Translations under genes and position numbers: made by a program
Shown here: one piece after another, positions 1-64,000 of the stretch
How positions within the stretch are numbered: position 1 is the stretch's first letter
Layout: each line of letters begins with the position of its first letter
Notes under the pieces: generated by a model
The model's database searches: none
Seen by the model: only the letters and a program-made list of their open reading frames with translations
What the model was told of the DNA's origin: nothing
Assembly: GCF_018138715.1 (NCBI RefSeq)
Contig: NZ_JAGSHX010000006.1
Location: forward strand, 8,556,001-8,620,000
Length of the DNA: 64,000 nucleotides
Direction: 5' to 3'
From: Streptomyces asiaticus
GTDB lineage: Bacteria; Actinomycetota; Actinomycetes; Streptomycetales; Streptomycetaceae

Positions 1-817
1 CTACGCCGAGGCCGCCGCGCGGCGCGGGGAGACCGGTCGCTCGGGCCTGCCGCGCACGGTGCGGGCCAAATTGGGGCTGGCCTTCGGTCTCGTCCTGGTC
101 GCGGTCGTCATCACCATCGGGGCCGCCGAGGCGCGGATATCGGCGCCGACGCTGGCCAAGGAGCGGGGAGAATTGATCGACCGCATCGAGACGGGGAACT
201 CGAACGCGGACAAGCTCGCCCGGAGCGTGGACAAGCTCCGCGGCGAGGTCGGGGAGAAGCAGCGGCAGGCACTGGAGAAGCACGGCGGGGCCAAGGCCGA
301 TCTGGTGGCGCTGCTCTCGGGGGCCAACGAGGTGACGGGCCCCGGGGTGAAGCTGGTGGTCGACGACGCCAAGGGCGCGGCGGGCGGCGGCGGGGGACCA
401 CGGGAGAGCGCCGACTTCTCCGACACCGGCCGGGTGCGCGACCACGACATGCAGCGTGTCGTCAACGGCCTGTGGGAGTCGGGCGCGGAGGCCGTCTCGA
501 TCAACGGGCAGCGGCTGACGGCGCTCTCGGCGATCAGGGCCGCGGGAGACGCCATACTGGTCGACAACAAGCCGCTGGCGCCGCCGTATACGGTGCTCGC
601 GGTGGGGGACGGGCAGCGGCTGAGCACCGCTTTCCAGAACAGTGCGGACGGACAGTACCTGCATGTGCTCCAGCAGAACTATGACATCCGTACGAGCATT
701 TCCGCCCAGGACTCGCTCCGGCTTCCGGCCGCGCCGAGCCTGATCGTACGCACCGCGGAGCCGATAGCCGGTGGTTCCGGCAAGGGTGACGCCGACACAG
801 GGAAGGGCACATCGTGA
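1..817 (+). CDS. DUF881 family membrane-anchored protein, 5' truncated by window edge
   Basis: The reading frame is open from base 2 with no convincing start, so the N-terminus lies upstream; the first in-frame GTG at 59 sits inside conserved sequence. What is visible is one membrane segment (LGLAFGLVLVAVVITIGAA), then a heptad-like coiled region, then the DUF881 domain with its characteristic GPGVKLVVDD stretch and a late segment rich in SINGQRLTALSAIRAAGDAI. DUF881 proteins are single-pass envelope proteins of Gram-positive bacteria with no established biochemical activity. The stop TGA (815-817) overlaps the GTG start of the next gene, so the three genes DUF881, small basic protein, DUF881 are translationally coupled. 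Family assignment is firm; function is not known. Confidence 0.9.
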   Translation, partial: YAEAAARRGETGRSGLPRTVRAKLGLAFGLVLVAVVITIGAAEARISAPTLAKERGELIDRIETGNSNADKLARSVDKLRGEVGEKQRQALEKHGGAKADLVALLSGANEVTGPGVKLVVDDAKGAAGGGGGPRESADFSDTGRVRDHDMQRVVNGLWESGAEAVSINGQRLTALSAIRAAGDAILVDNKPLAPPYTVLAVGDGQRLSTAFQNSADGQYLHVLQQNYDIRTSISAQDSLRLPAAPSLIVRTAEPIAGGSGKGDADTGKGTS

Positions 818-1146
818 TCGCCGTATTGGGGCTCATCGTGGGAGTCGTGGTCGGACTTGTGGTCCGACCCGTGGTGCCGACGGTGGTCGAGCCCTACCTG
901 CCGATCGCCGTCGTGGCGGCACTCGACGCGGTTTTCGGGGGCTTCCGGGCGATGCTGGACGGGATCTTCGACGACAAGGTCTTCGTCGTATCGTTCCTGT
1001 CCAATGTGGTGGTGGCCGCGCTGATCGTCTTCCTCGGTGACAAGCTGGGCGTCGGTGCCCAGCTGTCGACGGGGGTCGTGGTCGTGCTCGGTATCCGGAT
1101 CTTCTCCAACGCGGCCGCGATCCGCCGCCATGTGTTCCGGGCGTGA
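814..1146 (+). CDS. Small basic protein (DUF1290 family), integral membrane
   Basis: A 110-residue protein starting at GTG 814, overlapping the preceding stop by four bases. It is almost entirely hydrophobic: segments near residues 1-20, 24-40, 57-74 and 80-97 look membrane-embedded, separated by a conserved acidic loop (GFRAMLDGIFDDKVF). This is the actinobacterial small basic protein / DUF1290 family, typically found between two DUF881 genes exactly as here. No enzymatic motif is present. The fixed gene order suggests a membrane complex with the flanking DUF881 proteins, but that is inference from context. Confidence 0.9.
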   Translation: MIAVLGLIVGVVVGLVVRPVVPTVVEPYLPIAVVAALDAVFGGFRAMLDGIFDDKVFVVSFLSNVVVAALIVFLGDKLGVGAQLSTGVVVVLGIRIFSNAAAIRRHVFRA

Positions 1147-2561
1147 GGCCGATGACGACCGACGACACCCCGGAGAAGCCCGAGAGCGCACAGTCGGCCG
1201 AAATCCGACGGCAGGCCGACACGCCGCGACAGCCGGCCGAAACGCCACGGCAGTCCGCCGACACGCCGCGACAGCAGTCGGACGAGACGCCGCACCAGTC
1301 CGCCGACACGCCGCGACCGGCCGAGAGGGACGCGAAGGCCGAGCAGTCCGCCGACACGCCGCACCAAGCGGCGAAGGCCGACACGCCCGAGAAGGCCGCT
1401 GAGCCGCCCCGGCGGTCGCCCGAGCCGGCGCGTCGGCCGGAGACGCCGGAGCGGCCCACGCGCCCCGGGGAGCCCCAGGAGCGGGGCGAGCTCAAGCGGC
1501 CCTCGGCGGCCGGGCCGCCGCGCCCGGGCACCCCGTCGCCCGAGCGGAAGCCCGAGCGCCGTGACGCGCCCGCGGAGCGGCCGGGCAGGCCCGCCACGCC
1601 CCCGCCGGGCGGCTTCAAGGATCTCGCGCTCAGGACGCCCCTGCCCAAGGCCGTACTGCCCGAGGCCCTGCCGCCGCAGGCCCAGGGCCGGTCCGTCACG
1701 GCGGACACGCCCGGGGCGCGTGCCGAGGGCCCCCGGCCCGCCGACGGGTCCCGGAGCGACTCCGGAGAGCGTGTGGGGCCCGCCCCCGGCCCTGCTTCCG
1801 GCCCCGGGGGGCCCGGGGCCGACCGGAGCCGGGAGGAGGCCCTGACCGGCCGCCAGCGGCTGTGGAAGGGCGTATGGCCGCCGCGGCTCACCCGTGCGCA
1901 GCTGATCGTCGCCCTGCTGCTCTTCGGGCTCGGCCTGGGCCTCGCCATCCAGGTGCGCTCGACCAACGAGAACAGCGTGCTGCGCGGCGCCCGGCAGGAG
2001 GACCTGGTCCGGATCCTCGATGAGCTGGACTCGCGCACCCAGCGGCTCCAGGACGAGAAGCGCCGCCTCGAGAACCAGCGCACCGAGTTGGAGAACAGCT
2101 CGGACCAGGCCGAGGAGGCCCGGAAACAGACGCTTCAGAAGGAGCAGCAGCTGGGCGTGCTCGCGGGTACGGTGGCAGCACAGGGTCCTGGTATCACGAT
2201 CACCATCGACGACTCCCGGGGCTCCGTGGAGTCGGACATGCTGCTCGACACGGTCCAGGAGCTGCGCGCGGCGGGCGCCGAGGCGATCCAGATCGGCACG
2301 GTGCGCGTGGTCGCCGGCACCTACTTCTCGGACAGCGGTGGCGCGATCCGGATCGATGGACGGAAAGTGACGCGACCGTATGTTGTGAAGGTGATCGGCA
2401 AGCCGGAGGATCTGGAGCCGGCCCTGAACATCCCGGGCGGGGTGGTGCAGAGCCTGGAGAAGGAGCAGGCCACTGTGTCCGTGCAGCGGGAGAAGAAGAT
2501 CGTTGTGGATGCCTTGCGATCGGCGAAGCGGCCTGACTACGCTCGGTCGTCATCACGGTGA
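1143..2561 (+). CDS. DUF881 family protein with long disordered N-terminus
   Basis: A 472-residue product if it starts at GTG 1143, which overlaps the upstream stop; ATG 1152 is an equally plausible start. Residues 1-240 are a low-complexity Pro/Arg/Glu/Ala region containing repeated ADTPRQ / ADTPHQ units (about 1216-1390). A single transmembrane helix follows (LIVALLLFGLGLGLAIQV, near residue 255), then a coiled coil (residues about 285-340, RTQRLQDEKRRLENQR) and a C-terminal DUF881 domain with GPGITITIDDS. The topology suggests a cytoplasmic disordered tail and an extracytoplasmic coiled coil plus DUF881 domain. It is the paralogue of the gene at the left edge. The repeat-rich tail is where length variation between species would be expected. 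Confidence 0.88.
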   Translation: MRPMTTDDTPEKPESAQSAEIRRQADTPRQPAETPRQSADTPRQQSDETPHQSADTPRPAERDAKAEQSADTPHQAAKADTPEKAAEPPRRSPEPARRPETPERPTRPGEPQERGELKRPSAAGPPRPGTPSPERKPERRDAPAERPGRPATPPPGGFKDLALRTPLPKAVLPEALPPQAQGRSVTADTPGARAEGPRPADGSRSDSGERVGPAPGPASGPGGPGADRSREEALTGRQRLWKGVWPPRLTRAQLIVALLLFGLGLGLAIQVRSTNENSVLRGARQEDLVRILDELDSRTQRLQDEKRRLENQRTELENSSDQAEEARKQTLQKEQQLGVLAGTVAAQGPGITITIDDSRGSVESDMLLDTVQELRAAGAEAIQIGTVRVVAGTYFSDSGGAIRIDGRKVTRPYVVKVIGKPEDLEPALNIPGGVVQSLEKEQATVSVQREKKIVVDALRSAKRPDYARSSSR

Positions 2562-2751
2562 GGCGGTTCGAAATGAGGGTCTCTCGGGGAGACCATGTGG
2601 ACGCGGGGGGTCAACGCACCGGAAGATCCGCGCGTGATGGAAACTGTCTGGTGGTCACGGACGTTGTGAGGATGTCCGGACCGTCTGGTGTGTGCATCGA
2701 GGGTTTGTCCTGCCCCACGGGCGGGTCTGTTTCAGTCAAGGGGAATCGCCC

Positions 2752-3519
2752 GTGAAGTTGTTCGGGAAGTTGTTCGGTAAGAGTGCCCGCCAGGATGGCG
2801 GCAGCAGTACCGCTCGCCACCGCGCCTCGCGCGCCGCGGAGGAGAGCGGAGGGGGAACCGAGGAGCGCCCGCTCTTCCGTGACCAGGTCGGCGGGCAGGG
2901 CGCGTCTGTTGACCCCTCCGCGGCCGGGCCCATAGGTTTCGAGGACCCATCGGCCTCTCACAGTGGTGGAGGGTTCGGCTTGCCGGTCTGTCAGCGGTGT
3001 GGCCACCGGAACGCGGAGGCCAGCCGGTTCTGCTCCAATTGCGGCGCCCCGTTGCGGGGCGGCGCGCCCTCCGAGCGTGCCTCGGAGACCACCTCCACCA
3101 TTTCGATCTCGGGTCTCGAGGCGTACGACTCCGAGGTGACCGGGCAGACGCCGCTGCCGTCGCTCAGCCCGGAGGCGCAGGCCGCCGTCGAGGCGCTGCC
3201 CCTGGGGTCGGCCCTGCTGGTGGTCCGCCGCGGGCCGAATTCCGGCAGCCGCTTCCTGCTGGACAGTGATGTCACCACGGCGGGCCGTCATCCGCAGAGC
3301 GACATCTTCCTGGACGATGTGACGGTCTCCCGCCGCCATGTGGAGTTCCGGCGCGGCCAGGACGGCAGCTTCACCGTCTCGGACGTCGGCAGCCTCAACG
3401 GGACGTATGTCAACCGGGAGCAGATCGACGCGCCGGTGGTCCTGACCAGTGGGGACGAGGTGCAGATCGGTAAGTACCGGCTGGTCTTCTACCCGAGCCA
3501 GCGGGGCGTCGGCATCTGA
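2752..3519 (+). CDS. FHA-domain protein, GarA/OdhI-like, with zinc ribbon
   Basis: Start chosen at GTG 2752, preceded by AAGGGG at good spacing; the frame is open to 2692 but upstream residues look non-coding. The 255-residue protein has a basic N-terminus, a zinc ribbon (CQRCGHRN ... CSNCGAPL, about residues 80-101), the phosphorylation motif ETTST at residues 112-116, and a C-terminal FHA domain with GRHPQSDI, SRRHVEF and SLNGTYVN. In mycobacteria and corynebacteria, GarA/OdhI is phosphorylated on the ETTS motif by Ser/Thr kinases and switches off 2-oxoglutarate dehydrogenase by binding it through the FHA domain. The same arrangement here supports that role. The zinc ribbon is an added element not present in the minimal GarA. 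Followed 17 bp later by ftsR. Confidence 0.88.
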   Translation: MKLFGKLFGKSARQDGGSSTARHRASRAAEESGGGTEERPLFRDQVGGQGASVDPSAAGPIGFEDPSASHSGGGFGLPVCQRCGHRNAEASRFCSNCGAPLRGGAPSERASETTSTISISGLEAYDSEVTGQTPLPSLSPEAQAAVEALPLGSALLVVRRGPNSGSRFLLDSDVTTAGRHPQSDIFLDDVTVSRRHVEFRRGQDGSFTVSDVGSLNGTYVNREQIDAPVVLTSGDEVQIGKYRLVFYPSQRGVGI

Positions 3520-3536
3520 CCCGTCAGGGGAGGTCC

Positions 3537-4289
3537 ATGCTTCAGACACCGTCGGGCGGTGCCGATACCGGCACCGCCTCCACGGACGGCCGGTCGATGA
3601 GCATCGGCACCGTGCTGAATCTGTTGCGGGACGAGTTCCCCGAGGTCACCATCTCCAAGATCCGCTTCTTGGAGTCGGAGGGGCTGGTGGAGCCGCGGCG
3701 GACGCCGTCCGGCTACCGCAAATTCAGCCAGCGGGATGTGGAGCGGCTCGGCCATATCCTCCGGATGCAGCGTGACCACTACCTGCCGCTCAAGGTCATC
3801 CGGGAGCATCTGGACGCCCTGGAGCGGGGTGAGCCATTGCAGCTTCCTGCCGTTTCGCAGGGAGTGCGGCAGCCGGGGCCGCTCGACGGCGGCCCCGGCG
3901 CGGCCCCGGACGGCCCCACGGCCGCCCGGGTCGGCCGGGCCGAATTGCTGGCAACGGCCGAGGTCAGCGAGGCGGAGCTGGCCGAATGGGAGTCGTACGG
4001 GCTGCTCGCGCCGACCGCGGACGGCGGGTACGACATCGAGGCGGTGACTGTCGCCCGGCTCATCGCCGAGCTCGGTCGTTTCGGCCTGGAACCACGTCAT
4101 CTGCGAATCATGAAAGCCTCCGCCGAGCGTGAGGCCGGAATGGTCGAGCAGGTGGTCGCCCCGCTGCGGTTGCATAGAAATCCGCAGACCAGAGCGCATG
4201 CGGAGGCCAGTGTGCGGGAGCTCGCCACGCTCTCCGTACGGCTGCACGCGGCCCTGGTGCGGTCGGCTCTGAGGGTCCAGGAGCGGTGA
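3537..4289 (+). CDS. ftsR: MerR-family regulator, FtsR-like
   Basis: A 250-residue protein starting at ATG 3537 after GGGGAGG. Residues about 21-80 form the winged-helix MerR DNA-binding domain (SIGTVLNLLRDEFPEVTISK, RFLESEGLVEPRRTPSGYR, FSQRDVERL), followed by a second helix-rich region (VTVARLIAELGRFGLEPRHL) used for dimerisation. The conserved position immediately after the FHA gene matches the actinobacterial FtsR regulator, which in Corynebacterium activates ftsZ transcription. That function has not been tested from this sequence. No metal-binding cysteines of classical MerR sensors are visible. The symbol rests on family plus neighbourhood. Confidence 0.75.
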   Translation: MLQTPSGGADTGTASTDGRSMSIGTVLNLLRDEFPEVTISKIRFLESEGLVEPRRTPSGYRKFSQRDVERLGHILRMQRDHYLPLKVIREHLDALERGEPLQLPAVSQGVRQPGPLDGGPGAAPDGPTAARVGRAELLATAEVSEAELAEWESYGLLAPTADGGYDIEAVTVARLIAELGRFGLEPRHLRIMKASAEREAGMVEQVVAPLRLHRNPQTRAHAEASVRELATLSVRLHAALVRSALRVQER

Positions 4290-4341
4290 CCGACCGGGCC
4301 CCGACTATCCAAACCGGCCGGGCACGTCCTAGGGTTGCTGT

Positions 4342-4815
4342 GTGAACGAGCTCGACGTCGTGGGTGTCCGGGTGGAAATGCCCTCCAACCAACCGATCGT
4401 GCTCCTGCGTGAAGTGGGAGGCGACCGCTACCTCCCCATCTGGATCGGACCAGGTGAGGCGACCGCGATCGCCTTCGCTCAGCAGGGCATGGCTCCGGCG
4501 CGCCCGCTGACCCATGATCTTTTCAAAGACGTACTCGAAGCGGTCGGCCAGCAGCTCACGGAGGTCCGGATCACGGATCTGCGCGAGGGGGTCTTCTACG
4601 CGGAGCTGGTCTTCGCCAGCGGCGTGGAGGTCAGCGCCCGGCCGTCCGACGCCATAGCGCTCGCGCTGCGCACCGGAACGCCGATCTACGGCAGTGACGG
4701 CGTGCTGGACGACGCCGGGATCGCGATCCCGGACGAGCAGGAGGACGAGGTGGAGAAGTTCCGCGAGTTCCTCGACCAGATCTCGCCGGAGGACTTCGGA
4801 ACCAGCAGCCAGTGA
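4342..4815 (+). CDS. DUF151 bifunctional nuclease-family protein
   Basis: A 157-residue protein beginning at GTG 4342. The DUF151 domain covers about residues 1-130 with the conserved blocks LPIWIGPGEATAIA, RPLTHDL, and SARPSDAIALALRTG. Proteins of this family have been described as dual DNase/RNase enzymes in plants and archaea; in actinobacteria the role is unproven. A TAGGGT -10-like hexamer at 4330-4335 lies six bases before the start, and there is no ribosome-binding site, so the transcript may be leaderless. It is embedded between two MerR regulator genes, a conserved actinobacterial order. Confidence 0.85.
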   Translation: MNELDVVGVRVEMPSNQPIVLLREVGGDRYLPIWIGPGEATAIAFAQQGMAPARPLTHDLFKDVLEAVGQQLTEVRITDLREGVFYAELVFASGVEVSARPSDAIALALRTGTPIYGSDGVLDDAGIAIPDEQEDEVEKFREFLDQISPEDFGTSSQ

Positions 4816-4896
4816 ACTGTATGCCGGTCCTCGCTTGCGCATTCGAGTAGCCTTTCCCGGACGAGGGACACGGGAAACCACTCTTAGGGTGATTAT

Positions 4897-4914
4897 CACT
4901 CGGCGTGCCGAGTG
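4897..4914. promoter_or_regulatory. Perfect 18-bp palindrome upstream of second MerR gene
   Basis: CACTCGGC-GT-GCCGAGTG, 8-bp perfect arms with a 2-base centre, ending nine bases before the -35 element of the next gene. The 2-base loop is poor for a terminator and better for a protein dimer site; it could be an autoregulatory or third-party operator. Confidence 0.45.
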
Positions 4915-4923
4915 TGGCGATCG

Positions 4924-4952
4924 TTGACGCACCCCGGGTGACTGCCTACCTT
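4924..4952 (+). promoter_or_regulatory. Sigma70-type promoter for MerR gene
   Basis: TTGACG (4924-4929), 17-bp spacer, TACCTT (4947-4952). It lies inside the longest possible open frame (from 4905), which argues that translation starts downstream at GTG 4983 rather than at 4905. Confidence 0.6.
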
Positions 4953-4982
4953 CAAGATGGCAGGTCGAGGACGGAGGTCGGC

Positions 4983-5609
4983 GTGAGAAGCACCGGCGAC
5001 GGCACGGCGGCCGGAGGTCCGTATGCGCTCCAGGGGAGCGCATCGGCCGATCCGGCATTGAAGGCGCGGGTCGCGGCACAGGCCGCACCGCCGCGTGAGC
5101 CCGCCGCGGGGGGGACGGAGCGGATCGGATACCGCGGACCCACCGCGTGTGCGGCCGCGGGCATCACCTACCGCCAGCTGGACTACTGGGCCCGCACCGG
5201 GCTGGTGGAGCCGAGCGTCCGCCCGGCCTACGGCTCGGGCAGCCAGCGGCTCTACAGCTTCCGGGACGTGGTCGTCCTCAAGATCGTGAAGCGGCTGCTG
5301 GACACCGGCGTATCGCTCCAGAACATCCGGGCGGCGGTGCTGCACCTCCGTGCCCGGGAGCTCGACGACCTGGCCCAGATGACGCTCATGAGCGACGGCG
5401 CGACCGTCTACGAGTGCACCTCGCCCGATGAGGTCGTGGACCTCCTCCAGGGCGGCCAGGGCGTCTTCGGGATTGCCGTGGGCGTCGTGTGGCGGGATGT
5501 GGAGAGCGCGCTGTCCCAGCTGCACGGCGAGCGCGTGGACACCGGCGAGACGCTGGTCCGGCACAACCCGACCGACGAGCTCGCGGCGCGCCGGAACCGG
5601 GCCGGTTAG
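4983..5609 (+). CDS. MerR-family transcriptional regulator
   Basis: Start set at GTG 4983, preceded by ACGGAGG at ideal spacing and downstream of a good promoter; the longer frame from 4905 would include that promoter. The 208-residue protein has a disordered N-terminus, then a MerR helix-turn-helix (residues about 50-110: CAAAGITYRQLDYWARTGLV, SGSQRLYSFRDVVVLKIVKRLLDTG) and a C-terminal domain with DLAQMTLMSDGATVYECTSP. It is the second MerR of this conserved block and lacks ligand-binding cysteines. In related actinobacteria these paired MerR proteins flank DUF151. The target is not identifiable from sequence. Confidence 0.85.
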   Translation: MRSTGDGTAAGGPYALQGSASADPALKARVAAQAAPPREPAAGGTERIGYRGPTACAAAGITYRQLDYWARTGLVEPSVRPAYGSGSQRLYSFRDVVVLKIVKRLLDTGVSLQNIRAAVLHLRARELDDLAQMTLMSDGATVYECTSPDEVVDLLQGGQGVFGIAVGVVWRDVESALSQLHGERVDTGETLVRHNPTDELAARRNRAG

Positions 5610-5712
5610 AAACCTTCGCCTGAGCGCCCCGGGGGACGGATCGGCGCCCCCGGGCGCGCCCCCCCGGCCGTTGCCCGCCCCATTGTCAGTGGTGTGCGGC
5701 AGCATCGGAGGT

Positions 5713-7239
5713 GTGAGGGGTGCGCCGACGATTCTCCATCTGGACATGGACGCCTTCTACGCCTCGGCGGAGCAGGCGGCCAAGCCCAGCCTGCGCGGAA
5801 AGCCGGTGATCGTGGGGGGTCTGGGGCCGCGTGGTGTGGTGGCCACGGCCTCCTACGAGGCCCGGGTCTTCGGGGTGCACTCGGCCATGGCGATGGCCCA
5901 GGCCCGCCGGCTGTGTCCGAACGCGGCGTTCCTCATCCCCCGCTTCGCGCTCTACCGCAAGGTGAGCGACGCGGTCATGACCCTGCTGCACACCCTGTCG
6001 CCCCTGGTGGAGCCGCTGAGCCTGGACGAGGCGTTCGTCGACCTGGAGGCGGGCGGCACCGAACCCACCGTCGAGGCGGCGCGCGCCGTGGCGGAGCGGC
6101 TGCGGGCCGACATCAAGGCGGTCACCGGGCTGACCGGATCGGTGGGGCTCGCCGGCTCCAAGATGCTCGCCAAGATTGGTTCGGAGCAGGCCAAGCCGGA
6201 CGGCCTGGTGGTCATCGAGCCCGGTACGGAGCGCGAACTGCTCGGCCCGATGTCGGTGCGGACGCTCCCGGGCGTCGGCCCCGCCACGGCGGAGACGCTG
6301 CGCCGGGCCGGGATCCACACCGTGGCCGAGACGCGGGAGGCGGGCGAGGCGGAGCTGGTGCGGCTGCTGGGCCGGGCCCACGGCGCGTCGCTGTTCCTGA
6401 TGGCCGAGGGCCGGGACGAGCGGCCCGTCGTCGCCGAGCGGGACGCCAAGTCCATCTCGGTCGAGGACACGTTCGACGTCGACCTCACCGACCGCACCCG
6501 GGTGCAGCTGGAGATCGCGCGGCTCGCCGACCGCTGTGTGCGGCGGCTGCGCGAGGCGGGCCGCTCGGGGCGGACGGTCGTGATCAAGGTGCGGCGGTAC
6601 GACTTCTCCACGCTCACCCGTTCGGAGACCCTGCGCGGGCCGACCGACGACCCGGCGGTGGTGCGGGAGGCCGCGGCGCGGCTGATCGACGGGGTGGAGA
6701 CGACGGCGGGCGTGCGGCTGCTGGGGGTCGGCGTCAGCGGTCTGGCGGACTTCACGCAGGAGGATCTCTTCGCCCAAGCCGCCCAAGCCGCCCAGGCCGC
6801 CCAGGCCGCGGAAGCGGTTCAGGCCGCCCAAGCCGCTCATGAGGCCCTGGGAGACGCCGGGCGCCCTCCGGGCCCCGAGAGACCGGAGCCCGTGAGAGAG
6901 GGCGCGGGAGAGGCTTCTGAGGACGCTGAGAAGCCGCGGCGCTGGCTCCCGGGCTCCGATGTACGGCACGCCGAGTACGGGGCGGGCTGGGTGCAGGGGA
7001 GCGGAGTGGGCCGGGTGACCGTGCGCTTCGAGGAGCCGTGGTCGCCGCCGGGCCGGGTACGGACGTTCCCCGTGGACGACCCGGCGCTACAGCCCGCCGA
7101 CCCGCTGCCGCTGCTGCGGCCGGACGCGGAGGCGGAGGCGGAAGCGGAGGAGGCCGGAGGCCCGGACGGGCCGACCCCGGGGGCCAGCGGGCCCGAGCCC
7201 GGCCGGGGGCCGGGTCAGCCCGTGACGTCCAGGCCGTAG
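5713..7239 (+). CDS. dinB: DNA polymerase IV (Y-family translesion polymerase)
   Basis: Start taken at GTG 5713 because it gives the family-typical N-terminus (TILHLDMDAFYAS); GTG 5692 is an alternative. Y-family signatures are intact: the metal-binding Asp in LDMDAFYAS, SYEARVFGV, and the catalytic SLDEAFVD. The little-finger domain ends near residue 350 and is followed at once by QEDLFAQ, a good beta-clamp-binding peptide. Beyond it lie an Ala/Gln repeat (6775-6840) and a roughly 100-residue C-terminal module (RHAEYGAGWVQGSGVGRVTV) seen in actinobacterial homologues but not in E. coli DinB; total about 508 residues against about 350. The 3' end overlaps the convergent PRC-barrel gene by 25 bp. 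Confidence 0.9.
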   Translation: MRGAPTILHLDMDAFYASAEQAAKPSLRGKPVIVGGLGPRGVVATASYEARVFGVHSAMAMAQARRLCPNAAFLIPRFALYRKVSDAVMTLLHTLSPLVEPLSLDEAFVDLEAGGTEPTVEAARAVAERLRADIKAVTGLTGSVGLAGSKMLAKIGSEQAKPDGLVVIEPGTERELLGPMSVRTLPGVGPATAETLRRAGIHTVAETREAGEAELVRLLGRAHGASLFLMAEGRDERPVVAERDAKSISVEDTFDVDLTDRTRVQLEIARLADRCVRRLREAGRSGRTVVIKVRRYDFSTLTRSETLRGPTDDPAVVREAAARLIDGVETTAGVRLLGVGVSGLADFTQEDLFAQAAQAAQAAQAAEAVQAAQAAHEALGDAGRPPGPERPEPVREGAGEASEDAEKPRRWLPGSDVRHAEYGAGWVQGSGVGRVTVRFEEPWSPPGRVRTFPVDDPALQPADPLPLLRPDAEAEAEAEEAGGPDGPTPGASGPEPGRGPGQPVTSRP

Positions 7240-7532
7240 TGGTGGTAGAGCTGGAGCTCCTGTTCCGGGGAGAGATGGCGGCCCACCCCGAAGTCCGGGG
7301 CGTCCTTGATCAGGGACCGGTCGTACGGCACCCGCAGGGTGTCGCCGACGACCTCGCTCGGTTCGAGCGGCACGAAGACGTCCCGGCTGAACAGTCCGGT
7401 GCGTACCGCCGCCCATTCGGGCTCGCCGGTCGCGTCGTCGAGATAGACCTCGTCCACGGTGCCGATCTTGGCGCCCTCGCGGTCGAATGCCTTGCGGCCG
7501 ATCAGGGTCCGCGGGTCGATATCGGTCTGCAC
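7215..7532 (-). CDS. PRC-barrel domain protein
   Basis: A 105-residue protein; GTG 7532 was chosen because GGGAGAG stands directly upstream and the protein then begins QTDIDPRTLIG, the usual start of the domain. A PRC-barrel fold covers residues about 5-85 (GRKAFDREGAKIGTVDEVYL, TGEPEWAAVRTGLF, VPLEPSEVVGDTLRVPY), with a short tail containing LSPEQELQLYHHYGLD. PRC-barrel proteins bind RNA or protein partners; in Streptomyces such small members have no assigned role. It diverges from the glycine riboswitch and gcvP and is convergent with dinB. Confidence 0.85.
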   Translation of the reverse strand: MQTDIDPRTLIGRKAFDREGAKIGTVDEVYLDDATGEPEWAAVRTGLFSRDVFVPLEPSEVVGDTLRVPYDRSLIKDAPDFGVGRHLSPEQELQLYHHYGLDVTG

Positions 7533-7684
7533 GCTCTCTCCCACAGGTGGCAAACAGATGAACAAGCAGTTAGCAAGTGCCCATTGCTACCTACAAAAAG
7601 CCACATCGCCGCACTCGGCCACTCGAACGCCCGCGACCGTTCCCCGTGGCAGAACCGCTGGTACGCTGACTGTGGCTGTAGACC

Positions 7685-7903
7685 CCGTGCGGGAGAGTCC
7701 TCCGCCGACGCTGTCGGAGGCGCCGAAGGAGCAAACCCTCCCCGGAATCTCTCAGGCACACGTACCGTGCGGGTGAGGTCACTCTGGAAAGCAGGGTGGG
7801 CCACGGGCGAGCAGAGTTCCGGAACCCCTCCTCACCGACGGTGAAAACCGGTCAGCGGTATATGGACCGGTGAAGCTCTCAGGTTGAGATGACAGAGGGG
7901 GAG
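7685..7903 (+). promoter_or_regulatory. Tandem glycine riboswitch (gcvT motif)
   Basis: Two consecutive glycine aptamers upstream of gcvP. Aptamer 1 (about 7689-7791) has the conserved GGGAGAG (7691-7697), GCGCCGAAGGAGCAA (7720-7734), AATCTCTCAGGCA (7746-7758) and ACTCTGGA blocks. Aptamer 2 (about 7805-7903) has GGGCGAGCAGAGTTCC, the CACCGACGGTGAAAACCGG arm, GAAGCTCTCAGG and GACAGAGGGGGAG. A 7-bp hairpin GGGCACC...GGTGCCC (7911-7932) between aptamer 2 and the AGGAGG Shine-Dalgarno (7951-7956) could belong to the expression platform. Glycine riboswitches turn on glycine cleavage genes when glycine is abundant. A -10-like TACGCT lies at 7662-7667. Confidence 0.92.
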
Positions 7904-7967
7904 GCCGTCCGGGCACCCGAGCCGCGGTGCCCCTCGTAGGTCGTCACAGACCAGGAGGCCCCCTGAG

Positions 7968-10883
<2,916 letters not shown>

Positions 10884-10911
10884 GAGGGCTTGAGCCCGAC
10901 GATGCGTCAGT

Positions 10912-10945
10912 GGGGCCGGTTCGGCGGATGCGCCGGGCCGGCCCC
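10912..10945. terminator. Bidirectional terminator between gcvP and DUF5999 gene
   Basis: Hairpin GGGGCCGG (10912-10919) pairing with CCGGCCCC (10938-10945), with an inner CGGCG/CGCCG stem. It sits between two convergent stop codons (10883 and 10975). There is no U-tract, as is usual in Streptomyces. Confidence 0.6.
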
Positions 10946-10974
10946 TGATATGTACGTGCCGTCGACGGCGACCG

Positions 10975-11181
10975 TCAGGCCGCGGTGACGACGTGCTCGG
11001 AACCCAGCGGTCGGCACGGCGCGATCACGCGCCCGTCCGGCAGCAGCTCACCGGTGTCCTCGAAGAGCAGGACGCCATTGCACAGCAGGCTCCATCCCTG
11101 CTCCGGGTGGTGCGCCACCAGATGGGCGGCCTCCCGGTCGGCGGAGTCGGCTGACGGGCAGGGTGGTTGATGCTGGCACAT
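10975..11181 (-). CDS. DUF5999 family small protein
   Basis: A 68-residue protein read from ATG 11181; the open frame extends upstream but the family begins with MCQHQPPCPSA. Conserved features are the two N-terminal cysteines, DREAAH, HPEQGWSLLCNGV and FEDTGELLPDGRVIAP. This is the DUF5999 family, common in Streptomyces and of unknown function. The CxxxxxC start and a third cysteine further on could bind metal, but this is not shown. It stands alone between gcvP and a hypothetical gene. Confidence 0.85.
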   Translation of the reverse strand: MCQHQPPCPSADSADREAAHLVAHHPEQGWSLLCNGVLLFEDTGELLPDGRVIAPCRPLGSEHVVTAA

Positions 11182-11388
11182 GACAGGGTTCTTTCGCTGC
11201 GGAGTGGTGAAGGTCCTGCGGCTCGCTGCGGCGTTCATGGCCGCCCCCCGTGGTTGAGTCGGTCGATTGCTCCAGTGTTGCCCTGCGGCCTGGAATCCGC
11301 AGGGATTTCGCGGTACCGGTCTCGCTAGATAATGACGCATCACCCGCCCGGACGGTTCATCGCGGCCGGACTGTTACGAGGATGCTGC

Positions 11389-11424
11389 GGAGCGCCCCGT
11401 GACCCGGCGGTCACGGGGCGCTCC
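11389..11424. terminator. Strong hairpin terminator
   Basis: A perfect 16-bp stem, GGAGCGCCCCGTGACC (11389-11404) and its complement (11409-11424), with loop CGGC. It lies 21 bp downstream of the stop of the minus-strand hypothetical gene at 11445 and is the likely terminator of that gene. Confidence 0.7.
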
Positions 11425-11444
11425 CGGCCTGGTGAAGGCCCAGG

Positions 11445-12032
11445 TCAGGCGGGTGAGCCAAGCAAGGGGGCGCGGGTCAGCCGGTGAGTGAGGACGGGCA
11501 GCAGATCGGTTGCCCGGTGCGCCCGGTGCGCCGCGATACCGGGCGGGGCCGGGGCGAGCGGCACCAGCAGGTCCCCGGCGCCGAGGCCGCCTTCGGCGCC
11601 GTCCGCGGTCAGGTCGCCGTGCAGCCAGAGCGTGACCATGTAGAGCTCGGGGATGGACAGCAGCCGCGGCTGGTACGCCGAGGGCAGCGACTCGGCCTCG
11701 CTCAGGGCGAGTTCGGCCGAGCTGACATAGGGGCCCTCGGAGAAGTGCGAGAAGGCCCAGCCGTCGGCGGTGAGCATCGCCTCCGCGGCGGCCACCGTAC
11801 GGTCGCCGTCGCGGATCAGGAATCGCCAGCCGGTGAGCCGGGTGCGCGGCGGGCCGTCGGAGGCGGTGATGTCGTCCAGGATATGGACGGGGAGCGGGAG
11901 TTCGGGTTCGAAGGGGCCGGTGAGCGTGGAGAGCACGGGGGTGCGGGCCTCGCGGACGGCGGTGGGGGAATCAAGGGCCGTGAGGACGCTGCGCAGGGCG
12001 GGCGCGGGGGCCTGGGGCACATGCAGCGGCAT
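11445..12032 (-). CDS. Hypothetical protein, Streptomyces-type
   Basis: A 195-residue protein starting at ATG 12032 with GAGAGG about ten bases upstream. I do not recognise a domain. It is soluble by composition, with a Pro-rich N-terminus (MPLHVPQAPAPALRSVLTAL), a middle block TRLTGWRFLIRDGDRTVAAAEAML that suggests a beta sheet, and a Leu-rich C-terminal half containing PELYMVTLWLHGDLTAD. The GC skew and codon use match its neighbours, supporting a real gene. It is followed by a strong terminator and so is probably monocistronic. Confidence 0.7.
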   Translation of the reverse strand: MPLHVPQAPAPALRSVLTALDSPTAVREARTPVLSTLTGPFEPELPLPVHILDDITASDGPPRTRLTGWRFLIRDGDRTVAAAEAMLTADGWAFSHFSEGPYVSSAELALSEAESLPSAYQPRLLSIPELYMVTLWLHGDLTADGAEGGLGAGDLLVPLAPAPPGIAAHRAHRATDLLPVLTHRLTRAPLLGSPA

Positions 12033-12479
12033 GGTGGGTCGCCTCTCGCTTTGAAGACACGGTGAAGCGATAGCGGGCCGGGTTTGGGCGGCGCTGTCGG
12101 TGGAACACGGGTCAGAGGGGAGCCGGAACAGACCGTTCGGGCGTTATCTCTCTGCCTCGTTAGCCGAGTTTATACGACAAGTGTTCCCGTTGTGTTTCGT
12201 CTAGCCGCTGCCGATATCGCCGACAAGAGGATATCCAGACCCCGGGAAGGCGGGGATTTTCCCCGATTCAGTGCCAGATGAACGGATATGACCTGGCATT
12301 TTGAACCCCGCGCGGTAGGCTGGAACTCGCTGGTCCATTTCTCCAGCGCAATGCGCAGTTCCCCAGAGCCTATCGGCTGGGTGGGGATCGCGGGGCGTTA
12401 TCGATCACATTGGTGGGCATCATCGAGCGTGGTGTGCACACCACTGGCGCCGATGATCCACTCGAGGAGGGACGCTTCG
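12033..12479. other. 447-bp divergent intergenic region
   Basis: No credible coding sequence. It holds the upstream regions of the minus-strand hypothetical gene and of the plus-strand glutamate-cysteine ligase family gene. Visible elements are a CGGGGA-TTT-TCCCCG hairpin (12251-12265), a -10-like TAGGCT (12316-12321) and a perfect 12-bp palindrome GGTGTGCACACC (12431-12442) 38 bases before the ATG. Its base composition is lower in GC than the flanking genes. Confidence 0.5.
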
Positions 12480-13982
12480 ATGGGGGAGAAGCTCATAGCC
12501 GGTGAGTTCGACCCGTCCGGTCGGCGACGGCAGCGCGTCCGGTTGCGGCAGTGCCTCGACGGGCTGGGCCGGCTCCTGGCCGACAAGCGATTCGACCGCC
12601 CGAAGAATCTGATGGGGCTGGAGATCGAGCTGAATCTCGCCGGGGCCGACGGGCTGCCGAGGATGATGAACGCGGAGGTTCTGGAGCGCATCGGGAGTCA
12701 TGATTTCCAGACCGAACTCGGGCAGTGCAATCTTGAAGTAAACATCGTGCCCCACCGTTTGCACGGACGCGTTCTCGATCAGCTCTCCGAAGAGCTCCGA
12801 ACCGGTTTGTCATATGCCGATCGCAAGGCGCGGGAGGTGTCCTCCGAGATCGTGATGATCGGAATTCTGCCCACCCTCGCCGCGGACGATCTGGGATCCA
12901 CGAACCTCTCCTATGACGACCGTTACAAACTTCTCAATGAGCAGATGCTGGCCGCCCGCGGCGAGGATTTCCTCATCGACATCGAGGGCCGGGAGCGATT
13001 CACCTGCGCCAGCTCCTCCATCGCCCCAGAGGCGGCCTGCACCTCCGTCCAGCTCCATCTCCAGGTCACTCCTGGCCGCTTCGCGGACGCGTGGAACGCG
13101 GCGCAGGCGGCGGCCGCCGCGCAGATCGCGGTGGGCGCCAATTCCCCCTTCGTCTTCGGCCACGAGGCATGGCGCGAATCGCGGCCGCCGCTGTTCCTCC
13201 AGGCCACCGATGTGCGCCCGCCGGAGATCGCCGCCCAGGGGGCGCGCCCGCGCACCTGGTTCGGCGAGCGCTGGATCGACTCCGCGTACGAGCTGTTCGA
13301 GGAGAACCTGCGCTACTTCCCGCCGCTGCTCTCCACCGGCGAGGACGAGGACCCGCTGCGGGCGCTGGACGAGGGCGGGGTGCCCGAGCTCCAGGAGCTG
13401 GCGCTGCACAACGGCACGATCTACCGCTGGAACCGGCCCGTCTACGACGTCGTGGACGGCGTGCCGCATCTGCGGGTGGAGAACCGCGTGCTCCCGGCCG
13501 GGCCCACCGTCACCGATGTCATCGCCAACGCCGCCTTCTACTACGGGCTGGTCAGGGCGCTCGCCGAGGAGCCCCGCCCGGTGTGGACCAGGCTGCCGTT
13601 CGCGGCCGCCGCGGCCAACTTCGAGGCGGCCTGCCGCCATGGCATCGACGCGGTCCTCCAGTGGCCCAAATCCGGCCGGTCGGCGTCCCTGACCCGCACC
13701 TCCGCCGTACGGCTGGTCCGCGAGGAACTGCTGCCGCTCGCCGCGTCCGGCCTCGACTCCTGGGGCGTGGAGCCGGCCGACCGCGACCGCTATCTCGGTG
13801 TGATCGAGGAACGTTGCAAGCTGGGGGTCAACGGCGCGTCCTGGCAGACGGCCACCTACCACCGGGCGCTGGGCGACGGACTGGACCGGGACGCCGCCCT
13901 CGCGGCCATGACCCGGCGCTACTGCGCCCTGATGCGGACCGACGCACCGGTGCACACCTGGCCCACCGATCTCTCCGGGTGA
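12480..13982 (+). CDS. Glutamate-cysteine ligase family (GCS2) protein
   Basis: Start at ATG 12480 (MGEKLIAGEF) with GAGGAGGGA upstream; the frame is open to 12288 but that segment looks non-coding. The 500-residue protein shows the GCS2 glutamate-binding signature (NLMGLEIELNLAGADG, ELGQCNLEVNIVPH) and later segments of the ATP-grasp-like glutamine synthetase fold (SVQLHLQVTPGRFADAWNAA). Members ligate glutamate to an amine or thiol amino acid with ATP. Streptomyces make mycothiol and ergothioneine rather than glutathione, so the physiological substrate here may be neither; a gamma-glutamyl ligation is the safe statement. It seems to be a single-gene transcript. Confidence 0.8.
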   Translation: MGEKLIAGEFDPSGRRRQRVRLRQCLDGLGRLLADKRFDRPKNLMGLEIELNLAGADGLPRMMNAEVLERIGSHDFQTELGQCNLEVNIVPHRLHGRVLDQLSEELRTGLSYADRKAREVSSEIVMIGILPTLAADDLGSTNLSYDDRYKLLNEQMLAARGEDFLIDIEGRERFTCASSSIAPEAACTSVQLHLQVTPGRFADAWNAAQAAAAAQIAVGANSPFVFGHEAWRESRPPLFLQATDVRPPEIAAQGARPRTWFGERWIDSAYELFEENLRYFPPLLSTGEDEDPLRALDEGGVPELQELALHNGTIYRWNRPVYDVVDGVPHLRVENRVLPAGPTVTDVIANAAFYYGLVRALAEEPRPVWTRLPFAAAAANFEAACRHGIDAVLQWPKSGRSASLTRTSAVRLVREELLPLAASGLDSWGVEPADRDRYLGVIEERCKLGVNGASWQTATYHRALGDGLDRDAALAAMTRRYCALMRTDAPVHTWPTDLSG

Positions 13983-14057
13983 CGCCCCCACCGTGGACCA
14001 TGACCCCGTATTGTCCGGTGAACGGGGCGGGTGCACCGATGAGGCGGAGAGACGGAA

Positions 14058-14870
14058 GTGGGGACAGGAGTGCGGTCACAGGCGCGGGGCGCGGAGCTGC
14101 CCGTGGTCGAGGACGGGCTCTCGCGGCGGACGCTGCGCGATGAAACGCTGCTCGTACTCGCGCTGTCCCTGGGCGCGAGCGGACTGTCCGCGCTGATCAG
14201 CTTTATCGGCTCGGTGACCAAACCGGGCGGGCTGAAGGACCAGGCGGCCAATCTCAACTCCTCCGCGGCGCCGGGGCGGCCCTGGCTGGATCTCGCCTGG
14301 CAGCTGTTCGGCATCACCACCGCGCTGGTGCCGGTCGCGCTCGTGGCCCATCTGCTGCTGCGCGAGGGCGCCGGGCTGCGGGTGATCGGCTTCGACCGCG
14401 ACCGGCCCCGGTTCGACCTGGCGTGGGGCGCCGCGATCGCGGCCGCGATCGGCGGCACCGGGCTGCTGCTGTACCTCGGGGCGCGGGCGGCCGGGGGCAA
14501 CCTCACGGTGGTGCCCGAGTCGCTGCCCGACGTCTGGTGGAAGATCCCCGTACTGATCGCCTCCGCCGTGCAGAACGCGGTGCTGGAGGAGGTGATCGTG
14601 GTCGGCTATCTGCTGCGCAGGCTCGGGCAGTTGGGCTGGACCCCGATGGCCGCCCTGCTGGCCAGCTCGGTGCTGCGCGGCTCGTACCACCTCTACCAGG
14701 GGATCGGCGGCTTCTTCGGCAATATGGCGATGGGCGTGGTCTTCGTGCTGCTCTACCGTCGCTGGGGCCGGGTCGGGCCGCTGGTCGCCGCCCACTCGCT
14801 GATCGACATCGTGGCCTTCGTCGGATACGCCGTGCTGGCGGGCCGGGTGGACTGGCTGCCCACGGCCTGA
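14058..14870 (+). CDS. CPBP family intramembrane metalloprotease-like protein
   Basis: A 270-residue polytopic membrane protein from GTG 14058, with about seven to eight hydrophobic segments. The Abi/CPBP motifs are recognisable: motif 1 NAVLEEVIVVGYLLRR, motif 2 RGSYHLYQG and the late HSLID. The family is related to Rce1 and cleaves or binds within the membrane. Motif 1 normally reads EExxxR; here the Arg position is Val (EEVIVV), although both glutamates and both histidines remain. The gene stands alone between the ligase and the convergent PhzF gene. Confidence 0.85.
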   Translation: MGTGVRSQARGAELPVVEDGLSRRTLRDETLLVLALSLGASGLSALISFIGSVTKPGGLKDQAANLNSSAAPGRPWLDLAWQLFGITTALVPVALVAHLLLREGAGLRVIGFDRDRPRFDLAWGAAIAAAIGGTGLLLYLGARAAGGNLTVVPESLPDVWWKIPVLIASAVQNAVLEEVIVVGYLLRRLGQLGWTPMAALLASSVLRGSYHLYQGIGGFFGNMAMGVVFVLLYRRWGRVGPLVAAHSLIDIVAFVGYAVLAGRVDWLPTA

Positions 14871-14910
14871 CCCGCCGTCCGGCGTTGTGTGACGCGTTGT
14901 GTGACGGGCC

Positions 14911-15735
14911 TCAGGCGAACAGTTCGCCGTCGATGACGGTCACGGCGCCGCCCGTCAGCAGCGTACGGTCGCCGCGCAGCGCGGTACGGACCAGGCCGGT
15001 GCGCGCGGACGCCTGGAGCCCGGTCAGCTCGTCGCGGCCGAACCGGGCCGACCAGTAGGGCGCGAGCGCGGTGTGCGCGCTGCCGGTGACCGGGTCCTCG
15101 TCGATACCGACGCCCGGGGCGAACATCCGCGAGACGAAGTCATAGCCGCACCCGGGGTCCTCGGCGGCCGCGGTCACGATGACGCCCCGGTGACTGATCC
15201 GCTTGAGCGCGGCGAGGTCGGGGGCCAGGGCGCGCACGGTCTTCTCGTCGGCCACCTCGATCAGCAGGTCGTCGATGAACGGGCCGGCGTGGTGGGCGGA
15301 CACGATCTGGGCGCCGAGCGCCGCGCCGACCTCGGCCGTCTTCTCGGGCACCGGCAGCTCGGTCAGTGCGGCGGTGGGGAAGTCCAGCGTGATCGAGCCG
15401 CCGTCGTCGGCCGTCGCCGACAGCACCCCGCTGAGGGTGGCGAAGCGGACCGTGCCGGTCGCGGCGCCCGTGGTCTTCAGGACATGGGTGGTGGCGAGCG
15501 TGGCATGGCCGCACATGGGCGCCTCGGTGACCGGGGTGAACCAGCGCAGCGCCCAGTCGGCCTCCGCGGCCCGGGGGAGGGGGTGCGCGAAGGCGGTCTC
15601 GGCGAGGTTGACCTCGGCGGCGACCTGCTGGAGCCAGTGGTCGTCCGGGAAGGAGTCGGAGTCGAGGAGGACGACCCCGGCCGGGTTGCCGGCGAAGGGG
15701 CGGTCGGTGAACGCGTCGACGATTCGTATCCGCAT
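14911..15735 (-). CDS. PhzF family isomerase/epimerase
   Basis: A 274-residue protein; ATG 15735 chosen because the family begins MRIRIVDAFTDRPFAGNPAGV, although the frame is open to 15777. The catalytic Glu region (NLAETAF), the glycine-rich segment (APMCGHATLATTHVL) and the C-terminal repeat (GVGIDEDPVTGSAHTALAPYW) show the two-lobed diaminopimelate-epimerase-like fold. PhzF itself acts in phenazine biosynthesis but most homologues, including this stand-alone one with no phenazine genes nearby, have unknown substrates. It diverges from a PadR regulator. Confidence 0.9.
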   Translation of the reverse strand: MRIRIVDAFTDRPFAGNPAGVVLLDSDSFPDDHWLQQVAAEVNLAETAFAHPLPRAAEADWALRWFTPVTEAPMCGHATLATTHVLKTTGAATGTVRFATLSGVLSATADDGGSITLDFPTAALTELPVPEKTAEVGAALGAQIVSAHHAGPFIDDLLIEVADEKTVRALAPDLAALKRISHRGVIVTAAAEDPGCGYDFVSRMFAPGVGIDEDPVTGSAHTALAPYWSARFGRDELTGLQASARTGLVRTALRGDRTLLTGGAVTVIDGELFA

Positions 15736-15908
15736 GAGCCGACCGTAGGCGGCGGGCGGCGGGTGGGCCATGGCCAATCACTCGGATGTGGCTCCTTTCG
15801 GGGCGGGGTAGAGCCAGCGGCATGGGAGCCGCAGTGCGGGAATCGGCTCTCGGAATGCCCGGGGGCCCTCGGCGTGGCGGGAGAAGGGGGTTGGCATCCG
15901 ATCGGTTC

Positions 15909-15944
15909 CGATATATCGTTGAAGTGTCGTGATGGATCGACGAT
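15909..15944. promoter_or_regulatory. Putative PadR operator region
   Basis: Perfect palindrome CGATATATCG (15909-15918) overlapping an imperfect inverted repeat ATCGTTGA (15915-15922) / TCGACGAT (15937-15944, seven of eight bases pair). It ends seven bases before the start of the Shine-Dalgarno region of the PadR gene, consistent with autoregulation. Confidence 0.55.
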
Positions 15945-15960
15945 AGAAAGGAGCGTCACG

Positions 15961-16632
15961 ATGCGTTCTCATGGACATGGACACGGACGTGAGCACTGCG
16001 GACCCGGCCAGCGTGGCTGGAGCGAAGGCGAGGGGCGTGAGGGGCGGCGCGCGGCGTTCGGCCCGTTCGGCCCCGGATTCGATGGTCCGCCCTTCGGCGG
16101 CCCCCCGTTCGGCGGCCGTGGCCGCGGCGGACCGGGTGGTCGGGGGATGCGCGGCCGGGCGCGGCGCGGCGATGTGCGCGCCTCGATCCTGGCCCTGCTG
16201 AAGGACCGCCCGATGCACGGCTACGAGATGATCCAGGAGATCACCGAGCGCAGCGGGGGAGCCTGGCGGCCCAGCCCCGGCTCGGTGTACCCCACCCTTC
16301 AGCTGCTCGAGGACGAGGGGCTGATCGGCAGCGAGAGCGAGGGCGGCAAGAAGCTGTTCGCGCTCACCGACGTCGGTCGCGCCGAGGCCGAGGCGGTGCC
16401 CGCCGCCCCGTGGGAGGAGGCCGGGCGCGGTATCGACTGGGAGGCCATGCAGGAGGTCCGCCAGGCGGGCTTCGGGCTGATGGAGGCGTTCGCCCAGGTC
16501 TGGCGGACCGGCAGCGCGGAGCAGCGGCAGAAGGCCGTCTCCGTCATCAATGAGTCGCGCAAGCGGCTGTACCTCATCCTCGCCGAGCAGGAGGAGGCGA
16601 ACGGCGGCGCCGAGCGCGGTGGCGAGAGCTGA
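15961..16632 (+). CDS. PadR family transcriptional regulator with His/Gly-rich N-terminus
   Basis: Start at ATG 15961 preceded by AAAGGAG; the much longer frame upstream is antisense to the PhzF gene. The 223-residue protein has a His- and Gly-rich first 65 residues (MRSHGHGHGREHC ...; then GPPFGGPPFGG repeats), followed by a PadR winged helix (RASILALLKDRPMHGYEMIQ, GSVYPTLQLLEDEGLI) and a C-terminal dimerisation helix pair. The His-rich start could bind metal, which is only a suggestion. AT-rich palindromes directly upstream are probable self-operators. Nearest candidate targets are itself and the divergent phzF-like gene. Confidence 0.9.
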   Translation: MRSHGHGHGREHCGPGQRGWSEGEGREGRRAAFGPFGPGFDGPPFGGPPFGGRGRGGPGGRGMRGRARRGDVRASILALLKDRPMHGYEMIQEITERSGGAWRPSPGSVYPTLQLLEDEGLIGSESEGGKKLFALTDVGRAEAEAVPAAPWEEAGRGIDWEAMQEVRQAGFGLMEAFAQVWRTGSAEQRQKAVSVINESRKRLYLILAEQEEANGGAERGGES

Positions 16633-16694
16633 GTCCCGTCGGACGGGGGCGCGGCCGCACGGGGGCGGCGGAGCGGGACGGGGCGCGGGGGACT

Positions 16695-17123
16695 TCAGAC
16701 GACCAGTGCGCTCAGCTTGCGCAGTGATTCATTGAGCGCGGTGCTCGCCGAGTCCTTCAGCTTCCCGGCCATCAAGGAGACCGCCGCCCCCGTGAACTCC
16801 CCGTCGATGCGCACCGTCGTGGCATCGCCGTCGGGCGTCAGCGAGTACCGCATGGCGAGGTTCACGCCCATCGGGCCCTTGCCCCGGGTGGTCAGCAGCC
16901 GGGCCGGTTCGCACTCCTCGACGGTCCAGGTCACCTCGGCCGGAAAGCCCATCAGCTTCATGTTCTCCTGATAGGTGGCCCCCACCTCCAACGTGGCCGG
17001 ACCGCCCTGCGGGAAGCTGGTGTGGGTGGCGTTCCAGTCGCCGTACGTGGAGAAGTCCGCCAGCCGGGCCCAGACCTTCTCGGCCGGTGCCTCGATGCGT
17101 GTCTGCGCGCTGACCTCGGCCAT
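16695..17123 (-). CDS. SRPBCC family protein
   Basis: A 142-residue protein from ATG 17123 with AAGGA upstream. It has the START/Bet v1-like helix-grip pattern: VSAQTRIEAPAEKVWARLADFSTYGDWN at the N-terminus, a central beta sheet, and a long C-terminal helix (SLMAGKLKDSASTALNESL). Such proteins bind hydrophobic ligands or act as polyketide cyclase-like enzymes. No cluster context points to a ligand. Only the fold is assigned. Confidence 0.85.
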   Translation of the reverse strand: MAEVSAQTRIEAPAEKVWARLADFSTYGDWNATHTSFPQGGPATLEVGATYQENMKLMGFPAEVTWTVEECEPARLLTTRGKGPMGVNLAMRYSLTPDGDATTVRIDGEFTGAAVSLMAGKLKDSASTALNESLRKLSALVV

Positions 17124-17359
17124 GGGGGAGTCCTTTCGGCGCGTTGCTGCGGGGTGTGGTGTGACGGTGCCGGGCAACGTAGCCCCGGGCCGCGGAACAT
17201 TCAATACTGACGGGTCATCAGTTCCCGTTCATCGGGGCCGCCCTCCGCCCCTCTCCTCCCCGAGGAGGAGAACCGGTCATCCACGCACAACCACGGTGGG
17301 ATGCGCACATGCTTCCCGGCGAGGATGCTCCGGCCCGAAGGGACTGATGGGGTGAGAGT

Positions 17360-17869
17360 GTGCGAAGTTCTACCCTTTCCGCCGGCCCGGACGACACCGG
17401 ATGCGAGGACCGGGTGAGCGACGTGGTGGCCGCCGTGATCGCGGGAGCGCGCCGGCGCGCCGTACGCGACGGTGACGCGCGGATCGACACCGCCCATCTG
17501 CTGCACGGCCTCCTGGAGTCCGACCCGGACGTACGGGACGCGTTTCCCGGAGGCTCCCCCCAGGTGATCCGGCTGCTGGGGTATCTGGTGCAGCGTGCCA
17601 TCGGCTACGGGCTCCGGTGGAGCGGCAGCGTCGAGGACTCGGGGGCGGCGCGGTCGGCGGGGAGCGGGATGGCCGGATGGTCGCCCGCCGCGGCGGCCGC
17701 CCTCGATGCGGCGGTCCGCCGCGCCGCCTCCCGTGGCGCGCCACGCGCCGACGGCCTCGATCTGCTCGCCGCGCTCGTCCAGGACCGGGAGTGTCGTGCC
17801 ATGGAGGTACTGCGGCGCGCGGGTGTCGCCGTTGCGCCACTGGTCACCGCGTTGGAGGCAGAAATCTGA
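17360..17869 (+). CDS. Clp N-terminal domain-like protein
   Basis: A 169-residue protein from GTG 17360 with GGGGTGAG nearby. It resembles the double Clp_N repeat: ARRRAVRDGDARIDTAHLLHGLL (repeat 1) and SPAAAAALDAAVRRAASRG with ADGLDLLAALVQD (repeat 2). It lacks any AAA+ or protease domain. Stand-alone Clp_N proteins can act as adaptors or substrate binders for Clp ATPases, which is inference here. The next gene starts 50 bp downstream on the same strand, so the two might be co-transcribed. Confidence 0.75.
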   Translation: MRSSTLSAGPDDTGCEDRVSDVVAAVIAGARRRAVRDGDARIDTAHLLHGLLESDPDVRDAFPGGSPQVIRLLGYLVQRAIGYGLRWSGSVEDSGAARSAGSGMAGWSPAAAAALDAAVRRAASRGAPRADGLDLLAALVQDRECRAMEVLRRAGVAVAPLVTALEAEI

Positions 17870-17918
17870 CAGTAGTCAAAGGGGTGACGGTGCTGACGCG
17901 GGCTGACATGATGGCCCG

Positions 17919-18908
17919 GTGCGCGTATCCGGAGATCACTCACAGCAAAGGAAGGCCGGCCTGGGACTCGCCCTGCTGTCGGCGTTCACGTTCGGCGGAT
18001 CGGGCGTCGCCGCCAAACCGCTGATCGAGGCGGGACTCGCGCCGCTCGAGGTCACCTGGCTGCGGGTGACGGGCGCGGCCCTGGTCCTGCTGCCCCTGGC
18101 CTGGCGCCATCGCGGGCTGCTGACCCGCCGCCCCGCGCTGCTGGTGGGGTTCGGTCTGCTGGCCGTCGCGGGGGTGCAGGCGTGCTACTTCGCGGCGCTC
18201 TCCCGCATCCCCGTCGGCGTGGCGCTGCTCATCGAATACTTCGCGCCCGCGCTGGTGCTGGGGTGGGTGCGGTTCGTCCAGCGCCGGCCGGTGAGCCGTG
18301 CCGCGGCGCTCGGGGTCGTCCTGGCCGTCGGCGGGCTCACCTGTGTGGTGGAGGTCTGGTCCGGGCTGAGCTTCAACCCCCTGGGAGTGCTGCTCGCCTT
18401 CGGCGCGGCGTTCTGTCAGGTGGGCTACTTCGTCCTCTCCGACCACGGCAGCGACGGCCGGGACCCGGCGGATCCGCTCGGTGTCATCGCCTATGGACTG
18501 GTGATCGGGGCCGTGGCGCTGACCGTGGTCGGCCGCCCCTGGGGCATGGACTGGACGGTCCTCACCGGGCGCGCCGACCTGGCGGGCGCCCGGGTCCCCG
18601 CACTGGCGCTGCTCGCCTGGATCGTGCTGGTGGCGACGGTGCTCGCGTATCTCACCGGGGTGGTGTCGGTGCGTCGGCTCTCACCGCAGGTGGCCGGGGT
18701 GGTGGCCTGTCTGGAGGCGGTGATCGCGACCGTTCTGGCGTGGGTGCTGCTGGACGAGCACCTGGGCGTGGCGCAGGTCGTCGGCGGTGCGGTGGTGCTG
18801 ACCGGCGCACTGATCGCCCAGACCTCCACCCCGAAGGCCGCCGCGGCAGAGCCGGTGGCGGCCTCGGCGCCGATGGAGGGGGAACGGGAGTTCACGGCGG
18901 GGGGATGA
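17919..18908 (+). CDS. EamA/DMT family transporter
   Basis: A 329-residue membrane protein with ten hydrophobic segments arranged as two EamA repeats (first starts GLGLALLSAFTFGGSGVAAK; second near LLAFGAAFCQVGYFVLSDHG). The last membrane segment is followed by a short Ala/Glu-rich tail. Members export amino acids or other small metabolites. The conserved EAVIATVLAWVLLDEHLG near the end is typical of RhaT/EamA proteins. Substrate not predictable. Confidence 0.9.
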   Translation: MRVSGDHSQQRKAGLGLALLSAFTFGGSGVAAKPLIEAGLAPLEVTWLRVTGAALVLLPLAWRHRGLLTRRPALLVGFGLLAVAGVQACYFAALSRIPVGVALLIEYFAPALVLGWVRFVQRRPVSRAAALGVVLAVGGLTCVVEVWSGLSFNPLGVLLAFGAAFCQVGYFVLSDHGSDGRDPADPLGVIAYGLVIGAVALTVVGRPWGMDWTVLTGRADLAGARVPALALLAWIVLVATVLAYLTGVVSVRRLSPQVAGVVACLEAVIATVLAWVLLDEHLGVAQVVGGAVVLTGALIAQTSTPKAAAAEPVAASAPMEGEREFTAGG

Positions 18909-18970
18909 CCGGCCCCGCCGCCCCGTGTGCGAGGACAGGAACGAAGCCCGGAGGGCGGCGGGCCGGCCGG

Positions 18971-19672
18971 TCAGAGCCGGGTGAGGTAGCCGGGCACCGG
19001 CGTGTCGGACGCCAGGTCGTCGGCGGGGACCGGCGCGCCGTACGCGCGGGCGACCGGCACCACGCCGCTCCAGTGGGGGAGTTCCAGGTCCTCGTCGTCG
19101 TCGTTGGGCCCGCCGGTGCGGACCTTCGCGGAGACCTCTTCGAGGTCGAGGCGGAGCACGGCGGTGGCGGCCAGCTCCTTGGCGTTGGCGGGGCGGGAGT
19201 CGGCGGCCCGGCCCGGCACCACATGGTCCACCAGGGCGTCCAGCGCCGCGGTGCGCTCGGCCGGATCGGTCACCGGGCGGGCGGTGCCGTGCACCACCAC
19301 CGAGCGGTAGTTGATGGAGTGGTGGAACGCCGAGCGGGCCAGGACCAGCCCGTCGACATGGGTGACGGTCAGACACACCGGCAGCCCCGGCTCCCCGGCG
19401 CCCGACCCGCCCGCCATGCGCAGCGGCCGCGCCCCCGTCGAACCATGGACGTACAGCCGCTCCCCGACCCGGCCGTAGAGGGTCGGCAGGACGACGGGGG
19501 CGCCCTCGCGTATGAAGCCCAGATGGCAGACGTAGCCCTCGTCGAGGATCGCGTGCACCACCTCCCGGTCGTACGAGGCGCGCTCGCGGGAGCGGGTGGG
19601 CACGGTGCGGTCGGTCGGCGGGTAGGTGCTGTCGGGCGCGTGGGTCGCGGCGGTGGCGTCCGGGGCGGGCAT
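18971..19672 (-). CDS. Pyridoxamine 5'-phosphate oxidase family protein
   Basis: A 233-residue protein from ATG 19672 with GGAGG at good spacing. It has the split beta-barrel FMN-binding fold: DREVVHAILDEGYVCHLGFI, PVVLPTLYGRVGERLYVHGS, and SINYRSVVVHGTARPV. Homologues of this size act as flavin-nucleotide-binding proteins with unassigned substrates. It diverges over only 36 bp from a MocR regulator of the PdxR type, suggesting that the regulator controls it and that both relate to vitamin B6 or flavin metabolism. Confidence 0.85.
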   Translation of the reverse strand: MPAPDATAATHAPDSTYPPTDRTVPTRSRERASYDREVVHAILDEGYVCHLGFIREGAPVVLPTLYGRVGERLYVHGSTGARPLRMAGGSGAGEPGLPVCLTVTHVDGLVLARSAFHHSINYRSVVVHGTARPVTDPAERTAALDALVDHVVPGRAADSRPANAKELAATAVLRLDLEEVSAKVRTGGPNDDDEDLELPHWSGVVPVARAYGAPVPADDLASDTPVPGYLTRL

Positions 19673-19684
19673 TTGCGTCCTCCA

Positions 19685-19698
19685 TTGCGCTAGTGCAA
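19685..19698. promoter_or_regulatory. Putative MocR operator
   Basis: TTGCGCTAGTGCAA, an imperfect 14-bp palindrome in the 36-bp space between the divergent flavin-fold gene and the MocR gene. Its location over both promoters suits a regulator site. Confidence 0.5.
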
Positions 19699-19708
19699 AA
19701 TAGCGTTT

Positions 19709-21037
19709 GTGCTAGGAGAATATCCGATCGCAGGTCGTCGCGCAGCCGAGATCGCGGCCAGTGTGGAGCGCGCGGTCGGCGCCGGTGAGCTGCCGCCGGG
19801 CCAACTGCTGCCGCCCTTGCGGGAGTTGGCCCAGCGGCTGGGCGTGAATCCCAATACGGTCGCGGCCGCCTATCGTGTGCTGCGCGAACGGGGTGTGATC
19901 GAGACGGCGGGGCGCCGGGGCAGCCGGGTGCGCTCCCGCCCCTCCAGTACGCCCCGCGAGTGGATCGGCGTCGACGCCGCCGGTGCACGCGATCTGTCGA
20001 GCGGCAACCCCGACCCCGCGCTGCTGCCCCCGCTCGGCGCGCCGCTCGCGGCGGCCGCGGCGCGCGCGGCGGAGCGCCCCACGCTGTACGGCGCGCCGGA
20101 CGTCGTCCCCGAGGTGGCCGAAGTCGCCAGGGCCGCCCTCGACGCGGACGGAGTGCCGCCCGGCCCGGTCGCCGTCACCTCCGGCTCGCTCGACGCGATC
20201 GAGCGGGTGCTGGCCGCGCATCTGCGGCCCGGTGACGCGGTCGCGGTCGAGGACCCCGGCTGGGGCAGCCTGCTCGATCTGATCCCGGCGCTCGGACTGC
20301 GCGCCGTACCCGTAGGGGTCGACGACGACGGACCGCTGCCCGAGCGGGTGGAGCACGCGCTGGCCCAGGGCGCGCGGGCGCTGGTGGTCACCGACCGGGC
20401 GCAGAACCCGACGGGCGCGGCGGTGAGCGCGACACGCGCACATGAGCTGCGGGGCGTGCTCGCCGGCCACCCCGATGTGCTGCTGATCGAGGACGACCAC
20501 GGGCACGGCATCGTGGACATCCCCCTGCGCCCCCTGGCCGGGGGCACCGACCACTGGGCGCTGGTCCGCTCCACCGCCAAGGCGTACGGTCCCGATCTGC
20601 GGCTCGCCGTGCTCACCGGCGACGCCGTCACCCTGGACCGGGTGCGCGGCCGCCAACGGCTGGGCCCGGGCTGGGTCAGCCATCTGTTGCAGGACGCGGT
20701 CGCCTGGCTGTGGCGGACGGACGCGGTCGACCCGGCGGCGGTGGCGGCGTCGTACGACACGCGACGCGCGGCGCTGGTGCGGGCGCTGCGCGAGCGGGGG
20801 ATCGCCGCGCACGGGCGCAGCGGGATGAATGTGTGGGTGCCGGTCCCGGATGAGACCGGCGCGGTCGCCCGGCTGCTGGCGGCGGGCTGGGCCGTCGCCC
20901 CCGGGGCGCGCTTCCGCGTGGCCTCGCCACCGGGGGTGCGGCTGACGGTCTCGCCGCTGGCCGCCGACGAGATCGGGGCGGCCGCCGACGCGGTGGCCGC
21001 GGCGGCGGGGGCGACGGTATCGGGACGGCTGGACTAG
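19709..21037 (+). CDS. MocR-type regulator (GntR HTH fused to aminotransferase)
   Basis: A 442-residue protein, GTG 19709, probably leaderless. Residues 1-75 are a GntR winged helix (GELPPGQLLPPLRELAQRLG, NPNTVAAAYRVLRERGVIE). The rest is a fold-type I aminotransferase domain with the PLP lysine in RSTAKAYGPDLRLAVLTG and the earlier DNPTGA-equivalent AQNPTGAAVS. MocR proteins sense PLP or amino acids and control pyridoxal or amino-acid genes, commonly a divergent neighbour. The stop codon TAG (21035-21037) lies within the terminal CTAG of the palindromic element that follows, so the native C-terminus may have been altered by that insertion. Confidence 0.9.
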   Translation: MLGEYPIAGRRAAEIAASVERAVGAGELPPGQLLPPLRELAQRLGVNPNTVAAAYRVLRERGVIETAGRRGSRVRSRPSSTPREWIGVDAAGARDLSSGNPDPALLPPLGAPLAAAAARAAERPTLYGAPDVVPEVAEVARAALDADGVPPGPVAVTSGSLDAIERVLAAHLRPGDAVAVEDPGWGSLLDLIPALGLRAVPVGVDDDGPLPERVEHALAQGARALVVTDRAQNPTGAAVSATRAHELRGVLAGHPDVLLIEDDHGHGIVDIPLRPLAGGTDHWALVRSTAKAYGPDLRLAVLTGDAVTLDRVRGRQRLGPGWVSHLLQDAVAWLWRTDAVDPAAVAASYDTRRAALVRALRERGIAAHGRSGMNVWVPVPDETGAVARLLAAGWAVAPGARFRVASPPGVRLTVSPLAADEIGAAADAVAAAAGATVSGRLD

Positions 21038-21201
21038 GGCCTGTCTGGGGTTGTGATCTGGGCTCGCGGGGCGTGGTACGCACGCTCGCCGCGTTGCCGA
21101 AACGCCCTAGTAGCTCCGCTACGAGGGCCTTCCGGCGCCTTGCGATCGCACGCACCACGCCCCGCTCCCTGATCCAGATCGCAACCCCAGACAGGCCCTA
21201 G
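21034..21201. mobile_element. 168-bp MITE-like palindromic element
   Basis: Terminal inverted repeats CTAGGGCCTGTCTGGGGTTG (21034-21053) and its exact complement (21182-21201), continuing with few mismatches almost to the centre, where a smaller stem GCCCTaGTAGC/GCTACgAGGGC (about 21101-21127) closes the palindrome. There is no coding capacity. Both ends carry CTAG, a target favoured by IS5-like transposases, and the size fits a miniature inverted-repeat transposable element. It lies exactly between two convergent genes and supplies a TAG stop to each. It would also form a strong bidirectional terminator. Confidence 0.75.
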
Positions 21202-22205
21202 GAGCCTGTGCGATGGACCCGTATGGTCCGGGAACGTCCGCCGGACGGGGCCCGGGACGCGCCGGAGCGCCGCTGGGTCAGGGCCGCGCCGATGAGGACG
21301 ATCACGGCGCCCACCGGCGTGTTCCAGGTGAGGTGCTCCCCGAGGATCACCACGCCCGCGGTGGTGGCGATGACCGGGACGAAGTACGTGACCATCATCG
21401 CCGTCGTCGGGCCGACCTCGTCGACAAGCCCGTACTGGACCAGGAACGCCACCCCGGTGCCCAGCGCGCCCAGGGCGAGCACCGAGAGCAGCGGCAGGGC
21501 CGGGAAGGAGGTGGGCGTCGGCGCGAACACCGGTGCCACGAGGGCGAGTTGCACCGTACCGAGCAGCAGCTGCCCGCCGGACATCGACAGATGGGAGTGG
21601 CCGGTGTCGCTCAGCGTGCGCCGGACGTACTGCCAGCCGACCGCGTAGCTGGCCGAGGCGATCAGCGCCAGCGCCGTGCCCAGCGGATCCTGGCCGGAGA
21701 AGCCCTGCCAGGCGCCCAGCACGATCAACACGCCGACGAAGCCGAGCCCGAGACCCGCGACACGCTGACGGGTCGGCCGGTCGTCGGAGACCACGACCAC
21801 CGCGAGCAGCATCCCCCACAGCGGCGAGGCGGCGTTGCAGATCCCGGCCAGGGTGGAGGGGATGGTCAGCTCGGCGTAGGCGAACAGCGAGAACGGCAGC
21901 GCGTTCAGGAAGAACGCGGCCACCGCCAGATGGCCCCAGACCCGCGCCCCGCGCGGCAGCCGCTCCCGCTTCACCACCAGCGTCACCAGCAGCACGGCGG
22001 TGCCGAACAGCATCCGCCCGAGCGTGACGTACAAGGGGGCGAACGCCTCATTGCCCACCTTGATGAAGAGAAAGCTGAAACCCCAGACCAGGGAGAGCGC
22101 GCCGAAGCGGATGCGCCAGTCGAGGAGCGGTCGGCGGACGGGTTCGGGGGAGGGCTCCGCGGTGGAGGCGGCGGTGGGGGGCGCCGAGGCGGCGGCTGAG
22201 GTCAT
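21198..22205 (-). CDS. EamA/DMT family transporter
   Basis: A 335-residue protein from ATG 22205. A cytoplasmic N-terminus of about 35 residues precedes ten membrane segments in two EamA repeats (FGALSLVWGFSFLFIKVGNE; later QDPLGTALALIASASYAVGW). Homologues export amino acids, purines or toxic metabolites. The last residues, RTIRVHRTGS, end at a TAG provided by the palindromic element's terminal CTAG, so the tail may be shortened or replaced. It diverges from a LysR regulator that is the obvious candidate controller. Confidence 0.9.
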   Translation of the reverse strand: MTSAAASAPPTAASTAEPSPEPVRRPLLDWRIRFGALSLVWGFSFLFIKVGNEAFAPLYVTLGRMLFGTAVLLVTLVVKRERLPRGARVWGHLAVAAFFLNALPFSLFAYAELTIPSTLAGICNAASPLWGMLLAVVVVSDDRPTRQRVAGLGLGFVGVLIVLGAWQGFSGQDPLGTALALIASASYAVGWQYVRRTLSDTGHSHLSMSGGQLLLGTVQLALVAPVFAPTPTSFPALPLLSVLALGALGTGVAFLVQYGLVDEVGPTTAMMVTYFVPVIATTAGVVILGEHLTWNTPVGAVIVLIGAALTQRRSGASRAPSGGRSRTIRVHRTGS

Positions 22206-22253
22206 GCCATTACGATGTGGGCTGCAACCTCTTAGGACAAGCGAGAATTCGTT

Positions 22254-22265
22254 CGCGATTTCGCG
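22254..22265. promoter_or_regulatory. Palindrome in EamA/LysR divergent region
   Basis: CGCGA-TT-TCGCG lies 13 bases before the LysR start codon, within the 73-bp space to the divergent exporter. It may be the autoregulatory LysR site, but it does not show the full T-N11-A form. Confidence 0.35.
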
Positions 22266-22278
22266 TAGTATTTCTTAA

Positions 22279-23184
22279 ATGAACCTGGATCGCCTCCGCA
22301 CGCTGTACGCCGTGGCCCGCCACGGATCCGTGAGCGGGGCGGCCGAGGGGCTGCATGTCACCACCTCCGCCGTCTCGCAGCAACTCGCCAAGCTCGAGCG
22401 GGAGACCGGACAGCAACTGCTCGCCAAGAACGGGCGCGGGATCCGGCTCACCGACGCCGGGCGGCTGCTCGCCGACCACGCGGCGCGCATCCTCTCCCAG
22501 GTGGAGCTGGCCCAGGCGGATCTGGAGGCACAGCGCGGCCACGCCGTCGGCGAACTGCTGCTGGGCGCGTTCCCGACCGCCGTCCGCGGTATCTTCCCGG
22601 ACGCGCTGAGCCGGCTGCGCACCGAGCATCCGCAGCTGAATGTGCGGCTCCAGGAGATGGAGCCCGATGAGTCGGTGCCCTCGGTGGTGCGCGGCGACAT
22701 CGATCTGGCCGTGGTCCTGGACTGGTACAACAAACCGCTGCCGATGCCCGGCGGGCTGGTGAAGGCCGCCCTGCTGGACGACCCGGTGGATGTCGCGATG
22801 CCCGCCGACCACCCCCTCGCCGACCGCCACGCGGTCGAGCCGGAGGACTTCGTGGACGACGAGTGGATCTCCTGGCCCAAGGGCGGGTTCTGCTACGACT
22901 GGCTGATGGTGACCCTGCGCGGCAAGGGCATCGAGCCGAGGATCCGGCACACCGCGCATGAGCACCACACCCAGCTCTCGCTGATCGCCGCCGGGCTGGG
23001 CATCGCCGTGGTGCCCCGGCTGGGCCGTGGCCCGGTGCCCGAGGGGGTGCGGATGGTGCCCGTCAGCCAGCCCACGATGCGGCGGCACATCTACGCGGTC
23101 TGGCGCGCCGACGCCGATCGCAGGCCCTCGATCCGGGCGGTGGTCGAGGTGCTGCGGTCGGTCGGCGAGAAGATCATCGACTGA
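22279..23184 (+). CDS. LysR family transcriptional regulator
   Basis: A 301-residue protein with the LysR N-terminal helix-turn-helix (LDRLRTLYAVARHGSVSGAA, AVSQQLAKLERETGQQLL) and a substrate-binding domain from about residue 88 (GELLLGAFPTAVRGIFPDAL). It is transcribed away from the EamA exporter 73 bp upstream, an arrangement typical of a LysR that controls a metabolite exporter. The inducer is unknown. Confidence 0.93.
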   Translation: MNLDRLRTLYAVARHGSVSGAAEGLHVTTSAVSQQLAKLERETGQQLLAKNGRGIRLTDAGRLLADHAARILSQVELAQADLEAQRGHAVGELLLGAFPTAVRGIFPDALSRLRTEHPQLNVRLQEMEPDESVPSVVRGDIDLAVVLDWYNKPLPMPGGLVKAALLDDPVDVAMPADHPLADRHAVEPEDFVDDEWISWPKGGFCYDWLMVTLRGKGIEPRIRHTAHEHHTQLSLIAAGLGIAVVPRLGRGPVPEGVRMVPVSQPTMRRHIYAVWRADADRRPSIRAVVEVLRSVGEKIID

Positions 23185-23206
23185 CCGTCCTTCCGACCCG
23201 GACCCC

Positions 23207-23674
23207 TCAGCCCTGCGGCATCTTGCGGAAGTCCCAGGAGCGGATCGCCTCGGGAACCAGCCGCAGCCAGGCGTGGCGACCGTCGTGCGGCATGGCGTCC
23301 AGGCCGAAGTACTTCGCCGCGAACATCCGCTCCGGCGTGTCGAGTTCGGGGCACGACACGCCGGTGCGCGGCTCCTCGCCCACGGGGACCGCCTCGCCGG
23401 AGAGCTCCACCCCGCGCAGTTCGCCGTAGTCGTGCCCGTCGTCGACCACCACCGCGATCCGCGGATCGCGGCGCAGTTCGGCCCAGCGGCGGCTGCGGGT
23501 CAGGGAGTACAGCCACAGGGCGGTGCCGTCCCAGCAGAACCACAGCGGGCTGATATGCGGCCGCCCGTCGGCGGACACGGTCGCCACCCGGCAGGTGCGC
23601 TGTTCGGCGAGGAAGGCGTCCAGCTCGTCCTGGCTCATCATGATGCGGCGTCCCCGCCGCTGAGTGACGGTCAT
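23207..23674 (-). CDS. Pyridoxamine 5'-phosphate oxidase-fold protein
   Basis: A 155-residue protein; ATG 23674 chosen with GGGAGG upstream. The split-barrel fold is shown by MSQDELDAFLAEQRTCRVAT, GRPHISPLWFCWDGTALWLY and DPRIAVVVDDGHDYGELRGV. Proteins of this size include F420- and flavin-dependent reductases; the sequence alone does not choose between FMN and F420. It ends close to the convergent LysR gene and diverges from an isochorismatase-fold gene. Confidence 0.85.
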   Translation of the reverse strand: MTVTQRRGRRIMMSQDELDAFLAEQRTCRVATVSADGRPHISPLWFCWDGTALWLYSLTRSRRWAELRRDPRIAVVVDDGHDYGELRGVELSGEAVPVGEEPRTGVSCPELDTPERMFAAKYFGLDAMPHDGRHAWLRLVPEAIRSWDFRKMPQG

Positions 23675-23730
23675 CCGACCTGTACCTCCCGGTAACCCGT
23701 TGTGCGGCACAGGATGATAGCTCTTCCTTG

Positions 23731-24435
23731 ATGACGCAAGGGACGCTACTCTCCCGCGCCGTGACCTCGAGCCCCCGCGAACACCTCGTGGAACTGCTCC
23801 GGCCGGAAGGCTGCGCCCTGCTCACCGTCGAATGCCAGCGCGGTGTGGTGGGGCCGGACAGCGCGCTGCCCGAACTGGCCGCCGTGGCCCAGGAGTCCGG
23901 TGCGCTCGGGCGTGTCGCCCAGCTGGTCGCGGCCGCCCACGACACGGGCGTCCAGGTGCTGCACGCGGTGGCCGAGCGGCGCGCCGACGGACGCGGCGCG
24001 AGCCGCAACGCACCGCTGTTCCGGGCCGTCGAGCGGCTGCCGGTCCGGCAACTGTCCGGAAGCGCGGCGGTGGAGATCGCCGAACCCATTCCGGTGGCGC
24101 CCGAGGATCTGGTCGTACGGCGGCTGCACGGTCTCTCGCCGATCGCCGGGACCGAGGTGGACGCGCTGCTGCGCAATCTGGGCCGCCGCACGCTGGTCAT
24201 CACCGGCGTGTCGGCCAATGTGGCGATCCCGGCCGCCGTCTTCGACGCCGTCAACCTCGGCTATACGGCAGTGGTGCCCGAGGACGCGATCGCCGGGGTG
24301 CCCGCCTCGTACACCCCGGCGATGGTCCGTCACACCCTCGCCCTCGCGGCCGCCGTCACCACGGCCGACGAGGTGGCCGCCTGCTGGCGGCGGACGGCCG
24401 TCACGCCATCCAGATCGAACTTCCCTGCACCTTGA
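23731..24435 (+). CDS. Isochorismatase-fold protein with altered catalytic triad
   Basis: A 234-residue protein from ATG 23731 (a TTG three bases earlier is also possible). The Rossmann-like cysteine-hydrolase fold is clear: CALLTVECQRGVVG, GTEVDALLRNLGRRTLVITG, then ANVAIPAAVFDAVNLGYTAV. The usual Asp of the first strand is Glu34, the usual Lys is Arg131, and the catalytic Cys position is Ala165. It therefore cannot work as a standard amidohydrolase of this superfamily and may be a binding protein or an isochorismatase-type hydrolase. Its last 35 bases overlap the convergent Rieske gene. Confidence 0.75.
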   Translation: MTQGTLLSRAVTSSPREHLVELLRPEGCALLTVECQRGVVGPDSALPELAAVAQESGALGRVAQLVAAAHDTGVQVLHAVAERRADGRGASRNAPLFRAVERLPVRQLSGSAAVEIAEPIPVAPEDLVVRRLHGLSPIAGTEVDALLRNLGRRTLVITGVSANVAIPAAVFDAVNLGYTAVVPEDAIAGVPASYTPAMVRHTLALAAAVTTADEVAACWRRTAVTPSRSNFPAP

Positions 24436-24910
24436 TCTGCGCGCCCGGCAGCGGCTTCTGCGCCGGGCCGCCCTTCACACTGCCGTCGGTGATGTCGAAC
24501 TTGCTCTGGTGGCAGGGGCAGTTGATGGTGCCGCCGCTCACATCGCCGACCGAGCAGCCCTGGTGCGTACAGATCGACGAGAACGCCTTGAAATCACCCG
24601 CCTTGGGCTGGGTCACCACGACCTTGTGGTCCTTGAAGACCATGCCGCCGCCCTCGGGGATCTGGGAGGTCTTGGCGAGTTCCATGCCCTCCCCGCCGCC
24701 CGACTGGCCGCCGCCCTCCGCGCTCTGCGACGCGCTCTGCGACGGCTGCGCGCCCCCGGCGTCCTGCGCGCTGTCCGCGCCGCCGCCGCCCGAACCGCCG
24801 TCGTCGTCCTTGCCGCATGCGGCAAGCGTGGCGGCCAGCCCGGCCGCTCCGGCCGCGGTGACGACGGCACGGCGGGTGGTGCCCTGCCCGGGGATTGCCG
24901 ACTGCGTCAT
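24401..24910 (-). CDS. Rieske (2Fe-2S) lipoprotein
   Basis: A 169-residue protein. The N-terminus has twin arginines (TTRRAVVTAAGAAGLAATLA) followed by AAC, which looks like a Tat signal with a lipobox. A Gly/Ser/Asp-rich linker leads to a Rieske domain with the cluster ligands in CTHQGC and CPCHQSKFD. It would be exported folded with its cluster and held at the outer face of the membrane. Redox partner unknown; no bc1 genes are nearby. It is convergent with the preceding gene, overlapping by 35 bp. Confidence 0.92.
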   Translation of the reverse strand: MTQSAIPGQGTTRRAVVTAAGAAGLAATLAACGKDDDGGSGGGGADSAQDAGGAQPSQSASQSAEGGGQSGGGEGMELAKTSQIPEGGGMVFKDHKVVVTQPKAGDFKAFSSICTHQGCSVGDVSGGTINCPCHQSKFDITDGSVKGGPAQKPLPGAQIKVQGSSIWMA

Positions 24911-25054
24911 GGTGGTGCCTCCTGCTCGGGGGACGTTTCACCGTTCCATACGGACGGCGGGGCCGCCGCGTTCAGCCGCCCCCGGGCATCATCGCGCCGG
25001 GGACTGGAAAATCACTTTGCCGACCGCCCGGCCGAGCAGTGAGAATGCCGGTTC

Positions 25055-26674
25055 ATGGGACATCTGGAGGCCGCGCACCTCGCCTACTTCCTGCCCGACG
25101 GACGGCTGCTGCTCGGCGATGTGTCGTTCCGCGTCGCCGAGGGCACGGTGGCCGCCCTGGTCGGGCCCAACGGGGCGGGCAAGACCACGCTGCTGCGGCT
25201 GGTCTCCGGTGAGGTGGAGGCGCACGGCGGCACGGTCACGGTCAGCGGCTCCCTCGGGGTGATGCCGCAGTTCATCGGCTCGGTGCGCGATGAGCGGACG
25301 GTGCGCGACCTGCTCGTGTCGGTGGCCCAGCCCCGGATCCGCGAGGCCGCCCGCGCGGTGGACGCGGCCGAGCTGGCGATCATGGAGCGGGACGACGAGG
25401 CCGCCCAGCTGGCCTACGCCCAGAGCCTGAGCGACTGGGCCGAGGCGCGCGGCTACGAGGCCGAGACGGTGTGGGACATGTGCACCACCGCGGCGCTCGG
25501 AGTGCCGTACGAACGGGCCCAGTGGCGCGAGGTGCGCACGCTCAGCGGCGGCGAGCAGAAGCGGCTGGTGCTGGAGGCGCTGCTGCGCGGGCCCGACGAT
25601 GTGCTGCTGCTGGACGAGCCGGACAACTACCTGGATGTGCCGGGCAAGCAGTGGCTGGAGGAGCGGCTGCGCGAGACCCGTAAGACCGTGCTGTTCATCA
25701 GCCACGACCGGGAGCTGCTGGCCCGCGCGGCCGCCCGGATCGTCAGCGTCGAGCCGAGCCCGGCGGGCAGCGATGTGTGGGTGCACGGCGGCGGCTTCGC
25801 CACCTACCACGCCGCCCGCGAGGAGCGGTTCGAGCGCTTCGAGGAGCTCCGGCGGCGCTGGGACGAGAAGCACGCCCAGCTCAAACGGCTGGTGCTGGAC
25901 ATGCAGCGGTACGCGGCCCGCAGCGACGAGATGGCCTCCCGCTACCAGGCCGCCAAGACCCGGCTGCGGAAGTTCGAGGAGGCCGGGCCGCCACCGGAGC
26001 CGCCGCGCAAACAGGACATCACCATGCGGCTCGCGGGCGGGCGCACCGGGGTGCGCGCGCTGACCTGCCGGGGGCTGGAGCTGGTGGGGCTGATGCGCCC
26101 CTTCGACCTGGAGGTCTTCTACGGCGAGCGGGTGGCCGTACTGGGCTCCAACGGCTCGGGCAAGTCCCACTTCCTGCGGCTCCTGGCGGGCCAGGACGTC
26201 GCCCACCGGGGGGAGTGGAAGCTGGGCGCGCGTGTCGTGCCCGGCCACTTCGCCCAGACCCACGCGCATCCGGAGCTCTTCGGACGCACGCTGGTGGACA
26301 TCCTGTGGACCGAACACGCCCGGGACCGGGGGCGCGCGATGAGCGCGCTACGGCGCTATGAGCTCGACCGCCAGGGCGACCAGACCTTCGACCGGCTCTC
26401 GGGCGGTCAGCAGGCCCGGTTCCAGATCCTGCTGCTCGAACTGGCCGGGACGACGGCGCTGCTGCTGGACGAGCCCACGGACAACCTGGACCTGGAGTCG
26501 GCCGAGGCGCTCCAGGACGGGCTCGGAGCCTACGACGGCACGGTGCTCGCGGTCACCCACGACCGCTGGTTCGCGCGGTCCTTCGACCGCTTCCTGGTCT
26601 TCGGGGCGGACGGTGTCGTCCGCGAGACGGCGGAGCCGGTCTGGGACGAGCGCCGGGTCGACCGGGTCCGCTGA
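25055..26674 (+). CDS. ABC-F family ATP-binding protein
   Basis: A 539-residue protein with two nucleotide-binding domains and no membrane segments. Domain 1 has GPNGAGKTT (residues 37-45) and LSGGEQKR; domain 2 has GSNGSGKS and LSGGQQAR, each with a LLLDEP Walker B. The inter-domain linker is coiled (RRRWDEKHAQLKRLVLDM), as in ABC-F proteins that act on the ribosome for translation control or antibiotic protection. No resistance phenotype can be assigned. The second signature domain carries the histidine switch VTHDRWF. Confidence 0.92.
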   Translation: MGHLEAAHLAYFLPDGRLLLGDVSFRVAEGTVAALVGPNGAGKTTLLRLVSGEVEAHGGTVTVSGSLGVMPQFIGSVRDERTVRDLLVSVAQPRIREAARAVDAAELAIMERDDEAAQLAYAQSLSDWAEARGYEAETVWDMCTTAALGVPYERAQWREVRTLSGGEQKRLVLEALLRGPDDVLLLDEPDNYLDVPGKQWLEERLRETRKTVLFISHDRELLARAAARIVSVEPSPAGSDVWVHGGGFATYHAAREERFERFEELRRRWDEKHAQLKRLVLDMQRYAARSDEMASRYQAAKTRLRKFEEAGPPPEPPRKQDITMRLAGGRTGVRALTCRGLELVGLMRPFDLEVFYGERVAVLGSNGSGKSHFLRLLAGQDVAHRGEWKLGARVVPGHFAQTHAHPELFGRTLVDILWTEHARDRGRAMSALRRYELDRQGDQTFDRLSGGQQARFQILLLELAGTTALLLDEPTDNLDLESAEALQDGLGAYDGTVLAVTHDRWFARSFDRFLVFGADGVVRETAEPVWDERRVDRVR

Positions 26675-26708
26675 GCGCTCCGCGGGAAGGGGCACGAGGC
26701 GCGGTCGT

Positions 26709-27938
26709 TCATCCGCCGTGGGCGCTGTTGGCCGGTATCTTCCTCTTCAGCTGCTGGACCGGGTGGAGCGCGGGCGAGCGCTGGATGACCACCATGGCGG
26801 CGTCGTCGCCCAGCCGCCCGCCGACATGGGCCAGCAGATCGCGGCGGATGTGGTGCAGCAGCCCCTCGGGACCGGAGCCGCACCACTGCGCGACCCGCTG
26901 GGCCAGCGGATAGAAGGTCCCGTCGGGGGCCCGGGCCTCGACCACCCCGTCCGTGTAGAGCAGCAGCGTGTCGCCGTCCTCGAAGGGCATGGTCTCGGGC
27001 GTGCCGGGGTCGCCCGAGCTCCTGGGGAGTTCGCACATGCCCAGCGGCGGGCCGGGATTGGCCGGGTGCAGGGTGATCACCTGGCCACCGTCCCGCAGCA
27101 GCAGGGGCGGCGGATGCCCGCAGCTGGCCATGTACATCACCGGGCCCTCGTCCGGGATGTCCAGCAGCAGGGCGGTGATGAAGTGCTCGCGCAGCTCCTC
27201 GTCCGCTCCCGGCCGCGGCTGCTCGGCACCGTCGTGCTCGACACTCGCGGTGCCGATGTGCTCGGCCAGGTGCCGGCAGACGCTGCGCTCCAGGAGATCG
27301 ATGAGCTCCAGCAGGCTGGGGGTCAGGTGGGCGGCCTCCCGGAAGGCGCCCATCAGCACCGACGCGTCGCTGATGGAGGTCAGCCCCTTGCCCCGGACAT
27401 CCCCGATGATCACCCGGGTGCACTCCTTCACCCGGGTCGCGGCGTACAGGTCCCCGCCGATCTGTGCCTCGTCCTCGGCCGCCATGTACAGCGAGGCGAC
27501 CCGCAGCGGGCCCAGCCGGTGCGGCAGCGGCCGCAGTACGACCCGCTGAGTGGCCTCGGACACCGACCGCACCCGGGCCAGCTCACCGTGGCGCCGCCGC
27601 TGCTCCCGGGCGTAGGCCGTGATGAGCAGCGAGAGCACGGTGAGGGCCGCGATCTGCACCTGGTGGTTGAGGTCGAAGCCGCCGCGCAGCGCCGCGATGA
27701 GTATCTGGGCGGCCACCGCCAGCGCGCCGATCAGCCCGGTGGTCCGGGGACCGGCGAACGAGAGGGTGATGGCCGGGGCGACCACCAGCAGGGGGCCGAG
27801 GTGGATATGGGACGGGGCCAGCAGATCGATGAGGGTGATCAGCACGATCAGCCCGACGGGGATCGCCACCAAGGCGTACCCAGGCTGCCATGGCCTCGTC
27901 AGATCGGTCAGCCGTCGCCGAACTCCCACGTCTTCCAC
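26709..27938 (-). CDS. SpoIIE/RsbU-type PP2C phosphatase, membrane-bound
   Basis: A 409-residue protein; GTG 27938 chosen because GGGAGG stands seven bases upstream, the longer frame lacking support. Residues about 20-150 contain five hydrophobic segments (YALVAIPVGLIVLITLIDLL onward). A SpoIIE phosphatase domain follows, with metal-binding GGDLYAA, GDVRGKG, and GDTLLLYTDGVVEAR, plus GDDAAMVVI. Such proteins dephosphorylate anti-anti-sigma factors in stress and development pathways; the partner is not in the window. It diverges from selA. Confidence 0.9.
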   Translation of the reverse strand: MEDVGVRRRLTDLTRPWQPGYALVAIPVGLIVLITLIDLLAPSHIHLGPLLVVAPAITLSFAGPRTTGLIGALAVAAQILIAALRGGFDLNHQVQIAALTVLSLLITAYAREQRRRHGELARVRSVSEATQRVVLRPLPHRLGPLRVASLYMAAEDEAQIGGDLYAATRVKECTRVIIGDVRGKGLTSISDASVLMGAFREAAHLTPSLLELIDLLERSVCRHLAEHIGTASVEHDGAEQPRPGADEELREHFITALLLDIPDEGPVMYMASCGHPPPLLLRDGGQVITLHPANPGPPLGMCELPRSSGDPGTPETMPFEDGDTLLLYTDGVVEARAPDGTFYPLAQRVAQWCGSGPEGLLHHIRRDLLAHVGGRLGDDAAMVVIQRSPALHPVQQLKRKIPANSAHGG

Positions 27939-28182
27939 TGTGCACCCTCCCGGCACGGCACGGCACGGCTCGACTTCATCGCCCGCCGTCACATCCGGCC
28001 GGTGCCACCGCCGGGTGCGCCGCGCCCCCGGCGGGCCGTTCCCGCCCGTCGCCCGCGGAATCGGGCCGTGCGAGACGGACGGCGCCCGGTCCGCCGGGCG
28101 TGTCGTGACGCCGGTACGGGGCACTGCGAGACGATGGGCGTTCCCCGGGCAGCCACGGGAGCGGGCGGAGGAGAGGGGCCGC

Positions 28183-29547
<1,365 letters not shown>

Positions 29548-29551
29548 GGCC

Positions 29552-31444
29552 ATGCGGGTACTGGCCACCGCCGGGCATGTCGACCACGGCAAGTCGGCGC
29601 TGGTACGGGCGCTGACCGGGATGGAGCCCGACCGTTTCGAGGAGGAGCGGCGCCGCGGCCTGACCCTCGACCTCGGGTTCGTCTGGACCCGCCTGGGACC
29701 GGACGGGAGCCCGGACGGAGGCCCGGCGGACGGGAGCCCGGACGGAGACGGCGCCCCCGGCGGCGAGCACATCGCCTTCGTGGACGTGCCCGGACACGAG
29801 CGCTTCGTCGCCACCATGCTGGCCGGTGTCGGGCCCGTGCCCGCCGTACTGTTCGTGGTGGCCGCGGACCAGGGCTGGCAGCCGCAGTCGCAGGAGCACC
29901 TGGAGATCCTGGACGCCCTCGGGGTGCGGCACGCCGTGCTCGCGGTGAGCCGCGATGACCTGGCGGACCCCGAGCCCGTGCGGGCGGACGCCGCCGAGCG
30001 CATGGCGGCCACCTCCCTCGGCACCGTGCCGTCCGTCGCGGTGAGCGCGGTGACCGGCGCCGGGCTGGACCAGTTGCGCCGGGAGCTGGCCCGGTTGGGC
30101 CGCTCGCTGCCCGTTCCGCCCGCCGGTGCGGACGTACGGCTGTGGCTGGACCGTGCCTTCACCGTGCGCGGCCAGGGCACGGTCGTCACCGGCACCCTGG
30201 GGGCGGGCACCCTGCGCGCCGGCGACCGGCTGGTGGCGGGGGACGGCAGGACCGCGCTGCGGGTGCGCGGGCTCCAGTGCCTGCGGGAGGACCGGTCCGC
30301 GGTCAGCGGCGTGGCGCGGGTGGCGGTCAATCTGCACGGCGCGCCCGACGGCGTGCTGGGCCGGGGCCAGGTGCTGCTGACGCCCGACCGCTGGCTGCTC
30401 ACCGGCCTGATCGACGTCCGGGTCCGCGGAGCGGCGGCCCGCGACCTGCCCCGGACGGTCACCCTGCACATCGGCACCGCCGCGGTGCCCGTGACCGTCC
30501 GCCCGCTGGGCGCGGACACGGCCAGGCTGACCCTGCCCCGGGAGCTGCCGCTGCGGGTGGGCGACCGGGCGGTCCTGCGGGAACCGGGCGGACGGCGCCC
30601 GCCGTGCGGGGTGACCGTCCTGGACGTACGGCCGCCCCGGCTGACCCGGCGCGGGGCGGCCCGGGCGAGGGCGGCCGAGCTGGCGGACCTGACCGGCGCG
30701 CCCGACGGCGCGGCGGAACTGCGACGGCGCGGGCTCATCCGCCGCTCGGAGCTGGCGGCCATGGGGCTGCCCGCCCCCACCGCGCCGGTGGCCGGGGACT
30801 GGCTGGCCGACGCGGCCCACTGGGCGGCGCTGCGGGACCGCCTGGAGGCCGAGGTCGAACGCCATGCGGCGCGCCACCCGCTGGAGCCCGGCCTGCCTCC
30901 GGAGGCGGCCCGCCGTCTGCTCGGCCTGCCCGACCGGTCCCTGGTCGACGCCCTCGCCGAGACCTCGGAGAAGGTGTACGGCCGTCAGGGGCGGCTGTAC
31001 GGCGGCGCGGACGCCCGGCCCACCCTGCCGCCGCCCGTCCAGGCGGCCGTGGACGACGTGCGGCGACAGCTGCTGCGGACACCGTTCCGCGCCCCCGAGG
31101 CCGACCGGCTGACCGAACTGGGGCTGACGCGCCGGACGGTGGCCGCCGCCGTCGCGGCGGGCGCGCTGCTGCGGGTCGGCGACGGCATCCTGCTGCTTCC
31201 GGGCGCGGACACCCGGGCCGCGGCCGTACTCCGCGGCCTTCCGCAGCCGTTCACGCTCAGCCAGGCGCGCCGGGCCCTCGACACGACACGCCGGGTGGCC
31301 GTACCGCTGCTGGAGTACCTCGATGCCCAGGGGCTCACCGAACGCGTGGACGACCAGCGTCGGCGCTGCCGGGCCGGTACGGAGAGCGGAGGCGGACGGG
31401 AATCGAACCCGCCTGCCCGAGATCCTCGGGCACCTCGGTTTTGA
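29552..31444 (+). CDS. selB: Selenocysteine-specific elongation factor
   Basis: A 630-residue GTPase. G-domain motifs are AGHVDHGKSALV (near the N-terminus) and DVPGHERF; an EF-Tu-like domain II follows (RAFTVRGQGTVVTGTLG in close form), and the C-terminal winged-helix repeats that bind SECIS RNA occupy the last 250 residues. A tandem 27-bp repeat (DGSPDGGPA, 29701-29747) inserts an acidic loop between the switch region and DVPGHERF. Odd ending: after the normal C-terminus (LEYLDAQGLTERVDDQRR) there is no stop, and the frame reads antisense into selC, ending at TGA 31442-31444, the complement of the tRNA(Sec) anticodon. Confidence 0.95.
   Translation: MRVLATAGHVDHGKSALVRALTGMEPDRFEEERRRGLTLDLGFVWTRLGPDGSPDGGPADGSPDGDGAPGGEHIAFVDVPGHERFVATMLAGVGPVPAVLFVVAADQGWQPQSQEHLEILDALGVRHAVLAVSRDDLADPEPVRADAAERMAATSLGTVPSVAVSAVTGAGLDQLRRELARLGRSLPVPPAGADVRLWLDRAFTVRGQGTVVTGTLGAGTLRAGDRLVAGDGRTALRVRGLQCLREDRSAVSGVARVAVNLHGAPDGVLGRGQVLLTPDRWLLTGLIDVRVRGAAARDLPRTVTLHIGTAAVPVTVRPLGADTARLTLPRELPLRVGDRAVLREPGGRRPPCGVTVLDVRPPRLTRRGAARARAAELADLTGAPDGAAELRRRGLIRRSELAAMGLPAPTAPVAGDWLADAAHWAALRDRLEAEVERHAARHPLEPGLPPEAARRLLGLPDRSLVDALAETSEKVYGRQGRLYGGADARPTLPPPVQAAVDDVRRQLLRTPFRAPEADRLTELGLTRRTVAAAVAAGALLRVGDGILLLPGADTRAAAVLRGLPQPFTLSQARRALDTTRRVAVPLLEYLDAQGLTERVDDQRRRCRAGTESGGGRESNPPARDPRAPRF
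29701..29747 (+). repeat. Direct repeat inside selB
   Basis: GGACGGGAGCCCGGACGGAG occurs at 29701-29720 and 29728-29747, period 27 bp (nine codons). It encodes a repeated acidic DGSPDG unit and keeps the frame. Confidence 0.8.
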
Positions 31445-31479
31445 AGACCGGGAGGGCCACCAGGCACCCACACGCCTCC
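31387..31479 (-). tRNA. selC: tRNA-Sec (anticodon TCA)
   Basis: Read on the minus strand. Acceptor GGAGGCG (5' end at 31479) pairs with CGCCTCC (31388-31394), discriminator G at 31387; no encoded CCA follows. The anticodon loop is CTTCAAA, with TCA at 31444-31442. A long variable arm, TGCCCGAG-GAT-CTCGGGCA, and a T-arm GCGGG-TTCGATT-CCCGT mark it as tRNA(Sec) rather than another tRNA. It overlaps the 3' end of the convergent selB frame by 58 bases. Confidence 0.95.
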
Positions 31480-31532
31480 CTCGCCCGGCCAAGGCTACCC
31501 GCCGCCGACCACCATCGACCGAGAGGACCGGC

Positions 31533-32558
31533 ATGACCACGACCCGCGAAACGCCCGTACGGCTCACGCAGTTCGCCCATGGCGGTGGCTGCGCCTGCAA
31601 GATTCCGCCCGGTGAACTGGAGGACGTGCTCAGCGGACTGGCCGGGCCGACCTCGGCCGCGAGCGACAGCCCGCTGCTCGTCGGGATGGCCACCGGCGAC
31701 GACGCCGCCGTGGTCGCCCTGCCCGCCCCGGCGGGGGGCCCGGCCCAGGCGGTCGTGTCCACCGCTGACTTCTTCACACCGGTCGTGGACGACCCGTACG
31801 ACTGGGGGCGCATCGCCGCGGCCAACGCCCTGTCGGACGTGTACGCGATGGGCGGCCGCCCGGTGCTCGCCGTCAACCTCCTGGCCTGGCCGCGCGATGT
31901 GCTGCCGTTCGACCTGGTCCGCGAGGTGCTGCGCGGCGGGCTCGACATCGCCGCCGAGGCGGGCTGCCACGTGGGCGGTGGGCACAGCGTGGACGATCCC
32001 GAGCCCAAGTACGGCATGGCCGTCACCGGCCTCGCCGATCCGGCGCGCCTGCTGCGCAACGACGCGGGCCGGCCGGGCGTGCCGCTGTCGCTGACCAAGC
32101 CCCTCGGCCTGGGGGTGCTGAACAACCGTCACAAGGCCACCGGCGAACGGTTCGAGCAGGCGGTGGCCACGATGGTGGCGCTCAACCGGGACGCGTCGGC
32201 CGCGGCCCTGGAGGCCGGTGCCACCTGCGCCACCGACATCACCGGCTTCGGCCTCCTCGGCCATCTGCACAAGCTGGCGCGGGCCTCGGGCGTGACCGCG
32301 GTGGTCGACACCGCCGCCGTGCCGTACCTCGACGGGGCGCGGGAGGCGGTCCGGGACGGGTACGTCAGCGGCGGCACCCGGCGGAACCTGGAGTGGGTGG
32401 CCCCGTTCACCGACTTCGGGGACACCGACCCCGCCACCAGGCTGCTGCTGGCCGACGCCCAGACCTCCGGTGGGCTGCTCGTGGCGGGCGAGGTGCCCGG
32501 AGCGCCGGTGGTGGGAGAACTGGTCCCGCGGGGGGAGCACTCCCTGATCCTGAGGTGA
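31533..32558 (+). CDS. selD: Selenide, water dikinase (selenophosphate synthetase)
   Basis: Start at ATG 31533 with GAGAGGA upstream. The 341-residue enzyme makes selenophosphate from selenide and ATP. The active-site motif is HGGGCACKIPP, with Cys20 in the position that is Sec in some species and Lys23 conserved. GDDAAVV and the PurM-like TSGGLLVA near the C-terminus support the assignment. It lies just downstream of selC (opposite strand) and converges on the selenoprotein gene fdhA. Confidence 0.97.
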   Translation: MTTTRETPVRLTQFAHGGGCACKIPPGELEDVLSGLAGPTSAASDSPLLVGMATGDDAAVVALPAPAGGPAQAVVSTADFFTPVVDDPYDWGRIAAANALSDVYAMGGRPVLAVNLLAWPRDVLPFDLVREVLRGGLDIAAEAGCHVGGGHSVDDPEPKYGMAVTGLADPARLLRNDAGRPGVPLSLTKPLGLGVLNNRHKATGERFEQAVATMVALNRDASAAALEAGATCATDITGFGLLGHLHKLARASGVTAVVDTAAVPYLDGAREAVRDGYVSGGTRRNLEWVAPFTDFGDTDPATRLLLADAQTSGGLLVAGEVPGAPVVGELVPRGEHSLILR

Positions 32559-32602
32559 GACGTCCTCAGGCGAGACTGTCCTCGGATGAACGCCGTGGTG
32601 GC

Positions 32603-35600
32603 TCAGAGTTCCGTGCCGGTGTGTTCGTCGATGCCCGCGCGCGTCCGGTAGGCCCGCACCAGCTCCACGGCGGCCGGGCCCCTCGGGCGGCGGCCCGGCC
32701 GGATGTCGACGGCGAACGCCTTGGTCTCCTGGATGTGGGTGTTGGGGTCGAGGGACATGTGCAGCAGCTCGTTCGCCGCGTCCCCCGTGCTGTAGCCGTT
32801 CGGCCCCCAGTGGTAGGGCAGGCCGACCTGGTGCAGGGTCCGCCCGTGCACGGTCAGCGGCGGTACCCGGTCGGTGACCAGGACCCGCGCCTCGATCACC
32901 CCGCGGGCGCTGACGACCGTCGCCCAGCCGGTGTGCTCGAGGCCGCGTTCGGCGGCGAGTTCGGGGGAGACCTCGCAGAAGAACTCCGGCTGTAGCTCCG
33001 CCAGGTAGGGCTGCCAGCGGGACATGCCGCCCGCGGTGTGGTGTTCGGTGAGCCGGTAGGTGGTGGCGACGAACGGGAACACCTCCGAGCCGGGCTGGCC
33101 GCCGCCCGGCTGGTAGCGGTTGTCCGGGCGTGACGGCAACAGGTGCCGTACCGGGTTGCGCCACTGGCCGTACAGCAGGTTGGGGAAGGGCGAGTCCTGC
33201 GGCTCGTAGTGGGTGGGCAGGGGGCCGTCGGTGAGGCCGGACGGCACGTACAGCCACGCCTTGCCGTCGGCCTGCATGATGAACGGGTCGGTGCCCGACA
33301 GCGCCGCGCCCGCCGTCGCGTCCGGCGGGGGCCGGTAGGAGGGCGCCTTGCCGGGCGCGAAGTCGGGCATGTCATGGCCGGACCACCGGGCCCGCTTCTC
33401 GTCCCACCACACCAGGGCCTTGCGTTCGCTCCACGGTCTGCCGTCCGGGTCGGCCGAGGCCCGGTTGTACAGGATGCGGCGGTTGGCGGGCCAGGCCCAG
33501 CCCCACTCGGCCGCCACCCAGTTCTGCTGGGTCCCCGGCTTGCGGCGGGCGGCCTGGTTGACGCCGTCGGCGTACACCCCGCAGTAGATCCAGCAGCCGC
33601 AGGACGTGGAGCCGTCCCCGGCCAGCTGCTCATAGGACGAGAGCGGGCGGCCCTCGGCGTCGTGGCCGTTGATCTCGGCGAGGACCGCCTCCGCCTCCGG
33701 TTCGGCGTGCTCGCCCCTGGTGGGGTAGTCCCAGGTCAGATCGAGCACCGGCCGGTCCATCGGATCGGCCGACCCGGCCAGCTTCGCCCGGATCCGGCGG
33801 CCCAGGTGGTACATGAACCACAGATCGCTGCGCGCCTCGCCGGGCGGTTCGACGGCCTGGTGGTGCCACTGCAACAGCCGCTGGGTGTTGGTGAAGCTGC
33901 CGTCCTTCTCGGTGTGCGCGGCGGCCGGCAGGAAGAACACCTCGGTGGCGATGTCCTCGGTGCGCAGCTCGCCGGTCTCGATCTCCGGGCCGTCCTGCCA
34001 CCAGGTGGCGGACTCGATGAGGGAGAAGTCCCGGACGACGAGCCAGTCCAGGTTGGCCATGCCCAGCCGCTGCATCTTGGTGTTGGCCGAGCCCACGGCG
34101 GGGTTCTCGCCCATCAGGAAGTAGCCCTTGCAGACTCCGTCCAGCTGGGCCATGACCGTCTCGTAGGTGGAGTGGGAGCCGGTCAGCCGCGGCAGGTAGT
34201 CGAAGCAGAAGTCGTTCTCGGGCCGCGCGGCCTCGCCCCAGTAGGACTTGAGCAGGCTGACCAGATAGGCCCGCATGTTCCCCCAGTAGCCCTTGCGGGC
34301 CGCTTCGACCTCCACGAAGGTGTCGAGGTCCTGCATCTGGTGGGCGTGTGGCATCGGGATGTAGCCGGGCAGCAGGTTGAACAGGGTGGGGATGTCCGTC
34401 GAGCCCTGGATGGAGGCGTGCCCCCGCAGGGCGAGGATGCCGCCGCCGGGCCGGCCGATGTTGCCGAGCAGGCTCTGGAGGACGGAGGCCGCGCGGATGT
34501 ACTGCACACCCACCGTGTGCTGGGTCCAGCCGACCGCGTAGGCGAAGGCGGTGGTCCGGTCGCGTCCGGAGTTCTCCGTGACGAGCTCGCACACCTGGCG
34601 GAAGAGGTCCTGCGGGACGCCGCAGATCTTCTCCACCATCTCGGGCGTGTAGCGGGCGTAGTGCCGCTTGAGCACCTGGAAGACGCAGCGCGGATGGCTG
34701 AGCGTCTCGTCCCGCTCGGGCTCGCCCTCGCCGACCTCGGCGCCACCGGCCCCGTGCGCCTCGCCGCGTGCGGCCTCGCTCACCGACCGTCCGCCGCCGG
34801 TGCGCTTGTCGTACGCCTGGTCGCGCTCACCGGAGGCCGCCTGCACCTCCATGCCCTCGTACTGCCAGCTGCCGTTGTCGTAGGCCCGGCTTTCGGGGCG
34901 GAGGCCGGAGAAGACGCCGTCGAGGTCCTCGGTGTCCCGGAAGTCCTCGCGCAGCACGACGGGGCCGTTGGTGTACGCCACGACATAGTCCCGGAAGTAC
35001 GCGTCGTTCCGCAGCACGTGGTTGATGATCCCGCCGAGGAAGGCGATGTCCGAGCCCGCGCGCAGCGGCACATGCAGATCGGCCGGCGCGCTGGTCCGGG
35101 TGAAGCGCGGGTCGACATGGATCACCTTCGCGCCACGGGCCTTGGCCTCCATCACCCACTGGAACCCGACCGGATGGCACTCGGCCATGTTCGAGCCCTG
35201 GATGACGATGCAGTCGGAGTTCTGGAGGTCCTGCTGGAAGGTGGTCGCGCCGCCGCGGCCGAACGAGGTTCCCAGACCGGGAACGGTGGAGGAGTGTCAA
35301 ACCCGCGCCTGGTTCTCGATCTGCACGGCTCCCAGGGCCGTGAACAGCTTCTTGATCAGGTAGTTCTCCTCATTGTCGAGCGTGGCCCCGCCCAGGCTGG
35401 CGAAGCCGAGCGTGCGCCGGGTGCGGGTCTCGTCGACCTCCCACTGCCAGCCCGCCCGGCGCGCCTCGATCACCCGGTCGGCGATCATGTCCATGGCCGT
35501 GTCGAGGTCCAGCCGCTCCCATGCGGTGCCGTGCGGGCGCCGGTGGAGGACGTGGTACTCGCGGGCGCCGCCGGTGGTGAGCTGGAGGCTGGCCGAGCCC

Positions 35601-35860
35601 TTGGGGCACAGCCGGCCGCGGGAGACGGGGGAGTCGGGGTCGCCCTCGATCTGGGTGACGCGGTCGTCCTCCACATACACGTTCTGGCCGCAGCCCACCG
35701 CGCAGTACGGGCAGATGGACTTCACCACCCGGTCCGCCGAGGCGGTCCGGGGAGTGGGCCGCGCACCGGCGCTCGTGGCGGCGGCCCCGCGGCCCAGCGG
35801 GTCCGTCCCCGTGAGCTGGCGGTAGACCGGCCAGGAGGCGATCCATGTGCGTACGCCCAT
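32603..35860 (-). CDS. fdhA: Formate dehydrogenase catalytic subunit, selenoprotein (Sec188)
   Basis: One gene of 1,085 residues interrupted by an in-frame TGA at 35299-35297, which must be read as selenocysteine: the flanks ENQARV-U-HSSTVPGLGTSFG are the conserved active site. Start at ATG 35860 (MGVRTWIASWPVYRQL). An N-terminal 4Fe-4S cluster (CPYCAVGCGQ ... GRLCPKG) precedes the molybdopterin domains, including IVIQGSNMAECHPVGFQWV. A SECIS hairpin with loop GGUCU follows the UGA. The real terminator codon at 32603 is also TGA. It oxidises formate with Mo- or W-bis-MGD; no electron-transfer subunit gene lies adjacent. Confidence 0.95.
35268..35299 (-). promoter_or_regulatory. bSECIS element with recoded UGA
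   Basis: UGA at 35299-35297, then after 12 bases a hairpin GTTCCC-GGTCT-GGGAAC (35284-35268). The apical GGUCU loop and the spacing match the known bacterial SECIS of E. coli fdhF, where SelB binds. Confidence 0.9.
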
Positions 35861-36057
35861 GTCATCCGCCCTTCCGTGCCCTTGCGGTGGCGCTCGGTGC
35901 CGTGCCGGGTACCCGGTTTCCCTCTCCCGTACGCGGGCATCCCTACCGGCGGTGCGTCCGCTCACCGGACCGTTCGGCCTGCCCGTGATGTCCCTTTGGC
36001 CTCGGTCCGGATAGTACGACGGGAGTGATCGGATGGCTATCGGGAGCGCTGGTCCCC

Positions 36058-36756
36058 ATGGCCGGTGACGGCCGCCCGGGCGTCCTCGTCTTCGACGTCA
36101 ACGAGACGCTCACCGACATGACCCCGCTCGCCGCGCGCCTGGAGGACATCGGTCTGCCCGGCCATCTGCTGCCGGTGTGGTTCGCCGGTGTGCTGCGCGA
36201 CGGTATCGCCCTGTCCCTCGCGGGCGGCCGGGCTACGTTCGCCGAGGTCGCCGGGGACGTCCTGCGCACCCTCCTGGCCCGGCACGGACCCGGGGGAGCG
36301 GACCCGGCGGCGGCCGTGGACCATGTGCTCACCGGCCTGCCGGACCTGCCCGTCCACCCGGACGTCCCCGAGGGCGTACGGGCACTGCACGCGGCCGGAC
36401 ACCGCCTGATCACCCTGACGAACGGCTCGGCGGACACCACGCGTGCGGTGGTGGACCGGGCCGGGTGCGCGGACTGCTTCGAGGCCCACCTGGATGTCCA
36501 GGGCGCCGGTGGCCGGTGGAAGCCCGCTCCCGCCGCGTACGCGTACGCGCTGCGTGCGGTGGATGTGCCGGCCGGGGCGGCGACGATGGTGGCGGTGCAC
36601 CCGTGGGACATCGACGGCGCCGCCCGGGCCGGACTCTCCACCGTCTGGTTGCGGCGCACACCGGTTCCCTACCCGTCCACGGCCCGGCCCGCCGACCGGG
36701 AGGCGACCGGGGTGGCGGATCTGGCCCGGCGCCTGGGGACCGCCCAGCCCGGCTGA
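36058..36756 (+). CDS. Haloacid dehalogenase type II family hydrolase
   Basis: ATG 36058 taken as start (GTG 36025 is in frame but gives an unusual extension). The HAD core begins VLVFDVNETLTD with nucleophile Asp13, followed by LITLTNGSAD (motif II) and RWKPAPAAYAYAL (motif III), then HPWDIDGAARAGL. About 232 residues, the size of L-2-haloacid dehalogenases, although most such proteins are general phosphatases. It diverges from fdhA over about 200 bp. Confidence 0.85.
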   Translation: MAGDGRPGVLVFDVNETLTDMTPLAARLEDIGLPGHLLPVWFAGVLRDGIALSLAGGRATFAEVAGDVLRTLLARHGPGGADPAAAVDHVLTGLPDLPVHPDVPEGVRALHAAGHRLITLTNGSADTTRAVVDRAGCADCFEAHLDVQGAGGRWKPAPAAYAYALRAVDVPAGAATMVAVHPWDIDGAARAGLSTVWLRRTPVPYPSTARPADREATGVADLARRLGTAQPG

Positions 36757-36794
36757 ATCGGGAAACGAGCGCCTGGCCGTCACCAGGCTGGTGA

Positions 36795-37661
36795 TCACTT
36801 CAGCGCGGTGCCGCGGAGCCTGGCCGCCGAGCGGACGAGCGATGCGACCGCCAGGGAGCGACTGCTCGCCGGCCATGCGATCACCGTGGTGACCTTCGGC
36901 GCGTCGACGACGGGTACCGCGATGTGTTCGGGCCACTGCCAGGCACGGCTGGAGGCGGGGATGACGAGCAGTGTTTTGCCGAGCGCCACGAGCTGAGCGA
37001 GCTGCGACTGGGTGTGCACCTCCGGTCCTGGCCCGTCCGGGTAGGACCCGTCGAGCCGGGGCCATCGAGCGATCGGCAGGTCCGGCACGTTGTCGACATC
37101 CGCCAGCGTGAGCTGATCGCGCGATGCGAGCGGATGCCCCGCGGGAAGGATCGCGACCTGGCCTTCGACACAGAGGCTTTCGGTGTCGAACCCGGCGAGG
37201 TCGTCGAACGGGCGGTGCATGAGCGCCACGTCGGCGTGCCCGTCGCGGAGCAGCCGCGCCTGCTCGCCCACCTCGCACAGGACGAGCTCGACCGGTGCCG
37301 CACCGGGTTCGCCCGCAAGCTCGTCGAGGAGCCGTCGCAGCAGCTCATGGGATGCCCCGGCCTTCGTCGCCAGCGCCAGCGGCCGCTTCGGATCCCCGGC
37401 GCGCCGCGTCCGGCGCGCGGCGGCCGCCACCGTGTCGAGCGCCACTCCGGCCTCCCGGAGGAGCACCCTGCCGGCATCGGTGAGCGCCACACCACGACGG
37501 TCCCGGTCGAGGAGCTGGACGCCGAGCCGCTGCTCCAGCTTGCGGATCGCGCGCGAGAGCGGCGGTTGTGCGATCCCGAGCCGACCGGCGGCCCGTCCGA
37601 AGTGCAATTCCTCCGCGACGGCGACGAAGTACCGGAGTTCGCGGGTTTCAAGATCGTCCAC
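36795..37661 (-). CDS. LysR family transcriptional regulator
   Basis: A 288-residue LysR protein: RELRYFVAVAEELHFGRAAG, QPPLSRAIRKLEQRLG in the helix-turn-helix, then a substrate-binding domain from about residue 90. It is transcribed divergently from an SDR gene, and a 19-bp palindrome with a T-N11-A core lies between them. Controls that SDR gene by inference. Confidence 0.92.
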   Translation of the reverse strand: MDDLETRELRYFVAVAEELHFGRAAGRLGIAQPPLSRAIRKLEQRLGVQLLDRDRRGVALTDAGRVLLREAGVALDTVAAAARRTRRAGDPKRPLALATKAGASHELLRRLLDELAGEPGAAPVELVLCEVGEQARLLRDGHADVALMHRPFDDLAGFDTESLCVEGQVAILPAGHPLASRDQLTLADVDNVPDLPIARWPRLDGSYPDGPGPEVHTQSQLAQLVALGKTLLVIPASSRAWQWPEHIAVPVVDAPKVTTVIAWPASSRSLAVASLVRSAARLRGTALK

Positions 37662-37678
37662 GCGAGCAGCCTACCGGC

Positions 37679-37697
37679 TGATACCCGGTGAGTATCA
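37679..37697. promoter_or_regulatory. LysR box between LysR and SDR genes
   Basis: TGATAC-CCGGTGA-GTATCA, a perfect 6-bp inverted repeat with the T-N11-A spacing of LysR regulators, 48 bp before the SDR start codon. Confidence 0.75.
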
Positions 37698-37744
37698 CAG
37701 CCGACTGATTCGATATTGGACGACGTGTGCGCGGCCCACTGAGC

Positions 37745-38470
37745 ATGGATCGCGTGAACAACACGAAGATTGCGCTGGTCAGCGGCGCGAACAAGGGAAT
37801 CGGTTACGCCATCGCACAGGGTCTCGGGGCGATCGGCTTCAGGGTCGCGGTGGGCGCTCGCGACGAGGCCAGGCGCGAGGAGGCCGTCAAGCATCTGTGT
37901 GCCGAGGGCGCCGACGCGTTCGGCGTCGCCCTCGACGTCACCTCCGACGACAGCGTCGCCGCGGCGGCGGCGACCATCGAGCAGACGGCGGGGCGGCTCG
38001 ACGTACTCGTCAACAACGCGGGCATCTCCGGCCCGGTCGACGGTGGCACGCAGGATCCGACGACGCTCGACCTCGACGTCGTCCGCACCGTCCTCGACAC
38101 AAACGTGTTCGGGGTCATCCGGGTGACGAACGCGATGCTCCCGCTGCTCGGCCGCGCCGACTCGCCGCGCATCGTCAACATGTCGAGCACCATGGGCTCG
38201 CTGGCGCTTCAGACCGGCCCCATCATGGCCGCGTACGCACCGTCGAAGTCCATGCTCAACAGCGTCACGGCACAGTACGCCCGTCAGCTCGCCGATACGA
38301 ACGTCATCGTGAACGCCTGCTGCCCCGGCTATGTGGCGACCGACTTCACCGGCTTCAACGCGCCGCGGACACCCGAGCAAGGTGCCGCGATCGCCATCCG
38401 GCTCGCCACCCTGCCGGATGACGGACCGCGCGGCGGCTTCTTCGACGACGAGGGCGTCGTCCCCTGGTGA
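37745..38470 (+). CDS. Short-chain dehydrogenase/reductase
   Basis: A 241-residue SDR from ATG 37745 (no clear Shine-Dalgarno). It has the dinucleotide-binding GANKGIGYAIAQG, NNAG, and the catalytic Ser with YAPSK (Tyr and Lys separated by three residues). The divergent LysR with its operator suggests induction by a small molecule; the substrate is unknown. Resembles carbonyl reductase-like SDRs. Confidence 0.88.
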   Translation: MDRVNNTKIALVSGANKGIGYAIAQGLGAIGFRVAVGARDEARREEAVKHLCAEGADAFGVALDVTSDDSVAAAAATIEQTAGRLDVLVNNAGISGPVDGGTQDPTTLDLDVVRTVLDTNVFGVIRVTNAMLPLLGRADSPRIVNMSSTMGSLALQTGPIMAAYAPSKSMLNSVTAQYARQLADTNVIVNACCPGYVATDFTGFNAPRTPEQGAAIAIRLATLPDDGPRGGFFDDEGVVPW

Positions 38471-38670
38471 CCTCCGGCGGACGGGAGGGGGTGCGGGTGT
38501 GCCCGGTAGTGGTGCGCGTTGCGCCTGGCTGTACGTGTAAGAGGGGCGTTTGAGGGGGGAGTTGGGCGGAACGTTCGCCGGGCCGGGCGGCCCGCGCCGG
38601 TAGGCGGGGACGAGGTGGCGCGGCACATCCGGCTGCGTGGCGCGAGCCGCAGGCCGGCCCCGGGAGCTGT

Positions 38671-38705
38671 GTTGGAGCGCCGTACCAATTTGGCACGGCG
38701 CTCCA
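38671..38705. promoter_or_regulatory. 35-bp palindromic operator upstream of TetR gene
   Basis: Arms TTGGAGCGCCGT (38671-38682) and ACGGCGCTCCAA (38694-38705) are perfectly complementary, and the inner CCAA-T-TTGG extends the symmetry. It ends 19 bp before the TetR start and is a likely self-operator. Confidence 0.75.
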
Positions 38706-38724
38706 AACGTGGCACGATCGAGGC

Positions 38725-39423
38725 ATGGCAGCGCAAGGGCGCCGGACACAGCGGCGCAACCAGGTGCTCTCCCGGGAGCAGATCATCGATACCGCCATCG
38801 AGCTGCTCGATACCGGCGGCGAGGGGGCGCTGACCATCCGGGCGCTGACCGAGCGCCTGGCCACCGGGTCCGGGGCGATCTACTACCACGTGGGCAACCG
38901 GGACGAGCTGCTGGATACCGTGACGGAGACCGTCGTCACCGCCGCATGGGCGACCGAGCCCACCCGGGCTCCGGCGACACCCGAGGACGAGATCCGCGTC
39001 GTCGCACTGGCCCTGTTCGATGCGATCGCCGCACACCAGTGGCTCGCCACACGGCTGATCCTCCAGATCATCCGCAACCCGGTGGGCCCGGTCACGGTCG
39101 GGATCTTCGAACGGATCGGTCGGCAGGTGGGCGCCCTGGGCGTGCCGCGAGCCTCCTGGTTCGACGCGACCTCGGCGCTCGTGCACTACATCCTCGGCGC
39201 GGTCAGCCAGAACGCCCACATCGACGGAGACACCTCAGGCGTCGACGCCGACGCGGACCGCGAAGAGTTCTTCGGCGCGGCAGCGGCGGCATGGCAGGAG
39301 CTCGACCCCGAGGACTACCCGTTCATGCACGCCATCATCGGCCAGATGAGTGAGCACGACGACCGCGAGCAGTTCCTCACCGGCATCGCCATCGTCCTCG
39401 ACGGCCTCACCCATCTCCGCTGA
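38725..39423 (+). CDS. TetR family transcriptional regulator
   Basis: A 232-residue protein; helix-turn-helix at LSREQIIDTAIELLDTGGEG and GSGAIYYHVGNRDELL, with a variable ligand domain (TetR_C). It is followed 54 bp later by a flavin monooxygenase that it probably represses, as in many TetR/aromatic hydroxylase pairs. A strong palindromic site lies upstream. Confidence 0.93.
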   Translation: MAAQGRRTQRRNQVLSREQIIDTAIELLDTGGEGALTIRALTERLATGSGAIYYHVGNRDELLDTVTETVVTAAWATEPTRAPATPEDEIRVVALALFDAIAAHQWLATRLILQIIRNPVGPVTVGIFERIGRQVGALGVPRASWFDATSALVHYILGAVSQNAHIDGDTSGVDADADREEFFGAAAAAWQELDPEDYPFMHAIIGQMSEHDDREQFLTGIAIVLDGLTHLR

Positions 39424-39477
39424 CCCACCGAGACAGGTCGGGTTCGCCAAATGACCACGCTGGGAGAGAAATCCCTC

Positions 39478-41001
39478 ATGCATGACGTAGTGATCGCGGG
39501 TGGCGGCCCGGTCGGCCTGTTCCTGGCCGGCGAGCTCGCCCTGTCCGGCTGTTCGGTCCTGGTTCTCGAGCGTGACCAGGAATGGAGCTCGCCGTTGAAG
39601 GCGCTCCCGCTCGGGTTGCGGGGTCTGACCGCTGGTTCGGCCGAGACGTTCTACCGCCGGGGGCTGCTGGAAGCGGTGGCGAAGGCCTCCGGTGTCGACG
39701 CGGAGAAGATCGGCGCGGACCCCGAAGCGATCGAGGCGCCCGCTCCCCGTGGCCTGAGCCATTTCGCGGGCATGACGCTCGACGCGGCCGACATCGAGGC
39801 ATCCACCCTTCCGTTCCGGCTGCCCAGCCCGGCGATGGAGGGCTTTATGACGAGCCTGGACGCGGTCGGCGAAGTGCTGTCCGAGCGGGACGCGGCGCTC
39901 GGTGTGGAGATCGTCCGGGGCGCTCCCGTCACGGCCGTGACGCAGGACGACGCGACCGTGGTGGTGACCGCGGGCGGGTGCGAGTACCGGGCGCGCTGGC
40001 TGGTGGGATGTGACGGCGGGCGCAGCGCGGTACGTGAGCTTGCGGGCTTCGACGTCGTCGGCACCGAGCCGCTGTTCACCGGCTACGTCGCCAAGGTCGC
40101 CTTCGCCGACCCGCGGCAGCTGCCCCTCGGGTTCAACCTGACGCCGAACGGCATGTACCTGCGCACGCCGCTCGAAGGGCACCTGGGCATGATGGACTTC
40201 GACGGCGGCGCCTTCGACCGCTCGCAGCCGCTGACCCGCGACCACCTCCAGACGGTCCTGCGCCGCGTCTCAGGCACCGACGTGGTGCTGGACGAGGTCC
40301 ATCTCGCGTCCAGCTTCACCGACCGCGCGATGCAGGTGACCACGTATCGCAAGGGCCGCGTGCTGCTCGCCGGTGACGCCGCGCACATCCACTCCCCGCT
40401 CGGCGGCCAGGGGCTCAACCTCGGCCTCGGTGACGCCGTCAACCTCGGCTGGAAGCTCGCGGCAACCGTGCGCGGCTCCGCGCCGGACGGCCTGCTCGAC
40501 ACCTACACCAGCGAGCGCCACCCCATCGGCGCCTCGGTGCTCGACTGGTCACGCGCCCAGGTGGCGACCATGAAGCCGGGCCCGAACGCCCCCGCGCTGC
40601 GGCGGCTGGTCCGCGAGCTGATGAGCACCCCCAATGGAACCACCCACGTCTACCGCGAGACATCGGGACTGTTCCACCGCTACGACCTGGGCAGCGAGCA
40701 GCCGCTCGTCGGCCGCACCGCCCCGGACTTCCGCTTCGAGGACGGCACCCGCCTCGGCGACCTGCTGCATCAGGGCCAGGGCGTCGCGCTCGACTTCAGC
40801 ACCGACTGTGCACTCCAGGCCGCGGCCAAGGGGTGGGAGGGCCGGATCCGGTACGCGGCCGGTCCGGTGCGCGACGACCTCGGGCTGAGGGCCGTACTGA
40901 TCCGACCTGACGGCGTCGTGGCCTGGGCGAGTGAGCACACCCCCGACAACCATGCGTTCGAACAGGCCGCCGCCCAGTGGTTCGGCACCCCGGAGAACTA
41001 G
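39478..41001 (+). CDS. FAD-dependent aromatic monooxygenase (PheA/TfdB-like)
   Basis: ATG 39478 chosen because GGGAGAG precedes it at good spacing; ATG 39451 is in frame. The 507-residue flavoprotein has the Rossmann motif AGGGPVGLFLAGELA, the DG motif (CDGGRSAVRELAG), and the GD motif AGDAAHIHSPLGGQGLNLG. A thioredoxin-like C-terminal domain, typical of the aromatic hydroxylases including anthracycline and rifampicin oxygenases, ends the protein. It follows a TetR regulator, which suggests inducible expression by its substrate. Not part of a biosynthetic cluster in this window. Confidence 0.9.
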   Translation: MHDVVIAGGGPVGLFLAGELALSGCSVLVLERDQEWSSPLKALPLGLRGLTAGSAETFYRRGLLEAVAKASGVDAEKIGADPEAIEAPAPRGLSHFAGMTLDAADIEASTLPFRLPSPAMEGFMTSLDAVGEVLSERDAALGVEIVRGAPVTAVTQDDATVVVTAGGCEYRARWLVGCDGGRSAVRELAGFDVVGTEPLFTGYVAKVAFADPRQLPLGFNLTPNGMYLRTPLEGHLGMMDFDGGAFDRSQPLTRDHLQTVLRRVSGTDVVLDEVHLASSFTDRAMQVTTYRKGRVLLAGDAAHIHSPLGGQGLNLGLGDAVNLGWKLAATVRGSAPDGLLDTYTSERHPIGASVLDWSRAQVATMKPGPNAPALRRLVRELMSTPNGTTHVYRETSGLFHRYDLGSEQPLVGRTAPDFRFEDGTRLGDLLHQGQGVALDFSTDCALQAAAKGWEGRIRYAAGPVRDDLGLRAVLIRPDGVVAWASEHTPDNHAFEQAAAQWFGTPEN

Positions 41002-41138
41002 AGCGACTGACCGGCTCCCGTTCCTCATCGCCACAGCGGCTGCGCTCCACCCTCCGGTCTCGCCGTAGCGCGCCCAGCCGAACTCGGTGAGCACCGCCGC
41101 CCCGAACACCAGCCGCGATACCCGACCACCGAAAGGCA

Positions 41139-41618
41139 ACGACCAAGGCCATCGCCGTCGTCGGTGACTCTCGCGTCGATGGAATCGGCTCCACCCCCGG
41201 CGCGGACCGGCGCTGGACCGACCTGCTCGCCGAGCGCCTGGCCGCCCGCGGCGGACAGACGCGCTGCGTGATCAACCAGGACATCGGCGGCAACCGCATG
41301 CCCGCCGATGGCATCGGCACCGCCGCCCTCGCCCGCTTCGACCGCGACATCCTCGCCCCGCCGGGCCTCGGTCACGTGGTGACCGCCGTGGGCAACGACC
41401 TCGTCTTCTCCTTCGCCCCCCACACCGAGGAGACCGCCGGATTCCTCGCGATGTTCCCCGGCGCCACCGTCACCGCGGACGACATCATCGCGGCCCACCT
41501 CCAGTGGGCGGCCCGAGCCCGTGCGCACGGCGCGAAGGCTTATGCCGCGACCATCGCTCCCTACGGCGGCACGGACATGTACTCACCCGAGGGCGACAAG
41601 GCGCGCGAGCACGTCTGA
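41139..41618 (+). pseudogene. Decayed SGNH/GDSL hydrolase fragment
   Basis: A frame open from 41091 reads AVVGDSRVDGIGSTPGADRR, DIGGNRMPADGIGTAALARF and TADDIIAAHLQWAARARAHG, matching the N-terminal two thirds of SGNH hydrolases (GDS nucleophile motif, GGNR block). No start codon is available between the stop at 41088-41090 and the first GTG at 41268, well after the GDS motif, and the frame stops at 41618 before the C-terminal Asp-His motif. Both ends are missing. Confidence 0.75.
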
Positions 41619-41646
41619 TCCCGGCTGGAGTATCAGGCGCCCTGAT

Positions 41647-42876
41647 TCACGCGTCGCTGACCTGCGTGGGCAGATGCGGGGAGCGGAGCACGAGCAGGGT
41701 GATCTCGCTGGGGGCGAAGACGCGGAACGGCGGGCCCCAGAAGCCGGTACCGCGACTGGTGTAGAGGAGGGTGCGGGGGCCGTGGTGGCTGAGGCCGGCG
41801 AGGGCGGGCTGGTCGATGCGGACGAGGTGGTGGAAGGGCCAGATCTGGCCGCCGTGGGTGTGGCCGGAGAGTTGCAGGTCGATGCCGGCGGCTGCTGCCC
41901 GGTCGATGAACTTGGGCTGGTGCGCCAGGAGCAGGACGGGCAGGTCGGGGTCGGCGCCGTTCAGGGCTCCGGCGAGGTGGGCGCGGTGGCCTGCCAGGCC
42001 GGAGGACTCGGCGGTGACGTCGTCCACGCCGGCGACCACGAGGGTGTCGCCTCCGCGTTCGAGCAGCAGGTGGCGGTTGCGCAGCGGCTCCCAGCCCAGC
42101 TCGTCCATCAGGTCGACCCAGCCCTGGGCCTCGCTGTAGTACTCGTGGTTGCCGGTGACGTACACACGGGCCCGGGTGGCCCGCACGGTACCGAGTGGGG
42201 CGGCCTGGGCGCGGCGGCGGTCGGCCGTGCCGTCCGCGATGTCGCCGGTGTGGCAGACCAGGTCGGCTTCCAGAGTGTTCACCGTCTCGCATACCCGCGC
42301 CGACCAGCGAGTGCGAGGGAGCGGGCCGTAGTGGGTGTCGGTGATGAGGGCGACGCGGAGGCCGTCCAACCCGGCACCCAGCCGTGGGAGTTGCACGTCG
42401 AGTCGGCGCACACGTGGCACGCGGCGGGCCTCGGCGTATCCCCAGCCGAGCAGTACGGCGGTTGTGCCGAGGACGGCCCAGGTGACGATGCGGGCCCGGT
42501 CCTGGCTCTCGCCGACGCCGGCCACGGTCAGGGCGAGCCGCAAGAGGACGCCGAGCAGTACGGACCAGGTGAACAGGATCCAGCCGGCGCCCAGCAGGGT
42601 GTCGCCGATGATCGCCGCCCGGTCCTGCTGGCGCCGGCCGTGGCCGCGCATCATCGCGAGCGGCATAACGATGAGGCCGAGGACGAACAGGGCGGTGCCG
42701 GCCAGCGTGACGGGCAGCGGCCAGTGCTGACCGCTGTGCAGGAGCACCCAGCAGGGCACGGCCCACAGCAGGACGGGGGCGATCAGGGGCATGTAGCGCA
42801 TCAGGCGGCGCAGTCGGCTCTGCCGCGGCGCTTGCGCTTCACCCTCGGCGGGCCGGGTGTCGCTGGTGTCGGTCAC
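41647..42876 (-). CDS. Membrane metallophosphoesterase
   Basis: GTG 42876 chosen with GGGAGGGG upstream. The 409-residue protein has four membrane segments in the first 170 residues (YMPLIAPVLLWAVPCWVLL; LPVTLAGTALFVLGLIVMPL; ILFTWSVLLGVLLRLALTV; VTWAVLGTTAVLLGWGYA), then a calcineurin-like domain with ALITDTHYG, HTGDIADG, GNHEYY and LSGHTHGGQ metal ligands. The family includes YkuE-type lipid or nucleotide phosphohydrolases. Active site faces outward by topology inference. Neighbours do not specify a substrate. Confidence 0.9.
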   Translation of the reverse strand: MTDTSDTRPAEGEAQAPRQSRLRRLMRYMPLIAPVLLWAVPCWVLLHSGQHWPLPVTLAGTALFVLGLIVMPLAMMRGHGRRQQDRAAIIGDTLLGAGWILFTWSVLLGVLLRLALTVAGVGESQDRARIVTWAVLGTTAVLLGWGYAEARRVPRVRRLDVQLPRLGAGLDGLRVALITDTHYGPLPRTRWSARVCETVNTLEADLVCHTGDIADGTADRRRAQAAPLGTVRATRARVYVTGNHEYYSEAQGWVDLMDELGWEPLRNRHLLLERGGDTLVVAGVDDVTAESSGLAGHRAHLAGALNGADPDLPVLLLAHQPKFIDRAAAAGIDLQLSGHTHGGQIWPFHHLVRIDQPALAGLSHHGPRTLLYTSRGTGFWGPPFRVFAPSEITLLVLRSPHLPTQVSDA

Positions 42877-43147
42877 GCTTCCCCTCCCTGACCGGGCTGC
42901 CCTCTCGCGCACTGTATCCGGTCGCCTTGGGCCGGCCGGATCCGGTCGCGGGTGTAGAGGTCCCGGTCGGCCAGGTCCAGGCCCTGGCGGTATTCCCCCA
43001 CGGCGCAGCTCCACGTGGTCGGGCGCGGTGGCGGAGTTCCAGGAGTCGTGACAGTGGGCGGCGGCGCCGAAGGATGGTTTCCACGTGCTTCGGCACACCC
43101 ACGCAAATCGTGAATTGCAAGGTCAGTAAGTCGGATAGCCTGGGAAA

Positions 43148-43972
43148 ATGTTGACCGAAGTCACCGCGATCCGGTATGTCACGCCCTTGCGCGAGGGCGG
43201 ATCGCTGCCGGGCATCGTCGAGGCCGACGATCTGGGCACCTATGTCATGAAGTTCACCGGCGCCGGGCAGGGCCGCAAGACCCTTGTCGCCGAGGTCGTC
43301 TGCGGTCAGCTGGGCCGTCGGCTGGGGCTGCGGGTGCCGGATCTGGTGCGGATTCAGTTGGACCCGGTGATCGGTCTGAGCGAACCGGACCAGGAGGTGC
43401 AGGAGCTGCTCAAGGCCAGTGGCGGGCTCAACCTCGGCATGGACTACCTCCCCGGCTCGCTCGGCTTCGATCCGCTCGCCTTCGAGGTGGGTGCGGAGGA
43501 GGCCGGGCGGGTCGTGTGGTTCGACGCGCTCATCGGCAATGTGGACCGCTCCTGGCGCAACCCCAACATGCTGGTCTGGCACGGGCGGCTGTGGCTCATC
43601 GACCACGGCGCCACGATGATCTGGCACCACGGCTGGCGCGGGCTGGACAAGGCCGCCACCAAGCCGTACGACGCCTCCGACCATGTCCTCGCGCCGTTCG
43701 CGCCGGACATCGCCGCGGCCGGCCGGGCGCTCGCGCCGCTGATCACCGAGGAGCTGCTCACCGAGGTGGTGGCGGACGTCCCCGACGAATGGCTGACCGA
43801 CGAGCCGGGCTTCGACGGCCCGGACGCGGTGCGCCGCGCCTATGCCGAGGTGCTGCTGGAGCGGGCGGCCACGGTGGAGCAGAGGATCACGCTCGGGGAG
43901 CGGGCCGGGCAGGAGCCGTCCAAGGCTCCCGAGTGGCTGCGGGTGTGGGTCGACGGAAAGGCGTCGCAGTGA
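43148..43972 (+). CDS. HipA-like kinase family protein
   Basis: A 274-residue protein with the kinase core reduced to essentials: YVMKFTGAGQGRKTLVAEVV at the N-terminus, catalytic loop IGNVDRSWRNPNML and the metal-binding WLIDHGATMIWHHG. It resembles the stand-alone HipA-like proteins commonly paired with a DUF3037 gene. The stop overlaps the next GTG by three bases (GTGA), so the pair is coupled. No antitoxin-like HipB gene (Xre HTH) is beside it, so a toxin role is not supported; a regulatory kinase is possible. Confidence 0.85.
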   Translation: MLTEVTAIRYVTPLREGGSLPGIVEADDLGTYVMKFTGAGQGRKTLVAEVVCGQLGRRLGLRVPDLVRIQLDPVIGLSEPDQEVQELLKASGGLNLGMDYLPGSLGFDPLAFEVGAEEAGRVVWFDALIGNVDRSWRNPNMLVWHGRLWLIDHGATMIWHHGWRGLDKAATKPYDASDHVLAPFAPDIAAAGRALAPLITEELLTEVVADVPDEWLTDEPGFDGPDAVRRAYAEVLLERAATVEQRITLGERAGQEPSKAPEWLRVWVDGKASQ

Positions 43973-44364
43973 GCGGGTTCCACAACGGCCGGGATGTCTT
44001 CGAGTACGCCGTGCTGCGGGTCGTGCCCCGGGTCGAGCGGGGAGAGCAGATCAACGCGGGCGTGGTCGTCTACTGCCGCGCCACGTCCTTCGTGGCGGCC
44101 CGGGTCCATCTGGACGAGGACCGGCTGCGTGCCCTGGACCCCACGGCGGACGTGCCCGCGGTACGGGCCGCGCTGCGCGCGGTGGAGTGTGTCTGCGGCG
44201 GCGGAGAACGGGCCGGTCAGGCGGCCGGGGAGGACGCGGGACGGCGCTTCCGCTGGCTTGTGGCGCCGCGCTCCACGGTCGTCCAGCCGGGGCCGGTGCA
44301 CACGGGTCTGACGGCGGACGCGGAGGCGGAGGTCGAGCGGTTGCTCGAGCTGCTGGTGCGGTGA
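43969..44364 (+). CDS. DUF3037 family protein
   Basis: A 131-residue protein starting at GTG 43969, overlapping the HipA-like stop. The conserved beginning FEYAVLRVVPRVERGEQINA and the ARVHLDEDRLRALDP block mark DUF3037. It is the usual partner of the HipA-like kinase. It may be a specificity or antitoxin-like partner, but this is only from gene pairing. Confidence 0.85.
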   Translation: MSGFHNGRDVFEYAVLRVVPRVERGEQINAGVVVYCRATSFVAARVHLDEDRLRALDPTADVPAVRAALRAVECVCGGGERAGQAAGEDAGRRFRWLVAPRSTVVQPGPVHTGLTADAEAEVERLLELLVR

Positions 44365-44413
44365 CACATCGGCTCAAAGGGCGCGGAGGTGAGCGAGCAC
44401 ATACGGGCGGTCG

Positions 44414-44442
44414 TTGACAGGCGGTGGCGGGCCTCATAGCGT
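44414..44442 (+). promoter_or_regulatory. Sigma70-type promoter for FabG-like operon
   Basis: TTGACA (44414-44419), 17-bp spacer, TAGCGT (44437-44442); 84 bp upstream of the first FabG-like start. Confidence 0.6.
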
Positions 44443-44525
44443 CTCGTGCGCAGGAGAGACTAAGCGGTTGCTCACTCCCGGGGCCGGGACGGTGAGCCGC
44501 CATCGATGCGAGGGAGAACCCGCAT

Positions 44526-45287
44526 ATGTCCACCACCGAGCAGCGCGTTGCCATCGTGACGGGCGCGGCCCGCGGCATCGGCGCGGCGACCGCCGTGCGC
44601 CTGGCCGAGGAGGGCCGCGTCGTCGCCGTGCTCGACCTCGACGAGGGGGCCTGTGCGGCCACCGTGGAGAAGATCACCGAGGCGGGCGGCAAGGCCATCG
44701 CCGTGGGCTGCGATGTGTCGGACGCCGAGCAGGTCGAGGCCGCCGTCGCGCGTGTCGCCGAGGAGCTCGGCGCGCCGACGATCCTGGTCAACAACGCGGG
44801 TGTGCTCCGCGACAATCTGCTGTTCAAGATGAGCGAGTCCGACTGGGACACGGTGCTGAACGTGCATCTGCGGGGCGCGTTCCTGATGACGCGCGCCTGC
44901 CAGAAGCACATGGTGGACGCGGGCTTCGGCCGGATCGTCAACCTCTCCAGCAGCTCGGCGCTGGGCAACCGGGGCCAGGTCAACTACTCCGCGGCCAAGG
45001 CCGGCATGCAGGGCTTCACCAAGACCCTCGCCATCGAGCTCGGCAAGTTCGGCGTCACCGCCAACGCCGTGGCGCCCGGCTTCATCGCCACCGACATGAC
45101 CGCCGCGACCGCCGAGCGCGTCGGCATGGGCTTCGAGGACTTCCAGAAGGCGGCCGCGAGCCAGATCCCGGTGCAGCGCGTCGGGGAGCCCGCCGACATC
45201 GCCAACGCGATCGCCTTCTTCACCGGCGAGGCGGCCGGTTTCGTCTCCGGCCAGGTCCTGTACGTGGCCGGCGGCCCGCTCAACTGA
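44526..45287 (+). CDS. SDR reductase, FabG-like (first of pair)
   Basis: A 253-residue SDR with VTGAARGIGAATAVRLAEEG, NNAGVLRDNLLF, SSSSALGNRGQ, and the YSAAKAGMQGF catalytic Tyr/Lys. Its length, NAVAPGFIATDMTAAT and the final YVAGGPLN resemble 3-oxoacyl-ACP reductases. The next gene is a second SDR 18 bp later, so the two probably form an operon. In Streptomyces such FabG paralogues sit close to ung, as here. Confidence 0.88.
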   Translation: MSTTEQRVAIVTGAARGIGAATAVRLAEEGRVVAVLDLDEGACAATVEKITEAGGKAIAVGCDVSDAEQVEAAVARVAEELGAPTILVNNAGVLRDNLLFKMSESDWDTVLNVHLRGAFLMTRACQKHMVDAGFGRIVNLSSSSALGNRGQVNYSAAKAGMQGFTKTLAIELGKFGVTANAVAPGFIATDMTAATAERVGMGFEDFQKAAASQIPVQRVGEPADIANAIAFFTGEAAGFVSGQVLYVAGGPLN

Positions 45288-45305
45288 TCAGGAGTCACGC
45301 ACCAC

Positions 45306-46067
45306 ATGACCGAGCAGATACCGGACAGCGGCAAGGCCGCGCTCATCACCGGGGCGAGCCGGGGGATCGGCTACGCCATCGCCGAGGCGATGGTGGCCCG
45401 CGGCGACAAGGTGTGCATCACCGGGCGCAACGAGGACGCGCTCAAGGAGGCCGTGGAGCGGCTCGGGGCCGACCGTGCGATCTACGTCGCCGGGAAGGCC
45501 CATGACCAGGCGCACCAGGCGGCCGCCGTCGAGCGGACGATGGAGGCGTTCGGCCGGGTCGACCATCTGGTGAACAACGCCGGAACCAACCCGGTCTACT
45601 CGCCCATCGCCGATCTCGACCTCGATGTGATCCGTAAGGTCTTCGAGACCAATGTCGTCTCGGCGCTGGGCTTCGCCCAGCGGACCTGGAAGGCCTGGCA
45701 GCAGGAGAACGGCGGCACGATCGTCAACATCGCCTCGCTCGCCGGGATGTCGTCCTCGCCGTTCATCGCGGCGTACGGCGTCAGCAAGGCCGCCATGATC
45801 AACCTCACGGTGCAGCTCGCCCAGGAGTTCGCCCCGCGGGTGCGGGTCAACGCCATCTCCCCGGCGGTGGTGAAGACCAAGTTCGCCACCGCCTTGTACG
45901 AGGGGCGGGAGGAGGAGGCCGCCGCGGCCTATCCGCTGAAGCGGCTCGGCGTGCCGGAGGACATCGGGGGCGCGGCCGCGTTCCTCACCTCCGACCAGTC
46001 GGCGTGGGTCACCGGCCAGACGCTCGTGGTGGACGGCGGCATCCTCCTGGGCGCCGGGCTCGGCTGA
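45306..46067 (+). CDS. SDR reductase, FabG-like (second of pair)
   Basis: A 253-residue SDR paralogous to its upstream neighbour: ITGASRGIGYAIAEAMVARG, NNAGTNPVYSP, IVNIASLAGMSS and catalytic YGVSKAAMINL. The final DGGILLGAGLG matches FabG-type reductases. It shares an operon promoter with the first gene. A dedicated lipid or polyketide pathway cannot be inferred from this window. Confidence 0.88.
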   Translation: MTEQIPDSGKAALITGASRGIGYAIAEAMVARGDKVCITGRNEDALKEAVERLGADRAIYVAGKAHDQAHQAAAVERTMEAFGRVDHLVNNAGTNPVYSPIADLDLDVIRKVFETNVVSALGFAQRTWKAWQQENGGTIVNIASLAGMSSSPFIAAYGVSKAAMINLTVQLAQEFAPRVRVNAISPAVVKTKFATALYEGREEEAAAAYPLKRLGVPEDIGGAAAFLTSDQSAWVTGQTLVVDGGILLGAGLG

Positions 46068-46207
46068 CCGGTGCCCGGTCCGGGCCCGCGCCGCCCCTGG
46101 TCCGGCCCCGTGCCGCTGAAGTGGCCCGGGCGGGTGTGAGGCGTTGTCAGTGGCCGCCGGTAGGTTCTGTGCCCGTAGGACGGAAACACCGACCGGAGGT
46201 TGAAGAC

Positions 46208-46888
46208 GTGCCCGATGTGCTGCCCGAGTCCTGGCGCGGGGTCCTCGGCGAGGAGCTGGAGAAGCCCTATTTCAAGGAGCTCACCGAGTTCGTCGAGGAG
46301 GAGCGGGCCAAGGGGCCGGTGTACCCGCCGCGCGAGGAGGTGTTCGCCGCCCTGGAGGCCACGCCGTTCGACCAGGTGAAGGTGCTCGTCCTCGGGCAGG
46401 ACCCGTACCACGGCGAGGGCCAGGGCCACGGACTGTGCTTCTCGGTGCGGCCGGGCGTCAAAACCCCGCCGTCGCTGCGGAACATCTTCAAGGAGATGAA
46501 GGAGGAGCTCGGCCACCCGGTGCCCGACAACGGCTATCTGATGCCCTGGGCGCAGCAGGGCGTGCTGCTGCTCAACGCGGTGCTGACGGTCCGGGGCGGC
46601 GAGGCCAACTCCCACAAGAGCAAGGGATGGGAGAAGTTCACCGACGCGGTGATCCGCGCGGTGGCCGCGCGCCCCGATCCGGCCGTCTTCGTCCTCTGGG
46701 GGAACTACGCCCAGAAGAAGCTGCCGCTGATCGACGCGTCGCGGCACGCGGTGGTGAAGGGGGCGCACCCGTCCCCGCTGTCGGCGAAGAAGTTCTTCGG
46801 GTCGCGCCCCTTCAGCCAGATCGACGAGGCGGTCAAGGCCCAGGGGCACGCCCCGATCGACTGGCGGATCCCGGATCTCGGCGCCTGA
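46208..46888 (+). CDS. ung: Uracil-DNA glycosylase, family 1
   Basis: GTG 46208 is preceded by GGAGG at eight bases, although the frame is open further upstream. The 226-residue enzyme has the catalytic water-activating loop VLGQDPYHGEGQGHGLCFSV, PPSLRNIFKEMKEELG, VLLLNAVLTVR, and the HPSPLS minor-groove loop. It removes uracil from DNA in base excision repair. The stop nearly abuts the convergent DUF3224 gene (6-bp gap). Confidence 0.96.
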   Translation: MPDVLPESWRGVLGEELEKPYFKELTEFVEEERAKGPVYPPREEVFAALEATPFDQVKVLVLGQDPYHGEGQGHGLCFSVRPGVKTPPSLRNIFKEMKEELGHPVPDNGYLMPWAQQGVLLLNAVLTVRGGEANSHKSKGWEKFTDAVIRAVAARPDPAVFVLWGNYAQKKLPLIDASRHAVVKGAHPSPLSAKKFFGSRPFSQIDEAVKAQGHAPIDWRIPDLGA

Positions 46889-46894
46889 CCGGGG

Positions 46895-47299
46895 CTAGAG
46901 CGCGTAGTCGAAGCTGTAGGGGATCTCGGACTCCCCCTGGACGGCGGAGAAGGTGCCCGATCCGGTGAGCCCGGTCAGCTCGCCGGTGCCGGATCCGGGC
47001 ACCACCTCGAAGGCGCAGTGGACGGTGGCGTCCTCGCCCCAGCTGGCGTGCTGCACCACGACGAAGCTGCCCGCGCGCCCGTCGAGGGTGCCGGTCAGCA
47101 GCTCGTAGCCGCAGCAGACGCCGGTCTTGTCGGGCAGATAGGTGATGGCGTACTGGCAGCTGGTCCGCGGTGCCTCGATACCGCCCGAGAAGGCGTTCGT
47201 GACCACGGCCCGCGCCAGCTTGGCGCCGCCCTCGGTCTCCTCGAGGGCCGTCTCCTGCCAGTCGGCGTAGGTGAAGTGGCCGGTGGTGTGCGTGGTCAT
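46895..47299 (-). CDS. DUF3224 family protein
   Basis: A 134-residue protein; ATG 47299 chosen with AAAGGA upstream. The DUF3224 domain covers the length: HFTYADWQETALEETEGGAK, GIEAPRTSCQYAITYLPDKTG, SFVVVQHASW, and ELTGLTGSGTFSAVQGE. Structures show an antiparallel beta barrel of unknown function. It diverges from a WYL regulator over 89 bp containing a perfect operator palindrome. Confidence 0.88.
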   Translation of the reverse strand: MTTHTTGHFTYADWQETALEETEGGAKLARAVVTNAFSGGIEAPRTSCQYAITYLPDKTGVCCGYELLTGTLDGRAGSFVVVQHASWGEDATVHCAFEVVPGSGTGELTGLTGSGTFSAVQGESEIPYSFDYAL

Positions 47300-47346
47300 G
47301 GTGGTGGGTCCTTTCCGGGGCCGGGATCGGCTGTGAACGTCACTCT

Positions 47347-47385
47347 GGCCGCCGTACCTGACATCTTCTGTCAGGTACGGCGGCC
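47347..47385. promoter_or_regulatory. Perfect 39-bp palindromic operator between DUF3224 and WYL genes
   Basis: Arms GGCCGCCGTACCTGACA (47347-47363) and its exact complement (47369-47385) around TCTTC. It ends three bases before the ATG of the WYL regulator and lies 48 bp upstream of the DUF3224 start, so it could control both genes. Confidence 0.8.
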
Positions 47386-47388
47386 ACA

Positions 47389-48378
47389 ATGGGCCGCATG
47401 CGCGCCGACCGCCTTCTCTCACTCCTCCTGCTGCTCCAGAACCGGGGCCGGATGACCGCGCCCGAGCTCGCCGCCGAGCTGGAGGTCTCGGTGCGCACCG
47501 TCTACCGCGATGTGGAGGCGCTGAGCGCGTCCGGGGTGCCGGTCTACGCCGACCGGGGCCCGGCCGGGGGCTTTCGGCTGCTCGACGGCTACCGCACCCG
47601 GCTGACCGGGCTCACCGGCGACGAAGCCGACTCGCTCTTCCTCGCCGGGATGCCCGGCCCGGCCGCCGAGCTTGGCCTGGGCGCCGACCTCACCACGGCC
47701 CAGCTCAAGCTGCGGGCGGCGCTCCCGGCCGCGCTGGGGGAGCGGTCCCGGCGGATACAGGAGCGCTTCCACCTCGACGCGCCGGGCTGGTTCCGGGACG
47801 CCGAGCCGGTGCCCCATCTGGCGGCGGCCGCCGAGGCGGTATGGGAGCGGCGCGTCCTGCGGGTGCACTACCGCCGCTGGCGCGGCGAGGTACGACGCGA
47901 GCTGTGCCCGCTGGGCCTCGTCCTCAAGGGCGGCATCTGGTACCTGGTGGCGCGGGTCGAGGACTCCGTGCGCAGCTACCGGGTGTCGCGGATCCTCGAC
48001 GCCGAGGTGCTGGCGGAGGTCTTCGAGCGGCCCGCCGGATTCGACCTCGCCGCCTCCTGGGCGGAGTCGTCCCGCCGGCTGGAGGCCATGCGCTTCCAGG
48101 GCCAGGCCGAGCTCCTGCTCTCCGAGCGCGGGGTGAAGCTGCTCCCGATGCAGTTCGGGGCGGTGGGCGCGGAGGCGGTGGCCGCGGCGGGCCCGCCCGA
48201 GGACGACGGGCGACGGCGTGTCGTCCTCCCCGTGGAGTCGCTGCCGGTCGCGGTCCACGACATGCTGCGGCTGGGCACCGACGCCGAGGTGCTGGGCCCG
48301 CCCGAGCTGCGGTCGGCCGTCGCCCGCGCCGTCGCCGAACTGGCCCACCGCTACGGCGCGCCGGACGACACTCCTTGA
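47389..48378 (+). CDS. WYL-domain HTH transcriptional regulator (YafY-like)
   Basis: A 329-residue protein from ATG 47389 (ATG 47398 also possible). An N-terminal winged helix (RADRLLSLLLLLQNRGRMTA, SVRTVYRDVEALSASGVPVY) is followed by a WYL domain (RVLRVHYRRWRGEVRRELCP, GIWYLVARVEDSVRSYRV) and the WCX C-terminal extension. WYL proteins bind nucleic acid or nucleotide ligands and regulate DNA damage or defence genes. The 39-bp palindrome against the start codon suggests that it autoregulates tightly. Confidence 0.9.
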   Translation: MGRMRADRLLSLLLLLQNRGRMTAPELAAELEVSVRTVYRDVEALSASGVPVYADRGPAGGFRLLDGYRTRLTGLTGDEADSLFLAGMPGPAAELGLGADLTTAQLKLRAALPAALGERSRRIQERFHLDAPGWFRDAEPVPHLAAAAEAVWERRVLRVHYRRWRGEVRRELCPLGLVLKGGIWYLVARVEDSVRSYRVSRILDAEVLAEVFERPAGFDLAASWAESSRRLEAMRFQGQAELLLSERGVKLLPMQFGAVGAEAVAAAGPPEDDGRRRVVLPVESLPVAVHDMLRLGTDAEVLGPPELRSAVARAVAELAHRYGAPDDTP

Positions 48379-48453
48379 GGTCCCGCCGCGCCACGACACG
48401 CCGAGCGGCGCGGGCGGGAACGGCTAGCGTCGTCCGAAAGACGGGAGGCGGCG

Positions 48454-48918
48454 ATGGCGGAAGCGCGGCACCAGGCGCCGGAGGGCGATGCCGTACTGAC
48501 CCGGATCGGGCAGGCGGTCATGCTGCACCGGGGCGGCGACCGGGAGGAGGCGCGCAATCGCCTCGCCGCGCTGTGGCGGGAGATCGAACGGGACGGCGCC
48601 CCCTTCCACCGGTGCGCCCTCGCCCACTATCTGGCCGACACCCAGGACGATCCGCTCGACGAGCTGATCTGGGACCTGCGGGCGCTCGCCGCCGCGGACG
48701 GACTCACCGGGGCCCTGGCGCCACGGGCGTTCCTGCCCTCCCTCCACCTCAACGTGGCCGCGGGCCATCTGAGGCTGGGCCAGGAGGAGGCGGCCCGGGG
48801 CCAGCTGGCGCTGGCGCGCGAGGCCGCCGGCGCGCTCGGCGAGGATCCATACGGCGACGGGGTGCGGGCGGCCATCCTGCGGCTGACCCTGGTCCTGGAG
48901 GGCGCCGTCGAGGACTGA
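48454..48918 (+). CDS. Hypothetical TPR-like protein
   Basis: A 154-residue protein with helix-pair character (TRIGQAVMLHRGGDREEARN, LRLGQEEAARGQLALAREAA) resembling tetratricopeptide repeats, and a conserved HYLADTQDDPLDELIWDLRA block. Homologues of this kind are frequent in Streptomyces; function unknown. Its end overlaps a 30-bp tandem duplication that carries a second copy of the stop region. Confidence 0.75.
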   Translation: MAEARHQAPEGDAVLTRIGQAVMLHRGGDREEARNRLAALWREIERDGAPFHRCALAHYLADTQDDPLDELIWDLRALAAADGLTGALAPRAFLPSLHLNVAAGHLRLGQEEAARGQLALAREAAGALGEDPYGDGVRAAILRLTLVLEGAVED

Positions 48919-48953
48919 AGGTCAGCGGAAGGCGCCGTCGAGGACTGAAGGTC
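48901..48953. repeat. Tandem duplication across a stop codon
   Basis: GGCGCCGTCGAGGACTGAAG followed by GTC occurs at 48901-48923 and again at 48931-48953, period 30 bp. The first copy contains the stop of the preceding gene and the second lies between that gene and the convergent MarR stop. Confidence 0.85.
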
Positions 48954-48956
48954 CGG

Positions 48957-49436
48957 CTATGCCGCCTCCCCCAGCTCCTCCCAGCGGTCGGCGAGCTCCT
49001 TCAGCTTGACGACGAACCGTTCGCGTTCCGCCTCGTCGAAGGACTCCAGGAGGATCTTGTCGAGCCTGCGCGCCCGGTGGTTCGCCTCCTGAAGGGCCTC
49101 TTTGCCCGCGTCGGTCAGGTAGAGCAGTTTGCGACGGCCGTCGGCGGCCGCGGTTTTCCGGGCGAGCAGCCCACGGTTCTCCAGCCGGCGAGCCACATCG
49201 GCCATGGTGGAGGTGTCCAGGGCGACGGCGGCAGCCATGGAACGCTGGTCCTGGCCGGGATGGGCCTCCACTGTCTGCAACACCGCGAACTGGGGGCCGG
49301 TGAGGACTGGGTCCACCTCCCGTGCCCACACGGCGAGATACGCCTGGTAGAGACGGCGGACCTGATAGCCGGGCGCGGCCGTCAGGGCAGTGGGGGCCTC
49401 CGGCCCGGTTGGGGCGGGCGGGGTGGGATCGGTCAT
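48957..49436 (-). CDS. MarR family transcriptional regulator of the nic-type operon
   Basis: A 159-residue MarR protein from ATG 49436: GYQVRRLYQAYLAVWAREVD, the winged helix MAAAVALDTSTMADVARRLE and the wing GLLARKTAAADGRRK. It is the last gene of an 11-gene minus-strand operon, 9 bp after the maleate isomerase stop, and is the obvious local regulator of the pathway. MarR-type repressors (PicR, NicR) control picolinate and nicotinate clusters elsewhere; ligand here would be a pathway intermediate. Confidence 0.88.
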   Translation of the reverse strand: MTDPTPPAPTGPEAPTALTAAPGYQVRRLYQAYLAVWAREVDPVLTGPQFAVLQTVEAHPGQDQRSMAAAVALDTSTMADVARRLENRGLLARKTAAADGRRKLLYLTDAGKEALQEANHRARRLDKILLESFDEAERERFVVKLKELADRWEELGEAA

Positions 49437-49445
49437 AGAACCTAC

Positions 49446-50264
49446 TTAAGCACGCACGGTTGACGCCGAGGGACATCGGGGGCGGACGCCGGCGCCGCTC
49501 CCGGCAGGGCCGGAGACCCGGCCGCCGAGCAGGCTCCCGGCGCCGGGCACGACGGGCGGCAGCCCGAGCTCCGTCAGAATGCGGAACGCGGTGGAGGTGG
49601 CCGCCGACAGTACGGGCAGCCCCGCCTCGTCCTCGACGGGCTGGATCGACGCCAGCGACGGCATCTGCACACAGGCCGACAGCACCAGCGCGTCGGCCCT
49701 GCCCAGGTTCAGGCGGCGCCAGTGGTCACGTAGATCGGCGGGGTCCAGACGGGCCACCGCCAGGTTGTCCGGAACTTCGAGGCTGAGCGCGTCGACGACC
49801 TCGATCCCGGCGTCCTCGATGTAGTCGGCCACCTTGGCGGTGAGCTCCTTCATATACGGCGTGATGATCGCGACTCGGCGGGCGCCGAGCGCCTCGACGC
49901 CGCTGAGCAGGGCGCCGGCGCTGGAGACCACGGGCGCCAGGGAGCCCTCGGACCGCAGTGCGGAGGTGATGTCGGCCTCCGCCACACAGTGGTGGCCCGG
50001 CCCCTGCGCCATGATGGCGACCAGGCAGGCGGTGGCGACGACGTCGGGCCGCGCGTCGGCCAGTTCGAGGGCGGCCCGCTCGGTCTGCGCGTTCATATTG
50101 CGCAGCTCGTCGGGGGTGACGTGCTTCATCCGCATCCGGCTGGTGTGGAAGACGAAGCGGTCGTCGGGCGCGATGGACGCCCGCGCGTCGAGCATCCGGG
50201 GGAGTTCGGTCTCCATCGTCAGGTTGGAGCTGGGCACGATCAGCCCGATGTGATGGTCTGCCAT
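49446..50264 (-). CDS. nicE: Maleate cis-trans isomerase (Asp/Glu racemase fold)
   Basis: ATG 50264 chosen with GGAGG nine bases upstream. The 272-residue enzyme has the two active-site cysteines of maleate isomerase: Cys80 in ATACLVAIM and Cys198 in LSACVQMPSL, matching Cys76/Cys194 of known enzymes. It converts maleate to fumarate, the last step of the nicotinate route. Arylmalonate decarboxylase-like enzymes share the fold but differ at these positions. Its place after the deformylase and amidohydrolase genes makes the assignment strong. Confidence 0.9.
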   Translation of the reverse strand: MADHHIGLIVPSSNLTMETELPRMLDARASIAPDDRFVFHTSRMRMKHVTPDELRNMNAQTERAALELADARPDVVATACLVAIMAQGPGHHCVAEADITSALRSEGSLAPVVSSAGALLSGVEALGARRVAIITPYMKELTAKVADYIEDAGIEVVDALSLEVPDNLAVARLDPADLRDHWRRLNLGRADALVLSACVQMPSLASIQPVEDEAGLPVLSAATSTAFRILTELGLPPVVPGAGSLLGGRVSGPAGSGAGVRPRCPSASTVRA

Positions 50265-50300
50265 GGGGTTGGTCCTCCGAAAGGGGGCGGCGGGCACCGG

Positions 50301-51152
50301 TCAGGCGGCCGGGGAGAGAACGGTCCGGAGCGCGTCGCGGAGCGCCGCGGTGGCGATCGCCGGGGCGTCCCAGAAGATCATGTGGCCGGCGCCGGGGATC
50401 TTGTGCAGCGGTGCGGTCGGATTGCTCTCGGCGGCCTCCCGCGCTCCTTCCGCCGTCACGACGGGGCTGTCGGCCCCGTAGAGCAGGTGGGCCGGTCCGG
50501 GCACCCGGGGCCACCAGTCGAAGAAGTCCTCGTACTCGAAGCCGTGGTGCGTGGCCACGATGGCCTCCTCGGCGCAACTGGACAGCCAGCGGGCCCGCAG
50601 TTCCTGTTCGCGCCGCGGCCAGGTGGGCCAGGAGGCGGCCACCTCGTCGGCGTCCGTACCGCGCCTGGCTTCGGAGAGTTGCCGCAGGAACACCTCCCGG
50701 GTGGTGGGGTAGGGGCCGCGATCCGGGCCGCTCAGCGGCGGATCGGCCAGCACGGTGCCGCGCAGGGGCACCTTGGCGCGCACCGCGACGGCCGCCGCGA
50801 TCCGCGCGCCCATCGAGTGGCCGAGGAGCAGCGGACGGTCGAGGCCGAGCTGGGTGATGAGGGCTTCGGTGTCCTCGGCGTACTCCGCCAGCCCGTAGCC
50901 GTCGCCCTCGTCCGAAAGTCCCCGGCCGCGTACGTCCAGCACCACCGGCCTGACCAGGTCGGTCAGTTCGCGTGCCACGAAGTCCATGGTGACCGCGGGA
51001 CTGGTGATACCGGGCAGGACGACCAGCGGCGGCAGGTCGCCGCCGTAGTCGAGGGCGTGCAGCCGTACCTCTCCGGAGCGCGCCCACCGGCTCGTGGCCG
51101 GCACATCGGCCAGATCGGCGAGCGCGCTCTGCTGGACCGAACGCCGTGTCAT
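50301..51152 (-). CDS. nicD: N-formylmaleamate deformylase-like alpha/beta hydrolase
   Basis: A 283-residue alpha/beta hydrolase with nucleophile Ser113 in LLGHSMGARIA, the oxyanion region VVLPGITS, VLDVRGRGLSDEG and catalytic His in PGAGHMIFWD. NicD removes formate from N-formylmaleamate to give maleamate. Many hydrolases look alike, so the position between maleamate amidohydrolase (4-bp ATGA overlap) and maleate isomerase carries most of the weight. Confidence 0.82.
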   Translation of the reverse strand: MTRRSVQQSALADLADVPATSRWARSGEVRLHALDYGGDLPPLVVLPGITSPAVTMDFVARELTDLVRPVVLDVRGRGLSDEGDGYGLAEYAEDTEALITQLGLDRPLLLGHSMGARIAAAVAVRAKVPLRGTVLADPPLSGPDRGPYPTTREVFLRQLSEARRGTDADEVAASWPTWPRREQELRARWLSSCAEEAIVATHHGFEYEDFFDWWPRVPGPAHLLYGADSPVVTAEGAREAAESNPTAPLHKIPGAGHMIFWDAPAIATAALRDALRTVLSPAA

Positions 51153-51856
51153 GTGCTGTCTCCTCGTCGGTGGGAACGCCGGGCCGCGTCAGGAGCCGCC
51201 GGGGCGGGAACGGAGCCGATGTAGCCGACGGCGTCCTCGAGGGTGACGACGTCGCCGTACTTGGCCTGGATGTCGAAGAGCGCCGCCTCCGCCGGGCCCT
51301 CGGCCCGGTCGCCCACGCAGGCACGGGGCACCAGCACCGGGAAGCCCGACTGGACGGCGTCGACCACGGTGGCCCGCACACAGCCGCTCGTGGTGGCGCC
51401 GCACACCACGACGGTGTCGCGGCCGAGACCGGTCAGGGTGGCGGCGAGACTCGTGCCGAAGAAGGCCGAGGCCCCCTTCTTCACCACCAGTTGATCGTGT
51501 CCCGGCCGCATGGGCAGCCGCGGGTCGATGGCCACGGCATCACTGCCCTCGACCAGGGCGCGCAGACCGGGGGCCTTGCGCAGCCAGGCGACCGCGTCAC
51601 CGGACGCCTCGGCCTCGGTGTATGCGATCGCGGTGAAGATCACTGGCACCTCCACCGGCCGGGCCGCCTCGATCAGGCGCGTGGTGGCGGCCACGACCTC
51701 GGAGAGGTCGGCACCCGAGGGGTACGAGTCCTCGGTGAAACCCCGGGTCAGGTCCACCACGACGATCGCCGGACGGCTGCCGCGCCGCACTTCGGCGCCG
51801 AAGCCGGCCCGCCGGTAGGTGCGGTTGGTGGTGACGCCGTACAGTCCGCCGCTCAT
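51149..51856 (-). CDS. nicF: Maleamate amidohydrolase (isochorismatase superfamily)
   Basis: A 235-residue cysteine hydrolase with a full catalytic triad: Asp35 (VVVDLTRGF), Lys127 (VVKKGASAFFG) and Cys159 (GATTSGCVRATVVDA). NicF converts maleamate to maleate and ammonia. Start overlaps the CoxG stop (ATGA) and stop overlaps the NicD start, so translation is coupled on both sides. In contrast with the triad-less relative at 23731-24435, this one is active by motif. Confidence 0.87.
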   Translation of the reverse strand: MSGGLYGVTTNRTYRRAGFGAEVRRGSRPAIVVVDLTRGFTEDSYPSGADLSEVVAATTRLIEAARPVEVPVIFTAIAYTEAEASGDAVAWLRKAPGLRALVEGSDAVAIDPRLPMRPGHDQLVVKKGASAFFGTSLAATLTGLGRDTVVVCGATTSGCVRATVVDAVQSGFPVLVPRACVGDRAEGPAEAALFDIQAKYGDVVTLEDAVGYIGSVPAPAAPDAARRSHRRGDST

Positions 51857-52494
51857 CGGCGCCTCCCCAGCAGCCAGCCCGGCACGAACCCGAGCAGGAA
51901 CGCGCCCGCGACCGGGCCGTACTTCTTCAGCAGCGGGCCCGCGATCAGCACCATTCCGTTGAGCTCACCGGGCGCTTCGGCGGGTGTGCCGGCCGCGGGA
52001 GCGGACGCGGCGGGCACCGCGCCGGAGACGGGGGACGCCTCCGCGCCGTCCTGCCGCAGGAGCAGGCCGCCGAGGTTCTGGGCGAACTGCTGGAGGATCC
52101 TGTCGGACACCGCCCCGATGGCTCCCTTGCCGAACTGGGCGATCTTGCCCCGGATCACCAGGTCGGTGGAGAGGTTCAGCTGGGCGCCGCCCTCGGCCGG
52201 GACGACCTCCAGGGAGACCTCGGCCTCGGCGTCGCCGCTGCCGTGGGTGTCGGCGCCGCTGGCGTGGACACGCAGCCTCCGCTTTTCCGCGTCGACCTCC
52301 AGGAAGCGCACGGTGCCGGCGTAGGCGGCCGTGATCGGGCCCACCTTGATCTTGACCGTGCCGCGCCAGGCATCGCCGTCACGGCCTTCGAGAGCGGCGC
52401 CGGGCATACAGGACGCCACTCTTTGGACGTCTTCGAGCAGCGCGAACACCGCGTCGGGCGCGGCCTGGACGGAGACGGTGTTGATCAGTTGCAT
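51853..52494 (-). CDS. CoxG-type SRPBCC protein
   Basis: ATG 52494 with GAGGAGG upstream. The 213-residue protein has a SRPBCC domain (MQLINTVSVQAAPDAVFALLEDVQRVASCMPGA in part; VKIKVGPITAAYAGTV) of the CoxG / carbon monoxide dehydrogenase subunit G family, then an Ala/Pro linker and a C-terminal hydrophobic segment (GPVAGAFLLGFVPGWLLGRR) ending in basic residues, suggesting membrane anchoring. CoxG anchors or matures Mo hydroxylases at the membrane. Sits between the iron-sulfur subunit gene and the amidohydrolase gene. Confidence 0.88.
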   Translation of the reverse strand: MQLINTVSVQAAPDAVFALLEDVQRVASCMPGAALEGRDGDAWRGTVKIKVGPITAAYAGTVRFLEVDAEKRRLRVHASGADTHGSGDAEAEVSLEVVPAEGGAQLNLSTDLVIRGKIAQFGKGAIGAVSDRILQQFAQNLGGLLLRQDGAEASPVSGAVPAASAPAAGTPAEAPGELNGMVLIAGPLLKKYGPVAGAFLLGFVPGWLLGRRR

Positions 52495-53024
52495 GATTCC
52501 TCCTCGGCGCCCATGGCCCGCTGGGAGCGCCGGGCGGTCGCGCAGGCGTCGATCGCCTCGACGATGGTCTGGTAGCCGGTGCACCGGCACAGGTTCGCGG
52601 CGACGACCTCCCGGATGTCCTCCTTGGTCGCCTCCGGCCGCTCCGCGAGGAAGCCCTGGGCCAGCATCAGGAAGCCGGGGGTGCAGAAGCCGCACTGTAG
52701 GCCGTGGTGGGCGGTGAAGGCCCGCTGGAGATCGCTGAGCTCGCCGGTGCCGGGGTCGGCGAGGGATTCGACGGTGGTGATCCGCGCACCCTCCGCCTGG
52801 GCGGCGAACATCAGACAGGCCCGGACCGGGAGCCCGTCGACGAGCACGGTGCAGGCTCCGCAGATCCCGTGCTCGCAGCCGACGTGGGTGCCGGTCAGCC
52901 GCAGATCGTGGCGGAGCACATCCACCAGGGTGCGGCGCGGTGCCGTGATCACCTCGTAGGACGTGCCGTTGACGTCGAGCGTGATGAGCTGGACGTCGTC
53001 GCCCAGGCCGGTGGTGTCGTTCAT
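52485..53024 (-). CDS. Mo hydroxylase small subunit, (2Fe-2S)2 protein
   Basis: ATG 53024 overlaps the large-subunit stop (ATGA). The 179-residue protein has a plant-type 2Fe-2S cluster (CEHGICGACTVLVDGLPVRAC) and a second four-helix cluster (CGFCTPGFLMLAQG ... NLCRCTGYQTIVEAI), the standard CoxS/XdhS layout. It passes electrons from the molybdenum centre to the FAD subunit. Overlaps CoxG by 10 bp. Confidence 0.93.
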   Translation of the reverse strand: MNDTTGLGDDVQLITLDVNGTSYEVITAPRRTLVDVLRHDLRLTGTHVGCEHGICGACTVLVDGLPVRACLMFAAQAEGARITTVESLADPGTGELSDLQRAFTAHHGLQCGFCTPGFLMLAQGFLAERPEATKEDIREVVAANLCRCTGYQTIVEAIDACATARRSQRAMGAEEESCN

Positions 53025-55393
53025 GGTGTCTGCTCCGGGGTGCGGGGGGTCAGTGCACGGTGGACCGTCTCCGGTGTGATGGGCGTGTTGTCCAGCTCGA
53101 CGCCGGTGGGCCGCAGCGCGTCGTTGACGGCGTTGAGTACGGCGGCGGGGGCCCCGATGGTGCCGCCCTCGCCGGCGCCCTTGGCGCCCGTCGCGGTGAA
53201 GGCGCACGGGGTCTCCAGATGGTGGATCACCACCTCCGGGATCTCCTGGGCGGTGGGCACCTTGTAGTCCATGAAGCTGGTGGCCGACGGCTCGCCCTGG
53301 GCGTCGTAGGTGATCTGCTCGAAGAGCGCCCCCGAGATGCCCTGGGCGATGCCGCCCCGGCACTGCCCCTCCACCACCTGCGGATTGACGGCGACACCGC
53401 AGTCCTCGACGCAGAAGTAGGCGAGGATTTCCACCTGCCCGGTGCCCTCGTGCAGTTCCACCACCACCCCGTGGGTGGCATTGGAGAAGGTGCCGTCGTT
53501 GTGGACGTCGAAGACGGCGGTGGCGGTGAGGCCCGGGTCGATGTCCTTGGGCAGCAGATGCGATGTGAGATAGGCGGTGTCGGCCAGGCGCTCGTAGCTG
53601 AGTGCGACATCCGGGTCGTCACGCCGGCGGACCCGGCCCCGGTCCAGTTCGGTGTCCTCCGGGGGGATGCCCCACTCGGCGGCGGCGATGGCGCGGAGCT
53701 TGTCGCCGAGCTTGGCCGCCGCCAGTCGTACGGCACTGCCGCCGACCGCGATCGAGCGGCTGGCGAAGGTGCCCCAGCCGTAGGTGATGCGGTCGGTGTC
53801 GCCCTGGTGGAGTTTGACCTTGGCGATGTCGAGGTGGAGCGTGTCGGCGACGATCTGCGCCATGGTCGTCTCATGGCTCTGCCCGTGGCTGATGGTGCCG
53901 GTGGTGGCGGTGACCGCGCCGCTGGTGTCCATGCGGACCTCGGCGAGGTCGAACCCGGGCACGACCTCCATCTTGCGCTGGGCGAAGGCGGCGGAGCCGT
54001 AGCCGGTGCGCTCGCTGAAGCAGCTGTAGCCGATCCCGATGTGCCTCCCCTCGGCCGTGGCCGCCGCCTGCCGGTCGTACCAGCCCGCCTCGCGCAGGGC
54101 CCGCTCGCACAGGTCGAGCGATTCCAGATAGGAGCCGGGGTCGTAGGTGATGTTGTTGACGCCGGTGTACGGGAAGTCGGTGATGACGTTGCGGCGCCGG
54201 ATCTCCACCGGGTCCAGGCGCAGTTCGCGGGCGGCGCGCTCCATGAGCCGCTCCATGGCCATGACGTACTGCGGGCGGCTCACACCCCGGTAGGGGGCGG
54301 TGGGCGCCTTGTTGGTGGTGATCGCCCGGCCGCGCACCCGGTAGGCCGGGACCTTGTAGACGCCGGGCATCTCGGCGGAGGCCATCAGCGGCTCGATACC
54401 GGCGGTGAACGGATAGCAGGAGTAGGCACCCATGTCGCACACCACGTCCGCGTCGAGACCGAGGATCCGGCCGTCGGCGTCGAAGGCGGCGCGTGCGGTG
54501 TAGTGCTGTTCCCGGGCGAGGAACGAGGCGGACAGGGCGTCCTTGCGGTCCTCGATCCACTTGACGGGCCGGCCGAGCCGCAGTGCGGCCGCCGCGGCGG
54601 CGATCTCCTCGCGGCCGACCACGCACTTGAGGCCGAAGCCGCCACCCATGTCCGGGACGATCACGCGCACCGCGCGCTCGTCCAGCCGCAGGCAGCGGGA
54701 GGCCACGGTCCGCACCTGGTGCGGGGTCTGGGTGCAGGCGTGCAGGACGAGCTGCTCCTCCCGGGCGTCCCACTGCGCCACCGCGCCACGCGTCTCCAGC
54801 GGCAGGGCGTTCTGGCGGCCGGTTCGCACATCGACGTGGACCACGCAGGGAGCCTGGTCGAAGATCTCGTCGATGCCCTCGGTGGCGAACAGGCCGACGT
54901 CGACCAGGGTGTTCCCGGCGGCCTCCGCGTGCACCCGCGGAGCGTCGGGGGCGAGGGCCTGTTCCTCACAGGTGATGGGCGGCAGGGGCGCGTACGTCAC
55001 CTTGGCGGCCTCCAGGCCGTCCTCGGCGAGGTAGGGGTCGCGGGCGACGACCACGGCGACGGGCTCGCCGACGTACCGGACCCGGTCGCGGGCGAGGACG
55101 GGCATGGCGGTCGGCACGAACTCCGAGAGCGGGCGGCCGAGTTGCGCGGTGATATCGCCCAGCTCCAGGTCGGCTGCGGTGAACGCGGCGACGACGCCCG
55201 GGACCTGACGCACCCGGGTCAGATCGATCTCGGTGATCGTCCCATGGGCGACCGTGCTGCGGACGAACTGCGCGTGCAGCATGCCGGGCAGCTCGATGTC
55301 GTCGACGAAACGGCCACGTCCGGACAGCAGCCGGGGGTCCTCGCGGCGCGCCACCGACCTGCCGACCAGCCGGTCGTCCTTGGCGGAGGTCAT
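53021..55393 (-). CDS. Molybdopterin-binding large subunit of an N-heterocycle hydroxylase
   Basis: A 790-residue xanthine-dehydrogenase-family large subunit beginning GRSVARREDPRLLSGRGRF. Mo-cofactor segments include IVPDMGGGFGLKCVVGREEI and the catalytic Glu block GAKGAGEGGTIGAPAAVLNA near the C-terminus. Together with the small and FAD subunits it should hydroxylate a ring carbon next to nitrogen, for example nicotinate at C6. It is transcribed after the FAD subunit (4-bp overlap). Not CO dehydrogenase by context: the characteristic CoxL Cys-loop is not evident here and the operon is catabolic. Confidence 0.88.
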   Translation of the reverse strand: MTSAKDDRLVGRSVARREDPRLLSGRGRFVDDIELPGMLHAQFVRSTVAHGTITEIDLTRVRQVPGVVAAFTAADLELGDITAQLGRPLSEFVPTAMPVLARDRVRYVGEPVAVVVARDPYLAEDGLEAAKVTYAPLPPITCEEQALAPDAPRVHAEAAGNTLVDVGLFATEGIDEIFDQAPCVVHVDVRTGRQNALPLETRGAVAQWDAREEQLVLHACTQTPHQVRTVASRCLRLDERAVRVIVPDMGGGFGLKCVVGREEIAAAAAALRLGRPVKWIEDRKDALSASFLAREQHYTARAAFDADGRILGLDADVVCDMGAYSCYPFTAGIEPLMASAEMPGVYKVPAYRVRGRAITTNKAPTAPYRGVSRPQYVMAMERLMERAARELRLDPVEIRRRNVITDFPYTGVNNITYDPGSYLESLDLCERALREAGWYDRQAAATAEGRHIGIGYSCFSERTGYGSAAFAQRKMEVVPGFDLAEVRMDTSGAVTATTGTISHGQSHETTMAQIVADTLHLDIAKVKLHQGDTDRITYGWGTFASRSIAVGGSAVRLAAAKLGDKLRAIAAAEWGIPPEDTELDRGRVRRRDDPDVALSYERLADTAYLTSHLLPKDIDPGLTATAVFDVHNDGTFSNATHGVVVELHEGTGQVEILAYFCVEDCGVAVNPQVVEGQCRGGIAQGISGALFEQITYDAQGEPSATSFMDYKVPTAQEIPEVVIHHLETPCAFTATGAKGAGEGGTIGAPAAVLNAVNDALRPTGVELDNTPITPETVHRALTPRTPEQTP

Positions 55394-56238
55394 CGTGACA
55401 TCGCCTCCTCACAGGCTCGCTCGATCAGATTGCGGATGAGGTGCTTGCGGTAGTCGCCGGTGCCGTTTGCGTCACTCGGTGGATCCACGGCGGAGGCCGC
55501 CGCCTCCGCGCAGTCCCGGAACGAGCCGCCGGCCGCCAGCACGGCCTCCGCCTCGGGCACCCGTACCGGCATCGCGGCGACACCGCCCAGCGCCACCCGG
55601 CCGCCGAGGACGTCCTCGCCCTCGGTGGCCAGATCGACCGCGGCGGAGACGATGGCGAAGTCCCCGCGACGCTCGGCGAACTCGGTGAGCGCCGCGTGCG
55701 GCGCGGGGCTGGGGAAGACGATCTCCACGAGGATCTCGTCGGGCTCCAGGGCGGTGGTGTAGTAACCGAAGAAGAACTCACCGGCCGGGATGCGCCGCCG
55801 CCCGCGCGGGCCGTGGGCGACGAACTCGGCGTCGAGCAGTACGGCCAGCAGACACCACTCGGCGGTCGAATCGGCGTGCGCGATACTGCCGCCCACGGTG
55901 CCGCGGGTCCGGATCGGCAGATGGCCGATCCACCGCATGGCCTCGCGGATGACCTCGAAACCCGCCCCGAGCCGGTCCGCGGACGCGGTCTCCACCGTGT
56001 GATGGGTGGTGAGCGCCCCAATGTGCAGCCCGCCGTCGGCCCCGACTCCGAGATGGTCGAGTTCGCGCAGGCCGGCGATGTCGACCAGATGCCCCGGGCG
56101 GGCCAGCCGGAAGTTCATCATCGCGACCAGGCTCTGGCCGCCGGCGATGACCTTGGCCTCGTCGGACAGTTCGGCCAGGAGTGCCGTGGCGCCCTCGACA
56201 TCGCGCGCCCGGTGGTACTGGAAGGGAGCGGGCTTCAT
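55390..56238 (-). CDS. Mo hydroxylase FAD-binding medium subunit
   Basis: A 282-residue protein with FAD-binding AGGQSLVAMMNFRLARP and RGTVGGSIAHADSTAEW, the CoxM/XdhM pattern. It transfers electrons from the Fe-S clusters to an acceptor. Its presence differs from Pseudomonas NicAB, in which a cytochrome-bearing subunit replaces FAD. Overlaps the large subunit start by four bases. Confidence 0.92.
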   Translation of the reverse strand: MKPAPFQYHRARDVEGATALLAELSDEAKVIAGGQSLVAMMNFRLARPGHLVDIAGLRELDHLGVGADGGLHIGALTTHHTVETASADRLGAGFEVIREAMRWIGHLPIRTRGTVGGSIAHADSTAEWCLLAVLLDAEFVAHGPRGRRRIPAGEFFFGYYTTALEPDEILVEIVFPSPAPHAALTEFAERRGDFAIVSAAVDLATEGEDVLGGRVALGGVAAMPVRVPEAEAVLAAGGSFRDCAEAAASAVDPPSDANGTGDYRKHLIRNLIERACEEAMSR

Positions 56239-56296
56239 GTTTCTCCTGTCGTTTTCGAAGGCCGCCCCGGACAGTCCGGTCGGGGCGGCCTGCGCT

Positions 56297-57700
56297 TCAG
56301 CGCACCGGCTGACCGACGGCCGGCTCCGGGGACGCCTGGGCGGGCACCGCGGTCGGATCGTCCTCGTCGAGGTCGCGTCCCTTGGTCTCGGGCGCCGCGA
56401 ACGCCGTCCAGACGACGGCCCCCAGGACGGCCACGGCCAGTACCCCGAACGTCATCGGCAACCCCAGCAGCGGCCACATCACCGAGCCGAACAGCATCGG
56501 GGCGAAGCCGGTGAGCACGCGGCTGAACGAGGACGCCCAGCCGAAGCCGCTGGCCCGCAGCGTTGTCGGGTACAGCTCGGAGACGTAGGCGTACATGGCG
56601 GGGATGGTCAGCTGCATCAGGAAGCCGAAGACGCCGATGGCCACGACGGAACCCGTCGGCATGCGCATCACCAGCGCGAACACCACCAGTGCGAGCGAGG
56701 CGACCGGGGCCGAGACCCCTATGAGCCACTTCCGGCCGACCGCGTCCACCAGCACCGTGGAGGTCAGGACGCCGACGATGCCGACCGCGCTCATCAGCGT
56801 GGTGCTCATGAAGGCGGCCGTGTCGCCGAGGCCCTCCTCCTTGAGAATGGACGGCAGCCAGCTCAGGGCCGCGTAGTACACCAGCATGACGGTGGCGAAC
56901 AGCAGCCAGGCGGCGGAGGTGATACGCGGGCTGAACTTCCAGACCGCGCGCAGCTGTTCGAGCGCGGCGCGGGGACCGTTCCCCCCGGACTCGTGCACCG
57001 GGGCGGGTATGACGTACGGCTCGGCAGGCGCACCCGTGCGGGCGACCAGATCGTCGATGACGGCCCGCGCCTCGACCTCCCTGCCCTTCCTGCTGAGGTA
57101 GACCGGCGACTCCGGCACACCCCTTCGCACCCAGAACAGCAGCAGCGCCGGAACGCTCATCACGCAGAGCATCCACCGCCAGTTGCCTTCGAGGGAGAGC
57201 ATGGCCGTCGAGACGAGACCGCACAGGGTCACGCCGATCGGCCACCAGGCGTCCAGCGCGGTCAGTACGCGTCCGCGGTACTTCGTCGGGGAGAACTCCG
57301 CCACCAGGGCGTAGTCGACGGGAATACAGCCGCCCAGTCCGACACCCGCGATGAAGCGCAGGGCGAGGAAGATCCCGTAGTTCGGGGCCAGGGCACCGGC
57401 GACCGAGAACAGCGCGAAGATCAGCAGGGTGACGCTGAAGGCCTTCTTGCGTCCGATGCGGTCGGCGATCGCGCCCCAGGCCACCGCGCCCACGGCCATG
57501 CCGACCAGATTGGCGGTGGCCACCAGACCTCGCTGGGAGAGTGAGAGGTGGAAGTGGTCGCCCAACAGCGGCATCAGAAAGCCGTTGAGGGCGATGTCAT
57601 AGGCGTCGAAGAGGTAGCCGAGGCCGCCGATGATGAAGATCCTGCCCTGGACTCCCCATCTCCATGGGAGGTCCTGGACGATGTGGTCGCCTGTTTTCAC
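56297..57700 (-). CDS. MFS transporter, aromatic/N-heterocyclic acid importer
   Basis: GTG 57700 chosen with GTGGAG upstream; longer open frames lack support. The 467-residue protein has twelve hydrophobic segments, the MFS loop motif GAIADRIGRKKAFS between helices 2 and 3, and sugar/acid-symporter-like DYALVAEFSPTKYRGRV. It resembles the aromatic acid:H+ symporters and NicT. Inside the operon, between the flavin monooxygenase and the Mo hydroxylase, it is the likely importer of the pathway substrate. Confidence 0.88.
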   Translation of the reverse strand: MKTGDHIVQDLPWRWGVQGRIFIIGGLGYLFDAYDIALNGFLMPLLGDHFHLSLSQRGLVATANLVGMAVGAVAWGAIADRIGRKKAFSVTLLIFALFSVAGALAPNYGIFLALRFIAGVGLGGCIPVDYALVAEFSPTKYRGRVLTALDAWWPIGVTLCGLVSTAMLSLEGNWRWMLCVMSVPALLLFWVRRGVPESPVYLSRKGREVEARAVIDDLVARTGAPAEPYVIPAPVHESGGNGPRAALEQLRAVWKFSPRITSAAWLLFATVMLVYYAALSWLPSILKEEGLGDTAAFMSTTLMSAVGIVGVLTSTVLVDAVGRKWLIGVSAPVASLALVVFALVMRMPTGSVVAIGVFGFLMQLTIPAMYAYVSELYPTTLRASGFGWASSFSRVLTGFAPMLFGSVMWPLLGLPMTFGVLAVAVLGAVVWTAFAAPETKGRDLDEDDPTAVPAQASPEPAVGQPVR

Positions 57701-57825
57701 TGTCGCTCCACGGGGTGTTCGGGGATGTGCCCGCGCGGGGCGACACCGAGGTGGATGAGCGGGAAGTGGCCCCGGAGGGGTCGAGGGATGAGCGGAGGGG
57801 GAGGGGAGGGGCGGGGAGGGGCCGG

Positions 57826-59097
57826 TCAGCGGGCGAAGCGGTAGTCGAAGGCGCCCAGGTCCGGGTCCTCGAGGGGGCTGCCGCTCCACAACCAGTGGTA
57901 GGAGACGTCGGATTCGCCGTCGAAGCCGCGCCGCAGCAGGGCGTCCCTGGCCTCCTGCTGGGGGCCGTCGGGGTAGTGGTAGAAGGTCTTGTTCTGTAGT
58001 GAGGCGTCCTGGACCATGCCGGCGTGCTTGGCTCGCCGGTCCACATAGCGCCGCAGCGCGCCCTCGACGCCGTCGGCGGTTATCCGGCCCAGTTCCTCGG
58101 CCAGTACGGCGGCGTCCTCCATGGCCTGGGAGGCACCCTGGGCCTGGTAGGGCAGCATGGCGTGGCAGGCGTCGCCCAGGAGGGCCACCCGGCCGTCCAT
58201 CCAGACCGGGTCGCGCCGGCGGTGGTAGAGGGCGAAGGAGAGCACGTCCTCCTTGGCCTTGGACAGCATCGCCGCCGCCCGGTCGTCCCAGCCCTGGTAG
58301 GCGTTCACCAGGTCTTCCGCGGTGGCCGAGCCGGTCCATTTCTCGGCGACCTCGTCCGTGCACGGGACGCAGCCGACGACGTTGAGGTACTCGCCGCCGC
58401 GGATCATGTAGTGCACCAGGTGCCGGTCGGGGCCGTACCAGATGGTGCTCTGGAAGCGGTCCATCAAGAAGCGCGTGGCCGGGTCGGCGGCGATGAGGTC
58501 GCCGGGGATGAGGACCCGGAAGGCCATCTCGCCGGAGAACAGCAGGGTGTCGGGGAGGCCCATGAGGTCGCGGACCCGGGAACGGATGCCGTCGGCGCCG
58601 ATCAGCACATCGGCTTCGAAGCGCCGGCCGTCCTCGGTCACGGCCGCGGGGCGGCGGGGGTCGCTCCGGTCCAGTTCGCCGACCCGGCTCGAGGTGTGCA
58701 GCGCGACCACCGGGCCGGGGCCGGCCGGGTCGACGCAGGCATCGGTGAGGACACCGTGCAGATCGGCCCGGTGGTAGTGCCAGTACGGCGCGTTGTAGTG
58801 CTGCTTGACGTAGTCACCGAGCTGGGTCAGGCCGATGATGCTGCCGTCCTTCCACCGGCGCCGCACCTGGTCCAGGGGCTCGGTGCGGATGGCCTCCAGT
58901 TGCCTGCGCAGCCCCAGCCCGAGCAGGACCCGGCTGGCGTTGGGCGCTGTCTGGATGCCCGCGCCGATCTCGCCGAACTGCGGTGCCTGCTCCAGTACGG
59001 TCACCTGATGGCCGCGCTGCCGCAGCGACAGCGCGGCGGTCATTCCGCCGAGCCCGCCGCCGACGATGACGACGTCGAGGGATTGGGTGGATGCCAT
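57826..59097 (-). CDS. FAD-dependent hydroxylase of the nic-type operon
   Basis: ATG 59097 with GGAGAG upstream. The 423-residue flavoprotein shows VIVGGGLGGMTAALSLRQRG, the DG motif (GADGIRSRVRD) and GDACHAMLPYQAQGASQAMED. By context it should take the place of NicC (6-hydroxynicotinate 3-monooxygenase), which hydroxylates and decarboxylates to 2,5-dihydroxypyridine. However, Pseudomonas NicC has a conserved His in AGIH, whereas this protein has Gln49 in GAGIQTAPN, as in 3-hydroxybenzoate-6-hydroxylase relatives. The substrate therefore remains open. A 125-bp gap separates it from the MFS gene. Confidence 0.85.
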   Translation of the reverse strand: MASTQSLDVVIVGGGLGGMTAALSLRQRGHQVTVLEQAPQFGEIGAGIQTAPNASRVLLGLGLRRQLEAIRTEPLDQVRRRWKDGSIIGLTQLGDYVKQHYNAPYWHYHRADLHGVLTDACVDPAGPGPVVALHTSSRVGELDRSDPRRPAAVTEDGRRFEADVLIGADGIRSRVRDLMGLPDTLLFSGEMAFRVLIPGDLIAADPATRFLMDRFQSTIWYGPDRHLVHYMIRGGEYLNVVGCVPCTDEVAEKWTGSATAEDLVNAYQGWDDRAAAMLSKAKEDVLSFALYHRRRDPVWMDGRVALLGDACHAMLPYQAQGASQAMEDAAVLAEELGRITADGVEGALRRYVDRRAKHAGMVQDASLQNKTFYHYPDGPQQEARDALLRRGFDGESDVSYHWLWSGSPLEDPDLGAFDYRFAR

Positions 59098-59128
59098 GTT
59101 CTCTCCAGATGCGGGTGCGGCGGCGGGA

Positions 59129-60160
59129 TCAGAAGTCGACGAGCCGGCCCGCGGTGACGACCTCCTGGTCGTCGACGGAGACGGTGCAGCCGCGCATGGC
59201 GATGTCGACGTGCGCATACGATTCGCGCTCGAGTACGGGGTGGGGTCCGGTGGACCACAGGAAGTTTCCGGCGAACGCCCGCGCGTCCATGCCCATTAGC
59301 TCTTCCTTGCCGTACAGGGCGGTGGCGAACCAGTCGGCGGTGCGCATCAGACCCCAGCCCATATGGGACAGGCTGCGCCCCCATTCGTCGTTCGCGTCGT
59401 CGAAGAAGGTGTTCAGCAAATGGGCCTCGGCGCCACCGGACACCTTCTCGATGTTCCCGCCCGCGATCTCCAGAGTGACCGGCTGGCGTACGTACTCCTT
59501 GAACGGCAGCAGGATGTCGCCCTCGGAGAGCACGATCCGGCCCTCGGAGAACCGCGGCCAGCACAGGACCATGGTGCTCGGCCAGTGGTCCCAGCGGCCC
59601 GGGTCGTCGGCGAAGCCCACCTGGAACTCCGGCTTGGAGCCCGGCAGTTCGACGGTCAGGTCGGTGCCGGCCTCGGAGGTCACCCGCATGACGGACGCGC
59701 TCTTCAGCAGGTTGACGCCCTTGAGCACCTCCGCCTTGTCCTCCGGCTTGGGGAGATTGCGGATGAGTACGTCGGGGGCGTCGCACACGAAGAGGATGCG
59801 GGTGCCCGTCCGCATGATCTCCTGCTGGAGCGGGGCGTGGATGAAGCCCTCCCGCGTGAGGTCCACGACGAGGTCGGCGGCCTTGAGCAGGTTCTGCGCG
59901 GCGGTGTCGCCGAGCACCGCGCTCAGGCCGGGTCCGGCACCGGTGCGGGTGCTGTCCGAAGGCGACGGGTTGCCGCCGGGGACCGTGGCGGCGATGACGT
60001 GCGCGCCGCAGGCCTTGGCGGCGCCGAAGGCGGCCGCCACGTAGTCGCCGCGGCTGGTGGGCTCGGACAGGACGACGACGTGCTCATCGGGCTTGAGCTT
60101 GCACAGCTTCAGCTCCTGGGTGAACGCCTCGAGCAGGTCAACGGAGGTGAGGTCGAGCAT
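59129..60160 (-). CDS. nicX: 2,5-dihydroxypyridine 5,6-dioxygenase (NicX family)
   Basis: ATG 60160 with AGGAG upstream. The 343-residue enzyme has an M29-aminopeptidase-like fold and the Fe(II) triad of NicX: His266 (SLSHMGWG), His317 and Asp319 (YAHVDIAM), the same positions as His265/His318/Asp320 in the Pseudomonas enzyme. It opens 2,5-dihydroxypyridine to N-formylmaleamate. It is the first gene of the 11-gene operon, and 731 bp of apparently non-coding DNA lies upstream as its likely promoter region. Confidence 0.92.
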   Translation of the reverse strand: MLDLTSVDLLEAFTQELKLCKLKPDEHVVVLSEPTSRGDYVAAAFGAAKACGAHVIAATVPGGNPSPSDSTRTGAGPGLSAVLGDTAAQNLLKAADLVVDLTREGFIHAPLQQEIMRTGTRILFVCDAPDVLIRNLPKPEDKAEVLKGVNLLKSASVMRVTSEAGTDLTVELPGSKPEFQVGFADDPGRWDHWPSTMVLCWPRFSEGRIVLSEGDILLPFKEYVRQPVTLEIAGGNIEKVSGGAEAHLLNTFFDDANDEWGRSLSHMGWGLMRTADWFATALYGKEELMGMDARAFAGNFLWSTGPHPVLERESYAHVDIAMRGCTVSVDDQEVVTAGRLVDF

Positions 60161-60599
60161 GTCTCGCTCCTGGGGGAGGGGAAGGTGGCAGACGGCGATC
60201 GCATGGTCCGGGCAGGCGTAGAGGGTATGGATCCAGCCATGCGGCCAGGTGGCTTCATGGGGAGACGCGGGTCTCACGGGCGCCGCCGACGAATTAATCC
60301 GAACGCGTACGATCTGGGTTTGGCAAGGGGTACGGCCGAACTATTTTGTGATCAGTCCGCCTCCCGGGGTGGTCGCGACGGGCAGGGCACCCCCGCTGAC
60401 CTCGCATTTTCCCTAGGTGTCGGCCGTCTTTCCCGGCTTCACGAAGATGAACGAAAGATGATCGTGGCTGGCATGAAGCCTTGCGCCGAGAGTTCGTACG
60501 TGCTCGGATGGTTTCTGTTCACATCCGGAACTGCGTGCCCTGAGCTGCCTCGCGATGGCTGGTTCTCAGCGGCACGCGCCGCCGCCAAGGAGGGCTCCG

Positions 60600-60731
60600 A
60601 TGGTCATCCCCCGCGTCCCTCGGCGCACCGTCGTCCCGGCGCGCATGGCTCCGTCGCGTCACCGCGCCTGCCCGGCGCCCTCGCGGGTACACGCGAGGGC
60701 CGCGGGGCATCGGCCCCGCGGCCCCATCTGA
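60600..60731 (+). CDS. Possible 43-residue Arg/Pro-rich small protein
   Basis: An ATG frame with AAGGAGG at ideal distance, starting VIPRVPRRTVVPARM, ending GPI-stop. It is strongly basic (about ten Arg) and its last third coincides with two overlapping hairpins. No homologue is recognised and no same-strand gene lies close downstream, so it may be spurious or a leader-type peptide. Confidence 0.3.
   Translation: MVIPRVPRRTVVPARMAPSRHRACPAPSRVHARAAGHRPRGPI
60677..60724. terminator. Overlapping hairpin pair downstream of DUF664 gene
   Basis: Hairpin A GCCCTCGCG/CGCGAGGGC (60677-60700) and hairpin B GGGCCGCGGGGC/GCCCCGCGGCCC (60697-60724, loop ATCG) share four bases and cannot form together. 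Hairpin B is a strong stem and may terminate minus-strand transcription from the DUF664 gene at 60892. Confidence 0.45.
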
Positions 60732-60891
60732 CGCGGCGTCACTAAGCGGCCTCGCTGACGTCCGGTGCGGTTCGGGTGCGCCCCGAAGGGGCGCGGGGCG
60801 GTATCGGTATGCGGCTCCGCCGCGGGGCGCGACCGGCCACGGCGAAGCCGCGGATGAACGACCGCACCTCGCGGCACTTCCCGTGGAGCGC

Positions 60892-61407
60892 TCAGTCGCC
60901 GGTGACGCCGTCGATCCGCTCGCGGATGAGGTCGGCGTGGCCGTTGTGGCGGGCGTACTCCTCGATCATGTGCAGGTAGATCCAGCGCAGGTTGTAGTCC
61001 CCGCGGCCGGGACGGCTGGCCACATCGTCCAGGGAGCGGCCCGCGGCGGCCTCCTTGGCCTTGGCGATCTCCTCCCGCCAGATGGCGAAGGCGGTCTCCG
61101 AGGTGTCCTCGTCGGTGAGGTGGAACTCCCCGTCCGGGTCCTCCTCGCTGTACCAGATCGGCGCTATGTCCTGCCGGTCGAGCACCCGCCGGAACCAGCT
61201 CCGCTCGACCTCGGCCATATGCCGTACCAGGCCGAGCAGGGTCAGCCCGGACGGCGGCGCCGACGCCTCGCGCAGCTGCTTGTCGTCCAGGCCCTCGCAC
61301 TTGAGGGCGAGGGTCGCGCGGTGGAAGTCCAGCCACCCCTCCAGGCTGGTGCGTTCATCGGCGGTCCGGGGCGGGTCGGGGCGTTCTGTGATCGTCATGG
61401 CGGTCAT
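60892..61407 (-). CDS. DinB-like/DUF664 family protein
   Basis: A 171-residue protein beginning MTAMTITERPDPPRT (ATG 61407, or ATG 61398). DUF664 features are ERTSLEGWLDFHRATL, LVRHMAEVERSWFRRVL and LRWIYLHMIEEYARHNGHAD. The four-helix DinB/YfiT-like fold binds a divalent metal through three histidines, two of which (HMAEVERSW and EYARHNGH) are visible. Actinobacterial members include mycothiol-dependent enzymes. It ends at the hairpin region upstream of nicX. Confidence 0.85.
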   Translation of the reverse strand: MTAMTITERPDPPRTADERTSLEGWLDFHRATLALKCEGLDDKQLREASAPPSGLTLLGLVRHMAEVERSWFRRVLDRQDIAPIWYSEEDPDGEFHLTDEDTSETAFAIWREEIAKAKEAAAGRSLDDVASRPGRGDYNLRWIYLHMIEEYARHNGHADLIRERIDGVTGD

Positions 61408-61438
61408 GATGAGGCGCCGCCCTCATGACCGCCACGCG

Positions 61439-62092
61439 TTATTCGTCCAGCATCCCGCGCAGCAGCTCCTCGAACCCGGTGCGCAGCGCCGCGCGGTCGG
61501 GTACGGCGTCGTGGTCGGCGCCCGCGGCGCAGCTGAACATCAGCCCCTCGCACCAGGCGACCAGTGACCGCGCGTGCCGCCGGGGCTCGGTGGAGCCCAG
61601 CGCCGTCATCATCGCCTCGAGTGGCTCCCGGAAGCCGCGCCCCGTGGCGTCGTAGAACTCCCGCAGCTCAGGGCGGCGGGTCGCCTCCAGCGCGAGCTCG
61701 TAGCGGGCGATCAGCAGATCGCGCTGGGTGGTGAGTGAGCGGTGCAGGGCCAGCGCGAGCGCGTCGGCCGGCCCCGCGACCGGATCGGTTCCCTTCGGCG
61801 CCGCGCCGGCGGGGCCCGGCATCTCGTCGGGCGCCAGCACCTCCGCCTCCCGCTGGGCCAGCCGCCGGACCGCGGCCTTGAGCAGGGCGGCGCGGGTCCG
61901 GGCGTGGTTGGAGGTCGAGCCGAGCGGCAGCCCGGCCGCCTCGTCCACCGCGCGGTGCGTCAGCCCCCGCATCCCGCGCTCGGCCAGCAGCGTCAGCGCG
62001 GTATCGGCGATCAGCTCGGCGCGGGACGCGCCGGACGCGGAGGCGGACGGGGCGGCGCCGGAAGCGGAAGCGGCGGTTCGATCAGCGGTCAT
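61439..62092 (-). CDS. TetR family regulator
   Basis: A 217-residue protein with an Ala/Ser-rich N-terminus, helix-turn-helix SRAELIADTALTLLAERGMR / TSNHARTRAALLKAAV and an all-helical ligand domain (EALMMTALGSTEPRRHARS in close form). It diverges from an FAD monooxygenase over 86 bp that holds two operator-like palindromes, so it probably represses that enzyme and itself. Confidence 0.9.
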   Translation of the reverse strand: MTADRTAASASGAAPSASASGASRAELIADTALTLLAERGMRGLTHRAVDEAAGLPLGSTSNHARTRAALLKAAVRRLAQREAEVLAPDEMPGPAGAAPKGTDPVAGPADALALALHRSLTTQRDLLIARYELALEATRRPELREFYDATGRGFREPLEAMMTALGSTEPRRHARSLVAWCEGLMFSCAAGADHDAVPDRAALRTGFEELLRGMLDE

Positions 62093-62121
62093 GGGGCCAA
62101 CCTAAGCCCATCCGTCACGCG

Positions 62122-62164
62122 TACTACGGGTGTAGTAACGTAAGTGAGTACTACACCTGTAGTT
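62122..62164. promoter_or_regulatory. Two TetR operators upstream of FAD monooxygenase
   Basis: TACTAC-GGGT-GTAGTA (62122-62137, perfect) and TACTAC-ACCT-GTAGTT (62149-62164, one mismatch), spaced 27 bp centre to centre. A GGAGG Shine-Dalgarno for the monooxygenase follows at 62170. Confidence 0.75.
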
Positions 62165-62178
62165 GGTCTGGAGGAGTC

Positions 62179-63378
62179 ATGCAGCAGCCCCGTGCCGTCG
62201 TCATCGGTGCCGGAGTCGGCGGGCTCACCGCCGCCGCGGCCCTGCACCGCCGCGGCTGGTCCATCACCGTCCTGGAGCGGGCCGCCCGCCTCGAGCCGGT
62301 CGGCGCCGGAATCTCCCTCGCCGCCAACTCCCAGCGCGCCCTGGACGCCATCGATCTCGGCGACGACGTGCGCGCGCTCGCCGCCTGGCAGGGCGGCGGC
62401 GGACTGCGCACCCCCGGCGGCCGCTGGCTCTCCCGGATGGACAGCGCCACCATGGCCGAGCGCTTCGGCGGCCCGCTGGTCCTCCTCCACCGGGCCACCC
62501 TCGTCGATCTGCTCGTCTCCCGGCTGCCCCAGGGCGCGGTCCGCACCGGGACCGCCGCCCGGCTGGCCGACCCCGGCGCCGCCGACCGCCCGGCCCGGGT
62601 CACCACCGAGGACGGCGACCACGAGGCGGACCTCGTCATCGGCGCCGACGGCATCGACTCGGCCGTCCGCCGCGCGCTCTTCCCGGACCACCCCGGGCCC
62701 CGCTACGCCGGATTCACCACCTGGCGTGTCGTCATCCCCGCCCCCGACCGGCCGTTCGAGCCGCACGAGACCTGGGGGAGGGGCCGGATCTGGGGCACCC
62801 AGCCGCTCAAGGACGGCCGGGTCTACGCCTACGCGGCGGCCGTCGCCCCGCCCGGCGGCCGGGCCCCGGACGACGAGCGGTCCGCACTGCTGCGGCTCTA
62901 CGGCGACTGGCACCGGCCCGTCCCCGACGTCCTCGCCGCCGTCGCGCCCCCGGACGTGCTGCGCCATGACATCCGGTACATGGCCGAGCCGCTGCCCGCC
63001 TACCACCGGGGCCGGGTCGCCCTCCTCGGCGACGCCGCCCATGCGATGGCCCCCACGATGGGGCAGGGCGGCAACCAGGCCATCGAGGACGCCGTCGTCC
63101 TCGCCCACCAGCTGGCCCCCGGCATCGCCGACCCCTCCGCCGCACTGGCCGCCTACACCCGCGACCGGCTGCCCCGCACCATGGACGTGGTGCGCCGCTC
63201 GGCGCGCACCGCCCGCATGATCACCCTCACCAGTGCCCCCGCCGTCGCCCTGCGCGACGCCGCGATCGCCGCCGTCGGTCGCCTCGCCCCCGGTCTCGCC
63301 CTCCGCTCCTTCGACGGCATCGCCGACTGGTCTCCGCCCACCTCCACGTATCCTGCGGGGGCACAGCGGAAGGCGTGA
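62179..63378 (+). CDS. FAD-dependent monooxygenase
   Basis: A 399-residue flavoprotein with VVIGAGVGGLTAAAALHRRG, the DG motif (GADGIDSAVRRALF), and the late GDAAHAMAPTMGQGGNQAIED. It is single-domain, of the PHBH/salicylate hydroxylase class. Repressed by the divergent TetR by inference; substrate unknown. It is followed 23 bp later by a Gfo/Idh/MocA oxidoreductase on the same strand. Confidence 0.9.
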   Translation: MQQPRAVVIGAGVGGLTAAAALHRRGWSITVLERAARLEPVGAGISLAANSQRALDAIDLGDDVRALAAWQGGGGLRTPGGRWLSRMDSATMAERFGGPLVLLHRATLVDLLVSRLPQGAVRTGTAARLADPGAADRPARVTTEDGDHEADLVIGADGIDSAVRRALFPDHPGPRYAGFTTWRVVIPAPDRPFEPHETWGRGRIWGTQPLKDGRVYAYAAAVAPPGGRAPDDERSALLRLYGDWHRPVPDVLAAVAPPDVLRHDIRYMAEPLPAYHRGRVALLGDAAHAMAPTMGQGGNQAIEDAVVLAHQLAPGIADPSAALAAYTRDRLPRTMDVVRRSARTARMITLTSAPAVALRDAAIAAVGRLAPGLALRSFDGIADWSPPTSTYPAGAQRKA

Positions 63379-63401
63379 TCGGAAGAGACCGGGGAGAACA
63401 T

Positions 63402-64000
63402 ATGAGGGTCGGCTGCGTCGGGCTCGGCGACATCGCGCAGAAGGCGTATCTGCCCGTGCTGATGGCCCGTCCCGGCCTGGAGCCGCATCTCCACACCCGC
63501 ACCCCGGCCACCCTCCAGCGGGTCGCCGACAGCTATCGCGTCCCCGGAGCCCAGCGCCACGCCGACCTGGACTCGCTGCTCGCGGCCGGGCTCGACGCGG
63601 CCTTCGTACACGCCCCGACCGACACCCACGCCGATCTCGTCACCCGGCTGCTCGAGGCCGGGGTGCCCACGTACGTGGACAAGCCGCTCGCGTACCACCT
63701 CGCCGACAGCGAGCGGCTCGTGCGGCTCGCCGAGGAGCGCGGGGTGAGCCTGATGGTCGGCTTCAACCGGCGTTACGCGCCCGGCTACGCCCAGTGCCTG
63801 GACCATCCGCGCGATCTGATCCTGCTCCAGAAGAACCGCGTCGGCCTCGCCGAGGACCCGCGCACCCTGGTCCTGGACGACTTCATCCACGTGGTCGACA
63901 CGCTGCGCTTCCTCGCGCCCGGACCGGTGGACCACATCGATGTGCGCGCCAGGGTCCGCGGCGGGCTGATACACCATGTGCTGCTCCAGCTGTCCGGGGA
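63402..64000 (+). CDS. Gfo/Idh/MocA family oxidoreductase, 3' truncated by window edge
   Basis: ATG 63402 follows GGGGAGAA; the frame is open to the end of the window. The first 199 residues show the Rossmann fold (MRVGCVGLGDIAQKAYLPVL), TDTHADLV, and the EKP-equivalent VDKPLAYHLAD (Lys catalytic), then GFNRRYAPGY and DDFIHVVDTLRFL at the start of the C-terminal domain. NAD(P)-dependent; substrate unknown, commonly sugars or inositols. Confidence 0.9.
   Translation, partial: MRVGCVGLGDIAQKAYLPVLMARPGLEPHLHTRTPATLQRVADSYRVPGAQRHADLDSLLAAGLDAAFVHAPTDTHADLVTRLLEAGVPTYVDKPLAYHLADSERLVRLAEERGVSLMVGFNRRYAPGYAQCLDHPRDLILLQKNRVGLAEDPRTLVLDDFIHVVDTLRFLAPGPVDHIDVRARVRGGLIHHVLLQLSG

Follow-up and report, generated by a model that had tools for sequence, protein, structure and literature searches.

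The window, a 64,000-nt stretch of the Streptomyces asiaticus genome, harbors a run of 11 genes at 48957..60160 that raises the question of which compound is degraded there and by which enzymes. The locus is best read as an inducible operon that breaks nicotinate down aerobically, by way of 6-hydroxynicotinate and 2,5-dihydroxypyridine, to fumarate, with a probability of about 75%. The sequence-only reading had named nicotinate or a similar pyridine as the substrate, and we infer that nicotinate is the likeliest.

Organization of the Operon

All 11 genes listed by that reading are present at their coordinates on the minus strand, transcribed from 60160 to 48957 in the order nicX, flavin monooxygenase, MFS transporter, coxM, coxL, coxS, coxG, amidase, deformylase, maleate isomerase, and marR. 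With the chosen starts, the gaps between neighbors in transcript order are 31, 125, 58, -4, -4, -10, -4, -4, 36, and 9 nt; the ATGA overlaps ascribed to the operon occur at four of the 10 junctions and not throughout. The same gene order, with small changes, was found again in other genera, and hence the arrangement is not due to chance. The description of the operon as complete holds for the catabolic steps, but not for cofactor supply, as no Mo-cofactor chaperone such as XdhC is present among the 11 genes. Scans for sigma-70 promoters and terminators gave counts at chance level. The MFS protein (56297..57700, GTG as the chosen start) contains MFS_1 and Sugar_tr domains, and its best NCBIfam match was TIGR00895 (aromatic acid/H+ symport) at 240 bits, under the family cut-off of 418.55.

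Ring Cleavage and Downstream Enzymes

The four enzymes for ring cleavage and the steps that follow have Pseudomonas or other characterized enzymes as their top solved matches, with the catalytic letters kept. NicX (343 aa, 59129..60160), a predicted 2,5-dihydroxypyridine 5,6-dioxygenase encoded by the first gene, scored 253 bits to P. putida NicX (7cn3), its sole solved match at E 0.001. Residues H266, H317, and D319, which we take to be the iron-binding residues, were invariant in 11 relatives and faced identical residues in the alignment with P. putida NicX, giving the 2,5-dihydroxypyridine dioxygenase with an H/H/D metal site that marks the aerobic nicotinate (maleamate) pathway. The N-formylmaleamate deformylase (NicD/Nfo type, 50301..51152) matched 4l0c, named "Deformylase," at 146 bits, with the next match at 59 bits; Ser is kept in its motif GHSMGAR, which reads GHAMGAR in chain 4l0c. 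The maleamate amidohydrolase (NicF/Ami type, 51149..51856) scored 208 bits to 4l07 and keeps Cys in the motif TTSGCVRAT, a position occupied by Cys in 4l07 and by Ala in chain 4l08. The maleate cis-trans isomerase (49446..50264, ATG start chosen, GTG at 50297) scored 255 bits to 4fq7 and retains both cysteine motifs (ACLVAIM and SACVQMPS), the second having Cys in 4fq7 and Ala in chain 4fq5. The deformylase, amidase, and isomerase, each with its nucleophile, are the set expected of the maleamate pathway. The earlier claims of exact catalytic residues in NicX and the isomerase, of NicD- and NicF-type enzymes, and of a route via 2,5-dihydroxypyridine to fumarate are thus supported. Judging from strong homology, NicX would open the ring to N-formylmaleamate, which the deformylase would convert to maleamate and formate, the amidase to maleate and ammonia, and the isomerase to fumarate.

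These four enzymes and the presumed chemistry are shared with the nic cluster of P. putida KT2440, which differs in gene order and apparently in the types of its first two enzymes. Best matches in loci mostly from Pseudomonas and other Proteobacteria (L062-L099) were 38-45% identical for the amidase, 36-42% for the deformylase, 49-54% for the isomerase, and 41-44% for NicX, except Nonomuraea L079 at 57%. Proteobacterial nic loci gave 32-36% for the monooxygenase, 35-40% for the Fe-S subunit, and 22-25% for CoxL where aligned over half its length.

The Flavin Monooxygenase

The closest solved relatives by sequence of the FAD monooxygenase (423 aa, 57826..59097) were 8x38, 8gsm, and 8r2t, bearing the names decarboxylative vanillate 1-hydroxylase, 4-hydroxybenzoate decarboxylase, and 4-hydroxybenzoate 1-hydroxylase. 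NicC was a weaker match (2e-50, vs. 7e-8 for HspB, the succinoylpyridine enzyme). In structural alignment, the model was 33-35% identical to the three relatives, which act on benzoates, not pyridines, and of which 8r2t and 8x38 are fungal. In sequence alignment, the monooxygenase shared Q49, H226, Y230, and Y317 with 8x38 and 8gsm. The active site of NicC presumably comprises H47, C202, H211, Y215, and H302, all five letters fitting the P. putida sequence (L098); the monooxygenase has Q49, S217, H226, Y230, and Y317 at these positions and so keeps two of the five, which makes it less likely that the enzyme is NicC and does not lower the likelihood that it works like NicC. The phylogenetic tree was rebuilt without the second monooxygenase of the window, a very long branch in the first tree. 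The best tree grouped the monooxygenase with the 4-hydroxybenzoate/vanillate enzymes at 90/78 support, and a clade with NicC was not rejected (p-AU 0.169). The monooxygenase is therefore not clearly NicC, its predicted active-site letters being shared with decarboxylating 4-hydroxybenzoate/vanillate 1-hydroxylases. Such decarboxylating 1-hydroxylases act at the carbon para to a hydroxyl group, which is where 6-hydroxynicotinate would have to be attacked.

The distribution of the genes was evaluated in a genus draw of 199 genomes. NicX (E to 1e-60) and the monooxygenase (1e-100) both occurred in one set of 11 genomes, nine of which also had CoxL (1e-200); CoxL at this similarity was restricted to genomes with nicX and the monooxygenase. 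As most loci of the 35-locus count described below were fetched with NicX, only monooxygenase-led searches test the linkage of the two genes. In these, nicX or a nicX type of 36% identity lay in the same cluster in 21/21 genomes (11 including the own genome and 10 from further monooxygenase-led searches).

It is conceivable, though unlikely, that the substrate is a different pyridine whose degradation passes through 2,5-dihydroxypyridine, e.g., another 3-substituted pyridine, 5-hydroxypicolinate, or 2-hydroxypyridine. NicX-type enzymes serve further routes, e.g., HpdF for 2-hydroxypyridine (accessible text of PMC7356986). NicX relatives without a match to this monooxygenase were found in four loci (L055-L058), and the active-site letters of the monooxygenase differ from those of NicC. 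Against this alternative, HspB is a far weaker match than NicC, and the combination of a Mo hydroxylase with a decarboxylating-type monooxygenase fits the need of a 3-carboxypyridine, whereas the 5-hydroxypicolinate route needs no Mo hydroxylase and the 2-hydroxypyridine route no decarboxylation. Less probable still, by a wide measure, is a monooxygenase acting on a benzoate, as a 4-hydroxybenzoate or vanillate 1-hydroxylase unused by the pyridine route. The four letters shared with 8x38 and 8gsm and the tree grouping would suit such an enzyme; however, the shared cluster in every genome of the monooxygenase-led searches and the unrejected clade with NicC argue against it, and without the monooxygenase the operon would have no gene for converting 6-hydroxynicotinate to 2,5-dihydroxypyridine.

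The Molybdenum Hydroxylase and CoxG

The hydroxylase is encoded by coxM (FAD subunit, 29.8 kDa, 55390..56238, with FAD_binding_5 and CO_deh_flav_C domains), coxL (Mo subunit, 790 aa, 85.1 kDa, 53021..55393), and coxS (iron-sulfur subunit, 19.1 kDa, 52485..53024, with Fer2 and Fer2_2 domains), the masses being computed. CoxL scored 546 bits to its best solved match, quinoline 2-oxidoreductase (1t3q, chain B), and at most 462 bits to CO dehydrogenases. By its name, quinoline 2-oxidoreductase hydroxylates an N-heteroaromatic ring at the carbon adjacent to the nitrogen; its substrate is bicyclic and its downstream pathway is another one. The loop of CoxL reads APYRGVSR, vs. VAYACSFR in 8uem and VAYRCSFR in 1ffu, and so does not have the Cys of the VAYxCSFR loop that defines aerobic CO dehydrogenases. 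A CO dehydrogenase sitting in the operon by chance, to which the subunit make-up and the resemblance of CoxG to its M. smegmatis counterpart would point, can be dismissed as highly improbable in view of this loop, the best score to quinoline 2-oxidoreductase, scores under both NCBIfam CODH cut-offs, and the confinement of such CoxL in the genus draw to genomes with nicX and the monooxygenase. CO oxidation was accordingly rejected as the function of CoxL, which has no CODH cysteine motif and matches quinoline 2-oxidoreductase best.

NicAB-type nicotinate hydroxylases have a NicB-type large subunit with a cytochrome c part and no FAD subunit, whereas the operon encodes an 85 kDa CoxL and, instead of the cytochrome c portion found in P. 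putida NicAB, a separate FAD subunit and CoxG. The sequence-only reading had proposed a CoxLMS-type hydroxylase with CoxG in place of NicAB, and this is supported, but both the three-subunit layout and the CoxG association have precedents. A three-subunit S/M/L nicotinate dehydrogenase is already known in Bacillus: according to the accessible part of PMC10331938, the enzyme of Bacillus sp. DSM 2923 has subunits of 20, 34, and 85 kDa, comparable in mass to the 19.1, 29.8, and 85.1 kDa computed here; that text mentions no CoxG. CoxG beside pyridine-type Mo hydroxylases is likewise known, adjoining the 3-hydroxypyridine dehydrogenase of Ensifer (as cited in the available text of PMC11962113) and on plasmid pAO1 (available text of PMC6214936).

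CoxG (51853..52494, COXG Pfam) matched its M. smegmatis counterpart (8uds_D) at 105 bits, and its model matched 8uds with a TM-score of 0.92 by target length and 40% identity. The predicted fold consists of a START-like domain, a linker, and a C-terminal hydrophobic helix modeled at pLDDT about 45-56; this C-terminal segment, as expected of a membrane segment following a COXG domain, is kept in relatives. CoxLMS-type subunits and CoxG are shared with the M. smegmatis CO dehydrogenase, the difference being the CODH cysteine motif missing from CoxL here. Where the sequence downstream of the monooxygenase ran to 7.5 kb or more (35 loci), coxM, coxL, and coxS occurred together in 32 loci, all 32 with coxG; the other three had neither coxMLS nor coxG. 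Left out of this count were L102, L109, and L111 (repeats), L103 (contig ending just past the monooxygenase), and L009-L019 (short).

Proposed Route of Nicotinate Degradation

It is likely that the MFS protein imports nicotinate and that CoxLMS, with CoxL as the catalytic subunit, would hydroxylate it at C6 to 6-hydroxynicotinate with oxygen from water, as homology suggests. Electrons would exit via the FAD subunit, with CoxG anchoring the enzyme at the membrane; the odds that CoxG also hands electrons to menaquinone appear even. The flavin monooxygenase would then hydroxylate and decarboxylate at C3, yielding 2,5-dihydroxypyridine for NicX.

Tentatively, and with somewhat more doubt than confidence, we propose that Actinobacteria have their own nicotinate route, with a quinoline-oxidoreductase-type hydroxylase that feeds electrons to menaquinone through a dedicated CoxG and, in place of NicC, a monooxygenase drawn from the decarboxylating 4-hydroxybenzoate hydroxylases. 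This monooxygenase would form the constant entry point, to which 6-hydroxynicotinate could be delivered by interchangeable means: by coxMLS-coxG, by an Fe-S/Mo fusion hydroxylase (L100), or by a Rieske demethylase of the VanA type together with mycothiol-dependent oxidation of formaldehyde (L027, and partly L026 and L061). No description of an actinobacterial nicotinate operon of this type was found in the literature searched, which covered few subscription journals. If true, the proposal would extend the breakdown of vitamin B3 to soil actinobacteria and show CoxG doing for a catabolic hydroxylase what has been proposed for it in CO oxidation. It would also give a testable function to genes whose annotation is often no more than "hypothetical protein" (relatives of NicX) or "FAD-dependent monooxygenase."

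A Candidate MarR Operator Upstream of nicX

The last gene of the operon (48957..49436) encodes a MarR-type regulator (MarR Pfam, 40.4 bits, cut-off 24.6). A candidate operator lies upstream of nicX at 60286..60318 on the minus strand, its core (60295-60311) being 135-151 nt before the nicX ATG. The site was derived by aligning four close relatives, and a looser core was then scored in other loci. At least 10 of 11 core letters were found in 32/39 nicX upstream regions, vs. 14/3671 random 500-nt windows (8/3671 with 11/11 letters), a background leaving out most nicX upstream regions. The exact 17-letter pattern matched in eight of 112 loci, each time in a similar position ahead of nicX. The copy in the window shows less symmetry than the consensus (10 vs. 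18 of 26 letters), and no perfect 7-nt palindrome was shared among the 12 of 37 upstream regions listed.

All 22 marR-holding loci among the 39 regions have the site. The other 10 of the 32 regions with the site are from loci without marR, most of which end early (in L020, a marR of 98.6% identity is cut by the locus end); the absence of marR from L045 is not explained by a short locus. In nine loci outside the derivation, the site was present in L103, L105, L110, and L112 and absent from L100, L104, L106, L107, and L108. The site is thus a candidate operator from which MarR may repress the operon until a pathway compound releases it, but the case is weakened by five distant loci that carry marR and lack the site. 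Neither this conserved site nor the doubt about the monooxygenase being NicC had been mentioned in the sequence-only reading.

With up to three mismatches allowed, the own genome gave six matches and the reversed control 10. Two of the six lie by nicX: the best, with two mismatches, and a second with three. The latter, at 60495..60511 on the plus strand of the same intergenic region, has three mismatches to AGTACGTGYTCGGATTA and is possibly a second, weaker copy, although three-mismatch matches also arise elsewhere at control level.

Operon layout and ring-cleavage enzymes

The 11.9 Mb genome containing the window carries a nicotinate-type operon at 48957..60160 on the minus strand, which is real and conserved. 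Its transcript order is nicX, flavin monooxygenase (57826..59097, minus strand), MFS transporter, coxM, coxL, coxS, coxG, nicF-like amidase, nicD-like deformylase, maleate isomerase, and marR. All 11 genes proposed by the sequence-only reading were found, on the minus strand, with intergenic gaps in transcript order of 31, 125, 58, -4, -4, -10, -4, -4, 36, and 9 nt. The nearest named NicX match was that of Streptomyces iranensis (98%; the search may omit own-genome records), in which the remaining operon genes as far as the isomerase showed 85–98% identity. Just upstream of the operon (60892-63378) lie genes for a mycothiol-S-transferase family member, a regulator of the TetR type, and another FAD monooxygenase.

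Among solved structures, NicX matched Pseudomonas putida NicX (7cn3, 253 bits) as the sole match at the cut-off, the deformylase matched 4l0c (146 bits; next-best match 59 bits), the amidase 4l07 (208 bits), and the isomerase 4fq7 (255 bits). The catalytic letters were retained in all four proteins; the earlier claim that NicX and maleate isomerase keep their catalytic residues holds against 7cn3 and 4fq7. For the ring-cleavage enzymes, the assignment is as secure as sequence comparison allows. The kind of pathway is already known; its entry enzymes and the proposed coupling to CoxG set this version apart.

Mo hydroxylase and CoxG

CoxL scored best against quinoline 2-oxidoreductase (546 bits), followed by Mycobacterium smegmatis CoxL (462) and a second CO dehydrogenase (427). 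The cysteine loop of CO dehydrogenase was absent from CoxL by alignment, and all 13 NCBIfam scores of CoxL fell under their cut-offs. CoxL showed only 22–25% identity to the large subunits of proteobacterial nic loci, where a half-length alignment exists. The computed subunit masses of 19.1, 29.8, and 85.1 kDa (CoxS, CoxM, and CoxL) are similar to those published for a Bacillus nicotinate dehydrogenase, namely 20, 34, and 85 kDa (PMC10331938). Nine MoCoBD_1 family matches in the genome indicate several other Mo hydroxylases.

CoxG matched M. smegmatis CoxG with 105 bits, and its predicted structure (mean pLDDT 72) aligned to 8uds with a TM score of 0.92 by target length and 40% identity. Beyond the matched domain, the model continues with a linker of low confidence and then a C-terminal helix, the sequence of which is partly conserved among relatives. 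CoxG from CO dehydrogenase systems is described in one report as a quinone-binding link (PMC13240472); that of an archaeal enzyme is described in another as a mere anchor (PMC11962113). The chances that CoxG of this operon transfers electrons appear evenly balanced.

Linkage of the operon genes among relatives

In a draw of 199 genomes from the genus (E limits of 1e-60 for NicX, 1e-100 for the monooxygenase, and 1e-200 for CoxL), NicX was found in 11, the monooxygenase in the same 11, and CoxL in nine of those. The nicX gene adjoins the monooxygenase gene in 10 of the 11 (loci L009-L018). The eleventh genome, G092, has a NicX of 43% identity unlinked to the monooxygenase, and a 36%-identity NicX sits in the monooxygenase cluster, ∼5 kb away. 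Ten further genomes with the monooxygenase came from draws of 394 genomes from the class and 200 from the family (E limit 1e-130); each carries nicX or the 36%-identity form within the stretch examined. Among 42 loci with a monooxygenase of at least 65% identity, 35 extend at least 7.5 kb downstream; coxM, coxL, and coxS occur together in 32 of these, each also with coxG. The other three (L027, L061, and L100) lack both coxMLS and coxG, although L100 has a different Mo hydroxylase.

Variant clusters

Two clusters (L026:4471-10463 and L027:2979-16520) comprise nicX, monooxygenase, amidase, deformylase, and marR, lack coxMLS, coxG, and the MFS gene, and have a divergent VanA-type Rieske oxygenase gene beside them; a ferredoxin and a ferredoxin reductase are encoded close by in L027. 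L061 encodes an S-(hydroxymethyl)mycothiol dehydrogenase (TIGR03451, 692 bits; cut-off 513), and an 86% identical homologue, of the mycothiol-dependent formaldehyde dehydrogenase type, lies downstream in L027; the L026 sequence stops short of that position. No VanA match was found in the L061 locus, though the dehydrogenase is present. The oxygenase and dehydrogenase genes of these variants suggest that the L026 and L027 clusters are fed by demethylation of a methylated pyridine. L100 (1386-9863, in G092) combines the same monooxygenase with a fused iron–sulphur/Mo subunit of 926 aa and XdhC; its NicX, only 36% identical to that of the window, recurs at 78–79% in L105-L108, there with ordinary coxMLSG. 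The variants are consistent with one common compound that may enter at the monooxygenase.

Other NicX-type clusters were also observed. In Rhodococcus and Gordonia (L047:7259-9133, L048, L049, and L051), a formamidase (in L047, NF009803/PRK13287, 499 bits; cut-off 406) and a flavin-reductase-like gene lie upstream of nicX; no amidase, deformylase, or isomerase match was found within the locus stretch examined, and these clusters may hydrolyze N-formylmaleamate differently. The second cluster of G092 (L101:4212-14633; NicX 43%) encodes homologues of the amidase and isomerase together with a Rieske ring hydroxylase, two SDRs, and a protein resembling NuoF; it is probably another pyridine route. 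Streptomyces sp. AJS327 (L061, L031) has two NicX clusters in its single genome, one with coxMLSG and one without.

Candidate MarR operator

A conserved site upstream of nicX (60286..60318; core 60295-60311) has the consensus GAGATAGTACGTGTTCGGATTATCTC, aligned from four close relatives. The consensus is symmetric in 18 of 26 letters and the window's own copy in 10 of 26. Of 39 nicX upstream regions, 32 carry at least 10 letters of the 11-letter core (29 carry all 11); 10 or more letters occurred in 14 of 3671 random windows. All 22 marR-bearing loci of this set have the site, and the seven regions without it show no marR in the locus stretch examined. Against an operator, five more distant marR-bearing loci lack the site and one locus has it with no marR seen. 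On balance, the site is somewhat more likely to be a MarR operator than not.
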